Positions 1 to 64,000 of a DNA stretch of 64,000 nucleotides are shown here, in pieces. Source of the stretch: Methyloversatilis discipulorum (lineage in GTDB: Bacteria > Pseudomonadota > Gammaproteobacteria > Burkholderiales > Rhodocyclaceae). The notes below the pieces were generated by a model. It was not told where the DNA came from and searched no databases. It worked only from the letters and a program-made list of their open reading frames with translations. Numbering within the stretch: the stretch's first letter is position 1; each line of letters begins with the position of its first letter. Position numbers and translations under genes: made by a program. Location: contig NZ_ARVV01000001.1 of the NCBI RefSeq assembly GCF_000385375.1, positions 2,108,001-2,172,000 on the forward strand, given 5' to 3'.

Positions 1-360
1 CGCCAGTATCTGGCCGGCGAAATCGTGTTCGACGAGGGCGACGAAGGGCAGGCCATCTATGCCGTGGTCGAGGGCGAGGTCGAAATACTGCGCGCCGACG
101 GCAATCGCCAGCTGCGGCTGGCGCTGCTCGGCAGCGGTGAGGTGTTCGGTGAACTGGCGCTGCTCGATCAGGCGCCGCGGGCGGCGCAGGCGAGGGCATA
201 CAGCGACTGCCGGCTCGTGGTCTTCTTCCGCGCCGACTTCATGAGCCTGCTGGAAACCCATCCGAAGATCGCGTCCAAGATCGCACTGGCGCTGGCCCGT
301 CATCTGGGCGGCCGGCTACGCCAGGCCAATGCCGGCGCCCGCCAGGAAGGGCATCTGTGA
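1..360 (+). CDS. Cyclic nucleotide-binding domain protein, C-terminal part (5' end outside window)
   Basis: The reading frame is open from base 1, so the gene begins upstream of the window; only about 119 codons are present. The visible part is a cNMP-binding beta-roll of the Crp/FNR type: G-E-x-x-F-x-E-G-D-E-G near the start, then GEVFGELALLDQAPRAAQ, the usual phosphate-binding-cassette region. It ends soon after a short helix (HLGGRLRQANAG) with no helix-turn-helix, so it looks like a stand-alone ligand-binding domain or the C-terminus of a longer protein rather than a full Crp regulator. The ligand is unknown. The stop codon overlaps the GTG of the next gene (GTGA), suggesting translational coupling. 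Confidence 0.8.
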   Translation, partial: RQYLAGEIVFDEGDEGQAIYAVVEGEVEILRADGNRQLRLALLGSGEVFGELALLDQAPRAAQARAYSDCRLVVFFRADFMSLLETHPKIASKIALALARHLGGRLRQANAGARQEGHL

Positions 361-1478
361 GGCGGCTGCAGCCCTCGGGCGCCGGTCCCGTCGCCTGGTG
401 CGGCATCTTGCTGGCGACCACACTTGCGCTCTATCTGTTCCAGCACGTGCTGTGGCTGGTGCTGCCCTTCCTGTTCGGGCTGATCGCCTACTACTTTCTC
501 TACCCGCCGATGCAGCGGCTGATGTTCGCCGGCTTTTCGCAGGCGGCGGCGGCCAACATCACGGTCGGCGTGTTCGCCGTGCTGCTGGTCATCTGTTTCG
601 TGCTGGTGCTGCCCTGGTTTGCCGCGCACGCGGTCAGCGTGCAGGACACCGGCCAGCGCTATCTGCAGGGCGGCCTGGCCTTGCTCGACGATACGCTGCG
701 CGCGCTCGAAGCCCGTTCGCGCTTCATGCGCGACGCGCACGTGGCGGATGCCGTGTCGTCGCACATCGCCGCGGCAGGGGAGGGCTTTGCCCAGGAACGC
801 CTGCCGGCGCTGATGCTGGGCATCGCCGCCTGGCTGCCGTCCTTCCTGCTGGCACCTTTCCTCGCCTACTTCTTCCTGCGCGACGGCCGGCGCTTCCAGC
901 GCTTCCTCGCGCGCGCCGTGCCGAATGCCTTCTTCGAGCGCACCTTGCACCTGCTGTACGAGGTCGATCGCACGACGCGCGCCTACTTCCAGGGGCTGAT
1001 CAAGCTCACCGTGCTCGACGCCGCCTGTCTGGCCGCCGGCCTGTGGCTGATCGGACTGTCGTCGCCGCTGATGCTGGGGCTGATCACCGCAGTGCTGGCC
1101 TGGGTGCCTTACGTTGGTTCGATACTGGGTTGCGCGGTGGTGGTGATGGTGGCGGCGACCGACTTTCCGGGGTCGCCGTCGGTCGCCTATGCGGCGGTCG
1201 GGCTGTTCGTCTGCGTCCGTCTGCTCGACGATTTCGTGTTCATGCCGCTGACCATAGGACGCAGCCTGAAGATGCATCCGCTGGTGACCGTGCTGATGAT
1301 TTTCGTCGGTGGCGCGGTCGCCGGCGTGGCTGGCCTGCTGCTGGTGCTGCCGGTGCTGGGCGTCGTGATGGTGATCGGCGAAACGGTGAGCATCGTCGCC
1401 TCCGATCCGCGACTGCACGCACGGCACGCCCACGCGCGCCGGTTGCGCCTGCAATCGGTCACGCGCGACCTGGGCTGA
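357..1478 (+). CDS. AI-2E family transporter (PerM/UPF0118-like membrane protein)
   Basis: A 373-residue polytopic inner-membrane protein of the AI-2E/PerM family. Hydrophobic pairs lie near residues 10-60 (LYLFQHVLWLVLPFLFGLIA and following) and about 70-100, followed by a soluble loop and a C-terminal cluster of segments (SSPLMLGLITAVLAWVPYVG, then LLVLPVLGVVMVI). The conserved C-terminal region P-Y-V-G-S-I...DDFVFMPLTIGRSLKMHPL is clear. Family members export small molecules or act in Na+/H+ exchange; the substrate here cannot be told. The GTG start overlaps the previous stop as GTGA and gives the full family length. It converges with the globin gene, whose stop lies 5 bases away. Confidence 0.88.
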   Translation: MRRLQPSGAGPVAWCGILLATTLALYLFQHVLWLVLPFLFGLIAYYFLYPPMQRLMFAGFSQAAAANITVGVFAVLLVICFVLVLPWFAAHAVSVQDTGQRYLQGGLALLDDTLRALEARSRFMRDAHVADAVSSHIAAAGEGFAQERLPALMLGIAAWLPSFLLAPFLAYFFLRDGRRFQRFLARAVPNAFFERTLHLLYEVDRTTRAYFQGLIKLTVLDAACLAAGLWLIGLSSPLMLGLITAVLAWVPYVGSILGCAVVVMVAATDFPGSPSVAYAAVGLFVCVRLLDDFVFMPLTIGRSLKMHPLVTVLMIFVGGAVAGVAGLLLVLPVLGVVMVIGETVSIVASDPRLHARHAHARRLRLQSVTRDLG

Positions 1479-1483
1479 CGAGA

Positions 1484-1876
1484 TCAGCCCTCGCGATTGC
1501 GCATGTGGTCGGCGAGGTCCTCGATGGCGCTCAACAACTGCGCGTTGGCTTCGTCCGGCGGCAGCACTTCGTCCATCGCCATACGCATGCACATGAGCCA
1601 CTGGTCGCGCTCGGCTTCGCCGATGGTGAAGGGCAGATGACGCGCGCGCAGGCGCGGGTGGCCATAGGCCTGCACGAACAGCTGCGGGCCGCCGAGCCAG
1701 CCCGACAGATACATGAACAGTTTCTGGTTGGAGCCCGACAGGTCGGCCGGATGCAGCTTGCGGATGCCGTAGGCCTCCGGCAGCGTGTCCATCAGTTCGT
1801 AGAAGCGGTCAACCAGGCGGCGTATGGTCGGCTCGCCGCCGATGTGTTCGTAGAAGGTGGTGGCAGTCTGGGTCAT
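1484..1876 (-). CDS. Group II truncated haemoglobin
   Basis: A 130-residue 2/2 globin of the TrHbO type. It has the N-terminal F-Y-E-x-I-G-G-E motif, the central L-F-M-Y-L-S-G-W-L-G-G-P segment and G-H-P-R-L-R-A-R-H-L-P-F, where H80 is the likely proximal haem ligand, followed by E-R-D-Q-W-L with the group II Trp. Such cytoplasmic globins bind O2 or NO and are linked to oxygen or NO handling; physiology is not shown here. The gene stands alone between two plus-strand genes, with about 157 bp before the SapC-like start. Length is normal for the family. Confidence 0.93.
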   Translation of the reverse strand: MTQTATTFYEHIGGEPTIRRLVDRFYELMDTLPEAYGIRKLHPADLSGSNQKLFMYLSGWLGGPQLFVQAYGHPRLRARHLPFTIGEAERDQWLMCMRMAMDEVLPPDEANAQLLSAIEDLADHMRNREG

Positions 1877-2033
1877 GGCGTGGTGATTCTGCGTCGAGGC
1901 GTGATTTTATCGCGTTGCGGGACGGCTACATCGCGTGGACGGCGGTCGTTTTTCGCATGGACGTCATCGCTGCCGGCATAGAATCGCGGCGCTGCGCGTC
2001 GCTTACATGACCCGAGCCGAACCGAGGACTGCC

Positions 2034-2804
2034 ATGAAGACCCTGCTTTTCTACGACAACGTGGTCGTGCTGAACCGCGACACCCACCGCGACCTGCGCC
2101 TGAAGCCGCAGGACAACCTGAAGTTCGCGGCGGAAACCAATTGCGTACCGCTGGCCCTGGTCGAGTTCGGCGACGTCGCCCGCGAGTACCCCATCGTGTT
2201 CGCCCGCCTGCCCGGCGGTCTGGTGCCGGTCGCGCTGCTTGGCCTGCGCGACGCCGAAAACCTTTATGTCACGCCGGAAGGCAAATGGGACGCGCGTTAC
2301 GTACCGGCCTTCGTGCGCCGCTACCCCTTCGTCGCGGTGCAGGACAACAATGCGCCGGACAAGCTGCTGGTGTGCATGGACGACAAGTTCCGCGGCTTCA
2401 ACACGGAAGAGGGCGAACGCCTGTTCGACGAGAACGGTGCGGAAACCGACTTCCTGAAGAATGCGCTCGCCTTCGTGCAGGGTTATCAGAACGAGGCGCA
2501 GCGTACCGCCGAGTTCTGCCGCGAGGTCGAGCAGCTCGGCCTGCTCAACGAGATGAGCGCGATGGCGGAGCTCAACGACGGTCGCAAGTTCCGCCTCGAC
2601 GGCCTGTGGGTGATCGACGAAGCCAAGCTGCAGGCGCTGTCGGCGGCAGCGGCCGTCGATCTGTTCCGTCGCGGCTGGATGGGTCTGGTCTATGCGCAAC
2701 TGCTGTCACTCGGCCACCTGCGCATCCTGCTCGACCGCACCGCAGCGCGCGGCGCGGCCGACGCGCCGGCGACCGCCGAGGCGGCAGAAGCGACCAAGCA
2801 CTAA
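2034..2804 (+). CDS. SapC family protein
   Basis: A 256-residue SapC-family protein. Typical features are N-x-x-H-R-D-L-R-L (residues 14-22), the V-x-P-L-x-x-x-E-F-x-x-x-A-R-E-Y-P-I-V-F block, D-N-L-Y-V-like segments and the F-V-R-R-Y-P-F-V motif near residue 97. SapC proteins were named for S-layer secretion loci, but most proteobacterial homologues have no established function. I chose the ATG at 2034 (MKTLLFYDN) because it begins the conserved domain; a longer frame upstream from 1935 has no domain content. There is no signal peptide. The last codon overlaps the stop of the convergent sensor kinase gene. Confidence 0.85.
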   Translation: MKTLLFYDNVVVLNRDTHRDLRLKPQDNLKFAAETNCVPLALVEFGDVAREYPIVFARLPGGLVPVALLGLRDAENLYVTPEGKWDARYVPAFVRRYPFVAVQDNNAPDKLLVCMDDKFRGFNTEEGERLFDENGAETDFLKNALAFVQGYQNEAQRTAEFCREVEQLGLLNEMSAMAELNDGRKFRLDGLWVIDEAKLQALSAAAAVDLFRRGWMGLVYAQLLSLGHLRILLDRTAARGAADAPATAEAAEATKH

Positions 2805-4219
2805 CTTTTCACGCTTGCCGCGTTTGCCGTCACCGGCAGGGTCAGGCGGGCGATGAGCCCGCCGCCCTCGCGTGGCAGCAGGTCGAAGCGCCCGCCGTGC
2901 GCGCGCATCGTGCGCTCGACGATGGCCAGCCCCAGTCCGGCGCCGCTCTGGCCGGTGCGAGAGTTGTCCAGCCGGGTGAACGGGCGCTTCAGCCGCTCCA
3001 CCTGTTCCGGCGGAATACCCGGGCCACGGTCGCTCACGTCTATCCGGACCTCGTTGCCATCCAGACTGCAGTTCAGCTCAATCGGCTGGTCCTCGCCAGC
3101 GTGGCGCAGCGCATTGTCGATCAGGTTGTTCAGGCAGCGGCGGATGGCCAGCGGGCGAAAGCGCATTGCCGGCAGTGGATCGATATGACCGGTACTGACC
3201 GGCTTGTCGTGGCGCGCGTAGGCTTGCGCCGCTTCGAGCACCAGACTGGCCAGATCGCCGTCTATCGGCTCCTCGCCGGTAGTGATGCGCGCGAAATCGA
3301 GGAACTGGCCGATGATCTTGTCCATGTCGTCGATGTCGGCGCTCATGTCGCGCACCGTTTCAGGGTCCAGCCCCGCAAGTTCCATGTCGAGCCGCAGACG
3401 GGTCAGCGGCGTGCGCAGATCGTGCGAGATGCCGGCCAGGATCAGCGCGCGCTCGTCCTCGTTGCGGGCGATGTCGTCCGCCATCTGGTTGAAGGCATGC
3501 GCCACTTCGGCCAGTTCCTCGGCGCCGCATTCGGCCAGCGGGGCAGGGCGCTCGCCGCGCCCGATGGCCCGCGCGGCGCGCTTCATCGCCGCCAGCGGCC
3601 GTGTCACCCGCTGCACGATCAGATAGGCGCCGCCGAGCGCGAGCAGCAGGGCAGCCGTGCCCCAGCCGATCACCTCCAGTGCCAGCGGGCGTTCGATGCG
3701 ATTGCGCGGCAGCATGAGCCAGTAGTCGTCCACGCCCTCTTCGTCGGCAATGCTGAAGCTGACGAACAGTCCGCTCTGCAGCCCCTTGGTGACGACGATG
3801 CGTGTACGCGGATCGAGCCGTTTGCGCAGTTCCTGTTCGATGGCGAGCAGTGTGCTGTCACCCTTGACCGGCTGGAAGCCGGGAATGTCACCGTCGGGAT
3901 AGATGCGCAGGCCCTCGCGCATCGACAGCTCGGTGAGCAGTTCGAGCCGGCGCTGCGGATCGGCACTGACCAGCGAGGCGCGGGTGAGGTTGATCACGCT
4001 GATGACGATCTGCGCCGCCTGCTGGGCGCGCGGCCCCTGTTCGAGCCAGCTGTAGATGCCGGACCAGGCCAGCACCGACGCGGTGAGCAGGCCGGCCAGC
4101 AGCAGGAAGGTGCGCGCGAGCAGCGAACGCGGCAGCAGCGTGAAGCGACGCAGCGGACGACCGAGATTCTGTCCGGTCCAGCGCGTCAGGCTGCCGCGCC
4201 GACGTGCCCGCTTCACCAC
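2801..4219 (-). CDS. EnvZ-type sensor histidine kinase
   Basis: A 472-residue membrane histidine kinase, partner of the response regulator immediately upstream. Transmembrane segments lie near residues 33-53 and 182-202, enclosing a periplasmic region of about 130 residues; a HAMP domain spans roughly 203-255. The phosphoacceptor H266 is in GISHDLRTPLTRLRLDMEL, N369 is in the N-box (CLNNLIDNALRHA), and G-boxes DRGPGI (397-402) and GAGLGLAI follow. Together with the OmpR-like regulator this resembles EnvZ, but the stimulus is unknown. The start is GTG at 4219, 24 bp after the regulator's stop, so the two are cotranscribed. The stop overlaps the convergent SapC-like gene. Confidence 0.9.
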   Translation of the reverse strand: MVKRARRRGSLTRWTGQNLGRPLRRFTLLPRSLLARTFLLLAGLLTASVLAWSGIYSWLEQGPRAQQAAQIVISVINLTRASLVSADPQRRLELLTELSMREGLRIYPDGDIPGFQPVKGDSTLLAIEQELRKRLDPRTRIVVTKGLQSGLFVSFSIADEEGVDDYWLMLPRNRIERPLALEVIGWGTAALLLALGGAYLIVQRVTRPLAAMKRAARAIGRGERPAPLAECGAEELAEVAHAFNQMADDIARNEDERALILAGISHDLRTPLTRLRLDMELAGLDPETVRDMSADIDDMDKIIGQFLDFARITTGEEPIDGDLASLVLEAAQAYARHDKPVSTGHIDPLPAMRFRPLAIRRCLNNLIDNALRHAGEDQPIELNCSLDGNEVRIDVSDRGPGIPPEQVERLKRPFTRLDNSRTGQSGAGLGLAIVERTMRAHGGRFDLLPREGGGLIARLTLPVTANAASVKS

Positions 4220-4243
4220 TTCGGCGCGTGCCCGGGGCGGGCG

Positions 4244-4972
4244 TCAGCCATGACGGGTGCCGTCAGGCACGAACACGTAACCGAAGCCCCAGACAGTCTG
4301 CAGATAGCGCGGCTTGGCCGGGTCGTCCTCGACCAGCTTGCGCAGACGCGACATCTGCACGTCGATCGAGCGGTCGAAGGCGTCGTACTCGCGGCCGCGC
4401 GCCAGTTCCATCAGCTTGTCGCGCGACAGCGGCACGCGCGGCGATTCGAGCAGTACGCGCAGCAGCGAGAACTCGCCGGTGGTCAGCACCTGCTCCTGCC
4501 CGTTGCGGGTGAGCGTGCGCGCCGCCAGATTGACCTCGACCTGGCCGAAGCGCACCACGCGCTCGTCCAGGGTTGGCGCCCCCGGCGGCGGTTTCGGCGC
4601 CTGGCGGCGCAGTACCGCGTTGATGCGGGCAACCAGTTCCCGCGGGTTGAAAGGCTTCGGCAGGTAGTCGTCGGCGCCCATTTCGAGACCGACGATGCGG
4701 TCGACCTCGTCACCCTTGGCGGTCAGCATGACCACCGGAATCGTGTTGTCCTGAGCACGTAGTCGCCGGCAGATGGCCAGCCCGTCCTCGCCCGGCAGCA
4801 TCAGGTCGAGCACCATCAGGTCGTACAGTTCGCGAGCCAGCGCGCGATCCATCTGCGTGCTGTCGGCTACCGCCTTGACGGTGAAACCCTGTTCGCCGAG
4901 GTAACGTTCGAGCAGCGCGCGCAGGCGGGCATCGTCATCGACGACGAGTATCTTGCGTTTTTTTTCTTCCAT
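4244..4972 (-). CDS. OmpR-family response regulator
   Basis: A 242-residue two-component regulator. The N-terminal receiver domain has the acidic V-D-D-D cluster near residue 12, phosphoacceptor D56 in LMVLDLMLPGEDG and the conserved Lys in LPKPFNP. The C-terminal winged-helix domain ends in the DNA-recognition region S-I-D-V-Q-M-S-R-L-R-K-L-V-E and the W-G-F-G-Y-V-F wing. It is close to OmpR in both length and order of genes (regulator then kinase). Targets cannot be identified from the window. Upstream lie about 178 bp before the next plus-strand gene, which presumably hold its promoter. Confidence 0.92.
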   Translation of the reverse strand: MEEKKRKILVVDDDARLRALLERYLGEQGFTVKAVADSTQMDRALARELYDLMVLDLMLPGEDGLAICRRLRAQDNTIPVVMLTAKGDEVDRIVGLEMGADDYLPKPFNPRELVARINAVLRRQAPKPPPGAPTLDERVVRFGQVEVNLAARTLTRNGQEQVLTTGEFSLLRVLLESPRVPLSRDKLMELARGREYDAFDRSIDVQMSRLRKLVEDDPAKPRYLQTVWGFGYVFVPDGTRHG

Positions 4973-5150
4973 GGACCGATGCTACCCGAGCGCATCGGCG
5001 CAATTCAATTGTGCCGTGAGCGGATGTAACGCATTTAGAAGGTAGTTACCCGCGCTTACAAAGCGCCGCCGCCCCCACACACAAGGCTTACAGCCGTTGC
5101 ACAGCATGGACACCAAGGTAATCGACGCTGAGTTTCAGGGGGACGACAGG

Positions 5151-5435
5151 GTGAGCAAACGCAGACTGATGAGCATGGCAGTGCTTTGCGCTGCCCCGAC
5201 TTTCGTCATGGCAGCGGTTCTGCCAGCTGTAGAAGCGCCGTCGGAAGGCGGGCGGCCGGCCGTGCAGGCCAACGCACCCGCGATCGACGGACCGGCGGCG
5301 GCTGGCGACAGTGTTGCGGATTCGCACCTGCTGCTGCAGTACGCGCTACACCGCTCCAGTCGCTACCTCTACAATCCGGGCGACGGTGCGCAGCTGGCTG
5401 GCGCGGCCGGTCTCCTGGAGACTGTTGAACACTAG
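5151..5435 (+). CDS. Small secreted protein of unknown function
   Basis: I do not recognise this family. From the GTG at 5151 the product has 94 residues: a basic start (S-K-R-R-L), a hydrophobic stretch M-S-M-A-V-L-C-A-A-P-T-F-V-M-A-A-V-L-P-A that looks like a signal peptide, then a short Ala/Pro/Gly-rich mature part ending in Y-A-L-H-R-S-S-R-Y-L-Y-N-P-G-D-G-A. An ATG at 5106 in the same frame would add 15 residues before the basic start. I prefer 5151 because an AGGGGGA-like ribosome site sits 8 bases ahead of it and the signal peptide then begins at the N-terminus. It is 21 bp ahead of a second small secreted protein, likely one transcript. Confidence 0.55.
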   Translation: MSKRRLMSMAVLCAAPTFVMAAVLPAVEAPSEGGRPAVQANAPAIDGPAAAGDSVADSHLLLQYALHRSSRYLYNPGDGAQLAGAAGLLETVEH

Positions 5436-5456
5436 CGATTTGAGGAGCGTAATCGG

Positions 5457-5792
5457 ATGAAGTGTGCTGACCTTGCCGGCTCGCGACTGTACGGCATCCT
5501 TGCCGGGTCCTGTGTGGGTGCGGTGTTGTTCGCATCGACGCCGGCATTGGCAGGCCCCGGTGAAGCGGGCGGGCGTCGGGAGTTCGTCGAGCCGCAGCGC
5601 TTCGAGCGCGTGATTCCGGCCGGGGCGACGCTGCAGCCGATGCGCCGTTTCGATGAGGAAGCCGGCCCGGTCCGGCGACTCGACTTCGGAGACCAGCGCG
5701 GGAACCGGATGACGCCTGAAGAACGTCGCCAGTTGCGACGCGACATCCGCGATGCGGCGCGCGAGCTCTACCGCGACGCACCTCGACCGTGA
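5457..5792 (+). CDS. Small exported protein of unknown function
   Basis: A 111-residue protein with a clear Sec signal peptide (LYGILAGSCVGAVLFAS, cleavage likely after T-P-A-L-A-G). The mature part is Gly/Arg rich and closes with a charged helical motif, M-T-P-E-E-R-R-Q-L-R-R-D-I-R-D-A-A-R-E-L-Y-R, found at the end of other small betaproteobacterial exported proteins of unknown role. A GAGGAG ribosome site precedes the ATG at the right distance. It follows the other small secreted protein by 21 bp, and a strong terminator lies 105 bp downstream. No catalytic or binding motif is visible. Confidence 0.6.
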   Translation: MKCADLAGSRLYGILAGSCVGAVLFASTPALAGPGEAGGRREFVEPQRFERVIPAGATLQPMRRFDEEAGPVRRLDFGDQRGNRMTPEERRQLRRDIRDAARELYRDAPRP

Positions 5793-5897
5793 CCGGCTTC
5801 GGCCACCCACTTCGCTTTCCCCAGTTTCGCCCGTTGTCCGCTACAGCAGTTTTCGGCCCACACCTCCTCTCCGTGGGTTGCCGCGCAGCGGCATTGC

Positions 5898-5928
5898 GAC
5901 CTGCCCTCAGGGGCAGGTCTTTTGTTTT
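5898..5928 (+). terminator. Rho-independent terminator
   Basis: A perfect 9-bp GC-rich stem (GACCTGCCC / GGGCAGGTC) with a TCAG loop is followed by TTTTGTTTT on the plus strand. It ends the transcript of the two small secreted-protein genes and lies only 11 bases before the ATG of the DUF1501 gene. Confidence 0.85.
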
Positions 5929-5939
5929 CGGGAGCCTGA

Positions 5940-6977
5940 ATGGACCGTAGGCATTTTCTGCTGACCGCCGGAAGCGCCTCGCTGGCGCTGGCCAGCGAAC
6001 TTCGCGCAAGCGAACCGGCGCCGGCTCCACGACTTCTGTTCCTGATCGACCTGGTCGGCGGCAACGACGCGCTGAATACGCTGGCTCCGCACACTGACCC
6101 CGCCTACTATCGCGCCCGTCCGACCATCGCGCTCGACCGCCGCACGGTCTTGCCGATCGCACCGGGCCAGGCCCTGCATCCGTCACTGCGTCCGCTGATG
6201 CCGATGTGGGAAGCCGGCGAGCTGGCGCTGGTGCAGGGTGTGGGGTGTACCGGGGGCAGCGTTTCGCATCACCGTGCAACCGAAATTCTCGACAGTGCCC
6301 TGCTCGAAGACGCGCCGCTGCAGACCGGTTGGCTGGCACGCTGCCTGTCACTGCACGACGGCGTACGGCACGCGGCGACGCAGGCCTTGACGGTGTCGTC
6401 CGACCTGCCGGGGCCCGTTCACGGCTTGCCGCGCTGCCGCCGACTGGCCGACGAGTATCCGGAGAACATCGCCGGGCGCTTCGGCTTTCCGCCGGACGTG
6501 CTCGGATGCGCGCTGGCGCAGGCCTGTGCCGAACTGCTGACCGGCTCAGATGCCGCGGTCGTGCGGGTGGCGCTCGATGGCTTCGATACGCACGAGAACC
6601 AGCCTTCGGCCCACGCTCCTTTGCTGGCTTCGCTCGCGGCGTCGATGTCGGCGCTGCGCAGTGCGCTGAGCGCGATGGGTCGCTGGCGCGATACGCTGGT
6701 CCTCACGCGCAGCGAGTTCGGACGACTGGCGCACGAAAATCTGAGCGCCGGCACCGACCATGGCAACGCCGGCATCCAGCTGCTCACCGGCGGCCGCGTC
6801 GTCGGCGGGCTGCACGGCCGGACCTTGAGCTTCGATGCGCTCGATGCTCGCGGCGCCTTCGTGCCGGCGGTCGACTTCCGGTCGGTCTATGCATCGATCT
6901 CGCGTGACTGGCTCGGCGTCAGTCCGATTGCCGCCTTGGCGGCAACGCCGCCGCTACCGGGATTGCTGCACGCCTGA
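5940..6977 (+). CDS. DUF1501 family protein with Tat-like signal
   Basis: A 345-residue DUF1501 protein, a family related in fold to sulfatases/alkaline phosphatases whose biochemical function is not known. The N-terminus D-R-R-H-F-L-L-T-A-G-S-A resembles a twin-arginine signal, pointing to periplasmic export. Family hallmarks are the early G-G-N-D-A-L-N-T-L motif, G-x-F-D-T-H-E-N-Q near residue 215, and S-E-F-G-R...G-T-D-H-G-N-A-G near residues 260-280. It is somewhat shorter than many members. A GGAG ribosome site lies just before the ATG, squeezed directly behind a terminator, so a separate promoter is hard to place. The stop is 7 bp from the convergent REC-TPR gene. Confidence 0.85.
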   Translation: MDRRHFLLTAGSASLALASELRASEPAPAPRLLFLIDLVGGNDALNTLAPHTDPAYYRARPTIALDRRTVLPIAPGQALHPSLRPLMPMWEAGELALVQGVGCTGGSVSHHRATEILDSALLEDAPLQTGWLARCLSLHDGVRHAATQALTVSSDLPGPVHGLPRCRRLADEYPENIAGRFGFPPDVLGCALAQACAELLTGSDAAVVRVALDGFDTHENQPSAHAPLLASLAASMSALRSALSAMGRWRDTLVLTRSEFGRLAHENLSAGTDHGNAGIQLLTGGRVVGGLHGRTLSFDALDARGAFVPAVDFRSVYASISRDWLGVSPIAALAATPPLPGLLHA

Positions 6978-6984
6978 GGCGCGG

Positions 6985-8553
6985 TCAGACGGCGCGGGCA
7001 GTGGGCTTGTGCCGGTCGTAGCCGTGCTTCTGCGCAACGCGGTTGTACTGGATGTGCGCGTCGATCACGCGGCGCTCGCGCGGTGCGAGCGTGAACACGT
7101 CGATCAGGATGTTGCGCGCGTCGTCGGCCAAGGCGTCGTCCCAGTGCGGGTCGAGCTGCCTGATCAGTTCGGCCAGTCGAGCCAGTTCGGCGTCGACGCG
7201 GTCGAGATCAGGGCCGGCTGCGCTTTCCTCGGCCAGATTTGCCGCAGCCGCCTGCGCCCGCTCGCGGGCCGAGCGGGCGTTCTGGCGCTTCAGACGGTTC
7301 GACACCGTGCCGCCGGCGGATTCGATCTTGTCGACCAGACCGGCTGCAGCTTCTTCGTTATTGGTGGCGAAACAGGCCTCGGCTAGTTCGCTGGTCGCCA
7401 GCGTGTCCGGCTTGCTGAGCCGTGCGTGCGCCTGCAGTGCACGGTTGATCGCTTCGCGCGCGCCGCCCTCGTCGCCGCGCTGCGACAGCATGCGCGCCTC
7501 GACCACGTCCGACAGCACTGCCGCCGTATCGCTGCCGCCGAGCAGACCGCGCATCGCTTCGAAGCGGGCATTCAGTTCCTCAGCCGCTTCGGGCAGTTCG
7601 ATCAGGCTCTTGATCAGCGTCAGATGATCTTCTGCGCTGGCCAGTGACGTCCCTTCGGTACGGTCGACGACGCGGCGCATCACGCTGGCCGCGCGCTCGA
7701 CGTCGCCCGATTCGAGACAGATCTCGCCGATGCTGCGAAGCCGGCGCAGATTGTCCGGCGCGATCGAATCGGCGCGTTCGTAATAGGTACGCGCCTGTTC
7801 GAGTTCGCCATTGCGTTCGTGCAGTTCGCCGAGGAAGTCGTACACGCCCATGAATTCCGGAAATTCCTCGTTGATCTCGGCCGCGTGGCGCGCGGCTTCC
7901 GCGACGTCGCCGCGTTCGCGCAGCACCATCGCATAACCGATGCGCGCCCAGGGGACGGTGTTGCGGGCCATCACCGCCTTGTAGATCTCGGTGGCTTCAT
8001 CAAGGCGACCCAGGGCGATCAGGGCTTCGGCCCGGATGCGCAGCGCATCCATCGAGTAGCGTGGCAGGCTGGCGAGCACCTTGTCGCACTCTTCTATCAG
8101 CGCTTCGAGATTGCGCGCCGCCATCTGTTCGTAGATCGCCTTCAGCGCATGCTTCTTTTCGACTGCCTTGACCAGGCGTTCGCCGAGCTGACCGGACGTG
8201 AAGGGCTTGAGCAGGTAGTCGTCGGGCGCGAATTCGGCGGCTGCGACGACGCGCTTGCGGACACGCTCTCCGGTCACGATCATGAAGACCGAGGACAGCG
8301 GCAGGATGTCGTTCAGGCGCAGCTCTTCGAGCACCCGCAGTCCGTCCTGCTTCTCGCCGAAGTTGTAGTCGCACAGCACGACGTCAGGCGTAGCTGCCGC
8401 GCATTGCCGCAGCAGGTCAGCCGAGCTGCCAGCCATGCCCACGTGCTTGACACCCGCCTGCGACAGCTGTGTGCGCACCCAGGTACGCACGACCTGATTC
8501 GCGTCGGCGATGACCACGCGCATCTTGTCGAGGACTTCGGTCGGCAGGAACAT
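6985..8553 (-). CDS. Response regulator with C-terminal TPR-like repeats
   Basis: A 522-residue cytoplasmic protein. An N-terminal receiver domain (about 12-135) carries D62 in V-L-C-D-Y-N-F-G-E, T94 and K116 (LLKPF). No DNA-binding or enzymatic output domain follows; instead residues about 140-460 are helical, with tetratricopeptide-like spacing (A-L-I-A-L-G-R-L-D-E-A-T-E-I-Y-K-A-V and A-R-T-Y-Y-E-R-A-D-S-I-A-P-D). Such proteins act through protein contacts. An N-terminal extension MFLPTEVLD precedes the receiver. No kinase gene is adjacent, so the phosphodonor is unknown. It is transcribed alone, divergent from tsaB. Confidence 0.88.
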   Translation of the reverse strand: MFLPTEVLDKMRVVIADANQVVRTWVRTQLSQAGVKHVGMAGSSADLLRQCAAATPDVVLCDYNFGEKQDGLRVLEELRLNDILPLSSVFMIVTGERVRKRVVAAAEFAPDDYLLKPFTSGQLGERLVKAVEKKHALKAIYEQMAARNLEALIEECDKVLASLPRYSMDALRIRAEALIALGRLDEATEIYKAVMARNTVPWARIGYAMVLRERGDVAEAARHAAEINEEFPEFMGVYDFLGELHERNGELEQARTYYERADSIAPDNLRRLRSIGEICLESGDVERAASVMRRVVDRTEGTSLASAEDHLTLIKSLIELPEAAEELNARFEAMRGLLGGSDTAAVLSDVVEARMLSQRGDEGGAREAINRALQAHARLSKPDTLATSELAEACFATNNEEAAAGLVDKIESAGGTVSNRLKRQNARSARERAQAAAANLAEESAAGPDLDRVDAELARLAELIRQLDPHWDDALADDARNILIDVFTLAPRERRVIDAHIQYNRVAQKHGYDRHKPTARAV

Positions 8554-8688
8554 GAGCTGTGATGGACTCCGGACTCTGGGGCACAGTCAGGTGTAACGGC
8601 GGTACCCGCGTCGAACTTGAAGTATCCGCCCGCGCGGCGGGCAACAGAAGCCCCTACAATTCGCCTTTGCCATCTGTTGCTGCACTGC

Positions 8689-9384
8689 ATGAAGCTGCTT
8701 GCTCTCGAAACGTCCGCCGAAATCGCCTCCGTCGCGCTGCGCCTCGATGACCGCGTGTTGTCGAGGGAGGGCGGAACACCGGGCACGCACGCGCAGTTCA
8801 TCCTCGGCTGGGTGGGCGAATTGCTGGACGAGGCGGGCTTGACGCTGGGCCTGCTCGACGCGATCGCATTCAGCGCCGGCCCGGGCAGCTTCACCGGCCT
8901 GCGGCTGGCCGTGTCGGTGGCGCAGGGACTGGCGCTCGGCGCCGGGCTGCCGCTGGTGCCCGTGCCGACGCTGGATGCGCTCGCGCTGGGACGGGGTGAC
9001 GGGCTGCATCTGTGTTGCGTCGATGCGCGCATGAGCGAGGTCTATAGCGTGGCCTGCGAGGTACGGGGCGAGCAGGTCGACGCGCGCACCGACATCCGGG
9101 TCGGACCGCCCGACAGCCTGCCGCCGCCGCCGGACGACCCGGCGCACTGGCACGGTTGCGGCAGCGGTTTCGGACTGGCGCCGCTTGCGCAACTGGCGTG
9201 GACGGCGGATCTCGCTTCGATCGATGCCGCCGCTGCGGTGCATGCGCGCGATATCGCCCGGCTCGGTGCGATCCGTCTCGCCGCGGGCCTGACGGTCGAT
9301 GCTGCGCTGGCAGCCCCACTGTACGTGCGCGACAAGGTGGCGCAGACCACGGCCGAACGCCTGGCCGCGGGAGGTCGCGCTTGA
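8689..9384 (+). CDS. tsaB: tRNA threonylcarbamoyladenosine biosynthesis protein TsaB
   Basis: A 231-residue cytoplasmic protein of the TsaB family. With TsaD and TsaE it forms the complex that transfers the threonylcarbamoyl group to A37 of ANN-decoding tRNAs; TsaB is the ATPase-fold partner without its own catalysis. The sequence has the ASKHA-like N-terminus L-A-L-E-T-S and the diagnostic A-F-S-A-G-P-G-S-F-T-G-L-R motif near residues 65-77. I start at ATG 8689 because the longer frame from 8617 adds only unconserved residues. Its stop overlaps the next start (TGATG), so rimI is translationally coupled. Confidence 0.95.
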   Translation: MKLLALETSAEIASVALRLDDRVLSREGGTPGTHAQFILGWVGELLDEAGLTLGLLDAIAFSAGPGSFTGLRLAVSVAQGLALGAGLPLVPVPTLDALALGRGDGLHLCCVDARMSEVYSVACEVRGEQVDARTDIRVGPPDSLPPPPDDPAHWHGCGSGFGLAPLAQLAWTADLASIDAAAAVHARDIARLGAIRLAAGLTVDAALAAPLYVRDKVAQTTAERLAAGGRA

Positions 9385-9872
9385 TGGCGGCTGCTGGCGT
9401 CAGCTTCGGCACGGTCACCTCGTTCGCGCCGATGCGCTACGAGGACCTCGACGAGGTGGCGCGCATCGAGCGCACGCTGTTCGATTTCCCATGGACCCGC
9501 GTCAATTTCGCGGACTCCCTGAGTGCCGGCTACTGCTGCCGTGTCATGTGGCAGGGGCGCTCGATGGCGGGTTACGCGGTCATGATGTGCGTGCTCGACG
9601 AGGCTCACCTGCTGAATCTCAGCGTAGCGCGCGAATATCAGTGCCACGGGCTCGGTCGGCGATTGCTCGCCCACCTCGGCCGCGAGGCGATGAACCATGG
9701 CGCGGCCCGCATGTTTCTCGAAGTCCGGCCGTCCAACGTGGCCGCGCGTGCGTTGTACGAGCGCACCGGCTTTCAGCCGATAGGGCGGCGTCCGCGCTAT
9801 TACCCGGCGCTGGACGGCCGCGAGGATGCCATCGTGATGAGCGCAGAACTGGACGACACATGGATGCTATGA
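9384..9872 (+). CDS. rimI: Ribosomal protein S18 alanine N-acetyltransferase RimI
   Basis: A 162-residue GNAT acetyltransferase. The acetyl-CoA signature Q-C-H-G-L-G-R-R-L-L (motif A) lies near residue 90, followed by E-V-R-P-S-N-V-A-A-R-A-L-Y-E-R-T-G-F, the standard motif B, and the R-R-P-R-Y-Y-P segment typical of RimI. RimI acetylates the N-terminal alanine of ribosomal protein S18. Position directly after tsaB, with overlapping codons, is the common arrangement and supports RimI over a generic GNAT. The N-terminal extension of about 12 residues before the domain is a little long. Confidence 0.92.
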   Translation: MAAAGVSFGTVTSFAPMRYEDLDEVARIERTLFDFPWTRVNFADSLSAGYCCRVMWQGRSMAGYAVMMCVLDEAHLLNLSVAREYQCHGLGRRLLAHLGREAMNHGAARMFLEVRPSNVAARALYERTGFQPIGRRPRYYPALDGREDAIVMSAELDDTWML

Positions 9873-9882
9873 GGTCACCGCG

Positions 9883-10659
9883 ATGAGCCGCCGCGATTCG
9901 ATGCTGCGCGAAATGGGCATCGCACCGCTGTGGCGCGATCGCGCCTCGCCGTCGCCGCAGCAGGCCGTGGCGGAGGCCCTGCCGGAGACACAAGTGCCGG
10001 CAGAGGCGTCGCGTCCGGCCGCTCCGGAGCGTGTCGAAGTCGCACCTGCGCGACCGGTTGCGCCCGTGGTGGCGCCGGTCGCTGCGCCATCCGCAACCGT
10101 GTCGGCCGAGGGGCTGGGTTGGGACGAACTGGAACAGCGCATCCGCGCCTGCCACGCCTGCCGCCTAAGCGAACGTCGCACGCAGGCGGTGCCCGGCGTG
10201 GGCGACCGCGAAGCGGACTGGCTGTTCGTTGGCGAAGGGCCTGGTGCGGAAGAGGACGCACGCGGCGAGCCCTTCGTCGGCCAGGCCGGCAAGCTGCTCG
10301 ATGCGATGCTGGCCTCACTCGGGCTGGCGCGCGGCCACAACGTCTACATCGCCAACGCGGTGAAATGCCGGCCGCCGGGCAATCGCACGCCCGAGGCCGA
10401 CGAGATCGCAACCTGTCACCCCTATCTGGATCGCCAGATCGAACTGATCCGGCCGCGCATCATCGTCGCGCTCGGCCGGCCGGCGGCACAGACGCTGCTC
10501 GGCGGCGAGATCAAGATTGCCGCTGCGCGCGGCCGTCTGTTCCAGCGCAAGGGCGTTCCGGTGGTGGTGACCTATCATCCTGCCTATCTGCTGCGTAACC
10601 CGCAGGACAAGGCGCGGGCCTGGGAAGATCTTTGCTTCGCGCGTGCCAGCGTCGTCTGA
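9883..10659 (+). CDS. Family 4-type uracil-DNA glycosylase (4Fe-4S)
   Basis: A 258-residue base-excision repair enzyme. Residues 1-80 are a low-complexity Ala/Pro/Val-rich leader; the domain starts near 80. The motif G-E-G-P-G-A-E-E-D-A-R-G-E-P-F-V-G-Q-A-G (118-137) is the uracil-binding/water-activating region and T-Y-H-P-A-Y-L-L-R near the end is the second active-site motif. C90, C93, C162 and C178 have the spacing of the 4Fe-4S ligands of family 4 enzymes. The gene is 10 bp after rimI; tsaB-rimI-udg is a familiar betaproteobacterial cluster. Confidence 0.93.
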   Translation: MSRRDSMLREMGIAPLWRDRASPSPQQAVAEALPETQVPAEASRPAAPERVEVAPARPVAPVVAPVAAPSATVSAEGLGWDELEQRIRACHACRLSERRTQAVPGVGDREADWLFVGEGPGAEEDARGEPFVGQAGKLLDAMLASLGLARGHNVYIANAVKCRPPGNRTPEADEIATCHPYLDRQIELIRPRIIVALGRPAAQTLLGGEIKIAAARGRLFQRKGVPVVVTYHPAYLLRNPQDKARAWEDLCFARASVV

Positions 10660-10715
10660 CAGCGTCGGTGCCTGGCCGGCGCTAGCATCGCGCCACTTTC
10701 ATCCGGAGTCCCCAC

Positions 10716-11267
10716 GTGCCCACCCTCAGAAACCTCGCGATCGCCCTCAGTCTGACTGCGTTTGCAGCGCCGATTCTTGCCCAGCCACCGGCCCATGCGC
10801 CGGCGCACGGCTGGCGCAAGAAGAACGATCCGCACTACGTCGGCTACACCGGCTACAAGTGGAACGACGACTACGGCATCCGCTCGGGCCGCTGCAATCG
10901 CGAAGCGGTCGGCGCAGCACTGGGCGGGACGGTGGGCGGTCTGGTCGGCTCGACAGTGTCGGATCGCGACAGCCGCCTCGTTGCCATCGTGCTCGGTACC
11001 ACGATAGGCGCGCTGATCGGTGCCCGCATCGGCCGTGACCTCGATGAGGCGGACCGCGCCTGCATCGGTCACGCACTGGAACTGGCCGACAACGGCAAGC
11101 CGGTACGCTGGATGTCGGAAGGCGTCAGCTACATGCTGACGCCGGGCAAGGCGAGCGGGGATGGCTGTCGCAGCTACACGCTGCGTGGCGAGGCGAACGG
11201 CCGCAGCGACACGTCGAAGGGAACGGCCTGTCGTCGTGACGACGGCGCCTGGGTGCCGCGCGGCTAG
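10716..11267 (+). CDS. Exported glycine-zipper (2TM) protein
   Basis: A 183-residue exported protein. A signal peptide spans about residues 1-22 (cleavage after A-P-I-L-A-Q). A glycine-zipper segment follows near residues 67-110 (A-L-G-G-T-V-G-G-L-V-G-S-T-V and V-L-G-T-T-I-G-A-L-I-G-A-R-I-G), a two-helix membrane motif of the Rick_17kDa/surface-antigen class. The C-terminal third, with C125, C157 and a late Cys, resembles the small domain of outer-membrane 17-kDa antigen-like proteins. There is no lipobox cysteine. The GTG start has a CGGAG site 10 bases upstream. Function is unknown. Confidence 0.78.
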   Translation: MPTLRNLAIALSLTAFAAPILAQPPAHAPAHGWRKKNDPHYVGYTGYKWNDDYGIRSGRCNREAVGAALGGTVGGLVGSTVSDRDSRLVAIVLGTTIGALIGARIGRDLDEADRACIGHALELADNGKPVRWMSEGVSYMLTPGKASGDGCRSYTLRGEANGRSDTSKGTACRRDDGAWVPRG

Positions 11268-11352
11268 GGTCTGTGGACATAGAATCGCGCTGCAAACGCG
11301 GTTCGCGATTCAACGGAAACGGACCCTAGACTCCGATCCGACGGCGACGCGG

Positions 11353-12618
11353 TCAGTGGATCGCGCCGTCGTCCAGCTGCGCGACGTCGTCGTGCCTGCG
11401 TTGATTCGCGTGGTGCCATTTGCGCACCGCGTACATGGTCGCCGCGACGAAAGCGCCGAACAGGATCATGACCACGTAGACCGACAGGCCGGCCGCCAGC
11501 AGGGCGGCATAGAGCCCGGTCATGATCAGGATGGACAGGTTTTCGTTGAAGTTCTGCACGGCGATCGAATTGCCGGCACCCATCAGCATGTGACCGCGAT
11601 GCTGCAGCAGCGCATTCATCGGCACCACGAAGAAACCCGCACAGGCGCCGATCAGCACCAGCAGCGGCACCGCCAGCCACAGATTGCTCACCAGCACCAT
11701 CAGCGGCACCAGTACGCCCATCGCGATGCCGAGCGGGATCACCCGCACCGAGGCGCGCAAGGAGATACGCCGCGCGGCCATCACCGCGCCGATGGCAATG
11801 CCCACCGCCACCACACCCTGCAGCTTGGACGCCTGAGACAGACCCATGCCGAGCGCGCGGTCGGCCCAGTCGATCACGATGAACTGCAGCGTGGCGCCCG
11901 CTCCCCAGAACAGCGTGGTGACCGCCAGCGAAATCTGCCCCAGCTTGTCCCGCCACAGACCGGTGAAACAGCGGCTGAAGTCGACGAGCAGTGCGACCGG
12001 GCTGGCGTGCAGCGGCTTCATCGGCACGCCGGTATCCGGAATATAGAGGTTGAAGAATGCTGCAAGTGCGTACAGTCCGCCGACGATGATCAGACTGACC
12101 TCGACCGTGGTGTCCAGGCCGGTGTCGATCAGTGGCAGGTCGATGGCAAGCAGGCGCGCGCTCAGCGACGGATCGATCAGCAGTCCGCCCATCAGCACGC
12201 CGAGGATGATGGCGCCGACCGTCAGGCCTTCGATCCAGCCATTGGCGACGACCAGCAGACGGTGCGGCAGGTACTCGGTCAGGATGCCGTACTTGGCCGG
12301 CGAATAGGCGGCCGCGCCAAGACCGACGACGGCGTAGGCGAACAGCGGGTGCACCCAGCCGAACATCAGCACACAGCCGCCCACCTTGATCATGTTGCTG
12401 ATGAACATGACCCGCCGCTTCGGCATCGAGTCGGCGAAGGCGCCGACGAAAGCGGCCAGCGCCACATAGGAAATTGTGAAGAACAGCTTGAGCAGCGGAA
12501 TCTGCCAACCCGGCGCCTGCATGTCCTTCAGCAGATAGATGGCAACGACCAGCAGGGCATTGTCGGCGAGCGCGGAGAAGAACTGCGCCGCCATGATGAT
12601 GTAGAAGCCAAAAGGCAT
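11353..12618 (-). CDS. lplT: Lysophospholipid transporter LplT (MFS)
   Basis: A 421-residue, 12-segment major facilitator protein. The N-terminus A-A-Q-F-F-S-A-L-A-D-N-A-L-L and the block G-A-A-A-Y-S-P-A-K-Y-G-I-L-T-E-Y-L-P near residue 105 are characteristic of LplT, which flips lysophospholipids across the inner membrane for re-acylation. In enterobacteria the partner acyltransferase Aas is adjacent or fused; no aas is present here, so re-acylation would rely on an enzyme encoded elsewhere. The gene is divergent from the LysR regulator, sharing a region of about 246 bp. Confidence 0.9.
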   Translation of the reverse strand: MPFGFYIIMAAQFFSALADNALLVVAIYLLKDMQAPGWQIPLLKLFFTISYVALAAFVGAFADSMPKRRVMFISNMIKVGGCVLMFGWVHPLFAYAVVGLGAAAYSPAKYGILTEYLPHRLLVVANGWIEGLTVGAIILGVLMGGLLIDPSLSARLLAIDLPLIDTGLDTTVEVSLIIVGGLYALAAFFNLYIPDTGVPMKPLHASPVALLVDFSRCFTGLWRDKLGQISLAVTTLFWGAGATLQFIVIDWADRALGMGLSQASKLQGVVAVGIAIGAVMAARRISLRASVRVIPLGIAMGVLVPLMVLVSNLWLAVPLLVLIGACAGFFVVPMNALLQHRGHMLMGAGNSIAVQNFNENLSILIMTGLYAALLAAGLSVYVVMILFGAFVAATMYAVRKWHHANQRRHDDVAQLDDGAIH

Positions 12619-12864
12619 CGAACGTCTGCAGCCGGATCTGGCCGCCGGCCGGGCGAAAAAAGTGCGCCTTTATACCATGAACCCCCTGACGCCCTTGCCA
12701 CCCCCGCGCTTCGTGTCACAAAGCGTATCCTGTCGCGCCGCAACACGATTTCGGCATCCGCAGCGCTGCTGTCGCATCGCGTCCACTGACGCATTTTGGT
12801 TTACCCGCCAACCCCGACTTGGTCTATAACCACGAGGGCAGGCGTCACTTATATAGAGGGAAAA

Positions 12865-13764
12865 ATGCCCGATAGAAGGCTGGAAGTCTTTCACGCAGCA
12901 GCGAGCCAGATGTCGTTCACGCGCGCGGCGGAACTGCTGCAGATGACCCAGCCTGCGGTCACTTTCCAGATCAAGCAGCTGGAAGAGCATTTCGGCACCC
13001 GGCTGTTCGAGCGCGCCCACGGCCGCGTGTCGCTGACGCCCGAAGGCGTCAAGGTGAAGGACTACGCGGACCGCATCCTCGACCTGTTCGCCAGTCTCGA
13101 AAACGAGCTGCAGGCGATGGCCACCGACCTGCGCGGCCATCTGCTGATCGGCGCCACGCCCACCGTCGCCGAGTACCACCTGCCGCCGGTGCTGGCCGAA
13201 TTCCGTATCGCCCATCCGAACGTGGTGCCGCGCTTGACCGTCGACAACCCTGACGTGATCGAGGACATGGTGGATCAGCGCGTGCTCGACATCGGCATCG
13301 TCGAAGGCCTCGGGCGCGGCGGCTCGCAGGTGATGGTCGAACCCTGTGCAGAGGACGAACTGGTGGTCGTCTGTTCGCCCGATTTCCCGCTCGCCAAGCT
13401 GAAGGAAGTGACGCCCGAACATCTGCTGCTGCATCCCTGCGCCGGGCGCGACGCGGGCAGTGTACGCGCGCTGCTCGAGAACTACCTGTCGCGCGGCGGC
13501 GTCGATCCGGCCAAGCTGCCACTGGCGTTCGAGCTCGATCGACTGTCCTCGGTCAAGGGTGTGCTCGAGCGCGGCCTGGCCTACGCCATCCTGTCGCAGG
13601 CGGCCATCCGCCATGAAACCAGTCTCGGTCTTCTGGTGGCGATACCGCTGCGGCCGCGGCTGGTGCGGCACATGACGCTGCTGTACCCGTCGGAACGCTT
13701 CCGTACTTATATGGCGAAACAGTTCGGCGAGTTCGCAGCAGCCCGGCTGTCGCAGCGCCGATAG
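12865..13764 (+). CDS. LysR-family transcriptional regulator
   Basis: A 299-residue LysR-type regulator. The N-terminal winged HTH (residues 2-60) reads F-H-A-A-A-S-Q-M-S-F-T-R-A-A-E-L-L-Q-M-T-Q-P-A-V-T-F-Q-I-K-Q-L-E; a linker helix and a periplasmic-binding-like effector domain (about 90-295) follow. I chose ATG 12865, which has an AGAGGG site 4 bases upstream and begins the HTH; the frame can extend to 12796 without conserved sequence. It is divergent from lplT, so it may regulate itself and lplT, but no effector or operator can be assigned. The subfamily resembles CbbR/CysB-like anabolic regulators only generally. Confidence 0.88.
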   Translation: MPDRRLEVFHAAASQMSFTRAAELLQMTQPAVTFQIKQLEEHFGTRLFERAHGRVSLTPEGVKVKDYADRILDLFASLENELQAMATDLRGHLLIGATPTVAEYHLPPVLAEFRIAHPNVVPRLTVDNPDVIEDMVDQRVLDIGIVEGLGRGGSQVMVEPCAEDELVVVCSPDFPLAKLKEVTPEHLLLHPCAGRDAGSVRALLENYLSRGGVDPAKLPLAFELDRLSSVKGVLERGLAYAILSQAAIRHETSLGLLVAIPLRPRLVRHMTLLYPSERFRTYMAKQFGEFAAARLSQRR

Positions 13765-13810
13765 TACAATCCGGGGCTTCGCCGCTCGCAGTTCCCGCCG
13801 AACGCCCCTC

Positions 13811-14971
13811 ATGTCGCGCCCGCACTACACCGAACCCTTTCCGCTTTTCCGTCCCATCCACGCCTGCATCGATTTCGATGCGCTGCGCCACAACTATCTG
13901 CGCACGCGCGAGCTCGCCGGCGGCGTCAAGATGTGGGCCGTGATCAAGGCCAACGCCTACGGTCACGGCATCATGCGCATCGCGCGCGGCCTGGCGACGC
14001 TGGCCGACGGCTTCGCGCTGCTCGACCTGGAAGACGCCGTCCGCCTGCGCGAAGCCGGCATCACGCAGCCCATCCTGCTGCTCGAAGGTTTCTTCGGCGC
14101 CAAGGACCTGCCGGAAATCGCCGCGCGCAGGCTGTCCACCGTGGTGCACACGCTGGAGCAGCTCGACTGGCTCGAATCGGCGCAACTGCCGGCCGGCGCG
14201 CGCATTCCGCTCTTCCTGAAGGTGAATACCGGCATGAACCGGCTTGGCATTACGCCGGCCCAGGTGCCGGCCGCACTGGCGCGCCTGCGCGCCTGGCCGC
14301 ACGCCGGTCAGATCGGCCTGATGACCCATTTTGCCGACGCCGACGGCGAGCGCGGTGTCGATGCCCAGTTCGCGCGTTTCGCGCCGCTGGCCGCCCAGTT
14401 CGACGGCCCGGTGTCGATGGCGAATTCCGCCGCCTTGCTGCGCTTCCCGCAGACGCACGCCGACTGGGTACGCCCCGGCATCCTGCTGTATGGCGCCAGC
14501 CCGGCCACGGCCCACGCGACGGCTGCCGACATCGGCCTGAAGCCGGTCATGCGCTTCGAGGCGCGGGTCATCGCGGTGCAACACCTGCAACCGGGCGACC
14601 GCGTCGGCTACGGCGGCATGTTCACCGCCGAGCGTTCGATGCGCGTCGGCACCGTGGCCTGCGGCTACGCTGACGGCTACCCCCGTCACGCGCCAAGCGG
14701 CACCCCGGTGGCGGTCGATGGTGTGCGCAGCCGGCTGGTCGGCCGGGTGTCGATGGACATGATCGCCGTCGACCTGACGGATATTCCGCAAGCCGGCCTC
14801 GGCAGCGTGGTCGAACTGTGGGGCGAACACGTGTCGCTGGACGAAGTGGCGATGCGTGCCGGTACGGTCAATTACGAGCTGGTCTGTGCATTGGCCCTGC
14901 GCGTGCCGGCGGTCGAGATCGGCGCGGCCGAACTGCCTGAAACGCAACTGGCCGTCGCACTCGCCCGCTGA
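13811..14971 (+). CDS. alr: Alanine racemase
   Basis: A 386-residue PLP enzyme interconverting L- and D-alanine for peptidoglycan. PLP attaches at K46 in V-I-K-A-N-A-Y-G-H-G; the opposite-face base Y267 is in R-V-G-Y-G-G-M-F, and the C-terminal G-R-V-S-M-D-M-I motif is present. It is about 15-25 residues longer than common homologues because of an N-terminal tail before H-A-C-I-D. It lies 5 bp before radA, forming an alr-radA pair frequently seen in betaproteobacteria. Confidence 0.96.
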   Translation: MSRPHYTEPFPLFRPIHACIDFDALRHNYLRTRELAGGVKMWAVIKANAYGHGIMRIARGLATLADGFALLDLEDAVRLREAGITQPILLLEGFFGAKDLPEIAARRLSTVVHTLEQLDWLESAQLPAGARIPLFLKVNTGMNRLGITPAQVPAALARLRAWPHAGQIGLMTHFADADGERGVDAQFARFAPLAAQFDGPVSMANSAALLRFPQTHADWVRPGILLYGASPATAHATAADIGLKPVMRFEARVIAVQHLQPGDRVGYGGMFTAERSMRVGTVACGYADGYPRHAPSGTPVAVDGVRSRLVGRVSMDMIAVDLTDIPQAGLGSVVELWGEHVSLDEVAMRAGTVNYELVCALALRVPAVEIGAAELPETQLAVALAR

Positions 14972-14976
14972 ACAAG

Positions 14977-16338
<1,362 letters not shown>

Positions 16339-16379
16339 CGAAGGTTGCGGAAGCGGTCTCCTGACCGCGACTGATACCT

Positions 16380-16565
16380 GAAGCGAAACCGGCGGCCTGC
16401 ATACGCCGCGTCGCGGCCAAGGCCGCTCTCACAGGGAGGGCGCAAGACTCGCAGCAGGAGGCTTTGCAAGGGTTCTGTGGGAGGGGTCTTGACCCCGACG
16501 GCAGCCTGCATCGAAGCCTGCGGCCGACGGCAGCCAAGTCGCGGCCAAGGCCGCTCCCACAATAA
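16380..16565. repeat. REP-like dispersed repeat (two partial copies)
   Basis: The 295-bp gap after radA holds two copies, in the minus orientation, of the repeat found near 43.6 and 57.2 kb. Each has the palindromic core TCGCGGCCAAGGCCGCT (near 16411 and 16544). The second also has GAGGGGTCTTGACCCCGAC (near 16481), the reverse of the GTCGGGGTC-A-GACCCC element of the other copies. Core plus flanking TGGGAG resembles the extragenic REP/palindromic families of proteobacteria. No gene is seen in this gap. Confidence 0.75.
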
Positions 16566-16633
16566 TCGCGCCTGATCTAGCTGCCGAGGGACGACTTCGA
16601 GCACATCCGCGGCCTGTCCCCGCGCACGAACGC

Positions 16634-17527
16634 TCAGTGCGCAGCCATGGCGGGCTGCAGCAGCGCAGTCGGCGCCTGCAGTTCCCGTCGCAGTTCGACA
16701 CCGCATTCATCGACCCACGCATACACGCTGTCGATGGCGCGGGTCGCTTCGGCGAACCAGGCCTGGGCAGTGATACCGCCTGTCTCGCCCAGCAGATTGC
16801 GGCGCAGCGTCGTCATCATGCCGCCGACATTGCGTCCAGCCTCGATCGCGGCGCGGCTGCCGTCGGCCGCAGCCAGTGCCTGCCGGACCAGCGCATCGAT
16901 GCGTGCGGCGAGGAACATCAGGCGTACGCGCGCCACCGGTGCGCACTGACCACGCGATGCGACGCCGGTGCCGATGGCGCGGGCCTGACCGAGGTATTCG
17001 GCCAGTGCCGGCAGACTGGCGACGTGGTTGCGTACGCGGCCCGCATCGACGCGACCGGCCGCGCCCAGTTCGACCCGACTTTCGCCCAGCGCGTCCAGCC
17101 ACTCAAGCGCACGCGACACCAGTTGGCCGTGGCGGCTCAGGCTCTGTTCGGGCAACAGTCCACCATTGCCGAGCAGCTCGATCAGCTCGCGCCACTGGAA
17201 GCGGAACACCATCAGTTCGTTGTGAGTGAGGCAGGCACGCGGCATCGCCTCCTCGGCGCGCACGGTGCCGTCGAGTGTCGCGATGCAGCGATCGATCTCC
17301 AGCTGCCGTTGCCGCATCTGCGGGGCGAAGCTGGCATCGCCCGCCAGCCATGCGACGCTCATGCCGCGGTGCTGTTGCAGCGTGCGCACCAGCTGCAGCA
17401 GCAGCGCACAGTCGTCGAGCGCGCGCAGTGCCGTGTGCGCAGTCTGCGAGGCCGTTCTGCGCCGGTGCCAGGACAGCAGCGCCAGGGCCACTATCAGCGC
17501 GGTGGAGATGAAAATTGCATTCAGCAT
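16634..17527 (-). CDS. Membrane-anchored NIT-like (nitrate/nitrite sensing) domain protein
   Basis: A 297-residue protein with one N-terminal membrane segment ([17 protein letters not shown]) and an all-helical domain. The segment [22 protein letters not shown] near residues 47-68 matches the opening helix of NIT domains (x-L-x-x-E-R-G-x-S), which sense nitrate/nitrite in NasR and some receptors; the assignment is by pattern and the ligand is inference. There is no output domain. Its ATG overlaps the last 7 bases of the chemoreceptor gene upstream, so the two are coupled and may act as one sensory unit. Confidence 0.65.
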
Positions 17528-18720
17528 GTCGGTTCGAAGCGGTAGGTTTTGAGCGTGTCGCCGAGCTGTCCGGCCATCTGTTCGAGATAGCCCGACAGTT
17601 CCTGGTTGTCATGCACCAGGTGCTCGTTCCGTTCGGCAAGGCCGGCGACCTGTTCGACGTCGCGCGCCAAGGCTTCGGCGGCGCGGCTCTGTTCGATGCT
17701 GGCCTGGGCGATTTCGGTCACCGCGTGCAGCGTGGTGTCGATCTGTGCCGCGATATGCTGCAGGCCGGCGAGCACCGTGGCCGTCTCAGCGGAGCCCAGC
17801 GCGACTTCGTCGCCGGCAGCGCGCAATGCCTGGCTGGCGGCCGACACTTCACCCTGCAGGCGCTCGATCAGCGCCTGAACCTCGTCAGTGGCCTGCCGGG
17901 TCAGGCCGGCCAGCTTGCCCACTTCGTCGGCGACCACGGCGAAGCCACGCCCGGCCTCACCGGCGCGCGCCGCCTCGATCGCTGCGTTGAGTGCCAGCAG
18001 ATTGGTCTTCTCGGCGATCGAGGCGATGGTGCCGACGATGCCGCCGATGTCGATCGAACAGGTATCAAGCTGGGCCATGCGTTCACCGGCTGTCTGCATG
18101 TCGGCGGCGATGTCGTCCATGCGCAGGCCCAGCTGTCTGCCTGTGCGCATGCCGTCGCCAGCTGCCTCGTGCGCGGCGCGCGCCATTGCGGCGGCGTCGC
18201 CGGCCTGTTCGGAACTGAGCGCGAGACTGGTCGACAGCTGTTCGAGCGTCGCGGCCGACCCGACGGTCACTTCGCGCTGCGAGCGCACGCCGCTGTCGCC
18301 GGCCTGCGCGTTGGCGCTGCTCTCGCGCGCCGAGTGCTCCAGCTCGCGTACCGCGCGCGACAGTCGAGTCATCAGCCGGACGAATGAGCGCGCCATGCTG
18401 TTCATGCTCTCCAGCAGCGCCGGGGCATCGATGCTGCCGGGCTGCAGTCGGACGGTCAGGTCACCGCTTTCGAGCGCCATGGCGAAGCGGGTCAGCGCCT
18501 GTTGCGCGCGCGCCTCGCGTCGTCGCTGCAGCGACAGGCAGAACAGGCTTGCAGCGAGCGGCAGCAGCGCAGTGGTCGCCACCCAGCCCGACAGGCTGGC
18601 AAGCCAGCCGGCGGCAAAGGCGAGCACGATGGCAAGCGCGCCGTGCAGCGAAGTCGAGAGCGGGAGACGCAGACGGATGCTTGCCTGCGAGGTCGGATCT
18701 GGGAGCGTGAGCGTATTCAT
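17521..18720 (-). CDS. Methyl-accepting chemotaxis protein without periplasmic sensor domain
   Basis: A receptor of about 399 residues from the ATG at 18720 (MNTLTLP). Two adjacent membrane segments (near residues 25-65) are joined by only a few residues, so there is no periplasmic ligand domain. A short HAMP-like segment follows, then the coiled-coil signalling domain with the highly conserved hairpin region [27 protein letters not shown]. An in-frame ATG at 18732 is possible, and the frame runs open to 18810 without conserved sequence. Sensing may depend on the coupled NIT-like protein downstream. Confidence 0.88.
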
Positions 18721-18899
18721 GCCTGCGCTCATGCAAGAGGCAGGCCACCCGTCGCCTTCCGCATTCCTGCGTGGCAAAGGTCGCGCCGAGCGCGGTGCGA
18801 TGCACACCACCGGTGCGCGCGCGCACCGATGCCGAGCGCATCGTCGGCAGTAGTTGCCGCGACCGGCGTGTTACGGCGCCCCCATCCGGGAGCGGTTGA

Positions 18900-20210
18900 T
18901 CAGTGCGCGCCTTCTTCCGCCGCGAGCTTGCGGCGCATGCGTCGCAGGCCGAGCGCGACAAGACCGGCGATGAGCGGAATCGAGATCGCGGTGATCGCCT
19001 CCGGGCTCAACGGCAGCAGGTGCTTCACGCCCTTCGCGAGGTACTGCACCAGTTGCGAGGCGTAATAGGTGATGGCGACGATGGACAGCCCTTCGACTGT
19101 TTCCTGCAGACGCAATTGCAGACGCGCGCGCCTGTTCATCTGCGCCAGCAGTTCCTGGTTCTGCCGCTGCAGTTCGATGTCGACCCGGGTGCGCAGCAGT
19201 TGCGAATTGCGTGCGACGCGGCCGGACAGATCGTCCTGACGGCGGGCGATCGCTTCACAGGTGGAGATCGCCGGCGCGAGCCGGCGGTCCATGAATTCGC
19301 CTATGGTCGGAAAGCCTTCGATGCGCTGTTCGCGCAGTTCGGCGATGCGGCTGCGCACCAGTCGGTAATAGGCCTGGGCGGCACCGAAGCGGAAGGTGGT
19401 GCGGGCGACCGAGTGCTCGACTTCTGCCGCGAGGCGCGTCAGGTGCGACAGCACGCTGCGTTCGTCCTCGGCGCTGGATGCGCTCCCCATGCCATCCATC
19501 AGATTGGCCAGTTCCCCCTCTGCACGACCAAGCAGGCGGCCGACGTCCTTCGCCACCGGAAAAGCGAGCAGGGCGATGATGCGGTAGGTCTCGATTTCCA
19601 GCAGTCGCTGCACCGTGCGCCCGGCCTGGCGCGGCGTCAGCCGCTCGTCGAGCACGGTGTAGCGCGACCAGCCATCGGTCAGCATGAAGTCGGTGAATAC
19701 CCAGGCGGCGCCATCCGACACCTGGGCGCCGACCGCCTGCCGGCCGCTGGCGATCAGCCGGTCCATCACGCTGCGCGGCGGCAGTTCGGCGGTCGAGCGC
19801 AATTCGATATGGGTAGCCACCATCAGCGATCCGGGCAGGCCCTCGAACCAGTGCGCGGGTACGGACGCCAGGGCGCCGCGGCTGCAATCCTCGCTGGCCT
19901 CCGGCGTGCGGAAGAAGGCATAGCTGGAGAACTCGTTGTGGCGCTCCCACTTCAGCTTGAAGTCGCCGAGGTCGAGCTGCAGGTGACCGCCCTCGGCCAG
20001 CGGCAGCGGGCGGGCGTAGGCGTCGGCCAGTAACTGCAAGTGGCGCAGTTCGTCGTCTTCGCGCACGCCGTCGTGCATCAGCGCCACGTAGGACACCAGC
20101 TGCGGATGCGCGACCGGCACCGGCGGTCGGGCGTGCAGTTCGTTGTTCAGCTTGTAGCGCAGCGGATGCTCGGTCAGCTTGCCGGCGGTGGCGTGTTCGG
20201 GCGTCGTCAT
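18900..20210 (-). CDS. DUF3422 family membrane protein
   Basis: A 436-residue DUF3422 protein of unknown function. The opening H-P-L-R-Y-K-L-N-N-E-L-H-A-R-P-P is diagnostic, as is the central F-E-G-L-P-G-S-L-M-V-A-T-H-I-E. The C-terminal part has a long helical/coiled-coil segment (about 300-380) and one or two membrane segments (I-T-A-I-S-I-P-L-I-A-G-L-V-A-L-G-L). I chose ATG 20210 (MTTPEHATAG); the frame extends to 20279 without conserved sequence. The gene is divergent from the minor-pilin cluster, with 180 bp between them. Confidence 0.85.
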   Translation of the reverse strand: MTTPEHATAGKLTEHPLRYKLNNELHARPPVPVAHPQLVSYVALMHDGVREDDELRHLQLLADAYARPLPLAEGGHLQLDLGDFKLKWERHNEFSSYAFFRTPEASEDCSRGALASVPAHWFEGLPGSLMVATHIELRSTAELPPRSVMDRLIASGRQAVGAQVSDGAAWVFTDFMLTDGWSRYTVLDERLTPRQAGRTVQRLLEIETYRIIALLAFPVAKDVGRLLGRAEGELANLMDGMGSASSAEDERSVLSHLTRLAAEVEHSVARTTFRFGAAQAYYRLVRSRIAELREQRIEGFPTIGEFMDRRLAPAISTCEAIARRQDDLSGRVARNSQLLRTRVDIELQRQNQELLAQMNRRARLQLRLQETVEGLSIVAITYYASQLVQYLAKGVKHLLPLSPEAITAISIPLIAGLVALGLRRMRRKLAAEEGAH

Positions 20211-20390
20211 GAAGAGAGGGCGTGTGATGTCCGGTGCGCATTGTGCAGCAGAGCAGGGCGGCGCGGGCGCGTGACGCATTTCACGCGAGCGGTCGGCGCG
20301 GCGCCGTTCGGGCGATGACTTCTGCCGTTCGTCATCGTCGGGTCGAGATTGACGCTGCGCTGATTTAACCTCAAGTCACAAATTCTCCGC

Positions 20391-21029
20391 ATGGACTTGC
20401 AGCTCATGATTCCTGCCAGGTCAGCCCAGCACGGCTTCACCTTGATCGAACTGATGATCGTGGTGGCGCTGCTCGCCATCATTTCAGCCTTTGCGCTGCC
20501 TGCGTTCCAGAGCTTCATCGCGTCAAACCGACTGACGTCGGAGGCGAACGAACTGCTCGCCGGGCTCAATTTGGCGCGCTCCGAGGCGGTGCGCTCGCAG
20601 CGCCGCGTCGTGCTTTGCCGTGCCTCGGCCACCGGCTGCGTCACGACAGCCGACGGTGAGCGGTGGCAGAGGTGGGTGGTCTTCGTCGATAACGACGCCG
20701 ATGGTGTGTTCGACGCGAGTGAGCTGCTGCGTGAGCAGGTGATCACCGGCACGACGCTCAATCTGGTGTCCGACGAGGCGCTGCGAGCGGCCGGCAACCA
20801 GATCGCCTTCCGCCCGGACGGTCTGGCGCGCGCACCGGGTTCGCTCGCGCTGCAGACCGCCGGGATCAGCGTATGCGACAGCAGCGGCTCGCTGCCGACG
20901 ACCGCCAATGCACGCAACGTAAATCTGATTTCCGGCAGCCGCATGGCCGTGACGCGCGGCGGCAACGCGAGCTGTGGCGTCACGGCCGCAGTCGAGACGC
21001 CGACGGAAGAAGCGGAGGGAGGTACATGA
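20391..21029 (+). CDS. fimT: Type IV pilus minor pilin FimT/GspH-like (copy 1)
   Basis: A 212-residue minor pilin. A short leader ending in G (S-A-Q-H-G) is followed by F-T-L-I-E-L-M-I-V-V-A-L-L, the PilD cleavage/methylation site with the required Glu at +5. The rest is a GspH/FimT-type domain with E-A-N-E-L-L-A-G-L-N-L-A-R-S-E-A and a C-terminal Cys pair. It is thought to join the priming complex at the pilus tip. An internal ATG (MIPARSAQHG) would give a more usual leader length. It is first in a set of overlapping genes (ATGA with pilV). Confidence 0.9.
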   Translation: MDLQLMIPARSAQHGFTLIELMIVVALLAIISAFALPAFQSFIASNRLTSEANELLAGLNLARSEAVRSQRRVVLCRASATGCVTTADGERWQRWVVFVDNDADGVFDASELLREQVITGTTLNLVSDEALRAAGNQIAFRPDGLARAPGSLALQTAGISVCDSSGSLPTTANARNVNLISGSRMAVTRGGNASCGVTAAVETPTEEAEGGT

Positions 21030-21481
21030 GCATGTCTGTGAAAGCGCACCGGCAGGCCGGTGTGTCGCTGATCGAAGTGCTGGTTGCGCTGTTCGTGCTT
21101 GCCTTCGGCATGCTCGGCATCGCCGGCATGCAGACGATGGCGATGAAGGCCAACCAGAGCGCGTTCGAACGGAACGCAGCGGTGATTTCCGCCAATTCCA
21201 TCGTCGAGCGCATACGCAGCAACCAGCGCTGGGAGCGTGACGGCAGCTATAACCGCGCGCTGCCCACGGGTGCCTGCACGGCGCCGGAAGGCACGGATCG
21301 CGTATCGGTGGATATTCAGCGCTGGCTGGGCGAATTGACGACAAATCTCGGGGATAACGCCTGCGGTGGCATTAACTGCACCGGTAGCCCGGTGTTCTGC
21401 CGGATTTCGGTGCGTTGGGACGACAGTCGGGTGCAGGGTGGCGCGGCGGCTCAGATTTTCGAAGTGGACGTGCGCATATGA
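21026..21481 (+). CDS. pilV: Type IV pilus minor pilin PilV (copy 1)
   Basis: A 151-residue PilV-family minor pilin: leader ending H-R-Q-A-G, then V-S-L-I-E-V-L-V-A-L-F-V-L-A-F-G-M-L-G-I-A-G-M-Q, the typical PilV continuation. It closes with I-S-V-R-W-D-D-S-R-V-Q-G-G, which recurs almost unchanged in the second PilV at 28.3 kb. A GGAGGG ribosome site precedes the ATG, and the start overlaps the fimT stop. PilV works with PilW, PilX and PilY1 in pilus initiation. Confidence 0.92.
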   Translation: MSMSVKAHRQAGVSLIEVLVALFVLAFGMLGIAGMQTMAMKANQSAFERNAAVISANSIVERIRSNQRWERDGSYNRALPTGACTAPEGTDRVSVDIQRWLGELTTNLGDNACGGINCTGSPVFCRISVRWDDSRVQGGAAAQIFEVDVRI

Positions 21482-22551
21482 GCCAGCAAATCAACAGCCA
21501 GAGCGGCATTTCGCTGGTCGAGGTGATGGTTGCGCTGGCGCTGGGTCTGATCGTGTCGGTCGGCGCAATGTCGCTGATGCTCGGCAACCGCCAGTCCTAC
21601 CGCACGACAGAGTCGCTTGCGCGGGTGCAGGAGGCGACGCGCATCACCTTCGACCTGATGTCGCGCGACCTGCGCGCCGCCGGCATCAACGCGTGCAGTG
21701 GCGGCGTGCGGGTGATGAACCTGCTTGCCGATCCGGCGACCGCTCGCTGGTGGACGGACTGGAATGGTGGCCTGCGCGGGTTCAACGACAGCGACGTATC
21801 GACCGCGGTCGCATTCGGCTCGGCGGCGCAGAACCGGGTCGCCAACACGGACATGATAGAACTGATGCACGCATCAACCAATGCATTCCCGGTCAAGGTG
21901 CACAACGCCGCCGCGGCCGATGCAACACTCGCCGGGCTGACCGTGCCGGCCCGGTCCATCGCGTTGGAAAAGCCGGGCGGCCAGGGCCACAGCTTCGTTG
22001 CTGGCGACCTGCTCGTGGTCTGCGACTACGAGGACACGACCCTGTTTCAGGTGACCGGCGTGAATGCTGATGCGAACTCCGTTTCACACGCGTCGCGCGC
22101 AGACGTGGCCGTAACTCCCGGCAATTGCGCCAACACGCTGGGTTTCCGCCCCCTGTGCACTGCCACGGTCACGCGATCCTTCCAGCCGGGTTCGCAAGTG
22201 ATGCGCTTCGAGCCTGTTGCCTGGTTCGTCGGCAACAACGGACGCACCGGCAGCGAAAGCAGTCCAACCTCGTTGTACCGCATCCGCGTTGTAAACGACG
22301 GTGCGGGCAATGCAGGTCCGGTGATCGAAGAAGTGGTCGAAGGCGTGCGTGGCATGCAGCTGCGCTACATGTACGACCGCGAGGATGCGTATCGCAATGC
22401 CGATACGGTAGCTGACTGGCGCCTCGTCACCGGCGTCGAGATTCAGCTCACCATCGAGTCACCGGAATCCGGCACGACCACCAGCACGACGCAGCCGCGT
22501 CTGACGCGCACGCTCACGCACGTGGTCAATCTTAGGAATCGTGTGCCATGA
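21478..22551 (+). CDS. pilW: Type IV pilus minor pilin PilW (copy 1)
   Basis: A 357-residue PilW. Leader Q-Q-I-N-S-Q-S-G, then I-S-L-V-E-V-M-V-A-L-A-L-G-L, with N-R-Q-S-Y-R-T-T-E-S-L-A-R-V-Q-E following the transmembrane helix. This long minor pilin links PilV to PilX/PilY1. Overlaps pilV by four bases (ATGA) and pilX by four bases. It is a little longer than copy 2 (330 residues) but collinear with it (C-G-G near residue 70, V-V-E-G-V-R-G-M-Q-L-R-Y in the C-terminal half). Confidence 0.92.
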   Translation: MSQQINSQSGISLVEVMVALALGLIVSVGAMSLMLGNRQSYRTTESLARVQEATRITFDLMSRDLRAAGINACSGGVRVMNLLADPATARWWTDWNGGLRGFNDSDVSTAVAFGSAAQNRVANTDMIELMHASTNAFPVKVHNAAAADATLAGLTVPARSIALEKPGGQGHSFVAGDLLVVCDYEDTTLFQVTGVNADANSVSHASRADVAVTPGNCANTLGFRPLCTATVTRSFQPGSQVMRFEPVAWFVGNNGRTGSESSPTSLYRIRVVNDGAGNAGPVIEEVVEGVRGMQLRYMYDREDAYRNADTVADWRLVTGVEIQLTIESPESGTTTSTTQPRLTRTLTHVVNLRNRVP

Positions 22552-23159
22552 CAGTCCATCTTCATCCGAGGGCACGTCAGCGCGGTGCGACCCTGCTGAT
22601 CGCGCTGGTCATGCTGGTCGTAATGACGCTGCTCGGGCTGGCCAGCATCCGCAGCACCAGCATGCAGGAGCGCATGGGGGCCAATCTGTATGACCGCAGC
22701 CTTGCCTTCCAGGCTGTCGAATCGGCGCTGCGCGAGGCTGAGGCCCGAATCACCATCAATACCGCGGTTACCAACAGCGCCGGGCTCTATTGCCCACCCA
22801 ACGGGGTGCCACCCAGCTGCGCAGCACCCGGGCCGTCGGCAACCGAATCGGCCACAGAGAGCGAAACGCCCTCTGCTTCCAGTGCAACCTACGTCGAACG
22901 CTGGAAGGACTCCGCGACGACCTGGGCCAGCGCCACCACCTGGTGGGGCAGCGTCGACGACGACATGAAGGCGCGGCTGGGCGGAGCCAGCCGCCAGCCG
23001 CAGTACATCATCGAGTATATGGGCATGTCGGAAGACGGCACCGGCTGCGGCCAGCGCGGCGACACCAGCTGCCGCGGGCCGCGCTATCGCGTGACCGCAC
23101 GCATGCCGCCTATCGACGGGCTGCCCAACGTCGTCCTTCAGACCAACTACCGGCCGTGA
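22548..23159 (+). CDS. pilX: Type IV pilus assembly protein PilX (copy 1)
   Basis: A 203-residue PilX. It lacks the Phe-Thr-type prepilin start but has the PilX signature R-Q-R-G-A-T-L-L-I-A-L-V-M-L-V-V-M-T-L-L-G, then S-M-Q-E-R-M-G-A-N-L-Y-D-R-S-L-A-F-Q-A-V-E-S-A-L-R-E-A-E. PilX is a minor pilin that recruits PilY1. It is expressed with pilW (four-base overlap); pilY1 follows after 20 bp with a GGAG ribosome site. Confidence 0.92.
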   Translation: MTVHLHPRARQRGATLLIALVMLVVMTLLGLASIRSTSMQERMGANLYDRSLAFQAVESALREAEARITINTAVTNSAGLYCPPNGVPPSCAAPGPSATESATESETPSASSATYVERWKDSATTWASATTWWGSVDDDMKARLGGASRQPQYIIEYMGMSEDGTGCGQRGDTSCRGPRYRVTARMPPIDGLPNVVLQTNYRP

Positions 23160-23179
23160 ATTCACTCGGAGTACGCATC

Positions 23180-26100
23180 ATGAGCGCAATCCCCTCCCGC
23201 TTCGGCTGGCGCAAACGCGCACTGAGCACGGCATTGCTCGCTGCGTTTGCGTCGGCGCCGGCAATCGCACAGACCGAGATTTCGAATCTGCCGCTGGTGC
23301 TGAACGTGACCGCTGCGCCGAATGTGATGATGATTCTCGACAACTCCGGGTCGATGCTCTACGAGACGCTGCCCGACTACTTCCGGGACATCTGGGATTT
23401 CGAACTGGCGATGCGCAACACCGGCAGTACGAGCGTGTACATGCCCGACTATGACGACCTGAACATATTCAATCTGGCGCTCCGGTCATCGTCGCTGAAC
23501 CGCATCTACTACAACCCCAACGTGACCTACCGTACCTGGACGAACGCGGACGGAACCGGCTATGCCCAGTCCTCGCCGACGGCCGCACCGATCCGTCCCG
23601 GCTCGACCACGACGATAGACCTGACGACGGAAAAGACGCACACCTTCCGCTGGCGGACGAACACCTCGGTCACGACCTTCTCCGCAAGTTCTTCTGCGGT
23701 GCCGCGCACCTTCTCATGCCCGGACGGCCCTGATGGCAACACGCAACCGGACGACACCTGTGCCCAGACCTACGCGCCGATGACCTTCTTCGTCCATAAG
23801 GGCACGGGATCGATCTACGAGCGGGCCAATTACTATCGTTATCGCATCGTTGGCGCTGCCGCCACTCGCAAGGACATGGCGGATGGCACCGAAACCGCAG
23901 TAACCAGCTTCAGCTGGGCGGGCGGCATCACGCGCACGCTGGACCAGGAAAAGCAGAACTTCGCCAACTGGTACACCTACAACCGCAGCCGTATCAATGC
24001 GGCGAAGGGCGGGGTGAGCTACGCCTTTTCGACGCTGGGGCAGAACTACCGAGTGGGCTTCCGTACCATCAACGGCACGACGGGATGGCTGGATATCCCG
24101 ACCAACGGCACCTTCTCGGATACGAATCGCAGCAATTTCTTCACCAGCCTGTTCGACGCCGTGGCCGACGGCAACACACCGCTGCGCATATCGCTGTGGA
24201 ACGCAGGCGCCTACTTCAAAACGGCTGACCCATGGGGCCCGAACGTTGGTGGCGCCCCGCTGAGCTGCCGTCAGAGTTTTGCCATCCTGACCACCGACGG
24301 CTATTACAACGACAACAGCACGGTCTACTCGACCGCAGGCAATGCCGACGGCACCAAGGGTCGGCCCTACGCGGATACGCAGTCGGTCACGCTCGCAGAC
24401 ATCGCGATGTACTACTACGACACCGATCTGCAGCCCGACATCGAGGACAACGTGCCGACCACCCCGGAGGACGGCAACAACCGGCAGCACATGAACACCT
24501 TCGGCGTGTCCTTCGGTCTTACCGGCTCGCTGAATACGGCAACCGATCTGCCACGCCTGACCTCGGGCGAGATTTCCTGGCCGAGCATTTCCACCGACGC
24601 CGGCAAGCTCGACGACCTGTGGCACGCGACGATCAACGGCCGCGGTCAATTCGTCAATGCTGGTGACCCGCAGGAATTCGCCGACGGCCTGAAGGGCGCG
24701 CTGGACTCCATCGTCGCGCGCACCGCGTCGTCGTCCAACCTGGGCGTGTCGTCAGCCCAGCTGCGGCAGGGCAGCCGGGTGTTCCAGGCGCGATTCACCA
24801 GCGAGGTGTGGACCGGCGACATCTTTTCCTTCCTGATCGGCAGTGACGGCGAAATCCCGATCGTGCCGGAGTGGCGGGCATCGGAACGGGTACCGACCCC
24901 GGCCAACCGGAACATCTACACGCGCAATGGCAGCACTGCGGTCCCTTTCGTGTGGGACCAGCTCAGCGACGCGCAGAAGGCCACGCTGGGCAACAACAGC
25001 GCCGTGCTCGATTACCTGCGGGGCGTGCGCAGCGGCGAGTCGAGCGAAGGCGGTACCTTCCGCAATCGCTCGTCGCTGATCGGCGACATCGTGCATTCGT
25101 CGCCGGTCTATGTCGCGGCGCCGGACGACTTCGCCTACGAGCGTTTTTCGTGGCCCGGCGCTTCGACCTACCAGACACACCGGACGCTGCGTTCGGACCG
25201 CACACCGATGCTCTATGTCGCAGCGAACGACGGCATGCTGCACGGTTTCGTCGCGAGTACGGGTGCGGAGCGCTTCGCCTACGTGCCTTCGTCGTCGCTG
25301 GCGCAGATGTATCAGCTGACTCGGCCCAGCTACACCCACCAGTTCATCAACGACGGCGCACTGACCGTGGCCGACGTCTATGACGCCGGCACCGCGAACG
25401 CGTGGCGCACGCTACTGGTAGGTTCCACCGGCCGCGGCGGGCGTCAGCTGTACGCGCTCGATGTCAGCGATCCGACCATCCCGGCCGACAACCCCGCCGG
25501 ACGGCGCGTCATGTGGGAATTCTCGGACGCTGACTTTGGCAAATTCACCGGCAGGCCGGTCGTTGGCAGGATGAATAACGGCGACTGGGCGGTGCTGGTG
25601 GGCAACGGCTACAACAGCAACGAGTACAAGGGCTTCCTGTTCGTCGTCAATGCAACGACCGGTGCGCTGATACAGAAGATCGACACTGGCGCCTGCCCGG
25701 AGACCGACGACCCGTGCGTCAGCAACGGTCTGGCCGAAGTGACCACCTGGGACGAGGACAGCGACGGCGATATCGACTACGTCTATGCGGGCGACCTGCG
25801 CGGCAATCTGTGGCGTTTCGACGTCACCTCCAGCACGCCGTCCCAGTGGAAGGTGTCGTTCGGCACCGACACGTCGCCGCTGCCGCTGTTCCGCGCGCGT
25901 AACGCGTCGGGCACGCCGCAGCCGATCACCTCCAAGGTCGAGGTGCTGCTCGACCCCTCTACCGGCACGCGCTGGGTGTCCTTCGGTACCGGCCAGTTCC
26001 TCGGCGACACCGATCGCGCCAGTACCGCACTGCAGACCTGGTACGGTCTTTACGACAACTACCCGAACGCGGCCACGTCTCCGGTAAGCGGGCGCTCGGA

Positions 26101-26743
26101 TCTGGCGCAGCGCGTGGTTCTGGTCGAAACCGAACAGACCACCACGACGGAGACCGAGAACGCCGAAGGCGAGACCGAAACGACGAGCGAAACTGTCAAG
26201 GTGAGGGTCATTTCCGCACAGGGCGACACGACAGGCGGCGACCGGGTCATCGATGCGGACGGCACCTACATCCGCAAGGGCTGGTATCTGGATCTCGTTC
26301 CGCCCACCGGCACGGCGGCAGGCGAACGCATGATCTACGGCGTGCAGGCCTTCGGTGGTGCATTGTTCGCGACCAGTGCGATTCCGGCGGACGATCCCTG
26401 CACACCGGGCGGCTCGGGCTGGCTGATGGCCATCGACCCCTACACCGGTGGCCGCCTCGACGCCGACCTGTTCGCCAACCGTACCCAGGTGACCGTCACC
26501 ACCGGTGACTCGAGCACCAATTACTACGTCAGCGCCGTCAGTACCGGATCGATGCCGTCCAGCCCCATCCTCGTGCGCAACGAGGGTGGTTCCGGCAACC
26601 AGAGCGGTGGCTCGACCGGCGGAACGACGGTCGGGCGCTCGGACGCACTGGTCAATACGTCCGATCTCGGTATTCTGCGCGAGCGCCTGAACCTGCCCGA
26701 CCGTTTCGGCCGGATTTCCTGGCGCGAACTGATCGCCGACTGA
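23180..26743 (+). CDS. pilY1: Type IV pilus tip protein PilY1 (copy 1)
   Basis: A 1,187-residue secreted protein. A signal peptide (about residues 1-33, A-P-A-I-A-Q) is followed by a von Willebrand A-like domain whose metal site D54-x-S56-x-S58 is visible. The C-terminal beta-propeller (PilC/PilY1 type) occupies about residues 580-1180 and contains the calcium loop [10 protein letters not shown] near residue 858. PilY1 primes pilus assembly and mediates surface adhesion and sensing. A Thr/Glu-rich insert near residues 985-1010 is absent in copy 2. The ATG at 23180 has a CGGAG site upstream; longer reading is unconserved. Confidence 0.93.
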
Positions 26744-26759
26744 CACGGAATACACAGAG

Positions 26760-27218
26760 ATGAACACTGCCAACAACACTCGCCTGCAGCGCGGCTTCAC
26801 GCTGGTCGAACTGATGATCGTGGTCGCCATCATCGGCATCCTCGCCGCGATCGCCTATCCGAACTACACCCAGTACGTGATCGACAGCCGGCGCGCGACG
26901 GCCGCCGCCTGTCTGTCGGAACAGGCGCAGGCGCTCGAACGCTTTTTCACCACCAATCTGACCTATGTCGGCGGCGGCACCAACCTGAACACGCGCCAGT
27001 GCGTCACCGATCTGGCTGGCTTCTACACCTTCGCATCCAACATCGACGACGACACGCCGCGCGCATTCGGTATCACGGCGACGCCGCTCAACGCCCAGCT
27101 GAACAACGACAGCAAGTGCGGTTGCGTGCTGACGCTGAACCAGACCGGTACCAAGGGTGCGTCCGGTTCGGCCGCGCGCTGTTCGACCGCGGCGGGTGTG
27201 TCCGCCTGCTGGAAGTGA
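26760..27218 (+). CDS. pilE: Type IV pilus minor pilin PilE
   Basis: A 152-residue pilin with leader ending L-Q-R-G and [24 protein letters not shown]. The C-terminal half has [14 protein letters not shown] and ends S-A-C-W-K, the Cys pair and ending typical of PilE of the fimU-pilVWXY1-pilE clusters rather than the major pilin. It closes the first cluster, 16 bp after pilY1. A 108-bp gap separates it from the second fimT. Confidence 0.88.
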
Positions 27219-27326
27219 GTGGCAGACACCGAAATTGACACGGAACGGCGTGCCGCCGGCCAGGGGACGCTCAAGCTGCAAGGTGGGCAGGCCGTATACG
27301 ACTGATCGTCGCTCACCTCGTCTCAC

Positions 27327-27947
27327 ATGTCCGGCCCCCATCCACAGTCGGGTTTCACGCTGCTGGAACTGATGATCACGATCGCCATCCTGGCCGTGAT
27401 CGCTGCGTTCGCGGTGCCGTCCTTCCAGTCCCTGATCATGCTCAACCGGCTGGCCAGCGAGGCGAACGAACTGGTGGCTGCACTCGGTCAGACGCGCACC
27501 GAAGCGATACGCGTGAACCGTCGCGTCATCCTCTGCCGCGCCGCGACGGACGGCGCCACGGTGGCCGCCGCCACCGGCTGCGTCGCCGGCGCCGGCCGCT
27601 GGGCCGGCTGGATGGTGTTCGTCGACGCCGACGGCAGCGGAACCTACAACCCGAACGCAGCGAGCAACCCGGACGAGGTGCTCATCCGTACGCACGCCTT
27701 TCACGGCAACCTCCTTCAGACCGTAGCGGGCAATGCGCTGGCCGGCGCCGGCAACCGCATCGTGTTCCGGCCCGACGGTCTCGCGCGCGCACCCGGCCAG
27801 ACCCTGCTGCAGACGGCCACGCTGCGGCTGTGCCATGCATCGGCCACGATGCAGCAGAACGCGCGCGACGTCAGGCTGGGCGGTGGCAGCCGCGTCAGCG
27901 TCGCACGCACGACCTCTGCCGCCTGCGCGGCGCCGGAGGACGCGTGA
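27327..27947 (+). CDS. fimT: Type IV pilus minor pilin FimT/GspH-like (copy 2)
   Basis: A 206-residue paralogue of the fimT at 20.4 kb. The leader is M-S-G-P-H-P-Q-S-G, followed by F-T-L-L-E-L-M-I-T-I-A-I-L-A-V-I-A-A-F-A-V-P-S-F-Q-S-L, and the same L-A-S-E-A-N-E-L-V-A-A-L-G-Q-T-R-T-E-A framework. It contains the same closing pattern F-R-P-D-G-L-A-R-A-P-G as copy 1. It starts a second minor-pilin gene set and overlaps pilV copy 2 (TGATG). Confidence 0.9.
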   Translation: MSGPHPQSGFTLLELMITIAILAVIAAFAVPSFQSLIMLNRLASEANELVAALGQTRTEAIRVNRRVILCRAATDGATVAAATGCVAGAGRWAGWMVFVDADGSGTYNPNAASNPDEVLIRTHAFHGNLLQTVAGNALAGAGNRIVFRPDGLARAPGQTLLQTATLRLCHASATMQQNARDVRLGGGSRVSVARTTSAACAAPEDA

Positions 27948-28393
27948 TGCGCGCCTCTGCAGCGCAGTCCGGCATCTCGCTGATCGAGGTGCTGGTCGCC
28001 ATATTCGTGCTGGCCATCGGCATGCTGGGCATGGCTGCGCTGCAGATGGCCTCTCTGCGTTCCAATCAAAGTTCCTACGAGCGCAGTGCGGCCGTCATGG
28101 CTGCTTACACGATGATCGACCGCCTGCGCGCCGACGTCACCGCGGCGCGTGCCGGTAGCTACAACCTCGCCCTCGACGACGACTGCGCCTCGCCGGGCGG
28201 CGCCACTTTTCCGGAGATCCAGCTTGCCGCCTGGCTGGCCGATCTGCAGACCAGCATGGGACCGTCCGCCTGTGGCGGCGTGGCTTGCAGCGCGGGGGCT
28301 GCCGCAAGCTGCGTCATCAGCGTGCGCTGGGACGACAGCCGGGTGCAGGGCGGCCTGAGCAACCAGACTTTCAGCATCGAGGCGCGACTGTGA
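27947..28393 (+). CDS. pilV: Type IV pilus minor pilin PilV (copy 2)
   Basis: A 148-residue PilV paralogue: leader S-A-A-Q-S-G, then I-S-L-I-E-V-L-V-A-I-F-V-L-A-I-G-M-L-G-M-A-A-L-Q. The ending C-V-I-S-V-R-W-D-D-S-R-V-Q-G-G is shared with copy 1, showing common descent. It is joined to fimT upstream (TGATG) and to pilW downstream (GTGA overlap), as in the first cluster. Confidence 0.92.
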   Translation: MRASAAQSGISLIEVLVAIFVLAIGMLGMAALQMASLRSNQSSYERSAAVMAAYTMIDRLRADVTAARAGSYNLALDDDCASPGGATFPEIQLAAWLADLQTSMGPSACGGVACSAGAAASCVISVRWDDSRVQGGLSNQTFSIEARL

Positions 28394-29382
28394 GTACGCG
28401 CGGGCAGGGCGGCAGCACGCTGATCGAACTGATGATCGCGCTCACGCTCGGGCTGTTCATCATCGGTGCCGCCATCGCGCTGATGCTGAGCAACCGGCAG
28501 ACCTACGACACGACCGAAGGTCTGTCGCGCATCCAGGAATCGACACGCACTGCGTTCGAACTGCTCGCCCGCGACATCCGCGAAGCCGGGCTCAATTCCT
28601 GCGGCGGCGCGCTGCAGTTCGTCAATGTGCTGACCAATTCGTCGTCGCTTTGGTGGACGCAATGGAATGGCGGCGTGCGCGGCTACGGCGGCAGCGACGC
28701 CTTCGCCGGTGCGCCCTTCGGCTCGGGCGCCGGTCAGCGCGTCGCCGGTACCGCAGCACTGCACATCATGCGCAGCGGCAGTCAGCCGCAGGCGGTGGCC
28801 AACCACGATACCGGCAGCCAGTTGCTGACGCTGAGTCCGCGCAACAGCGCGCTGTCGGCCGGCGATCTGGCCATCGTCTGCAATTTCAGCCAGGCCAGCC
28901 TGTTCCAGGTGTCGGCAGCCGATGACAGCACGGTGTCGCACGGCATCGGCGGCACACCCGGCAACTGCTCGCGCGGCCTCGGCTTCGCCAATCCGCCTGA
29001 CTGCAGCGAAACCGGTCAGACCTACCGCTTCGAGGCGAATGCCGTGGTGATGCGGCTGGAGTCCCTGGCCTGGTACGTCGGCAACACCGGCCGCACATCG
29101 ACGACGTCGCGTTCGCTCTATCGCGTGGCCCCGCAGAACGAGGCCGGCACGCTGTCGCTGGTGACCGAAGAGGTGCTCGACGGCGTGATCGACCTGCAGC
29201 TCGACTACCTGATCGAAGGCGGCAGCGCCTATGTCGCCGCATCGGCGGTCACCGACTGGAACGCAGTCACTGGTGTCCGCATGCGTCTGACGATAGAGGA
29301 ACCGGATCGCCCCGCAGCAGTGACCGACCGCGTGCGCCGGACGATGACGCATGTCGTCACGCTCAGGAACCGGATGTCATGA
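28390..29382 (+). CDS. pilW: Type IV pilus minor pilin PilW (copy 2)
   Basis: A 330-residue PilW paralogue. I start at GTG 28390, which overlaps the pilV stop (GTGA) and gives leader S-T-R-G-Q-G-G followed by S-T-L-I-E-L-M-I-A-L-T-L-G-L; no ATG is close. N-R-Q-T-Y-D-T-T-E-G-L-S-R-I-Q-E follows the helix. The +1 residue is Ser rather than Phe or Ile, less usual for prepilin peptidase but tolerated in minor pilins. Overlaps pilX by four bases. Confidence 0.9.
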   Translation: MSTRGQGGSTLIELMIALTLGLFIIGAAIALMLSNRQTYDTTEGLSRIQESTRTAFELLARDIREAGLNSCGGALQFVNVLTNSSSLWWTQWNGGVRGYGGSDAFAGAPFGSGAGQRVAGTAALHIMRSGSQPQAVANHDTGSQLLTLSPRNSALSAGDLAIVCNFSQASLFQVSAADDSTVSHGIGGTPGNCSRGLGFANPPDCSETGQTYRFEANAVVMRLESLAWYVGNTGRTSTTSRSLYRVAPQNEAGTLSLVTEEVLDGVIDLQLDYLIEGGSAYVAASAVTDWNAVTGVRMRLTIEEPDRPAAVTDRVRRTMTHVVTLRNRMS

Positions 29383-29918
29383 CGGCGCATCGGGTGCATG
29401 CGCAACGTGGTGTCACCCTTGTGGTGGCACTGATGCTGTTGATCGCCATCACGCTGCTCGGTCTGGCGAGCATGCGCGGGACCAGCATGCAGGAGCGCAT
29501 GAGCGCCAATCTGTACGACCGCGCGATCGCCTTCCAGGCAGCCGAATCGGCGTTGCGCGAAGCGGAGGCGCTGCTCGCCACCGGCACCGCCGGACCGTTC
29601 GACGGCACGGTCAGCGGCCTCTATCCGAAGCCGGCGCCGGGTGCCGAGGATTTCGCCAATCGCTGGGAAGCGACTGCCACCGTGTGGGCCAGCGCCTCGG
29701 TGTGGTGGGAAGGGGCCGACGCCGACACGCGCGCCAAGGCGGCAGGGGCGCCGCAATACATCATCGAGGATCTCGGCATCTGGCCGTCCACGCCCGACTG
29801 CGATACGGTCACCACCATCGCCGCCGATTGCCTGAAACCGCGCTACCGCATCACGGCGCGCAGCGCACCGGTGTCCGGCCGACCTTCGGTGTTGCTGCAG
29901 ACCACTTACCGGCCATGA
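29379..29918 (+). CDS. pilX: Type IV pilus assembly protein PilX (copy 2)
   Basis: A 179-residue PilX paralogue: A-Q-R-G-V-T-L-V-V-A-L-M-L-L-I-A-I-T-L-L-G, then T-S-M-Q-E-R-M-S-A-N-L-Y-D-R-A-I-A-F-Q-A-A-E-S-A-L-R-E-A-E, close to copy 1. It is about 24 residues shorter, mainly by lacking the Ser/Thr-rich stretch in the middle of copy 1. The stop overlaps the ATG of pilY1 copy 2 (ATGA). Confidence 0.92.
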   Translation: MTAHRVHAQRGVTLVVALMLLIAITLLGLASMRGTSMQERMSANLYDRAIAFQAAESALREAEALLATGTAGPFDGTVSGLYPKPAPGAEDFANRWEATATVWASASVWWEGADADTRAKAAGAPQYIIEDLGIWPSTPDCDTVTTIAADCLKPRYRITARSAPVSGRPSVLLQTTYRP

Positions 29919-32900
29919 CCATGCATCCGCTCCCCGCCTTCTGTCGCTTCCTCGCTGCGCTGCTGCTGGCCTGCCTTGCAGGGCAGCCGCTGCGCGCGGC
30001 GGTCGATATCGCTGACGCCCCCATCATGGTGGGCAGCGCGGTCGCGCCCAACCTGATGTTCCTGCTCGACGATTCCGGCTCGATGCAGTGGGAGGTCATG
30101 CCGGACGAAAACCTCTATTCCGCCTACTACCTGTTTCCAGTCCCGTTCGGGCTGTATGGCGGCAGCACCTATACCTCGCAGGTGCCGACCTTCCAGGACA
30201 ACAACATCCACAACTTCTTCAGTCGGTCGCCGGACAACAACGCGGTGTTCTACAACCCGCAGACAACCTACAAGCCCTGGATACGCCACACCGGCGTCAG
30301 CTTTGGCGACGTGTCGCCGACGGCGGCACCTTACAACCCGTCCGACACCTCTCGCGGCACGCTCAACCTCACTGCGTCGCAGACGCAATCGGCGTACTGG
30401 TTCACCAACACGTCGAACACCAACCAGAATTCCGCGAGCTACGCCTGCGGTCCGCCGTGCAATCAGACCTTCCAGCCGATCACCTTCTTCATCTATCGGG
30501 GCAGCGGCTCGCGGGTCAGTGCGGCGAATTACACGAAGTACCAGATCCGCGGCACGCGGGCCTACAAGCGCGACCCGGTCACCGCGGCAGAGGTCGAGAT
30601 CACCAGCTTCAGCTGGCCCAATGGTGTCACCCGCACGGTTGCGCAGGAAACGCAGAACTTCGCCAACTGGTTCAGCTACTACCGCAGTCGCATCCTCGCG
30701 GCGCGCGCTGGCGCGTCGATCGCCTTTGGCCAGCTCGGTACCAATTACCGGGTTGGTTTCCGCACCATCAACGGCGACGGGCAGCTGCTGATACCGACCA
30801 GTGGAACCTTCAGCGGCAGCAATCGCGAAACCTGGTTCCAGCGCCTGCTCGAAACCGACATCGGCACCAGCGGCACGCCGCTGCGCACCGCGCTGAACTG
30901 GGCCGGCAACTACTTCGAGACCAAGACGGGAACCGACGACCCGTGGAAGGACGCGGCCTACACCAATCCGCTGGCCTGCCGGCAGTCCTTCACCATCCTG
31001 ACCACCGACGGCTACTGGGGTGACACTTTTTCGCTGCCGGTGGGCAGCCAGAACGCTGACGGCAATGAAGCGCGGCCTTACCGTGACACGCACAGCAACA
31101 CGCTGGCGGACGTGGCGATGCACTACTACAAGCGCGATCTGCGTACCGGCATCGCCAACAACGTTCCGACCAGCAGCCGTGACCCGGCGAACTGGCAGCA
31201 CATGGTCACTTTCGGCCTGTCGCTGGGCACCAGTGGCACGCTGGACCCGGCCACCGATCTGCCGGCACTGAGCGCCGGTACCAAGACCTGGCCGAATCCG
31301 ACGCTCAGTTCGCCGGCCAAGCTGGACGACCTCTGGCACGCCAGCCTGAATGGCCGCGGCGGCTTCGTGAATGCGTCCAATCCGACACAGTTCATCGACG
31401 GCCTGTCGGCCATGCTGACCGACATCGGCGAGCGGGTGGCCTCCAGCGGCACCGTATCCGCGACCAGTACATCGGTCACCTCGAACACTCTGCTGTTCCA
31501 GGCCCGCTTCGTCGGCGGCAACTGGACCGGCGATCTGTGGGCCACCCGCATCCTGACCGACGGTTCGCTGGCGACCACGCCGAGCTGGAGGCGTCCGAAC
31601 ACCTGCCGACACCGGCCAACCGTTCCATCTACACCTGGTCGGGCACGGCCGGCATCCCCTTCCAGTGGGCGAACCTGACCGCCGCACAGCGAACCACGCT
31701 CGGGTCGTCGGCCGTGCTCGACTATCTGCGCGGCGTGTCCAGCGGCGAGGCGCGCAATGGCGGCAGCTACCGCAACCGCTCCTCGGTGCTGGGCGACATC
31801 GTGAATTCGGCGCCGCTCTATGTCGGCGCAGTCACCGATCTGCGGCTCGACCGCTTCAGCTGGACTGGCGCCAGCACCTATCAGGACCACCGCGCAGCGG
31901 TCGCCTCGCGCCGCGAAATGGTCTATGTCGCGGCCAACGACGGCATGCTGCACGCCTTCGACGCGCGTACCGGTGACGAGCGTTTCGCCTTCGTGCCCAG
32001 CGGCGCGCTGGCAACGATGAAAACGCTGTCCAGCGCCGATTACGCGCACAAGTACATCAACGACGGCTCGGCCGTCGTGACAGAGGTGTATTTCGGCGGC
32101 GCCTGGCGCACCGTGCTGGTCGGCACCCAGGGCCGCGGCGGCAAGAGCGTGTACGCGCTCGACATCACCAATCCGGACAGCTTCGCCGCGAACAAGGTGC
32201 TGTGGGAATTCACGCACACCAGCCTCGGCCAGACCACCGGCACCCCGGTCATCACCCGGCTCAACGACGGCAACTGGGCGGTCATCGTCGGCAATGGCTA
32301 CAACAGCGCCAACGAGCGCGCCGAGCTTTTCGTGCTCAACATTTCCAATGGCGCGCTGCTCGCCCGCATCGACACGCTGCGCGGCTCCGGCACCGCGCCG
32401 AACGGTCTGGCGGCAGTGGAGGGCGTCGATGTCGATCGCGACGGCGATACGGATTATTTCTATGGCGGCGACCTGCTCGGCAATCTGTGGAAGTTCGACC
32501 TGAACAATGCCGCACCGGCGCAATGGCGTGTGGCCTACGGCACCGCAACGGCTCCCGATCCACTCTTCACGGCGCGCAGCGCGAGCAACGTGGTGCAGCC
32601 GATCACCGGCGGCGTGAGCGTCGGTTTCAATCCGGCCGACCGCAAGCTGTGGGTGTTCTTCGGCACCGGCCGCTATCTGTCGACCGGCGACCTGTCCACC
32701 ACGGCAACGCAGACCTGGTATGGGCTGAACGACACCGGCACGACCATCGCCAGCCGCAGCAATCTTGCCCAGCGAGTCATTCTGGAGGAGGGCGCGACAG
32801 GGCAGGGCGACCGCTACCGCGTCATTTCCAAGCCCGGTGACACGACCGGCGGCAGCACGATGACCAACAAGCGCGGCTGGTACATCGACCTGACATCGCC

Positions 32901-33306
32901 GACCGCCGGCGCCGAGGGCGAACGCATGGTTTTCGCACCTGTGCTGGGCACCAGCACGCTGTTCGCCAGCACCCTCATCCCGAGCAACGACCCTTGCGAG
33001 CCGGGCGGCCGCGGCTGGGTGCTGGGCGTCAATCCATTCACCGGCGGTCGTCAGGATTTCGATGTGTTCGATTTCAACCGCGACGGCGGGATCGATGCCG
33101 GCGACCAGGTCAATCTGGCCAATGCCGACGGCAGCAACCGCAAGGTGGTCGGCAGCGGCTACAGCACCGACAGCCTGCCGGGCAGTCCGCTGCAACTTGG
33201 CAAGCAGCAGATCGTCGGCGGCTCGGATGGCAATGCGCAGTCACGCCGGGTGTCGGACGGTCTGCGTTCCGGGCGCGTATCGTGGAAAGAGATACTGAGG
33301 GACTGA
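29915..33306 (+). pseudogene. pilY1: Type IV pilus tip protein PilY1 (copy 2), interrupted by a one-base frameshift
   Basis: Two overlapping frames encode the halves of one PilY1. The first (29915-31678) has a signal peptide, a von Willebrand A-like metal site D52-x-S54-x-S56 and the N-terminal half. The second (open from 31537, ends 33306) carries the beta-propeller with calcium loop D-V-D-R-D-G-D-T-D-Y, and a second EF-hand-like loop D-F-N-R-D-G-G-I-D. Alignment with copy 1 places the shift at 31587-31588: AGCTGG-AG reads out of frame, whereas one extra G restores W-E-A-S-E-H-L-P-T-P-A-N-R as in copy 1. It may be a true mutation, a sequencing slip in the G run, or slippage; as it stands the first frame ends after 587 codons with a nonsense tail. 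Confidence 0.85.
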
Positions 33307-33308
33307 CG

Positions 33309-33641
33309 ATGAAATCCTTGATGGCCGGACTGATATGCCTGGTGACCGGCGGCGCGTACGCCGCCGAACCCTTGTCGCCGATCGCCAATCCATCGCTGTA
33401 CGAATCGCGCGGCACGGTCGGCAACGTGGACAGCGCCTCCGGCACGCTGATGATAGGCGGCAAGCGCTACAAGGCGAATGCCAACACCGTCATCTTCATT
33501 GATGACGGGCGCGGCAACGTGCGCAAGGCGCTGAAGCTGGCCGACATTCCGCCCAACGTGCCGGTCAGCTTTTCGGCCGGCGAAGACGGACAGGTGACGC
33601 AGATCTATATAGGCAGCGGAATCCAGCCGTTCCGGCCGTAG
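33309..33641 (+). CDS. PilY2-like small periplasmic protein
   Basis: A 110-residue exported protein: signal peptide M-K-S-L-M-A-G-L-I-C-L-V-T-G-G-A-Y-A-A, then a small beta-rich domain (G-T-V-G-N-V-D...G-T-L-M-I-G-G-K-R-Y-K-A-N). It starts 2 bp after the pilY1 copy 2 stop. Position and size match PilY2, the small gene between pilY1 and pilE in pseudomonad clusters; sequence similarity was not verified, so the name is by context. The first cluster has no such gene. Confidence 0.6.
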   Translation: MKSLMAGLICLVTGGAYAAEPLSPIANPSLYESRGTVGNVDSASGTLMIGGKRYKANANTVIFIDDGRGNVRKALKLADIPPNVPVSFSAGEDGQVTQIYIGSGIQPFRP

Positions 33642-33848
33642 TCACGATGCCGCAGCTACCGGACGGGAACGGCGGATGGACGGCAGTTGTGGATGCTTAA
33701 GACGAACCGGACGCACTCATTCGCCCAATATCTGTATTTCTGAAAATTACTGTTTTCAGAACTTACATCAAGGTATGAGTTTTCGGACTCAATACATTGA
33801 ACCTGAAGGATTCGCCACCCTCTCTTCTGACCTGAAAAAAGCGAAAAC

Positions 33849-34220
33849 TCAGGACGAAGTGAACAGGTGTGCGATCAAAGCAACGCCGATCGCCGCGACC
33901 GCAAGTGAGGTCCACGACGCCAGACCGCTCATGTAGCCGTCGGGAATTTCCACCGGTTTCAAGGTCGCCAGCACGCGCCGGTACTGCACGACCGCCAGCG
34001 TCACTGAAATCGAGCCCAGTGCGATCAGCGCGACGCCTATCCAGAACGACAGGCCGTGCGGCGCGCCGGCAAGCGTCTTCTGATTGCCCAGCATCGCGAC
34101 GAACAGCGCAAAGCGCTCGATCGCGAATCCGAACGCCATCAGCGCCAGCGCGGTGCGCGACCATGCGAGCAAGGTGCGCTCGGCGGCGAAAAAGACGCGC
34201 GGATCGTTCAGGTCTGACAC
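33849..34220 (-). CDS. DUF202 (YidH-like) inner-membrane protein
   Basis: A 123-residue membrane protein of DUF202. The opening D-P-R-V-F-F-A-A-E-R-T-L-L-A-W-S-R-T-A-L-A-L is the family signature, followed by three hydrophobic segments (about 25-45, 60-80, 98-118). Function is unknown. It follows the 2OG-Fe dioxygenase gene by 2 bp, so they form an operon. About 207 bp between its stop and the pilY2-like gene are A+T richer than the surroundings and hold no convincing gene. Confidence 0.88.
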   Translation of the reverse strand: MSDLNDPRVFFAAERTLLAWSRTALALMAFGFAIERFALFVAMLGNQKTLAGAPHGLSFWIGVALIALGSISVTLAVVQYRRVLATLKPVEIPDGYMSGLASWTSLAVAAIGVALIAHLFTSS

Positions 34221-34222
34221 AC

Positions 34223-34981
34223 TCAGCCTTGCGCCGGCGGACGCCGGCGGTAGGTCACGACCAGCACATCGCGCCAGGCCGGCTTCGACGGATCGAGCGG
34301 ATGGATGGGCGTCACGCCGTGCAGTGCACGCTGGTCATTCACCAGCGCCGCGTCGCAGGGCGCCGTCAGCGTGAAGCTGTCGAGGCGCTTGCCTTCAGGC
34401 GAGAAGATTTCCGTGGTGCCGCTCTCGACGTTCTCCCGCCGCACCATCATGACCAGCACGAAATCGACGCCATCACGATGCACGCCTTCCGGTGTCGGCT
34501 TGCCCTCGCCCTCGGCGCGCGCCTCGATGCGGAACTGATGCACCTCGATGTGCGCGTCGTGACCGGGGTGCAGGCGCTGGAACACCGCCAGCCCGAACTG
34601 CGCCACCGTCTGCATGGTCGAGCCACCCAGCACCTGCGGCCGTATCGGCTCGAAGTGACGCTCAACGCCGCCATTCAGCGTGTTGTAGTCCAGGCTCTGG
34701 TAATGCGGCTGATGCGGTTCGAACTGGATGCGCAATCCGTCGGCCGGCGCACTGAGTACGGCGTAACGGCGGCGACGGTAGCGGCCACCGTCCGCCATAT
34801 AGGTATCGGTTTCCAGATCGCCCCAGCTGGCGGTAAACACGTCCCAGTCGGCGCGCCAGCCGATGCGCAGGCTGGACAGTGCGTCGCGTACCTGTGCCGA
34901 CGGCAGGAAACAGAAATCGTGGGCCGCGACGTTCTCGGCGAGCGCGCGGGCAAAAGTGCCGGTATTCAGGGAGGGGGACAT
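34223..34981 (-). CDS. 2OG-Fe(II) dioxygenase family protein
   Basis: A 252-residue enzyme of the 2OG-Fe dioxygenase family that includes amino-acid hydroxylases such as L-isoleucine dioxygenase. The jelly-roll metal triad can be read as H168-R-D170 (P-E-G-V-H-R-D-G-V-D-F) and H221 (R-A-L-H-G-V-T-P); R237 is a candidate 2-oxoglutarate contact. The substrate is unknown. I chose ATG 34981 (MSPSLNTGTF) because the longer frame from 35044 has no conserved residues. It precedes the DUF202 gene by 2 bp and is divergent from the hydroxypyruvate-isomerase-like gene. Confidence 0.82.
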   Translation of the reverse strand: MSPSLNTGTFARALAENVAAHDFCFLPSAQVRDALSSLRIGWRADWDVFTASWGDLETDTYMADGGRYRRRRYAVLSAPADGLRIQFEPHQPHYQSLDYNTLNGGVERHFEPIRPQVLGGSTMQTVAQFGLAVFQRLHPGHDAHIEVHQFRIEARAEGEGKPTPEGVHRDGVDFVLVMMVRRENVESGTTEIFSPEGKRLDSFTLTAPCDAALVNDQRALHGVTPIHPLDPSKPAWRDVLVVTYRRRPPAQG

Positions 34982-35090
34982 CTGTGACAGAACGACGAAA
35001 ACCGCGAAAGCAGGGACGATACTCCCCTGCTCCCGGCAACGCACGCACCGACCCGATTTAGAATCGGTGCCCCGCCGGAGATCCCGTCAC

Positions 35091-35861
35091 ATGCCCCGCT
35101 TCTGCGCCAACCTGTCACTGCTGTTCACCGAACACCCCTTTGTCGAGCGCTGGGCCGCCGCCGCGCACGCCGGCTTTCGCGGCGTCGAATGCCATTTCCC
35201 GTACGGCGAACCGGCCGCCGTGCTGGCCGAGGAAGTGCGTCGTCACGGGCTGGAGCAGGTGCTGTTCAATCTGCCGCCCGGTGACTGGGCCGCGGGTGAA
35301 CGCGGCATCGCCTGCCTGCCCGACCGCATTGCCGAATTCGAGGACGGCGTCGGTCGCGCCATCGACTACGCCCGTGCACTCGGCTGCCGGCGCATCAACT
35401 GCCTGGCCGGCATTGCGCCGGCCGGCGCCGAGCGCGCCGAACTGCTTTCGGTGATGGAACGGAATCTGCGCTTCGCGGCGCGTGCCCTGGCGCGGGAAAA
35501 CATCGAACTGCTGGTCGAGCCGATCAACGACCGCGACATGCCGGGCTTTCTGCTGAACCGCTCGGCCGACACGCTGGCGTTGATCGAACGCGTCGGCGAG
35601 CCCAATGTGAAGCTCCAGTACGACGTCTATCACATGCAGATCATGGAGGGCGACCTCGCCCGCAGCTTGCAGCGCGAGCTGCCGCGCATCGGCCACGTGC
35701 AGATCGCCGACAACCCGGGGCGTCACGAACCGGGCAGCGGCGAGATCAACTACCTCTTCCTGTTCGACTGGCTGGACCGCATCGGCTACACCGGCTGGGT
35801 CAGCGCGGAATACATCCCGGCCGGCGACACCGCTGCCGGACTGGGCTGGATGCCGCGCTGA
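35091..35861 (+). CDS. hyi: Hydroxypyruvate isomerase-like TIM-barrel enzyme
   Basis: A 256-residue sugar-phosphate isomerase-fold protein of the Hyi/OtnI type. It starts M-P-R-F-C-A-N-L-S-L-L-F-T-E, the family opening, with L-V-E-P-I-N-D-R-D-M-P-G-F (metal Glu) near residue 140, Q-Y-D-V-Y-H-M-Q-I-M-E-G-D near 185, H-V-Q-I-A-D-N-P-G-R-H-E-P-G near 205 and A-E-Y-I-P near the end. Hyi interconverts hydroxypyruvate and tartronate semialdehyde; OtnI acts on 2-oxo-tetronate. No glyoxylate-pathway genes are adjacent to decide between these. A GGAG site precedes the ATG. Confidence 0.88.
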   Translation: MPRFCANLSLLFTEHPFVERWAAAAHAGFRGVECHFPYGEPAAVLAEEVRRHGLEQVLFNLPPGDWAAGERGIACLPDRIAEFEDGVGRAIDYARALGCRRINCLAGIAPAGAERAELLSVMERNLRFAARALARENIELLVEPINDRDMPGFLLNRSADTLALIERVGEPNVKLQYDVYHMQIMEGDLARSLQRELPRIGHVQIADNPGRHEPGSGEINYLFLFDWLDRIGYTGWVSAEYIPAGDTAAGLGWMPR

Positions 35862-35864
35862 ACT

Positions 35865-36656
35865 TCAGGGCAGCGCGAAGCCGTCGGCCGCGAGGACCTT
35901 GCGTGCCGGTTCCGACAGCAGAAATTGAGCGAAGCGCTCGCCTTCGCTGCCGGGCGCCGACAGCACGACCAGACCGTAGTCGGCGCCGACCGCGAGATCG
36001 GACGGCAGCTCGACCTCCTGCAGCGCCGGCACCTCGCGGCGAGCCAGTCGCGAGTTGGTGCAGTAGGTGACGAACAGATCCGCCTGCCCGCTTTCGACCA
36101 CCCACGCATAGACGTTGCGACCTTCCGGCGGCTTCGCCGAATTGGCCGCGCCGGTAAGCTGCCGCCCACGTGCTGCCAGCGCGCGACCGATGCCCGGTCG
36201 CAGCGCATCGGCGCGCTGGAACATCTGGACTGCATAGTCACCGGCCGGATCGGCCTTGGGCGTCGACACGCCCAGCTTCAGATCGCGGCGGACCATCGCG
36301 TCGAGCGCGTTCGCCGGCGTCACCGTCAGGCCCGGCCGCACCAGCAGGCACAGTTCGTTGCGCGCGAAGCGCTCGACCTTGGCTGCCTTGCCGGCATCGA
36401 CGAAAGTCTGCGGATGCGTCATGTTGGCCGAAGCGAACACGTCGGCAGTGGCCCCGGCGGCGATCTTCTCGCGCAGCACGCCGCTCGGCCCGAATTCGAA
36501 GCGGGGCGCCGCCCCGCCCTGCTCCGCATAGATCTTGCCGAGCTGAGTGAACACCGCCTTCAGGCTGCCGGCGGCATGCACCGATGCCCCGTCGGCCTGC
36601 GCCGCACCGGCCAGCAGCGCGGTGCAGGTCGCCACGATGAGCGTACGCATGTTCAC
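35865..36656 (-). CDS. ModA-like molybdate/oxyanion-binding protein
   Basis: A 263-residue periplasmic binding protein. The signal peptide is residues 1-21 (cleavage after A-Q-A). The ModA-type pattern A-A-G-S-L-K-A-V-F, G-P-S-G-V-L-R-E-K-I-A-A-G-A-T-A-D-V-F-A-S-A is clear. GTG 36656 overlaps the tupA stop (GTGA); an ATG two codons later is possible. It is the last gene of the operon, giving the single permease/ATPase set two binding proteins. Its anion (molybdate, tungstate or other) is not known; it may work with the same permease or extend its range. Confidence 0.85.
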   Translation of the reverse strand: MNMRTLIVATCTALLAGAAQADGASVHAAGSLKAVFTQLGKIYAEQGGAAPRFEFGPSGVLREKIAAGATADVFASANMTHPQTFVDAGKAAKVERFARNELCLLVRPGLTVTPANALDAMVRRDLKLGVSTPKADPAGDYAVQMFQRADALRPGIGRALAARGRQLTGAANSAKPPEGRNVYAWVVESGQADLFVTYCTNSRLARREVPALQEVELPSDLAVGADYGLVVLSAPGSEGERFAQFLLSEPARKVLAADGFALP

Positions 36657-37483
36657 TTGGCCGCGTTCGGGAAGAACAGTTGCTGACCGTCGATCTTGTA
36701 GTCGGCGATCGCCTTCTGACCGTCGGCCGACACCACCCAGTCGATGAACGCCTGACCGTCGGCCTTCTTCACGTGCGGGTGCTTGTCCGGATTGACCAGG
36801 ATGACGCCGTACTGGTTGAACAGGCGCTTGTCACCTTCGACCGAAATGGTCAGGTCGGCGCGGTTCTTGAACGACAGCCAGGTACCGCGGTCGGCCAGGA
36901 TGTAGGCGTTCATCGACGCCGCAGTGTTCAGCGCCGGACCCATGCCGGAGCCGGTGTCGCGGTACCAGGCGCCCTTGCTCGCGTCGAGATCGACGCCAGC
37001 CGCTTTCCACAGACGCAGTTCGGCGGCGTGCGTGCCGCTCTTGTCGCCACGCGACACGAAGGGCGCCTGTGCGGCCTGGATGGCCTTCAGCGCTTCGGTG
37101 ATGTCTTTGCCGCCTGCCACCTTGGCCGGGTCCGACTTCGGGCCGACCAGGATGAAGTCGTTGTACATGACCTCCTGGCGCTTCACGCCGTAGCCCTCGG
37201 CGATGAATTTCTCCTCCGCCACTTTGTCATGCACGAACACCACGTCGGCGTCGCCGCGGCGCGCCATGTCCAGCGCCTGGCCGGTGCCGAGCGCGACGAC
37301 GCGCACCTCGATGCCTGTCTTCGCCTGGAAGATGGGCAGCAGGTGCTTGAACAGACCCGACTGCTCGGTCGAGGTGGTGGACGACACCGTGATGAAACGG
37401 TCGGCGGCGTGCACAAAGGGCGCGGCCAGCGTAATCGCGGCCGCCGCGGCGGTGGCGATGAAGGAACGGCGGATCAGGTCCAT
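36653..37483 (-). CDS. tupA: Tungstate-type ABC transporter substrate-binding protein
   Basis: A 276-residue periplasmic binding protein. Signal peptide about residues 1-26 (cleavage after V-H-A). It has the TupA signature V-S-S-T-T-S-T-E-Q-S-G-L-F-K-H-L-L-P-I-F, where the T-T-S-T segment contacts the anion, then G-T-G-Q-A-L-D-M-A-R-R-G-D-A-D-V-V-F-V-H and R-G-D-K-S-G-T-H-A-A-E-L. TupA binds tungstate tightly over molybdate. The start overlaps the tupC stop by 10 bases. Gene order here is tupB-tupC-tupA-modA-like. Confidence 0.92.
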   Translation of the reverse strand: MDLIRRSFIATAAAAAITLAAPFVHAADRFITVSSTTSTEQSGLFKHLLPIFQAKTGIEVRVVALGTGQALDMARRGDADVVFVHDKVAEEKFIAEGYGVKRQEVMYNDFILVGPKSDPAKVAGGKDITEALKAIQAAQAPFVSRGDKSGTHAAELRLWKAAGVDLDASKGAWYRDTGSGMGPALNTAASMNAYILADRGTWLSFKNRADLTISVEGDKRLFNQYGVILVNPDKHPHVKKADGQAFIDWVVSADGQKAIADYKIDGQQLFFPNAAK

Positions 37484-38181
37484 GAAAGCTCTCCTCTGAG
37501 GTATTGCCCGGCCTCGGCCGAGCGCGGTGCGGCGAAGAAGTCGGCCACCGGCGTGTGTTCGGTGATGCGGCCGGTGTCGACGAATACGATGTCGTCGGCC
37601 AGGCGACGGGCCTGGCCGAGGTGGTGGGTGACCATGACGATGGAACAGCCGTCGTCGGCGATGACGCGGATGATGCGTTCCACTTCGGCCGCGGCGCCCG
37701 GGTCGAGGCTGGCGGTCGGCTCGTCGAGGAAGAGCACGCGCGGTCGCAGCGCCCACGCGCGGGCGAGCGCCACGCGCTGCTGCTCGCCGCCGGACAGCAC
37801 GCGCGCCGGGCGGTCGGCCAGTGCGGCGAGGCCGACGCGTTCCAGCACGTCGAGCGCGCGCGTGCGGCGTTCCGCCGCCGGCACGCCGGCCAGGTAGAGC
37901 GCGTAAGTCACGTTGTCGAGCACGCTGCGACGGAGCATGACCGGGCGCTGGAACACCATGGCCTGCACCGGCGTGCCGCTGCCGCCGTTCCACAGGATGC
38001 GGCCGGCGGTCGGTTCGATCAGGCCGTGCATCAGGCGCATCAGCACGCTCTTTCCCGCGCCGTTCGGGCCGAGTATCAGCGTGCGCCGCCCTGCTTCGAT
38101 GCGCAGCGACACGTCGCGGATGAGCGCGCGGTCGCCCGCCTCGTAGCGCAGCGCGTCCAGCGTGAGCAGTACGTCAGCCAT
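37474..38181 (-). CDS. tupC: Tungstate-type ABC transporter ATP-binding protein
   Basis: A 235-residue ABC ATPase. Walker A G-P-N-G-A-G-K-S, the Q-loop region (M-V-F-Q-R-P-V-M-L-R-R-S-V), signature L-S-G-G-E-Q-Q-R-V-A-L-A-R-A, Walker B V-L-F-L-D-E-P-T-A-S-L-D and the H-switch V-T-H-H-L are all present. There is no C-terminal TOBE/molybdate domain, consistent with TupC rather than ModC. I start at ATG 38181 (MADVLLTLD); the frame extends to 38223 inside tupB. The start overlaps the tupB stop by 8 bases and the end overlaps tupA. Confidence 0.92.
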   Translation of the reverse strand: MADVLLTLDALRYEAGDRALIRDVSLRIEAGRRTLILGPNGAGKSVLMRLMHGLIEPTAGRILWNGGSGTPVQAMVFQRPVMLRRSVLDNVTYALYLAGVPAAERRTRALDVLERVGLAALADRPARVLSGGEQQRVALARAWALRPRVLFLDEPTASLDPGAAAEVERIIRVIADDGCSIVMVTHHLGQARRLADDIVFVDTGRITEHTPVADFFAAPRSAEAGQYLRGELSWT

Positions 38182-38878
38182 GGCGTCGCACCGCCCATTC
38201 GCGTACCGCGTGCGCCAGCGCATTCAGTATCAGCACGATGGAAATGAGGATGAAACCCAGCGCAAGCGCCAGCGGCAGGTCGCCCTTGCTGGTTTCGAGC
38301 GCGATGCTGGTGGTCATGACGCGGGTGACGCCGTCGATATTGCCGCCGACGATCATCACCGCCCCCACCTCCGCCACCGCACGGCCGAGGCCGGCCAGCA
38401 CCGCGGTGGACAGCGAGAAGCGCGTATCGACCAGCAGCGTCAGCGCGGCGCGCGGGGTCGAGGCGCCGAGCGAGCGCAGCTGTTCTTCGTAGTCGCGCCA
38501 GGCGTCGGCGACGATCTGCCGCGACAGCGCGGCGATGATGGGCGTGATCAGGACGACCTGAGCGATCACCATCGCCGTCGGCGTGAACAGCAGGCCGAGG
38601 GAGCCGAGCGGGCCGGCGCGCGACAGCAGCAGATAGACCAGCAGACCGATCACCACCGGCGGCAGGCCCATCAGGCCGTTCAGGATGACGGTCAGCGGCT
38701 TGCGCCCCGGGAAGCGGCCGACCGCCACCGCAGCACCTATCGGCAGTCCCAGACAGGCGGCGAGGAAGACGGCGGTCAGGCTGACCTGCAGGCTCAGCGC
38801 GACGATGTGCAGCAGATTGGGGTCGGCGGCGACGATCAGGCGACCTGCGGTGGCGAAGCTTTCGCTCATCGTGCTCAT
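38174..38878 (-). CDS. tupB: Tungstate-type ABC transporter permease
   Basis: A 234-residue inner-membrane permease with about five or six membrane segments. The ATPase-contact (EAA) loop reads A-W-R-D-Y-E-E-Q-L-R-S-L-G-A-S, and G-L-G-R-A-V-A-E-V-G-A-V-M-I-V-G-G-N-I is typical of TupB/WtpB-like permeases. It starts with ATGA overlap at the end of the preceding unidentified gene, so transcription begins upstream of that gene. Confidence 0.92.
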   Translation of the reverse strand: MSTMSESFATAGRLIVAADPNLLHIVALSLQVSLTAVFLAACLGLPIGAAVAVGRFPGRKPLTVILNGLMGLPPVVIGLLVYLLLSRAGPLGSLGLLFTPTAMVIAQVVLITPIIAALSRQIVADAWRDYEEQLRSLGASTPRAALTLLVDTRFSLSTAVLAGLGRAVAEVGAVMIVGGNIDGVTRVMTTSIALETSKGDLPLALALGFILISIVLILNALAHAVREWAVRRHG

Positions 38879-39423
38879 CGCGTCGGCTCCGCGATGATCA
38901 GCAGGTCGAGCGCCGGCCCGGCCACGGCGCTGACTTCGAGCGTGTAGCGCAGGCCGGCTTCAAGCCGGTAGATCAGTTCCTTCTGTACCCCTTCGCCGCG
39001 CAGGCAGCGCAGCGGGCGCATGTAGACAGGCAGCGGCAGTCCGTCCGGCGACAGCACCTCGATCCAGGCGCGCTCGCTGCTCATGACGCGATAGATGCCG
39101 GCCGACGGTACGGTGAAATCGAGGATGCCGGCGTGGCCAGCGGGGCGCCGACCCGGTGCCCGCAGCGCGACCTCGCTCTCCGGCCGCAGGCGCGCAGCCA
39201 CGCGCCGGGCGGGCGTGATTACCGGCGCCGAAGCGACGTTGTGGCCCGCGTCGACCGACAGGCCGGCTGCGGTCCAGGCCAATTTCAGGTCAGCGACCAC
39301 GCGCGGCGCGTCGGCACAGGCCTCGTCCTGCGCCACCGCGGCAAGCGACGACAGCGAACACAGGGCTGCGACGACCACACCAGCACGCGGGCGCAGTCCG
39401 GAAGTGGACATCCAGTTCGTCAC
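38875..39423 (-). CDS. Exported protein of unknown function heading the tup operon
   Basis: I do not recognise this family. From GTG 39423 the product has 182 residues; GAGG lies 7 bases upstream, the reason for preferring it over ATG 39411 (MSTSG), which lacks a ribosome site. A signal peptide is evident (A-G-V-V-V-A-A-L-C-S-L-S-S-L-A-A-V-A-Q). The mature part contains A-G-I-Y-R-V-M-S-S-E-R-A-W-I-E-V-L and ends as an Ig/CBM-like beta pattern (G-L-R-Y-T-L-E-V-S-A-V-A-G). It overlaps tupB (ATGA), so a role linked to oxyanion uptake is plausible but is inference. Confidence 0.6.
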   Translation of the reverse strand: MTNWMSTSGLRPRAGVVVAALCSLSSLAAVAQDEACADAPRVVADLKLAWTAAGLSVDAGHNVASAPVITPARRVAARLRPESEVALRAPGRRPAGHAGILDFTVPSAGIYRVMSSERAWIEVLSPDGLPLPVYMRPLRCLRGEGVQKELIYRLEAGLRYTLEVSAVAGPALDLLIIAEPTR

Positions 39424-39574
39424 GCGACGGCCTCGTCCGGTACGGATGTCTGCGCGGCTCCGGACGGGCGCGCTGCGACGCAACGAAAGGGCGTCGCAGA
39501 AGGGAATGGCATCAATCGGCATCGGAAAACACATAAGATGCGGGAAGCTATCGCACTGAAGCCGCGCGTCCTAT

Positions 39575-40672
39575 ATGTCTGAATTTGCAAAAAGCAATCC
39601 AAGCTTGCGGGTCGAGTGGGATTTCGGCCCCGACGCACCGGTGGGCATTGGTCGCCTGCTGGCGCTGCTGACGGCCATCGAAGTCAGCGGTTCGATCGCC
39701 GGTGCGGCGCGCGCGACCGGCCTGTCGTATCGCAACGCCTGGGGGCTCATCAATGCCTGGCAGGCCTACTTTGGCCAACCCCTGATCACCACCGCGCGGG
39801 CGCATGGTTCGACGCTCGAAGCCTTCGCCCGCCAGTTGCTGGAGGTCGATCGCGGTGCCCGTCAGTCGCTGGCGCGTGCGCTCGACGGCGCCAGCCAGCC
39901 GATGCGCGCGCTGTCGCTGCAGCCGGCTGAACACGGCGGCGCGGCACTGCGTTTCGCCGCCAGTCACGAACCGCTGCTGAACGACCTCATCCGTCAGTTG
40001 CGCAGCGAACGGACCGATGCCGCCACAGTGACGCTGGCCACGCACGGCAGCCTCGAATCGCTGCTCGCGCTGGCCGCCCGCCGCTGCGAGATCGCCGGCT
40101 TCCATTGCCCGGTCGGCGAACTGGGACGCGACATCTGGGCGCTCTACCGCGCACAGCACGGTCTGCCGCGGCTGCGCCTGATCGGTTTCGCCCGCCGTCG
40201 GCAAGGCCTCATCCTGGCGCGCGGCAATCCGAAGAAGGTGAGCGGCCTGGCCGACCTGTCACGCACCGACCTGCGCTTCGTGCATCGCCAGCCGGGCGCC
40301 GGCACGCGACTCGCCTTCGATCTGCTGGCGCGCCGCGCCGGGCTGGACACGCGCGCGCTGAACGAGGGCGATGAAGAACACACGCACGCCGCGGTGGCGG
40401 CGCTGATCGCCAGCGACGAAGCCGATGCCGGACTCGGGCTGGAAGCCTTCGCCCATCGCCTCGGACTGGACTTCATCCCGCTGTTCGAAGAGATGTACTT
40501 CCTGGCGATGCGCGACGCGCCCGCCTCGCGCGACACGGTGCAGTCACTGTCGGTCCTGCTGCAGCAGCCGGACTGGCGCGCGCGCGCCGATGGGCTGAGC
40601 GGCTACTCGCTGGTCGAAGCCGGGGTCGAGTACGACCTCGCGGCTGCCGAGCGCCTGCTGTTCGGCGGCTGA
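39575..40672 (+). CDS. ModE-like HTH regulator with periplasmic-binding-like domain
   Basis: A 365-residue regulator. The N-terminal winged helix (about residues 28-90) is ModE/LysR-like: A-I-E-V-S-G-S-I-A-G-A-A-R-A-T-G-L-S-Y-R-N-A-W. Residues about 125-335 form a PBP-like ligand domain (P-A-E...L-A-T-H-G-S-L-E-S-L; H-R-Q-P-G-A-G-T-R-L). It lacks the ModE di-mop domains, so the ligand would be sensed by the binding-protein-like part. Divergent from the tup operon across about 150 bp, it likely controls it in response to molybdate or tungstate; no clear ModE-type operator was found. Confidence 0.85.
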   Translation: MSEFAKSNPSLRVEWDFGPDAPVGIGRLLALLTAIEVSGSIAGAARATGLSYRNAWGLINAWQAYFGQPLITTARAHGSTLEAFARQLLEVDRGARQSLARALDGASQPMRALSLQPAEHGGAALRFAASHEPLLNDLIRQLRSERTDAATVTLATHGSLESLLALAARRCEIAGFHCPVGELGRDIWALYRAQHGLPRLRLIGFARRRQGLILARGNPKKVSGLADLSRTDLRFVHRQPGAGTRLAFDLLARRAGLDTRALNEGDEEHTHAAVAALIASDEADAGLGLEAFAHRLGLDFIPLFEEMYFLAMRDAPASRDTVQSLSVLLQQPDWRARADGLSGYSLVEAGVEYDLAAAERLLFGG

Positions 40673-40731
40673 TATCCGCGGCGCCTGCGCCGGCCCTTGG
40701 TAGAATCGCGCCTCAGTCACCGGACCTTTAC

Positions 40732-41904
40732 ATGAAACGCACCCGATTCGCCCGCCGCGGCGGCCTCACCCAGGACGCCGCCCTGCTCACCCGGCTGGCC
40801 ACCGGCCTGGCGCTGTCCGCCAGCCGCATCGAAGACCGCTACTGGGAAGTGCGGCTGACCGAACAGGTGAGCCGGCTGCTGGCCGACCGCAACGAAGACG
40901 CGCTGAACGCCGCGCTCGACCACCTGTGGCGCGAGGACGCGCCGGCCTATGACGAACTGGCCGATTTCATCGAAGCGGGCAGCGAATGCGGTCTGCCGGG
41001 CGACGCCAACAAGGACTGGGACGCCGTCGTGTTCGCAGCCCCCCTGCTCGCCTGGTCGCGCTTCTCGATCCCGGCCGGGCCGATTGCCGCGCCGCTGCTG
41101 GCCAGCCTCAAGGTTCAGCTGTGCGCGCACGCTTTCGGCACCCACACCAAGGTTGCGCTGGCCGACTATCTGTTCAGCCCGGACCAGCTGCCGCGCGGCT
41201 ATGTCGAAACGCGCGACCTGGCCGACGACCTCGGCGAAGCCGTGCTCGCCGGGAATGATCTGAAGCTGGAGGCGGAAGCGATGGCGCAGACCACCACCTT
41301 CCTGTCGGACACCCGCTACCTGATCGGCATCGCCATCGTGCCGCGCGGTCAGGCGCTGTTCCGCTGGCAGGAGGACGACGGCCAGCGCGAACACGTGGTG
41401 AAACAGTGGCAGGCCCAGGGTGGCGCCGTCATCGGCACGCTGATGCAGGGCTGTGCCTTCGAACTGCTGCCGCCCAACGCCTACCACTCGGCCTGCCGTG
41501 AAGCCGATCGCGCGTCGCGCGCGTACTCGCTGCGCGCCTCGGTCGCCTTCCTCGAACAGACGCTGGCGGTGCCGGCGAGCGGCCTGCGCGCCATCATCGC
41601 GCCCTTCTACGACAAGCAGCTCGAGGAGTACCGCGTCGCCTTCACCACCTCCGACTCCAGCGACGTGGTGCACGGCGTCGTGTGGGCGCTGCTCGGTGCC
41701 GAGGACGAGGAAACCGACACCGTTGGCGAGATCGAAGGCGTGCTGCGCGAATGCGGTCTGACCGACACGCTGGTGCTCGACCACCGGATGCCCATGGAGT
41801 ACTGCGACGACTGCGGCGCGCCGATGTATCCGGACCCCGACGGCCAGCCGGTACACGCCGAACTGCCCGAATCGTCGGACCAGCCGCCCGCTCACCTGCA
41901 CTGA
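40732..41904 (+). CDS. DUF2863 family protein
   Basis: A 390-residue cytoplasmic protein of DUF2863, found mainly in betaproteobacteria, with no known function. It opens R-F-A-R-R-G-G-L-T-Q-D-A-A-L-L-T-R-L-A-T-G-L-A. The C-terminal section has two CxxC-like cysteines (Y-C-D-D-C-G-A-P-M-Y-P-D) near residues 357-360, a possible metal-binding knuckle. No membrane segment or signal peptide is seen. A strong terminator follows 18 bases after the stop, before prfC. Confidence 0.85.
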   Translation: MKRTRFARRGGLTQDAALLTRLATGLALSASRIEDRYWEVRLTEQVSRLLADRNEDALNAALDHLWREDAPAYDELADFIEAGSECGLPGDANKDWDAVVFAAPLLAWSRFSIPAGPIAAPLLASLKVQLCAHAFGTHTKVALADYLFSPDQLPRGYVETRDLADDLGEAVLAGNDLKLEAEAMAQTTTFLSDTRYLIGIAIVPRGQALFRWQEDDGQREHVVKQWQAQGGAVIGTLMQGCAFELLPPNAYHSACREADRASRAYSLRASVAFLEQTLAVPASGLRAIIAPFYDKQLEEYRVAFTTSDSSDVVHGVVWALLGAEDEETDTVGEIEGVLRECGLTDTLVLDHRMPMEYCDDCGAPMYPDPDGQPVHAELPESSDQPPAHLH

Positions 41905-41922
41905 CACGTCATCCTGTTTTCG

Positions 41923-41952
41923 CGGCCGCGCCTCGCGCGGCCGTTTTCATTT
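41923..41952 (+). terminator. Rho-independent terminator after the DUF2863 gene
   Basis: Perfect 9-bp stem CGGCCGCGC / GCGCGGCCG with a three-base loop CTC, followed by TTTTCATTT. It ends 14 bases before the prfC ATG, so prfC needs a promoter overlapping it or some read-through. Confidence 0.8.
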
Positions 41953-41966
41953 GCTGAAGAACGCTC

Positions 41967-43568
41967 ATGTCGCTTGAAAAAGAAGTCGCCCGCCGGCGCA
42001 CCTTTGCCATCATTTCCCACCCGGACGCGGGCAAGACCACGCTGACCGAAAAGCTGCTGCTGTTCGCAGGCGCGATCCAGATCGCCGGCAGCGTGAAGGC
42101 GCGCAAGGCCGCCCGTCACGCCACCTCCGACTGGATGGAAATCGAGAAGCAGCGCGGCATTTCGGTCGCCAGCTCGGTGATGCAGATGGAGTACCGCGAC
42201 TGCGTCGTGAACCTGCTCGACACGCCGGGCCACAAGGACTTCTCGGAAGACACCTACCGCGTGCTGACCGCGGTCGATGCCGCGCTGATGGTGATCGACG
42301 CCGCCAACGGTGTCGAAGCGCAGACATTGCGCCTGCTCGAGGTCTGCCGCGCGCGCAACACGCCCATCATCACCTTCATCAACAAGATGGACCGCGAGGT
42401 GCGCGCGCCGCTCGACCTGATCGACGAACTCGAGCGCACGCTGGGCATGGACGTCGCGCCCTTCACCTGGCCGCTGGGCATGGGCAAGGATTTCGCCGGC
42501 GTGTATGAAATGCGCGAAGACCGCATGCGCGTGTTCCGCGCTGGCGAGGACCGCATTTCCGGCGACGAGGAAGTGCTGCTCGGTCTCGACAACCCCGAGA
42601 TCGTCGGTCGCTACCCGATGCAGTTCGACACCGCGCACGCCGAGATCGACCTCGTGCGCGAAGCCGCACCGCCCTTCGACGAAGCCGAATTCCTGGCCGG
42701 CCGGCAGACACCGGTGTTCTTCGGTTCGGCGATCAACAACTTCGGCGTCAAGGAAGTGCTGGACGCCTTGGTCGACCTCGCGCCACCGCCGGGCGGCCGT
42801 CCGGCCATCCAGCGCCGGGTCGAGCCGACCGAAGAGAAGTTCACCGGCGTCGTGTTCAAGATCCAGGCGAATATGGACCCGTCGCACCGCGACCGCGTCG
42901 CCTTCCTGCGCGTCTGCTCCGGCCACTTCGAGCGCGGCATGCGCATGAAGGTGAGCCGCAACGGCAAGGACATCCGGCCGAACAACGTGGTCACCTTCCT
43001 GTCGCAGCGGCGCGAACTGCTGGAAGAGGCCTACGCCGGCGACATCATCGGCATCCCGAACCACGGCACGCTGCAGCTCGGCGACACGCTGACCGAGGGC
43101 GAAACGCTGCAATTCACCGGCCTGCCCTTCTTCGCACCGGAATTGTTCCAAGGCGTTGAAGTCAAGGATCCATTGAAAACCAAGCAGTTGCGTGCAGGTC
43201 TTGAGCAACTGGGTGAAGAAGGTGCCATCCAGGTTTTCCGCCCGCTGGCGGGCGGTACGCTGCTGCTGGGCGCGGTCGGTCAGCTGCAGTTCGAGGTGGT
43301 GATCCACCGCCTGAAGACCGAGTACGGCTGCGACGCCCGCCTCGAAGGCACGCGCTACACGATGGCACGCTGGGTCACCTGCGACGACGAGCGTGAACTG
43401 AAGCGCTTCATCGACGCCAACGCCCACCGCATCGCCTATGACGCGGTGAACGCACCGGCCTTCCTCGCCACCATGCGCGCCGAGCTCAAGGTGGCCGAAG
43501 AGAAGTGGGAAAAGATCAAGTTCCACGCCATGCGCGAACATGCGGGTCTGATGTTCGCCAGCCACTGA
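41967..43568 (+). CDS. prfC: Peptide chain release factor 3
   Basis: A 533-residue translational GTPase that recycles RF1/RF2 from the ribosome. G1 motif H-P-D-A-G-K-T-T-L (residues 18-26), G3 D-T-P-G-H-K-D-F and G4 N-K-M-D-R-E are present, and the C-terminal release-factor domains reach normal length. The gene ends next to the REP-like array that carries the mobile elements. Confidence 0.96.
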   Translation: MSLEKEVARRRTFAIISHPDAGKTTLTEKLLLFAGAIQIAGSVKARKAARHATSDWMEIEKQRGISVASSVMQMEYRDCVVNLLDTPGHKDFSEDTYRVLTAVDAALMVIDAANGVEAQTLRLLEVCRARNTPIITFINKMDREVRAPLDLIDELERTLGMDVAPFTWPLGMGKDFAGVYEMREDRMRVFRAGEDRISGDEEVLLGLDNPEIVGRYPMQFDTAHAEIDLVREAAPPFDEAEFLAGRQTPVFFGSAINNFGVKEVLDALVDLAPPPGGRPAIQRRVEPTEEKFTGVVFKIQANMDPSHRDRVAFLRVCSGHFERGMRMKVSRNGKDIRPNNVVTFLSQRRELLEEAYAGDIIGIPNHGTLQLGDTLTEGETLQFTGLPFFAPELFQGVEVKDPLKTKQLRAGLEQLGEEGAIQVFRPLAGGTLLLGAVGQLQFEVVIHRLKTEYGCDARLEGTRYTMARWVTCDDERELKRFIDANAHRIAYDAVNAPAFLATMRAELKVAEEKWEKIKFHAMREHAGLMFASH

Positions 43569-43581
43569 AGCGCGTTTTGCA

Positions 43582-43786
43582 GGCGCGGCCTTGGCCGCGA
43601 CGGGGCTGATGCGGTCCGCAGGCTTGAATACCGGCCGCTGTCGGGGTCAGAGGACCCCTCCTACAAAATCCCGGCTCCGACCACGGATTGGGCACGATCC
43701 CTGTGGGAGCGGCCTTGGCCGCGACAGGGCCGATGCGGGCCGCCGGCTTCGATCCACGCTGCTGTCGGGGTCAGAAGACCCCTCCT
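43582..43786. repeat. REP-like tandem repeat units B and C (left of IS110)
   Basis: Two units of about 117 bp. Each has the palindromic core GCGGCCTTGGCCGCGA (43586 and 43711), a middle C-x-G-G-C-T-T-x-x-A-T section, and the element GTCGGGGTC-A-GACCCCTCC-T. Between them lies ACAAAATCCCGGCTCC and GACCACGGATTGGGC. The same spacer appears right of the IS110 element, so the original locus was a three-unit array (B, C, D) and the IS110 element sits inside unit C's downstream end. Unit B retains an unoccupied copy of the IS110 target (43656-43670). No gene is seen in 43569-43973. Confidence 0.85.
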
Positions 43787-43800
43787 TGTATTGTCTTTGT

Positions 43801-43973
43801 CTTCCGAGGGGCACCTCGGGACGAGCAGGTGGATGCCGCATCCCTCCTTGGGCTTATCGCCCGTTCTGTAGATTTTGCAGCACCTGCTCACCCTCACGTT
43901 CCGATCGAACAGTATCTTTGGCCCGGCTTGGCCGGCAGCCCGCATTCACAAGGTTGATCTCACGAGGTTTTGC
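43801..43973 (+). ncRNA. Predicted IS110 bridge RNA
   Basis: The left end of the element forms a 5' hairpin CCGAGG-GGCA-CCTCGG (43804-43819), then a loop closed by a 9-bp stem GAGCAGGTG / CACCTGCTC (43823-43831 with 43881-43889). Inside the loop, CCCTCCT (43842-43848) equals the target left of the CT core, and GATTTTGCAG (43871-43880) complements the target core and right side with 9/10 pairs. A second loop begins near 43903 and holds AACAGTATCT (43908-43917), identical to the element right end (57135-57144). ACAAG (43948-43952) complements the left end. This matches the target- and donor-binding loops of IS110 bridge RNAs. Expression and exact ends are inferred. Confidence 0.8.
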
Positions 43974-44068
43974 ATGGAGTTGTTTCATCTGGGTATCGAC
44001 GTAGCCAAGGCCAAGCTCGACTGTGCGCTGCGCTCACCCGAGGGCAAGATTCGCCACAAGGTCATCAC
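43974..44068 (+). pseudogene. IS110 transposase, 5' fragment
   Basis: Codons 1-31 of the transposase, M-E-L-F-H-L-G-I-D-V-A-K-A-K-L-D, with D9 the first residue of the RuvC-like DEDD tetrad. The frame runs into the transposon inverted repeat and stops at 44105. Joining base 44068 to 56254 restores K-V-I-T-N-D-A-A-G-F-D in frame. Confidence 0.9.
44064..44068. repeat. 5-bp target-site duplication ATCAC, left copy
   Basis: ATCAC directly left of the transposon inverted repeat; the identical ATCAC is at 56249-56253 directly right of the other end. Five bp is the standard Tn3-family duplication. Confidence 0.95.
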
Positions 44069-44106
44069 GGGGGCAGCTCACGAAACGGAACAAATCGTAC
44101 GCTAAG
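44069..44106 (+). repeat. Transposon left terminal inverted repeat
   Basis: 38 bp beginning GGGGGCAGCTCACG and ending ATCGTACGCTAAG. It differs from the right end at three positions (5, 23, 37). The merR stop codon lies inside it. Confidence 0.93.
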
Positions 44107-44557
44107 GCATAGCTCGCCCAAGCCGGTCCCCTGCCGACGTGGCGAGGCTCGTTTCGCCTTGCAACGACGCAATCAGCGGACACGAAACATTTCCCTGGCG
44201 TGCATGGCAGGCGCACACGAGTTGGGACAGCACGACCTCCATGCGCGCCAGGTCGGCCAGCTTGGCGCGCACGTCCTGGAGCTTGTGCTCGGCCAGGCGG
44301 CTGGCTTCGTCGCAGTGGGTGCCATCCTCCAGCCGCAGCAGCTCGGCGATCTCATCCAGGCTGAAGCCCAAGCGCTGGGCCGATTTCACGAACTTCACCC
44401 GGGCTACATCCGCCTTGCCGTAGCGGCGGATGCTGCCATAGGGCCGCGCCGGTTCGGGCAGCAAGCCCTTGTGCTGATAGAACCGGATCGTCTCCACATT
44501 GACCCCGGCCGCCTTACCGAAGGCGCCGATGGTCAGGTTCTTCAGACCGTTCTCCAT
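44102..44557 (-). CDS. merR: Mercuric resistance regulator MerR
   Basis: A 151-residue MerR. The N-terminal winged helix contains [20 protein letters not shown], and Hg(II) is bound by C82, C117 and C126 (H-C-D-E-A-S and [10 protein letters not shown]), exactly the Tn501 positions. It represses and, with Hg(II), activates the divergent merTPFADE promoter. The C-terminus is a few residues longer than Tn501 MerR because the frame reads on into the transposon end repeat. Confidence 0.96.
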
Positions 44558-44562
44558 CCCGC

Positions 44563-44593
44563 TTGACTCCGTAGTTGACTACGGCAGTAACGT
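44563..44593 (+). promoter_or_regulatory. PmerT promoter and MerR operator
   Basis: -35 TTGACT (44563-44568) and -10 TAACGT (44588-44593) are 19 bp apart, the over-long spacer of MerR-controlled promoters. The spacer holds the dyad CCGTAG-TTGA-CTACGG. Confidence 0.9.
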
Positions 44594-44629
44594 TACAACA
44601 TCAAGCGAAGACCCAGAAGGAGAAGCTTT

Positions 44630-44980
44630 ATGTCAGAACCCAAGACCGGTCGTGGCGCGCTGGCCACCGGAGGTGTCGCGGCCATCCTCGCCTCGACCTG
44701 CTGCCTCGGCCCCCTCGTGTTGGTCGCGCTTGGCTTTTCCGGCGCCTGGATCGGCAACCTGACGGTGCTGGAGCCATACCGCCCGATCTTCATCGGCACG
44801 GCGCTGGTGGCGCTGTTCTTTGCTTACCGGCGCATCTTCCACCCGGTGCAAGCCTGCAAGCCGGGGGAGGTCTGCGCAGTTCCACAGGTGCGCGGCAGCT
44901 ACAAGCTCATTTTCTGGATCGTGGCCGCGCTGGTTCTGGTCGCGCTCGCCTTTCCCTTCGTCGTGCCATTTTTCTACTGA
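44630..44980 (+). CDS. merT: Mercuric transport protein MerT
   Basis: A 116-residue inner-membrane protein with three helices that carries Hg(II) into the cell. The transport cysteine pair C24-C25 is in the first helix (S-T-C-C-L-G-P), and C76 and C82 are in the cytoplasmic loop. An AGGAG site precedes the ATG. First gene of the operon. Confidence 0.96.
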   Translation: MSEPKTGRGALATGGVAAILASTCCLGPLVLVALGFSGAWIGNLTVLEPYRPIFIGTALVALFFAYRRIFHPVQACKPGEVCAVPQVRGSYKLIFWIVAALVLVALAFPFVVPFFY

Positions 44981-44993
44981 TCAGGAGTTCGCC

Positions 44994-45269
44994 ATGAAAA
45001 AGCTGTTTGCCTCCCTCGTCCTCGTCGCCGTTGCTGCCCCGGTGTGGGCCGCCACGCAGACTGTCACGCTGTCGGTGCCCGGCATGACTTGCGCCGCCTG
45101 CCCGATCACGGTCAAGAAGGCGCTCTCCAAGGTCGAAGGCGTGAGCAAGACTGCGGTGAGCTTCGAGAAGCTCGAGGCCGTCGTCACCTTCGACGATGCC
45201 AAGACCAGCGTGCAGGCCCTGACCAAGGCCACCGCCGATGCCGGCTATCCGTCCGAGCTCAAGAGGTGA
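44994..45269 (+). CDS. merP: Periplasmic mercury-binding protein MerP
   Basis: A 91-residue periplasmic protein: signal peptide of about 19 residues (A-A-P-V-W-A), then one heavy-metal-associated domain with G-M-T-C-A-A-C (C33, C36). It hands Hg(II) to MerT. CAGGAG lies before the ATG, 13 bp after merT. Confidence 0.96.
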   Translation: MKKLFASLVLVAVAAPVWAATQTVTLSVPGMTCAACPITVKKALSKVEGVSKTAVSFEKLEAVVTFDDAKTSVQALTKATADAGYPSELKR

Positions 45270-45287
45270 TCCCTGGATAACCGGACC

Positions 45288-47217
<1,930 letters not shown>

Positions 47218-47234
47218 GGAACAGGAGGTGGTCG

Positions 47235-47591
47235 ATGAACGCCTACACGGTATCGCGTCTGGCCCATGAGGCCGGTGTGAGCGTACATGTCGTGCGCGAT
47301 TACAAGGTGCGTGGGCTGCTGCGGCCGGTGGCGCGCACCGCCGGCGGCTACGGGGTGTTCGACGCGGCCGCCTTGCAGCGGCTGTGCTTCGTGCGAGCCG
47401 CCCTGGAGGCCGGCATCGGCCTCGACCTGCTGACGCGGCTGTGCCGGGCGCTGGACACCGCAGACGGCGATGAAGCGTCGGCGCATCTTGCCGACCTGTG
47501 CCACCTCGTCGAGCGCCGACGCCAAGCGCTGACGAACCTGGAAACGCAGTTGACCGAATTGGCGCACAGCACGTCGGAGATCTCGGCATGA
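47235..47591 (+). CDS. merD: Mercury resistance co-regulator MerD
   Basis: A 118-residue MerR-family protein that displaces MerR and turns the operon down. The winged helix [21 protein letters not shown] is intact, but the Hg-binding cysteine set of MerR is absent, as expected. I start at ATG 47235 with AGGAGGT upstream; an upstream in-frame extension to 47214 is unlikely. Confidence 0.94.
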
Positions 47592-47824
47592 ACAGCCCGG
47601 AGCGCGTTTCCCCCGAGGCGCGCAAGCCGGTCGCCGGCTACCTGTGGGGCCTGCTCGCCGCGCTGACCTGTCCCTGCCACCTGCCGGTGCTCGCCATCGT
47701 TCTTGCCGGCACCACCGCCGGTGCGTTCCTCGGCAAGTATTGGGGCATTGCGGCGTTCGGCCTGACCGGCTTGTTCGTCCTGTCCCTGGCGCGGGCGATG
47801 CGGGCGTTCAAGGGAAGATCATGA
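47588..47824 (+). CDS. merE: Mercury transport protein MerE
   Basis: A 78-residue membrane protein with two helices and the C-P-C metal motif (A-L-T-C-P-C-H-L-P) in the first. Overlaps merD by four bases (ATGA). MerE contributes to mercury uptake. Confidence 0.93.
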
Positions 47825-48150
47825 GCGCTACCGAGCCGGATGGCTGGACGGCGGCGCAACTGGCCCAGGCGGCCGAGCATCGGCAGCTTGAGCTGCACTA
47901 CCAGCCCATCGTCGATCTGCGCCGCGGCCGAATTGCCAGCGCGGAAGCGCTGCTGCGCTGGCGGCACCCGAGCCTTGGCCTGCTGCCGCCGGGCGCGTTC
48001 CTGCCACTGGCCGAATCGTCCGGGCTGATGCCCAAAATCGGCGCGTGGGTGCTGGGTGAAGCCTGCCGTCAGATGCAGCGCTGGCTGGCGTTGAATTGGC
48101 GGCCGTTTCGATTGGCCGTTAATGGGGTCGCCTCAGAAAACGGAAAATAA
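47821..48150 (+). CDS. Truncated Urf2 (EAL-domain protein fragment)
   Basis: A 109-residue N-terminal piece of the mer-linked Urf2/EAL protein: L-E-L-H-Y-Q-P-I-V-D-L-R-R-G-R-I-A-S-A-E-A-L-L-R-W-R-H-P. It breaks off in the middle of the EAL fold (R-L-A-V-N-G-V-A-S-E) where the internal inverted repeat begins, and the last codons are read from that repeat. It cannot have phosphodiesterase activity. Its start overlaps merE (ATGA). Confidence 0.85.
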   Translation: MSATEPDGWTAAQLAQAAEHRQLELHYQPIVDLRRGRIASAEALLRWRHPSLGLLPPGAFLPLAESSGLMPKIGAWVLGEACRQMQRWLALNWRPFRLAVNGVASENGK

Positions 48151-48161
48151 AGCACGCTAAG
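48124..48161 (+). repeat. Internal Tn21-type 38-bp inverted repeat
   Basis: Reads GGGGTCGCCTCAGAAAACGG and continues AAAATAAAGCACGCTAAG, the Tn21/Tn501-type terminal repeat, in left-end orientation. It truncates urf2, marking where a second transposon end joined the mer module. It differs clearly from the outer repeats in the middle section. Confidence 0.88.
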
Positions 48162-48168
48162 CCCTTAC

Positions 48169-48609
48169 TTACCCAGATGTTTGACTTTTCGTGGCACTTT
48201 CACCATGGCAATTGCAATTGCCCAACCCTTGCAAAATGCCGCACGCCTCTACAGATCGAGAGCCAGAACACTTCTCGCGCAAATCAACCAAGTGCCGCTT
48301 TAACTGCAACAGCGCGGACACACGCATTTCCACCTGTTGAATATGGGCCTCCAGCAGCGTGTTGACCTCCCCACAGTCCTGCATCGGGTTGTCTCGCAGA
48401 CCCAGCAATGCGCGAATCTCGCTCAACGTCATGTCGAGCGAACGGCAATGACGGATGAATTGCAAGCGCTCAATGTGCGCCTCACCGTACAGCCGGAAGT
48501 TGCCACCGCTTCGCGCTGGCTTCGGCAGTAGCCCTTCCTTCTCGTAGTAGCGGATGGTCACAACCTCGCATCCAGAGCGCTTGGCGAGGTCGCCAATTCT
48601 GATTTCCAT
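48169..48609 (-). CDS. pbrR: PbrR/CadR-type MerR-family regulator
   Basis: A 146-residue regulator for Pb/Cd/Zn. The HTH reads R-I-G-D-L-A-K-R-S-G-C-E-V-V-T-I-R-Y-Y-E; metal-binding positions C79 (D-C-G-E-V-N), C114 and C123 are those of PbrR/CadR, and the C-terminus has C-N-C-H. It is divergent from the P-type ATPase across a MerR-type promoter nearly identical to known pbrA promoters. The pbrBC partner makes PbrR the better name; CadR is the alternative. Confidence 0.9.
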   Translation of the reverse strand: MEIRIGDLAKRSGCEVVTIRYYEKEGLLPKPARSGGNFRLYGEAHIERLQFIRHCRSLDMTLSEIRALLGLRDNPMQDCGEVNTLLEAHIQQVEMRVSALLQLKRHLVDLREKCSGSRSVEACGILQGLGNCNCHGESATKSQTSG

Positions 48610-48631
48610 GCATCAATCTCCTTTATTTCAC

Positions 48632-48662
48632 TTGACTCTATAGTAACTATAGGGTTTGTAAT
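48632..48662 (+). promoter_or_regulatory. MerR-type promoter of the lead/cadmium module
   Basis: -35 TTGACT (48632-48637), 19-bp spacer with the dyad CTATAG-TAA-CTATAG, -10 TGTAAT (48657-48662). The long spacer and dyad are the PbrR/CadR operator arrangement. Confidence 0.9.
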
Positions 48663-48692
48663 GGAAGTTGTATAGATTTGAAGGAGTTATTT

Positions 48693-51098
48693 ATGAGCGA
48701 ATGCGCTTCCACGGCGTGTGGCTGCTCGGCTGGGCCGATCATCCAACCCACGACACAAGCCCCAGCGACAACCGGATCGGCTCAAGCGGTGTATCGCATC
48801 GAGAACATGGACTGCCCCACGGAAGAGGCGCTGATCCGAGGCAAGCTGGTCGGGCTGGCGGGGGTGGTTGGTCTTGAGTTCAACCTGATGCAGCGTACTT
48901 TGGCCGTTCGGCACGAACTGCCTTCGTTGTTTCCCGTTGAGCAGGCGCTAACCGCCATCGGCATGCAAGCCGTGCGCATGGATCAGGCATCGACCGGGCA
49001 AACGACCAAGCTGTCCATTACCAAAATGGATTGCCCGACCGAAGAGACGTTGATCCGCAACAAGCTCGGTACCATGGCCGGAGTTGCCGATCTCGATTTC
49101 AACCTGATGCAGCGCACGCTGTCGGTACGCCATGCGGACCAGGTTCTGCCGGACGTGCTCGCGGCACTGCAAGCGCTTGGATTCGAGGCGCAGGTGTTGG
49201 ACACCGCAGAGGCCGCATCGCCATCCGCATCCCTTGTGACCACGCCGACCAACTGGTGGCCGCTGGGCATCTCCTTTGTAACTGCATCGGCGGCCGAGGC
49301 GGTCTACTGGCTCCACAACGGCAATCATTGGTCGGTCGTCGTTCTGGCGCTCGTCGCGGTCTTCACCGGCGGTCTGTCCACCTACAAGAAAGGTTGGATT
49401 GCGCTCAAGAACCGTAATCTCAACATGAACGCCCTGATGTCGATTGCCGTCACGGGTGCCATGTTGATCGGGCACTGGCCCGAGGCGGCAATGGTGATGG
49501 TGCTTTTCGCGCTGGCCGAGGTGATCGAAGCCAAGTCGCTGGATCGCGCCCGCAATGCCATCCGTGGCCTGCTCGACCTGACCCCGGAACAGGCCACGGT
49601 GCAGCAGGCTGACGGCACATGGCGCGAGGTGGGTGCAAAGCAAATTGCCATCGGTAGCCGCGTCCGGGTCAAGCCAGGTGAGCGCATCGCCCTGGATGGT
49701 GAGGTGCTGGAAGGCCGCTCTGCCGTCAACCAAGCCCCGATCACGGGTGAAAGCCTTCCGGTCGAGAAATCCCCCGGTGATCCGGTGTTTGCGGGCACGA
49801 TCAACGAATCCGGTTCATTCGAGTACCGCGTCACCGCCGTGGCCAGCAACTCCACATTGGCCCGCATCATTCACGCGGTAGAGGCTGCCCAAGGAAGCCG
49901 TGCGCCGACTCAGCGCTTTGTCGATCAGTTCGCCCGCTGGTACACGCCCATTGTTTTCGGTGTTGCCATCGCCGTCGCGTTGTTGCCACCGCTGTTCATG
50001 GGTGCGGCATGGCTCGACTGGATTTACCGTGCATTGGTTCTGCTGGTGGTCGCCTGCCCGTGCGCACTGGTGATCTCTACGCCGGTCAGCATCGTCAGCG
50101 GCCTGGCCGCTGCCGCCCGCCACGGCATTCTCATCAAGGGCGGCGTCTATCTGGAAGAAGGCCGCAAGCTGCGCTGGCTGGCTCTGGACAAGACCGGCAC
50201 GATCACGCACGGCAAGCCCGCACAGACCGATTTTGTCACTTGGGGCAATGCACTCGCCGCAAACAGCCGCAGCATCGCTGCCAGTCTGGCGGCTCGTTCC
50301 GACCACCCTGTATCCAAAGCGGTGGCACAAGCCGCGCAGACGGATGGGGTTGCCTTACTCGACGTAGCCGAGTTCAGCGCGCTGCCCGGTCGGGGCGTGC
50401 AAGGCCAAATCAACGGTGAGACCTACCATCTTGGCAACCAGCGGATGCTCGAAGCGCTGGGGCAATGCACACCAGAACTGGAACAGCGCATCGCGGCGCT
50501 GGAAACCATGGGTAAAACTGTCGTGATGTTGGTCAGCGCAAAAGGGGTTCATGCCTTATTTGCCGTAGCGGACACCATCAAGGAAAGCAGCAGGAGCGCC
50601 ATTGCCGAGCTTCATGCACTGGGCATCAACACCATGATGCTGACCGGCGACAACCCCCACACGGCACAGGCCATTGCCGCACAAGCCGGGATCGACAGTG
50701 CGCAAGGCAATCTGCTCCCAGACGACAAACTGCGCGAAGTTGAGCTACTGGCCATAAAGGGCAAGGTCGGCATGGTCGGTGATGGCATCAACGATGCCCC
50801 GGCCTTGGCGCGTGCGGACATCGGCTTTGCCATGGGAGCGGCTGGCACCGATACCGCCATCGAGACCGCTGACGTGGCCCTGATGGACGACAACCTGGGC
50901 AAGATTCCGACCTTCGTGCGCCTGTCGCGTGCGACGGCGCAGGTGCTGATGCAAAACATTGTGCTGGCCCTTGGCATCAAGGCAGTATTTCTGGTGCTGA
51001 CCTTCACGGGTCAAGCGACCATGTGGATGGCGGTGTTTGCTGATATGGGGGCCAGCTTGCTCGTCGTTGGCAATGGCTTGAGGCTGTTGCGCAAATGA
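48693..51098 (+). CDS. pbrA: Pb/Cd/Zn-exporting P1B-type ATPase
   Basis: An 801-residue exporter. A Cys-rich start (S-E-C-A-S-T-A-C-G-C) is followed by two metal-binding domains, both with M-D-C-P-T-E (C41 and C114), then about eight membrane helices. The ion-site C455-P-C457 motif and phosphorylation D499 (D-K-T-G-T) are intact. I start at ATG 48693, which has a GAAGGAG site; a TTG at 48678 is unlikely. The second M-D-C-P-T-E-E domain is typical of the PbrA/CadA group of Gram-negative bacteria. Overlaps pbrBC by four bases. Confidence 0.93.
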   Translation: MSECASTACGCSAGPIIQPTTQAPATTGSAQAVYRIENMDCPTEEALIRGKLVGLAGVVGLEFNLMQRTLAVRHELPSLFPVEQALTAIGMQAVRMDQASTGQTTKLSITKMDCPTEETLIRNKLGTMAGVADLDFNLMQRTLSVRHADQVLPDVLAALQALGFEAQVLDTAEAASPSASLVTTPTNWWPLGISFVTASAAEAVYWLHNGNHWSVVVLALVAVFTGGLSTYKKGWIALKNRNLNMNALMSIAVTGAMLIGHWPEAAMVMVLFALAEVIEAKSLDRARNAIRGLLDLTPEQATVQQADGTWREVGAKQIAIGSRVRVKPGERIALDGEVLEGRSAVNQAPITGESLPVEKSPGDPVFAGTINESGSFEYRVTAVASNSTLARIIHAVEAAQGSRAPTQRFVDQFARWYTPIVFGVAIAVALLPPLFMGAAWLDWIYRALVLLVVACPCALVISTPVSIVSGLAAAARHGILIKGGVYLEEGRKLRWLALDKTGTITHGKPAQTDFVTWGNALAANSRSIAASLAARSDHPVSKAVAQAAQTDGVALLDVAEFSALPGRGVQGQINGETYHLGNQRMLEALGQCTPELEQRIAALETMGKTVVMLVSAKGVHALFAVADTIKESSRSAIAELHALGINTMMLTGDNPHTAQAIAAQAGIDSAQGNLLPDDKLREVELLAIKGKVGMVGDGINDAPALARADIGFAMGAAGTDTAIETADVALMDDNLGKIPTFVRLSRATAQVLMQNIVLALGIKAVFLVLTFTGQATMWMAVFADMGASLLVVGNGLRLLRK

Positions 51099-52174
51099 GC
51101 TGGAAATTCTTTCTCTACGACTGGGGTGGTCTAAACATCGCGTTGTTCCAAGCCATCAACATGAGCACACCTGCAGCGCTGGAACCGCCGGTATCGTTCT
51201 TCAACCTTGTGATAGGCAACTACTGGACTGCACCACTGATGCTCTTGGCGATGTGGGGATGGTCAAAGTCGGCACCTGACCCAACGCGGGCCGATGCCAT
51301 CCGGTACAGACTCAGAGTCTTTAGCGTGGCCTTTGCGTTGGCATTTCTCGTCGCCACCATCTTGAAGCTATGGATCGACTTTCCACGCCCGCCTGCCGTT
51401 TTTGGCGACATGGTGCGCGTTATCGGGGGCATCGAACGACACTACAGCCTGCCCAGCGGGCATGCCACCTATGCCGCGCTGGTGGTCGGCGCGCTCTGGC
51501 CTTTGATAGGCCGTCGTGGCCGCATCGGCTTGGTGTTGTACGCCGCATTGGTCGGTTGGTCACGCATCGCAGCCGGAATGCACTTTCCTGCCGATGTGCT
51601 GGCGGGGTGGGTACTTGGATTGAGCTGCACGGCGCTCGCCGGGTGGCTGATGCCGCTGGCCGCCCCTGTGTGGCAATCGGCTCGCCGCACATCGACTTGG
51701 GTCTGGTTCGCAGTGGCCGCCAGTTCTGTCATGACAGATCAGCTCGCAAAGTTCGCCATCACCCGCACGTTTGCCTACGGTGAACAGGTCGAAGTCAGCA
51801 CCTTCTTCAACATTGTCCATGTCCTGAATCCCGGCGCGGCATTCAGCTTTCTGGCGAACGCTGGCGGCTGGCAACGTTACTTTCTCATGGCGCTGGGTCT
51901 GGTCGTTTCTGCTTGGCTGGGCCGCATGCTGTGCCAGCAGCGGCCACGCCTTGAAGCGGTGGGCTACAGCCTGATCCTTGGTGGTGCGCTCGGCAATGTC
52001 GTGGATCGTGTGCTGCGTGGATCGGTTGTCGATTTCCTCGACTTCCATTGGCAGCTTGTGCACTGGCCCGCCTTCAACCTCGCTGATGTGGCGATAACTA
52101 TCGGAGCGCTCTGCCTGTTCTTGACGGTTGTACCGAAAAGCAGTAGAGGCACAGAGGCCGATGTGTCCGGTTAA
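51095..52174 (+). CDS. pbrBC: PbrB-PbrC fusion: undecaprenyl-PP phosphatase plus prolipoprotein signal peptidase
   Basis: A 359-residue membrane protein joining two enzymes. Residues about 1-195 are a PAP2-type phosphatase (K-L-W-I-D-F-P-R-P; L-P-S-G-H-A-T; S-R-I-A-A-G-M-H-F-P-A-D). Residues about 200-359 are an LspA-like signal peptidase II with D-Q-L-A-K, N-P-G-A-A-F-S-F, G-N-V-V-D-R and F-N-L-A-D-V-A (the catalytic Asp pair). In lead resistance the phosphatase supplies phosphate to precipitate exported Pb(II), and PbrC supports PbrB. The ATGA overlap couples it to the ATPase. Confidence 0.9.
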   Translation: MSWKFFLYDWGGLNIALFQAINMSTPAALEPPVSFFNLVIGNYWTAPLMLLAMWGWSKSAPDPTRADAIRYRLRVFSVAFALAFLVATILKLWIDFPRPPAVFGDMVRVIGGIERHYSLPSGHATYAALVVGALWPLIGRRGRIGLVLYAALVGWSRIAAGMHFPADVLAGWVLGLSCTALAGWLMPLAAPVWQSARRTSTWVWFAVAASSVMTDQLAKFAITRTFAYGEQVEVSTFFNIVHVLNPGAAFSFLANAGGWQRYFLMALGLVVSAWLGRMLCQQRPRLEAVGYSLILGGALGNVVDRVLRGSVVDFLDFHWQLVHWPAFNLADVAITIGALCLFLTVVPKSSRGTEADVSG

Positions 52175-52304
52175 GCTATACCCTAACATGGCGTCAGACC
52201 ATCCGGCGCGAAAGCGTCAGAATAGAGTCGCCTTCAGAATTGATTGACACGCACCGTCAAGAGTCATAGATTTCTTCCTGACACATTCCCCTCAGGAGGA
52301 CCCT
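52175..52304. promoter_or_regulatory. Resolution site (res) upstream of tnpR
   Basis: 130-bp gap between pbrBC and tnpR holding several GTCAG / CTGAC-type motifs (near 52194, 52219, 52279), in the position of Tn21/Tn501 res, where TnpR resolves cointegrates. No gene is present. Confidence 0.65.
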
Positions 52305-52865
52305 TTGCACGGTCAGCGCATCGGCTACGTCCGCGTCAGCAGCTTCGACCAGAATCCGGAACGCCAGCTTGAGCATGTGCCGGTGGACAGGCTGTTCACC
52401 GACAAGGCATCGGGCAAGGACACCCAGCGCCCCGAGCTAGAACGGTTGCTCGCCTTCGTGCGCGAGGGCGACACGGTGGTGGTGCACAGCATGGACCGCC
52501 TGGCGCGCAACCTCGACGACCTGCGCCGTCTAGTGCAGAAGCTCACCCAGCGCGGCGTGCGCATCGAATTCGTCAAGGAAAGCCTGACCTTCACCGGCGA
52601 GGACTCGCCGATGGCGAACCTGATGCTGTCGGTGATGGGCGCGTTCGCCGAGTTCGAGCGCGCCCTTATCCGCGAGCGGCAGCGCGAAGGCATCGCGCTC
52701 GCCAAGCAGCGCGGGGCCTACCGGGGCCGCAAGAAGGCGCTGTCGCCGGAGCGGGTGGCCGAGCTGCGCCGGCGGGCCGCCGCCGGCGAGCAGAAAGCCA
52801 AGCTCGCCCGCGAATTCGGCATCAGCCGCGAAACCCTGTACCAATACCTGAGAACGGATGACTGA
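52305..52865 (+). CDS. tnpR: Tn21-type resolvase TnpR
   Basis: A 186-residue serine recombinase: [17 protein letters not shown] with the nucleophile S12, and a C-terminal helix-turn-helix ending [13 protein letters not shown]. It resolves transposition cointegrates at res. The start is TTG 52305 with CAGGAGGA just upstream. Only two bases separate it from tnpA. Confidence 0.95.
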
Positions 52866-52867
52866 CC

Positions 52868-55855
52868 ATGCCGCGCCGCAGCTTGCTGACGCCCGCCGAG
52901 CGCACCGGCCTGCTTGCCTTTCCGACCACTGACGACGACCTCATCCGGCATTACACCTTCTCCGAACCCGACCTGTCAGTGATCCGCCAACGGCGCGGCA
53001 ACCACAACCGGCTCGGTTTCGCGGTGCAGTTGTGCTACCTGCGCTATCCCGGCTTCGCCCTGCCGACCGACGCGGAACCGCCCGCATCCCTGCTGAATAT
53101 CGTCGGCCGCCAGTTGCGCATCGCGCCGGACATCTGGCCGCAGTACGCGCAGCGGCCGGAAACCCGGCGCGAGCACCTGCTGGAATTGCAGGCGTGGCTG
53201 AAGCTGACGCCGTTCGCGGCCGCCGACTACCGGCGCTTCGTCCACCAGCTCGCCGAGCTGGCCCAGCAGACCGACCGGGGTATCGTGCTGGCCGAGGCGC
53301 TGGTCGAGCTGCTGCGGCAGCAACGTATCATCCTGCCGGCCATCGATGTCATCGAGCGTGTATGTAGCGAGGCGCTCACGCGCGGTACGCGCCAGGTGTA
53401 CGCGGCGCTGACCGCGCCGCTGGCCGATCACCATCGCCGTGCGCTCGACGGTCTGCTGGCGATCCGCGAGGGCACCAAGGGCAGCGGGCTAATCTGGCTG
53501 CGCCAGCCGCCCGGCCCGCCCAAGCCCAAGCATGTGCTGGCCCACCTGGAGCGGCTGAAGACCCTCCGTGACCTGGCGTTGCCGGATGGGCTGGAGCACA
53601 CCGTCCACCAAAACCGCCTGCTGAAGCTCGCCCGCGAAGGAGGACAGATGACGGCCCAGCACCTGCGCGACCTGGAGCCGAGCCGCCGCTATGCGACCCT
53701 GTCCGCGGTGATCCTCGATACCCGCGCCACCCTGATCGACGAGATCATCGACCTGCACGACCGTTTCATGGGCGCGCTGTTCAGCAAGGCCAAGCGCAAC
53801 CACGCCGACCGCTTCCAGCAGTCCGGCAAGGCGATCAACGACAAGGTGCGGCTCTACTCGCGCATCGGCCGCGCCCTGCTGGAAGCCAAGCAGTCGGGCG
53901 GCGATCCGTTCGCCGCCATCGAGGCCATCATCCCGTGGGAGGTGTTCACCGAGAGCATCACCGAGGCCGAGCTGCTGGCCCAGCCGGAAGGTTTCGACTT
54001 CCTCGCGCTGGTCGGCGACGGCTTCAACCAGCTCCGGCGCTACACGCCGGCCCTGCTGGAAGCGCTGACCATGAAGGCCGCGCCGGCGGCACGCGAGCTG
54101 CTCGCCGCCGTCGATGTGCTCAAAGGGATGAACGAGCGCCAGGCGCGCAAAGTGCCGGACGATGCGCCCACGTCGTTCGTGCGCAAGCGCTGGGAAAGCC
54201 TGGTGCGCAACGAAGACGGGTTGGATCGGCGCTTCTACGAGCTGTGCGTGCTGTCCGAGCTGAAAAACTCGCTGCGCTCCGGCGACATCTGGGTGCAGGG
54301 CTCGCGCCAGTTCAAGGACTTCGAGGACTACCTGTTGCCGCCACCGCGTTTCGCCGCGCAGCGCGATCAGCGGGAATTGGGCCTGGCCGTCGAAACCGAC
54401 TGCGAGCGCTTCCTGGAGGCGCGCCTCACGGTGCTGCAAGAGCAACTGGCGACGGTGGAGCGGCTGGCCGCCGCCAACGAGCTGCCCGACGCCGCCATCA
54501 CCAGTACCGGCCGGCTCAGGATTTCGCCGCTGGACAACGGCGTGCCCGACGAGGCCGAGGCGCTGATGCAACAGGCGTACAGCCCGCTGCCGCACCTGAA
54601 GATCACCGAGCTGCTGCTGGAAGTCGATGGCTGGACGGGGTTCAGCCGCCACTTCAAGCACCTCAAGAGCGACGCGGCGGCCGAAGATCAACACCTGCTG
54701 CTGACGACCATCCTGGCCGACGCCATCAACCTGGGGCTCTCCAAGATGGCCGAATCCTGCCCGGGCGTGACCTATGCCAAGCTGACCTGGTTGCAGGCGT
54801 GGCACATCCGCGACGAGACCTATTCGGCCGGGCTGGCCGAGCTGGTCAACGCGCAGTTCCGTCAGCCGTTCGCCGCCTATTGGGGCGATGGCACCACGTC
54901 GTCGTCGGACGGCCAGAACTTCAAGGCCGGCGGTCGGGGCCACGCCGCCGGCCAGGTGAACCTGAAGTACGGCCAGGAACCGGGCGTGCAGTTCTACACC
55001 CACATTTCGGACCAGTACGCGCCGTTCCACACCAAGGTCATCAACGCCACGGTGCGCGACGCCACCCACGTCCTGGACGGACTGCTGTACCACGAATCCG
55101 ACCTGCGCATCGAGGAGCATTACACCGACACGGCCGGCTTCACCGATCACCTGTTCGCGCTGATGCACCTGCTGGGCTTCCGCTTTGCGCCGCGCATCCG
55201 CGACCTGACCGACAAGCGCCTGTACATCCACGGCGACGCCAAGCAGTACCCGACGCTCGCCGGCCTGATCGGCGGCAGCGTCAACGTGAAGCACATTCGC
55301 GCCCATTGGGACGAAATCCTGCGCCTGGCCGCCTCGATCAAGCAGGGCACGGTGACGGCCTCGCTGATGCTCAGGAAGCTCGGCAGCTACCCGCGACAGA
55401 ACGGCTTGGCCGTGGCCTTGCGCGAGCTTGGGCGAATCGAGCGCACGCTGTTCGCGCTCGACTGGATGCAGAACGTCGAGCTGCGCCGCCGCGTGCAGAT
55501 CGGTTTGAACAAGGGGGAGGCCAAGAACGCGCTGGCCCGCGCCGTGTTCCTGAACCGGCTCGGCGAAATCCGCGACCGCAGTTTCGAGAACCAGCGCTAC
55601 CGCGCCAGCGGCCTCAACCTGGTGGTGGCGGCGATCGTCCTGTGGAACACCGTCTACCTGGAGCGGGCCATCCAGGGGCTGCGGGACTCGGGCAAGGACA
55701 TCGACGAGAGACTGCTGCCACATCTCTCGCCGCTGGGCTGGGAGCACATCAACCTGACCGGCGACTACATCTGGCGGCAGAACAAACACGTCGAGCAGGG
55801 CAAGTTCCGGCCGCTGCGATTGATCGAGCAGGCACCGCTAGCAACGTCTTCGTAA
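52868..55855 (+). CDS. tnpA: Tn3-family transposase TnpA
   Basis: A 995-residue DDE transposase of the Tn21/Tn501 branch, full length. The catalytic core is visible: D681 (S-S-S-D-G-Q-N-F), D754 (H-Y-T-D-T-A-G-F) and the [13 protein letters not shown] helix, which contains the third acidic residue (E900 or E907). An RxxRR-like N-terminal DNA-binding region is present. It should recognise the 38-bp end repeats. Unusually, it does not directly abut the right repeat: ynfA intervenes. Confidence 0.95.
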
Positions 55856-55867
55856 GGTCTATCAACT

Positions 55868-56215
55868 GTGGAGCTACTGATCTTGATTCTGAAAACGACC
55901 GGACTGTTCATCGCAACAGCGCTTGCCGAGATCGTCGGCTGCTTTCTGCCTTACCTGTGGCTGCGCAAAGGGGGGCCAATGTGGCTGCTGATTCCGGCAG
56001 CGATGAGCTTGGCGCTCTTCGTTTGGCTGCTCACGTTACACCCAGCCGCCAGTGGCCGCGTTTACGCCGCCTATGGCGGCGTTTATGTGGCTACCGCGCT
56101 GGTTTGGCTTCGGGTCGTGGATGGCGTGAAGCTGTCCGCGCTGGATTGGACGGGGGCTGGAGTCGCGCTACTGGGCATGTCAATCATTGTGCTGGGCTGG
56201 CACGACAAGGCATAG
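55868..56215 (+). CDS. ynfA: YnfA/UPF0060 family small membrane protein
   Basis: A 115-residue protein with four predicted helices: [32 protein letters not shown] and a final [16 protein letters not shown] are YnfA hallmarks. Family members resemble small multidrug exporters. It starts with GTG 12 bp after tnpA, and its last codons lie in the right inverted repeat. It is cargo at an uncommon place, between tnpA and the transposon end. Confidence 0.85.
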
Positions 56216-56248
56216 CGTACGATTTTTTCCGTTTCGTGAGCTGACCCC
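56211..56248 (-). repeat. Transposon right terminal inverted repeat
   Basis: 38 bp whose complement begins GGGGTCAGCTCACG and ends ATCGTACGCTATG; 35/38 match with the left end. Followed by the duplicated ATCAC. Confidence 0.93.
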
Positions 56249-57127
56249 ATCACCAACGACGCAGCCGGCTTCGACCAACTGCAGGCTTTCCTGTCCCGGC
56301 AACACGCTTTGACACTGCACGTATGCATGGAAGCCACAGGCGTCTATTGGGAGCCTGTGGCTGAGTTCCTCGCCGCTCTGCCCCACGTCACCGTCAGTGT
56401 CATCAACCCGGCGCAGATCAAGGCCTTTGCCGCCTCGCGCATGGTGCGCACCAAGACCGACAAGGTCGATGCCGCACTCATCGCGCTGTTCTGCCATGAA
56501 CGCTCACCCGAGCCCTGGCAGCCGCCGTCCGAGGCCGAACGCACTTTGCGCGCGCTCGTGCTGCGTCTGGACAGCGTGCAAAGCATGCGCACCCAGGAAT
56601 CGAATCGTCTGCTCGTTGCGCAAAGCGCGGTACAGCAGGGGATTACTCAGCACATCGAATGGCTGGACGCCGAGATCGAGCGGCTCGCCCGCGCGATCCG
56701 GGATCTGCTCGACCAGGATGACGATCTGGACGGCAAGCGTCGTCTGCTCGATAGCATCCCCGGCCTGGGCGAACGCACCATCGCCATTCTGCTGGCCTTC
56801 TACGCACGGGTTTCTCGCTTCGACAACGCTCGTCAGGCCACTGCATTCGCTGGCCTTGACCCTCGGCAGCACCAATCCGGCAGCAGCGTCTGCGCCAAAC
56901 CACGCATGTCCAAGGTCGGCCACTCTTTCCTGCGCAAGTCACTCTACATGCCGGCCATGGTCGCGCTCTATCGCACCGCCTGGGGGAAACTCTTCCGACA
57001 GCGTCTGTCCGCTGCTGGCAAGCCGCCGAAACTCATCATCGGCGCAATGATGCGCAAGCTCATCCACGTCGCCTTTGGCGTTCTCCGATCCGGCAAACCT
57101 TTCGACCCAACCGCTCACGGGGTTTGA
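56249..57127 (+). pseudogene. IS110 transposase, 3' fragment (with right copy of ATCAC)
   Basis: Codons 32-322 of the transposase. It supplies E58 (C-M-E-A-T-G), D101 and D104 (K-T-D-K-V-D-A), completing the DEDD tetrad, and the C-terminal Tnp_20 domain with G-L-G-E-R-T and the probable nucleophile S240 (R-Q-H-Q-S-G-S-S). No stop or frameshift is present apart from the transposon, so the insertion is the only visible damage. The first five bases are the duplicated target. Confidence 0.92.
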
Positions 57128-57144
57128 CTCGGATAACAGTATCT
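57124..57144 (+). promoter_or_regulatory. IS110 right end with -35 half of a circle-junction promoter
   Basis: TTGACT at 57124-57129 lies 15 bases before the right edge. In an excised circle it would be 17 bases from TATTGT (43789-43794) of the left end, forming a promoter pointing into the bridge-RNA gene. Confidence 0.75.
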
Positions 57145-57285
57145 ACAAAATCCCGGCTCCGACCACGGATTGGGCGCGATCCCTGTGGGAGCGGCCTTGG
57201 CCGCGACAGGGCCTGTGCACGCCGCAAGCTTCGATACCGGCCGCTGTCGGGGTCAAGACCCCTCCCACAGAACCCCCAGCTCCAA
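57145..57285. repeat. REP-like spacer and repeat unit D (right of IS110)
   Basis: Begins with the displaced spacer ACAAAATCCCGGCTCC and GACCACGGATTGGGC, then a unit with GAGCGGCCTTGGCCGCGACA and GTCGGGGTC-A-AGACCCCTCCCACAG. The spacer differs from the one between units B and C at a single position. No gene lies between the IS110 gene and mrpG. Confidence 0.85.
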
Positions 57286-57288
57286 CGC

Positions 57289-57624
57289 TCAGTCCTTCTT
57301 CTGCGGATGCCCCGCCTTCGACGGCAGCTTCAGGTGCAGCGCCGCCTTGGCCATCAGATTGGCCGAAACCGGCGCCGTGATGAACAGGAAGAGCGTGATC
57401 AGCAGTTCGTGGATACCGAAGCGTCCGTTGGCGGCGCTGTAGATGATGCTGGCGATCAGCACACCGCCTACGCCCAGCGTTGTGGCCTTGGTCGGTGCGT
57501 GCAGGCGCTGGAAGAAGTCCCTGAAGCGCAGCATGCCGATGGCACCGACCAGCGCGAAGAAGGCGCCGATCAGCAGCATGACGGTGACGACGATTTCGAC
57601 CACCGGATTCAGCGTGTCCATCAT
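57289..57624 (-). CDS. mrpG: Mrp/Pha-type antiporter subunit G
   Basis: A 111-residue protein with three membrane helices. R-F-R-D-F-F-Q-R-L-H-A-P-T-K-A-T-T-L-G is the MrpG signature. Last gene of the antiporter operon, 6 bp after mrpF. Its C-terminal tail is basic (K-A-G-H-P-Q-K-K-D). Confidence 0.94.
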   Translation of the reverse strand: MMDTLNPVVEIVVTVMLLIGAFFALVGAIGMLRFRDFFQRLHAPTKATTLGVGGVLIASIIYSAANGRFGIHELLITLFLFITAPVSANLMAKAALHLKLPSKAGHPQKKD

Positions 57625-57630
57625 TGCTCC

Positions 57631-57900
57631 TTACTCGATCACGTCGCCGCGCGTCAGGTAGCGCGACAGGCCGACGGTGCCGACGAAGCCGAGCATGGCG
57701 ACGATGAGCGCGGCCTCGAACAGCAGATCGGTGTGCTGGCGCATGCCCAGCACGATGACCAGCGCCACCACGTTCACATACAGGGTGTCGAGCGCGAGGA
57801 TGCGGTCCACGATCTCCGGCCCGCGCAGTACCCGCCAGCCGCAGATGAGCATGGCGATCACGATGGCACCGACGGTGATGTCCAGAGCCATATCTATCAT
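57631..57900 (-). CDS. mrpF: Mrp/Pha-type antiporter subunit F
   Basis: An 89-residue, three-helix subunit. R-V-L-R-G-P-E-I-V-D-R-I-L-A-L-D-T-L and the ending V-G-L-S-R-Y-L-T-R-G are typical. ATG 57900 overlaps the mrpE stop (ATGA); an ATG three codons later is an alternative. It is needed for assembly of the complex. Confidence 0.93.
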   Translation of the reverse strand: MIDMALDITVGAIVIAMLICGWRVLRGPEIVDRILALDTLYVNVVALVIVLGMRQHTDLLFEAALIVAMLGFVGTVGLSRYLTRGDVIE

Positions 57901-58406
57901 TCGAAAATCTCCCGCAGCGGTGCTTCGTAACGCGCCTTCATGTCGCGCGCGGCGGCGACCGGATCGTCGCAGTCGAGTGCATGAACGAGGATTTCGCGCC
58001 GATGCTCGTCGACGATGCAGGACACGGTGCCCGGCGTCATCGTGATGATGGAGGCGAACAGCGCCACGCCATTCGGGTGTTCGATGTCCAGCGGCACCGG
58101 CACCCATGCCGGCTGTGGCAGCCGCGACGGGCTCAGCGCAAGCTTGGCGACGGTGATGTTGGACATGATGATGTCCCACAGCACGATGCCGGTCAGATGC
58201 AATACCGTCGCAGCCGCCTTCAGCGTGACGCCCGGCCCGATGAAGCCGCTGACCAGCCGCGGAATCACCAGCCCGAGCACGATGGCGGTCAGCACATTGC
58301 CCGGATCGATTGACTGCTGCAGCATGAGCCACCCCGCAGCCACCATGGTCGACATGACCGGGTGTCCGAACCAGCGCCTGCCGTGGGCGGCTTCAGTCGT
58401 CGCCAT
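57897..58406 (-). CDS. mrpE: Mrp/Pha-type antiporter subunit E
   Basis: A 169-residue subunit with two N-terminal helices and a cytoplasmic domain. I-D-P-G-N-V-L-T-A-I-V-L-G-L-V-I-P and S-I-I-T-M-T-P-G-T-V-S are family motifs; the cytoplasmic part ends in R-E-I-L-V-H-A-L-D. Overlaps mrpD by one base and mrpF by four. Confidence 0.93.
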   Translation of the reverse strand: MATTEAAHGRRWFGHPVMSTMVAAGWLMLQQSIDPGNVLTAIVLGLVIPRLVSGFIGPGVTLKAAATVLHLTGIVLWDIIMSNITVAKLALSPSRLPQPAWVPVPLDIEHPNGVALFASIITMTPGTVSCIVDEHRREILVHALDCDDPVAAARDMKARYEAPLREIFE

Positions 58407-60022
58407 CAGTGAACTCCTTCGCTTGCCGGACGCGGAAACACATAGGGTTGCGTGGTCTGCGCGCCCGCCGCCCCGAGTACCGCCTCCTGATAGGCGCGGC
58501 GATCGACCAGCTGCACCGCCGCTGCGTCGGTGTAGCGCTTCAGCGGCGCGGCCAGCGCGCTCATCAGCACGCCCGCACCGATCAGCGACACGGTGGCGAG
58601 CACCAGTCGCGGGCTGGCGCCCGACGTGGTGCCGCTGCCGTCCGGTTCCGGACGCACGCTCCAGAACAGCACGCTGCCGGCACGCGCGAGGCCGATCAAG
58701 GTCAGGAAACCGACCAGCAGCACGACGGTCCAGATCCAGGCCTGCGCCTCATGGCCGCTCGACGCCTGCAGCACCATCAGCTTGCCGATGAATCCGGGCA
58801 ACGGCGGCAGGCCGGCAGCCGATGCGGCGCCGAGCAGCATCAGCAGACCGAGCAGCGCCGGCTGCGCCACCGCCGGCCCCGCTTCGAGCCGGTCGGCCGC
58901 GTCGCCACGCTGTGCCGCCACCAGTTCGACCAGCAGGAAAAGCGCCGCGATGATGAGCGTGCTGTGTGCCATGTAGTACAGCGCCGCCGACCAGGCGGCC
59001 TCGCTGAACAGGCCCAGGGCGGCCAGTATGGTGCCGACCGAGGCGACCGTCATGTAGGCCACCATGCGCGGCAGCGTGTGTGCGGCCAGCATGCCGAACA
59101 CCGCCAGCACGCTGGTGCCCAGTGCCAGCGGCAGCAGCCAGGGCTCGACCGTCAGTGCCGACGCGCCGGCGTCGGCGCCGAAGATCACGCCATGCACGCG
59201 CAGGATGCTGTAGACACCGACCTTGGTCATGATGGCGAACAGCGCGGCGACTGGCGCGCTCGCCGCCGCATAGGTCGAGGGCAGCCACAGATGCAGCGGC
59301 AGGATGGCCGCCTTGACGCCGAACACGACCAGCAGGATGAGCGCCGCCGCCTTCAGTACCACCGCGTCGTCACCGCTCACCATCGGCACGCGCTGCGCGA
59401 GGTCGGCCATGTTCAGCGTGCCGACGGTGGCGTAGATCAACGCCACGCCGATCAGGAACAGGGCGGAGGCCGCCAGATTGATCGCCACGTACTGCACGCC
59501 GACACGGAAGCGCTCGCGCCCCTGGCCGTGCAGCAGCAGCACGTAGGAGGCGATCAGCAGCACCTCGAAGAACACGAACAGATTGAACAGGTCACCGGTC
59601 ACGAAGGCGCCGTTCAGGCCCATCAGCTGGAACTGGAACAGCGCGTGGAAATGCCGGCCGTGGCTGTCCCAGCCGCCGCTCGCGTAGAACAGCACCGGCA
59701 GCGCCACCGCCTGCGTCAGCACCAGCATCAGCGCCGACAGCCGGTCGATCACCAGCACGATGCCGAACGGCGCCGGCCAGTCGCCGACGCGATACACGCG
59801 CAGCACGCCGTCGTCCGCTTCCATCGCCAGCTTCAGCGCGAACATCAGCCCCAGCGTCACCGACACCAGCGCGATGCGACGCAGCCGCGGCAGCCTCAGT
59901 TCCGCTGGGCGGTCGCCGATCAGCAGCATCAGCATGGCGGTGAAACTGGGCAGCAGCACCGGTAGCACCGCGAGGTGCTGGCGGAACAGCTGCATCATCA
60001 CATCGGCAAAACTCATATTCAT
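58406..60022 (-). CDS. mrpD: Mrp/Pha-type antiporter subunit D
   Basis: A 538-residue membrane protein homologous to complex I NuoM/N-like subunits, one of the two ion-translocating subunits. V-T-G-D-L-F-N-L-F-V-F-F-E-V-L-L-I-A-S with its glutamate near residue 135 and K-A-A-I-L-P-L-H-L-W-L-P are the conserved translocation elements. Overlaps mrpC by four bases. Confidence 0.95.
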   Translation of the reverse strand: MNMSFADVMMQLFRQHLAVLPVLLPSFTAMLMLLIGDRPAELRLPRLRRIALVSVTLGLMFALKLAMEADDGVLRVYRVGDWPAPFGIVLVIDRLSALMLVLTQAVALPVLFYASGGWDSHGRHFHALFQFQLMGLNGAFVTGDLFNLFVFFEVLLIASYVLLLHGQGRERFRVGVQYVAINLAASALFLIGVALIYATVGTLNMADLAQRVPMVSGDDAVVLKAAALILLVVFGVKAAILPLHLWLPSTYAAASAPVAALFAIMTKVGVYSILRVHGVIFGADAGASALTVEPWLLPLALGTSVLAVFGMLAAHTLPRMVAYMTVASVGTILAALGLFSEAAWSAALYYMAHSTLIIAALFLLVELVAAQRGDAADRLEAGPAVAQPALLGLLMLLGAASAAGLPPLPGFIGKLMVLQASSGHEAQAWIWTVVLLVGFLTLIGLARAGSVLFWSVRPEPDGSGTTSGASPRLVLATVSLIGAGVLMSALAAPLKRYTDAAAVQLVDRRAYQEAVLGAAGAQTTQPYVFPRPASEGVH

Positions 60023-60372
60023 GCTCCGGGCTCCCGGCCGTCGACGTGGTCGGTGCCCGATTCGGCGCGGCTACGCAGCGCCAGTTCGATCACGAAGCCG
60101 GTGGTGGCGAAGCCGATCACGATGGCGGTGAGCACCAGCGCCTGCGGCAGCGGGTCGGCCTGCACATCGCCCTGCCCCAGGATCGGCGGCGCCGCGCTCC
60201 ACAGCCGGCCCATCACGAAGATGAAAATGTTCACCGCGTAACCGAGCAGCGTCAGGCCCAGCACAACCGGGAAGCTGCGTCCGCGCAGCATCAGGTAGAC
60301 ACCGCAGGCGGTGACCCAGCCGATGCCGCTGGCCACCAGGAATTCCATGCTGATGTTCGCGAAAAGACTCAT
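60019..60372 (-). CDS. mrpC: Mrp/Pha-type antiporter subunit C
   Basis: A 117-residue NuoK-like subunit of three helices (E-F-L-V-A-S-G-I-G-W-V-T-A-C-G-V-Y-L-M-L-R and D-P-L-P-Q-A-L-V-L-T-A-I-V-I). The Q-A-L-V-L-T-A-I-V-I-G motif is highly conserved in MrpC. Overlaps mrpAB by four bases. Confidence 0.95.
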   Translation of the reverse strand: MSLFANISMEFLVASGIGWVTACGVYLMLRGRSFPVVLGLTLLGYAVNIFIFVMGRLWSAAPPILGQGDVQADPLPQALVLTAIVIGFATTGFVIELALRSRAESGTDHVDGREPGA

Positions 60373-63185
60373 CCGTGCTGCTCCTTGCTCGCTGCACCCA
60401 GTACCGACAGCGTCAGCATGGTGGCGCCAACGACGGTGATGTAGACCCCGAGGTCGAAGGCCGCCGCACTGGCCAGCGGCAGTTCGCCCAGCAGCGGCAG
60501 CGCCGGGTGACCGTGCGCGCTGGTCAGGAAGGGGCGACCGAACCAGAAGGCGCCGATGCCGGTCAGCCCGGCGATCGCCAGGCCGCTGCCTATCCAGCGC
60601 GAGAAGCGACGGCCGGCCGCGCCGTGCAGCAAGGCCTCGGCGCGTGCCTGACCGAGCGCCATGTACTGCATCACCAGCGCCACCGCGGTGATCAGGCCGG
60701 CGATGAAGCCCCCGCCCGGCACGTTGTGGCCGCGCCAGAAGATGTAGGCCGACACCAGCAGCGCCAGCGGCAGCACGACGCGCGCGGCGACGCGCAGCAG
60801 CAGCGGCTGTTCCTCGAAGGCCCAGCGACGGCCGTCCGGGTCGGCGTCGGGCCGGCGAGTGCGGAAGCCGTCGAGCAGCGCCAGCACGCCGATGCCGGCG
60901 ATGCCGAGCACGGTGATCTCACCGAAGGTGTCGTAGCCGCGGAAGTCGACCAGGATGACGTTCACCACATTGGTGCCGCCGCCCTCGCTCAGCGACTTGT
61001 CGAGGAAGAACCACGAGATCGAATCGTGCGGGCGCGTCAGCATCAGCCAGGTCAGCCCGGCCACGCCGCCGCCGGCGAACACGGCGAGCAGCGCGTCGCG
61101 GCCGCGGCGCAGCGCGCCCGATTCGAAGGGCGTGCGCTGCGGCAGCAGGGCCAGACCCATCAGCAGCAGCACCGTCGATACCACCTCGACCGACAGCTGC
61201 GTCAGCGCGAGGTCGGGCGCCGACAGCCCGACGAAGGTGAAGGCGGTGACCAGGCCGACGACGCCGGTCAGCACCAGCGCCTGGAAGCGGTTGTGGTGCG
61301 TCAGCACCAGCGCGGTGGCAGCCGCCAGCAGCAGCAGCCACACGGCGAGCGCCAGCGGCGAGGCCGGCATCAGTTCGCGCGATCCCGCCGCGGGCAGCGT
61401 GTCGGCCGCCCAGAACGGTGTCGCCGCCAGCAGGATTGCGAAGGCGACCATCAGCGCCAGCGAACGCTGCAGCGAGCCGTTCTCGAAGCGCGCCGTGAGG
61501 CGGCCGGCAAAGCCGAACAGGCGGTCGATCAGGCAGGTGAAGGTGGCCTTGCCGGAGAAGGTTTGCGGCGTGTAGCCGTGCAGCCGGAACACGCGCTGCA
61601 GTGCGAGATACAGCGCGGCGCCGACGACCACCGCGATGCCGCTCATCAGCAGCGGCAGGTTGAAGCCGTGCCACAGCGCGAGGTGATAGTCGGGCGTGTC
61701 GCCACCGAGCAGCGCGCGCGCCGCGACCTCGACCAGCGGGCCGTAGGTGAGCGCCGGAATGACGCCGACCACGACGCACAGCACCGCCAGCAGCGCCACC
61801 GGCGCGAGCATGCCGAACGGTGGATCGTGCGGGTGCGCGTCGGCCGGCAGATCCTTGGGCGCGCCGTTGAAGAAGGTGTCATGCACCAGGCGCAGCGAGT
61901 AGGCCATCGAGCAGACGCCGGCGAAGGTCGCGACCACCGGCACCGCCGCGCCCCAGAACATGGTCGCCTCGACCGCCTCGTGGAAAAACATTTCCTTCGA
62001 CAGGAAACCGTTGAACAGCGGAATGCCGGCCATCGCTGCCGCCGCCGTCATGGCGAAGGTGGCGGTCCAGGGCATCAGCCTGAGCAGACCGCCCAGGCGG
62101 CGCATGTCGCGCGTGCCGCACTCGTGATCGACGATGCCCGCGCTCATGAACAGCGCCGCCTTGAAGGTGGCGTGGTTCAGGATGTGAAACACCGCCGCCA
62201 CCGCCGACAGCGGCGAATTGAGCCCGATCAGGAAGGTGATGAAGCCGAGGTGGCTCACCGTCGAATAGGCCAGCAGGCCCTTCAGGTCGTGCTTGAAGAT
62301 GGCTACCCAGGCCGCGAAAGCCACCGTGGCCAGACCGAAGCTGGCAACGATGCCCTCGAACAGGTCGGTGCCGCCGACCGCCGGGTACAGACGTGCCAGC
62401 AGGAAGATGCCGGCCTTCACCATGGTGGCCGAGTGCAGGTAGGCCGACACCGGCGTCGGGGCGGCCATCGCTTCCGGCAGCCAGAAGTGGAACGGCACCT
62501 GCGCGCTCTTGGTGAAACAGCCGACCAGGATCAGCACCAGCATGAGCGGATACAGCGGGTCCGCCTTGATCACGTCGCCGCTCAGCAGAATGTCGCTCAG
62601 CTCATAACTGCCGGCGATCTGGCCGAGCAGCACGAAACCGGCCAGCATCACCAGGCCGCCGCCGCCGGTCACCGCCAGCGCCATCCGCGCGCCAGCCCTC
62701 GCCTCTTCCTTGTGGCCCCAGTAGCCGACCAGCAGGAAGGACGAAATGCTGGTCAGCTCCCAGAACACGACCAGCAGCATGATGTTGTCCGACATCACGA
62801 TGCCCAGCATGGCCGCCATGAACAGCATGAGCAGGGTGTAGAACTTGCCGGCGGGGTCGGACTCGGCCAGATAGAAGTGCGCGTACAGCACGATCAGCGC
62901 GCCGATGCCGGTGATCAGCAGCGCGAACATCAGCGCCAGACCGTCGAGGCGCCAGCCTATCGACAGACCGAGCGACGGCACCCAGTCGGTGTGCGCCAGC
63001 AGTGTCTGGCCGGCGAACACCTGTGGCGCCAGCGACAGCAGCATGCCGAACGCGGTCAGCGTGACGGCGCCGGCGACCAGCGCGGTCAGCAGACGACGCG
63101 CGGGCGAGTTGTCGCGACCGAAGGCAAAACAGAGCAGCGTGCCGGCCACAAGGGGCAACAGCACTATCGTTGCGAGTGGATTCAT
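60369..63185 (-). CDS. mrpAB: Mrp/Pha-type antiporter subunit A-B fusion
   Basis: A 938-residue subunit. Residues about 1-780 are MrpA: a NuoL-like core with V-V-F-W-E-L-T-S-I-S-S-F-L-L-V-G-Y, K-S-A-Q-V-P-F-H-F-W-L-P-E-A-M and the H-A-T-F-K-A-A-L-F-M region. The last 140 residues carry MrpB (F-W-R-G-H-N-V-P-G-G-G-F-I-A-G-L). Fusion of A and B and the order AB-C-D-E-F-G define group 2 (Pha-type) systems, which exchange Na+ or K+ for H+. It is the first gene, divergent from the recombinase at the right edge. Confidence 0.94.
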   Translation of the reverse strand: MNPLATIVLLPLVAGTLLCFAFGRDNSPARRLLTALVAGAVTLTAFGMLLSLAPQVFAGQTLLAHTDWVPSLGLSIGWRLDGLALMFALLITGIGALIVLYAHFYLAESDPAGKFYTLLMLFMAAMLGIVMSDNIMLLVVFWELTSISSFLLVGYWGHKEEARAGARMALAVTGGGGLVMLAGFVLLGQIAGSYELSDILLSGDVIKADPLYPLMLVLILVGCFTKSAQVPFHFWLPEAMAAPTPVSAYLHSATMVKAGIFLLARLYPAVGGTDLFEGIVASFGLATVAFAAWVAIFKHDLKGLLAYSTVSHLGFITFLIGLNSPLSAVAAVFHILNHATFKAALFMSAGIVDHECGTRDMRRLGGLLRLMPWTATFAMTAAAAMAGIPLFNGFLSKEMFFHEAVEATMFWGAAVPVVATFAGVCSMAYSLRLVHDTFFNGAPKDLPADAHPHDPPFGMLAPVALLAVLCVVVGVIPALTYGPLVEVAARALLGGDTPDYHLALWHGFNLPLLMSGIAVVVGAALYLALQRVFRLHGYTPQTFSGKATFTCLIDRLFGFAGRLTARFENGSLQRSLALMVAFAILLAATPFWAADTLPAAGSRELMPASPLALAVWLLLLAAATALVLTHHNRFQALVLTGVVGLVTAFTFVGLSAPDLALTQLSVEVVSTVLLLMGLALLPQRTPFESGALRRGRDALLAVFAGGGVAGLTWLMLTRPHDSISWFFLDKSLSEGGGTNVVNVILVDFRGYDTFGEITVLGIAGIGVLALLDGFRTRRPDADPDGRRWAFEEQPLLLRVAARVVLPLALLVSAYIFWRGHNVPGGGFIAGLITAVALVMQYMALGQARAEALLHGAAGRRFSRWIGSGLAIAGLTGIGAFWFGRPFLTSAHGHPALPLLGELPLASAAAFDLGVYITVVGATMLTLSVLGAASKEQHG

Positions 63186-63359
63186 GGAGGCTGCCGGACT
63201 TGTGGCTGGCTGAAACCGGCCGAAGGATACATTGTTTGCCGCCGCCGGATCGACCCGGCGGCGTGCGCATCAGGCGCGCAAGCATCGCAGCATTTGCTGA
63301 CGCCGACCTGACCGTGCGTGCTGTCTCCAGGTTCCCCGGCGCAGGTAAGATCGCCCACC

Positions 63360-64000
63360 ATGACGACTGCTCCGCTCCCGATTCCACTGCGCCCGCTCGA
63401 CGAGATCAGCGTGCCCGAAGCGCTCGACGGGCACGACGGCGTGAACCGCGCCGACCGCGCGCGACTGCAGATCGGCGCGCAGACCGACATCGAGGCGATC
63501 CGCTGCTTTCTCGCCGAATACGACCGCTCGCCCGGCACGCACCGCATCTACCAGCGCGAGTGCGAACGGCTGCTGCTGTGGTCGCTGGTCGAGTGCGGCA
63601 AGCCGCTGTCCAGCCTGAACCGGCAGGACTTCGAAGGCTATCTGCACTTCCTCGCCGACCCGCAGCCGGCCGCGCAGTGGTGCGGCCCCAAGGTGCAGCG
63701 CGTGCGCGCGGAGTGGCGCCCCTTCGTCGGGCCGCTGTCGGAGTCCGCCGTACTGACGGCGATCGCCGCCATCAATTCGCTGATGAGCTATCTGGTCGAC
63801 GCCGGCTATCTCGCCGGCAACCCGCTGGGCCTGATCCGCCAGCGCCGGCGCAAGCTGTCGCTGGAAAAGAACGGGCCGGCGCACGTGATCGCCCAGACCG
63901 AGGAAATGCAGAAGGTCGAACGCTTTCTCGACGCCGAAATGTGGCAGGCGGTGACGCAGGCCATCGAGGCGATGCCGCGCGAACTGGACAGCGAACGCGA
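63360..64000 (+). CDS. Tyrosine recombinase/integrase-like protein, N-terminal part (runs off window)
   Basis: ATG 63360 opens a frame that stays open to the window end (at least 213 codons). The sequence is a SAM-like core-binding domain: R-A-R-L-Q-I-G-A-Q-T-D-I-E-A-I-R-C-F-L-A-E-Y, T-H-R-I-Y-Q-R-E-C-E-R-L-L-L-W-S-L, then S-L-N-R-Q-D-F-E-G-Y-L-H-F-L. The catalytic R-H-R-Y residues would lie beyond the edge, so the assignment rests on the N-terminal half. It differs from XerC/XerD by an insert (about residues 105-135, R-V-R-A-E-W-R-P-F-V-G-P-L). Codon usage resembles the host. Confidence 0.75.
   Translation, partial: MTTAPLPIPLRPLDEISVPEALDGHDGVNRADRARLQIGAQTDIEAIRCFLAEYDRSPGTHRIYQRECERLLLWSLVECGKPLSSLNRQDFEGYLHFLADPQPAAQWCGPKVQRVRAEWRPFVGPLSESAVLTAIAAINSLMSYLVDAGYLAGNPLGLIRQRRRKLSLEKNGPAHVIAQTEEMQKVERFLDAEMWQAVTQAIEAMPRELDSER

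Follow-up and report, generated by a model that had tools for sequence, protein, structure and literature searches.

Organization of the locus

The window, i.e. the whole stretch of 64,000 nucleotides that we analysed, carries at 43787-57144 what is almost certainly (probability about 0.96) a single insertion sequence of the IS110 group, of the IS621 type, with a bridge RNA encoded in its left end. Homology, structure, covariation of guides and targets in relatives, boundaries and nesting are established for this interval. All features of this element and of its target described below lie on the + strand.

The left non-coding end (43787-43973, 187 bases, first letters TGTATTGTC) begins after a CT at 43785-43786 and is directly followed by an ATG at 43974. 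The recombinase frame that opens there stops at 44068 and resumes at 56249. Its 5′ piece (43974-44068) contains the first Asp of the DEDD motif, and the 3′ piece (56249-57127) contains the Glu, the other two Asp residues, the catalytic Ser and matches to PF01548 and PF02371, as in the IS110 family. The right non-coding end (57128-57144, 17 bases) terminates in AACAGTATCT, the left donor plus core, and finishes at the CT at 57143-57144. These boundaries, CTTGTA on the left and ACAGTATCT on the right, are those of the closer relatives. The long left end, as opposed to the short right one, and the presence of the bridge-RNA model match in the former place the element in the IS110 group and not in IS1111.

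As the gene is split, its protein is not intact, and the DEDD and Ser residues were aligned via the closest intact relative, P0001, which represents 146 member sequences and has 99% identity across the part that matches. P0001 shares 51% identity with the recombinase of E. coli IS621 (our locus L108), with the D, E, D, D and S columns common to both. Two of these IS621 residues, D102 and S241, are given by number in the available part of PMC11208158.

The interrupting DNA (44069-56248), which was absent from the initial annotation of the element, is a Tn3-family transposon of the mer/pbr type flanked by a 5-bp duplication, ATCAC, at 44064-44068 and 56249-56253. It inserted into the recombinase gene after the arrival of the IS110 element. 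It has mer genes (a MerR-type regulator, 44102-44557; MerT, 44630-44980; an ORF with HMA and reductase parts, 45430-47217) and a pbr/cad-like set (a second MerR-type regulator, 48169-48609; a P-type ATPase, 48678-51098; a PAP2-signal-peptidase-II fusion, 51095-52174), and also encodes a resolvase and a Tn3-type TnpA. By eye from the ORF list, the region ∼47720-48150 inside the transposon resembles an EAL-type domain. The part at ∼48100-55800 matched plasmid records at 84-88% (20 rows among the matches listed), and none of the best-scoring 5000 plasmid records covered 80% of the transposon query.

In the 4.25-Mb single-contig genome we observed only one match to the left end of the element and only one match to PF02371, the split recombinase itself; the PF02371 search found no second IS110-type recombinase in this genome. 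Since the gene is interrupted by 12.2 kb and no other such recombinase was found, this copy is probably stranded and no longer moves by itself.

The target is a high-copy palindromic repeat

The element inserted at the CT core in an arm of a REP-like palindrome that is present in many copies; the ORF upstream of this repeat reads by eye like prfC. A free copy of the target, ACCCCTCCTAC, is present as an exact match at 43654-43664 in the neighbouring repeat unit, ∼120 bases upstream, and the repeat around it continues into ACAAAATCCCGGCTCCGACC, as it does to the right of the element. The initial annotation had called the target REP-like, which is borne out by the 79 copies of the repeat arm GGGGTCARRNGACCCCTCC in the genome, the occupied one included (reversed-pattern control, 0). 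These copies often form small arrays in which neighbouring units are spaced at some 124-202 bases. Free ACCCCTCCTAC sites number only five in the genome, one of them in the unit adjoining the insertion. The target is thus an abundant palindrome, intergenic as seen at the locus in the window.

Predicted bridge RNA in the left end

We derived a consensus fold from 30 left ends (the window and 29 relatives); it has 31 pairs, 21 of them with changes on both sides. The covariance model trained on these left ends, R1, was run with a threshold of E ≤ 0.01 on 88 of 108 collected loci; the other 20 were second copies on a contig already represented, loci that lack upstream sequence, partial matches and two viral ones. 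The 88 sources gave 87 matches at this threshold. The model scored the window, which belongs to the training set, at 159 bits (43796-43954). Covariance-model folding with homologous left ends had been proposed as a check on the initial annotation, and E. coli IS621, which was outside the training set, was recovered at 88.6 bits (E 5.3e-22).

The bridge RNA is predicted to span 43801-43962, its start being taken from the IS621 numbering and its end approximate. It begins with a 5′ stem-loop (43802-43821, helix 1), all seven pairs of which are changed on both sides in relatives (86.7% of cells paired). A target-binding loop follows. The annotated hairpin and 9-bp stem of the 187-base left end hold: the two arms of the stem, 43823-43831 and 43881-43889, form 9/9 pairs, all nine are changed on both sides, and 99.2% of the cells are paired over 70 distinct sequences. 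Within this loop lie a hairpin (GGGC/GCCC, 43850-43862, helix 5) and an inner stem, GCA 43877-43879 with TGC 43834-43836, which is 97% paired and has two of its three pairs changed on both sides. The donor-binding loop is closed by GATC (43903-43906, partner 43956-43959; by eye) and contains a hairpin at 43920-43940 (helices 6 and 7); in enteric copies the closing stem has different bases on both sides and keeps its pairing (AAACC/GGTTT; by eye). A 5′ stem-loop, a target-binding loop and a donor-binding loop with conserved stems are the features of the IS621 type.

Over the 70 distinct rows, 93.7% of structure cells were paired, the shuffled value being 69.0% (sd 0.5), and covariation was 0.663 (shuffled, 0.207); none of 500 shuffles reached the observed pairing or covariation. 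Pairing fell to 44.5% or less once the partners were displaced by 1 to 3 columns. The pairing counts lean towards the structure, because the alignment was fitted to it. The folding energy of the left end gave a z of −1.17, with 29 of 200 shuffles as good. Hence, the folding energy alone is uninformative, and covariation is what decides.

A search of Rfam with 43400-44300 gave nothing above chance (best of four hits at E 1.7 and 17.9 bits, the cut-off being 91), and plasmid records contained no DNA resembling the left end at E 1e-5. In viral_contigs three loci were found at 24-38% identity; one of these viral loci, L105, gave no match in the R1 search.

Two loci had more than one match to the model. 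L080 has two (1099-1261 and 1846-2008), 747 bases apart, upstream of one recombinase gene, and both share one left guide. In L073 (Methylotenera) a second match (4497-4657), with a score equal to that of the first, lies downstream of the recombinase gene; the two are perhaps tandem copies.

The left target guide covaries with its target

The left target guide, ATCCCTCCT at 43840-43848, stands at the position of IS621 A50-U58 and would pair with the bottom strand of the left target ACCCCTCCT (43778-43786, core CT 43785-43786), the boundary of which was set from the element's own end, CTTGTA. Eight of nine bases pair, the core included, as in the IS621 type; the ninth, at position 2, is a U.G wobble. 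The identity of CCCTCCT 43842-43848 with 43780-43786 had been pointed out in the initial annotation; it is exact and covaries in relatives, the fuller extent of the guide being ATCCCTCCT.

We tabulated 86 of the 87 model matches (L077 lacks flanks). Guide and left target were available for 74, giving 54 unique pairs; L073 and L080 were each entered twice with a single set of flanks. The boundary rule was CTTGTA; CCTGTA also occurs inside the element in L024, L027 and L082. The comparison of guides with targets is not circular, because boundaries were set solely from the element's own ends.

Left guides matched their own left targets at a mean of 6.19 of 7 non-core bases, as against 3.25 (sd 0.17) when permuted, and the highest mean among 20000 permutations was 4.06. 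Taking one pair per guide (n = 41), the values were 6.20 and 3.19; the 34 unique pairs from the closer relatives gave 6.44 and 3.66. The permutation tests ignore kinship; L072 and L073, and the double matches of L073 and L080, are non-independent. The numbers of unique pairs with 0 to 7 non-core matches were 0, 0, 1, 2, 2, 3, 19 and 27. A poor fit, 6/9 or less, was seen at seven loci (L011, L013, L035, L051, L070, L072 and L073). Both the pairing of the closing stem and the covariation of left guide and target exceed chance.

The right target guide

Going by its sequence and position, GTAG (43868-43871) is the right target guide; it lies at the position of IS621 G77-G80 and would pair with the top strand CTAC (57143-57146) of the right target CTACAAA (57143-57149, core CT 57143-57144). 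As in the IS621 type, guide and target covary at this position in relatives. In 77 unique rows the positions +1 and +2 of this register were matched in 97% (78% in shuffles), +3 in 61% (40%), +4 in 38% (24%) and +5 in 43% (24%). When only CTAC targets were used (63 pairs, window omitted) the extension was weaker than in the full set: shuffles reached the observed value in 13 of 3000 cases at +3, 345 at +4 and 36 at +5, and +6 to +8 were at chance. In the window +3 is matched, +4 mismatched and +5 matched, and the guide perhaps extends 5′ to about 43865. The portion of PMC11208160 available describes right guides longer than that of IS621 in some relatives, in agreement with +3 to +5.

The clearest cases are the fourteen rows with a right target other than CTAC; in 11 of them (10 loci) the bases at the GTAG position fit the altered target. 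Among these 11, L072 and L073 are from one host and L073 is present twice. Target and guide switch together to CTTAA/TTAAG (L072, L073), CTGACCC/GGGTCAG (L070, L076, L078, L079, L096), CTAACC/GGTTAG (L067), CTGTCTT/AAGACAG (L035) and CTGCG/CGCAG (L097). Right guides that do not fit are those of L031 (target CTAT with GTAG), L034 (CTTG with ACAG) and L037.

The Dokdonella copies L036 and L037 have identical guides and the right targets CTAC and CTGC, which amounts to a naturally occurring right-side mismatch.

The donor guides

The left donor guide ACAGTATC (43909-43916) is at the position of IS621 A123-C130. As had been noted from the sequence, the 10 bases AACAGTATCT at 43908-43917 are an exact copy of the right end (57135-57144), the guide itself being the eight inner ones. 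The annotated complementarity of ACAAG (43948-43952) to CTTGT (43785-43789) is likewise exact; the right donor guide (43944-43952) has in addition AU at 43944-43945, and after two skipped bases runs into ACAAG, pairing with CTTGTAT (43785-43791). The pattern is interrupted as in IS621 (A157-U158/C162-G165), and both donor guides are thus of the IS621 type. The partner of this second loop would be the element's own ends, as they are joined in the circle. A putative −10 hexamer, TATTGT (43789-43794), and a putative −35, TTGACT (57124-57129), both read by eye, would come to stand 17 bases apart at the circle junction. The mechanism, a promoter formed when the circle joins the right end to the left end, is described in the accessible part of PMC11208160. 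By analogy with IS621, the bridge RNA would be transcribed from the circular form, and recombinase and bridge RNA would form an RNP and then carry out strand exchange.

Comparison with IS621 and related elements

The guide numbering of IS621, taken from the part of PMC11208158 at hand, was counted on L108. There A50-U58 reads ATCGGGCCT, G77-G80 GTAG, A123-C130 ACAGTATC and C162-G165 CAAG; at the matching places the window has ATCCCTCCT (43840-43848), GTAG (43868-43871), ACAGTATC (43909-43916) and CAAG (43949-43952). The 5′ stem-loop, both loops, the CT core, GTAG and the donor sequence ACAGTATC are therefore common to the two, which differ in the left guide (ATCGGGCCT versus ATCCCTCCT), in the length of the right end (107 bases in L108 versus 17) and in the splitting of the recombinase gene in the window. 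Judged by each of the defining features that its sequence can show, the element belongs to the IS621 group and would work as IS621 does. The target-loop and donor-loop logic proposed for it in the initial annotation, all of whose quoted strings were found where it had placed them, agrees with homology, with the covariation of structure and of guides with targets, and with the guide positions.

From what could be seen of PMC11187229, the seekRNA of ISEc21 and IS1111 elements is also an RNA from a non-coding region with short stretches matching both target strands. According to the same portion, it lies upstream in the IS110 type, as in the window, whereas in IS1111 members it is usually found downstream, and the guides stand in reversed order. 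ISPpu9, ISPpu10 and ISPa11, as presented in the part of PMC1525189 available, share with our element the insertion into a high-copy intergenic palindrome; the repeat in the window differs, and the host is probably a betaproteobacterium of the Rhodocyclaceae or Zoogloeaceae kind. Since targeting of REP sequences (PMC1525189, and for IS110 elements also PMC11208160) and bridge RNAs across the IS110 family (PMC11208160) are in print in the portions seen, the kind of element is already known; apart from the exchange of guide bases, it looks as published for IS621. One genome suffices here for reading all four guides of a bridge RNA.

Alternative explanations

The initial annotation had assigned the right target guide to GATTTTGCAG (43871-43880), ten bases pairing with the core and right target at 57143-57152. 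The complementarity is there (9/10), in the single element of the window, and in relatives one of the ten positions (+4; 0.40 versus 0.25) exceeds all 2000 shuffles, an excess that we take to reflect the relatedness of the sequences. However, the mean match to right targets is 2.7/10 in this register (window included) as against 6.0/10 in the GTAG register, and the next best match after the window is 7 (L015). The published IS621 right guide, GUAG, sits nine bases upstream, and bases 43877-43879 are taken up by the conserved inner stem. The initial annotation had also named unchanged guides at unrelated targets as evidence that would speak against it: the left guide mostly holds in this respect (46 of the 54 unique pairs agree at six or all seven non-core bases), but the identical 10-mer occurs in Xenorhabdus L034 and L035 beside the unrelated CTTGAATACG and CTGTCTTTAT, which refutes the proposed right guide. 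We consider this assignment very unlikely and have rejected it; the stretch is linker and inner stem, the role of right guide passes to GTAG, and in our judgement the 9/10 match is due to chance. Reading a single element can thus misplace a guide. Even less credible is that the left end is a mere structured leader regulating the transposase, with guides resembling targets only through the mutual similarity of REP-like repeats. Many targets are indeed repeats with C-rich cores in common, and for this reason the shuffled match is already 3.2/7; own targets nevertheless match at 6.2/7, and closer relatives alone behave likewise. Moreover, copies within the same genome have different guides that match their targets (L090, GTCCGCCCT at ATCCGCCCT; L099, GCCCACCCT at TCCCACCCT; L012, GCGCACCCT at GCGCACCCT, though the neighbouring L011 fits poorly), guide and target change together between sister species, and the homology to IS621 also argues for guides.

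A different question is whether the whole 13.4-kb unit is still mobile through a recombinase supplied in trans by an intact relative, the nested transposon being cargo of the bridge-RNA system. Both ends and the guides are intact, intact close relatives such as P0001 exist, the sister species has at least nine insertions, and the available part of PMC11187229 states that cargo lying between IS ends can be moved together with the RNA. Against this stand the single copy in the genome, where the sole recombinase of the family is the split one, and the fact that within the genus the arrangement turned up nowhere else. We regard such mobility as unlikely, and favour the reading of an IS621-type element that is probably stranded.

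Guide changes in a sister species

A search of the genus with the recombinase protein (E ≤ 1e-60) found it in its own genome only, 1 of 13. It missed the sister species G002 because the copies there are cut at contig ends; DNA searches found a near-identical element there, represented by nine left and nine right ends, all at contig edges. G002 is 95% identical to the window over 469 bases upstream of the insertion.

The left flanks in G002 terminate in GCCGCTCCT in six cases and in ACCGCTCCT in three, and the right flanks read CTACAGG in all nine. Only one of the nine left ends, L158, reaches the guide, which reads GTCGCTCCT and differs from that of the window at position 1 (A to G) and position 4 (C to G). 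Target position 4 is G in 9/9 left flanks and C in the window; position 1 differs from the window in 6/9, and is unchanged at L158, where a wobble results. The extended right guide of the window, CTGTAG, fits the CTACAG flanks of G002 one base better than its own target; the left guide may, as a conjecture, have moved to the new arm first.

Free sites CCGCTCCTAC and CCCCTCCTAC stand at 36:11 in G002 and 33:5 in the genome of the window, in counts from a listing whose reversed-pattern control outnumbered the pattern in both genomes. As the free sites are already at 36:11 and only L158 shows a guide, the G002 set alone is weak proof of guide choice. We therefore suggest only tentatively, as a possibility that we would not bet on, that within the genus point changes in the left guide (ATCCCTCCT here, GTCGCTCCT in L158) re-aimed the element from one arm of the REP-like repeat to the other with the U.G at position 2 kept, and that the stranded copy here bears the mer/pbr-type transposon as potential cargo. 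If the re-aiming were true, natural retargeting could be traced base by base. The comparison is a small natural experiment in the exchange of guide bases across two repeat arms.

One right end in G002 (L146/L179), inversely oriented, sits immediately 3′ of the prfC-like ORF. Within the repeat array that follows this ORF there are IS110-type insertions in at least 3 of 13 genus genomes: the genome of the window, G002, and G012, where the insertion is a different element, judged by eye from CTTGTATG and the reading frame. The array (L146, L148 and window 43569-43786) looks as if it were an insertion hot spot.
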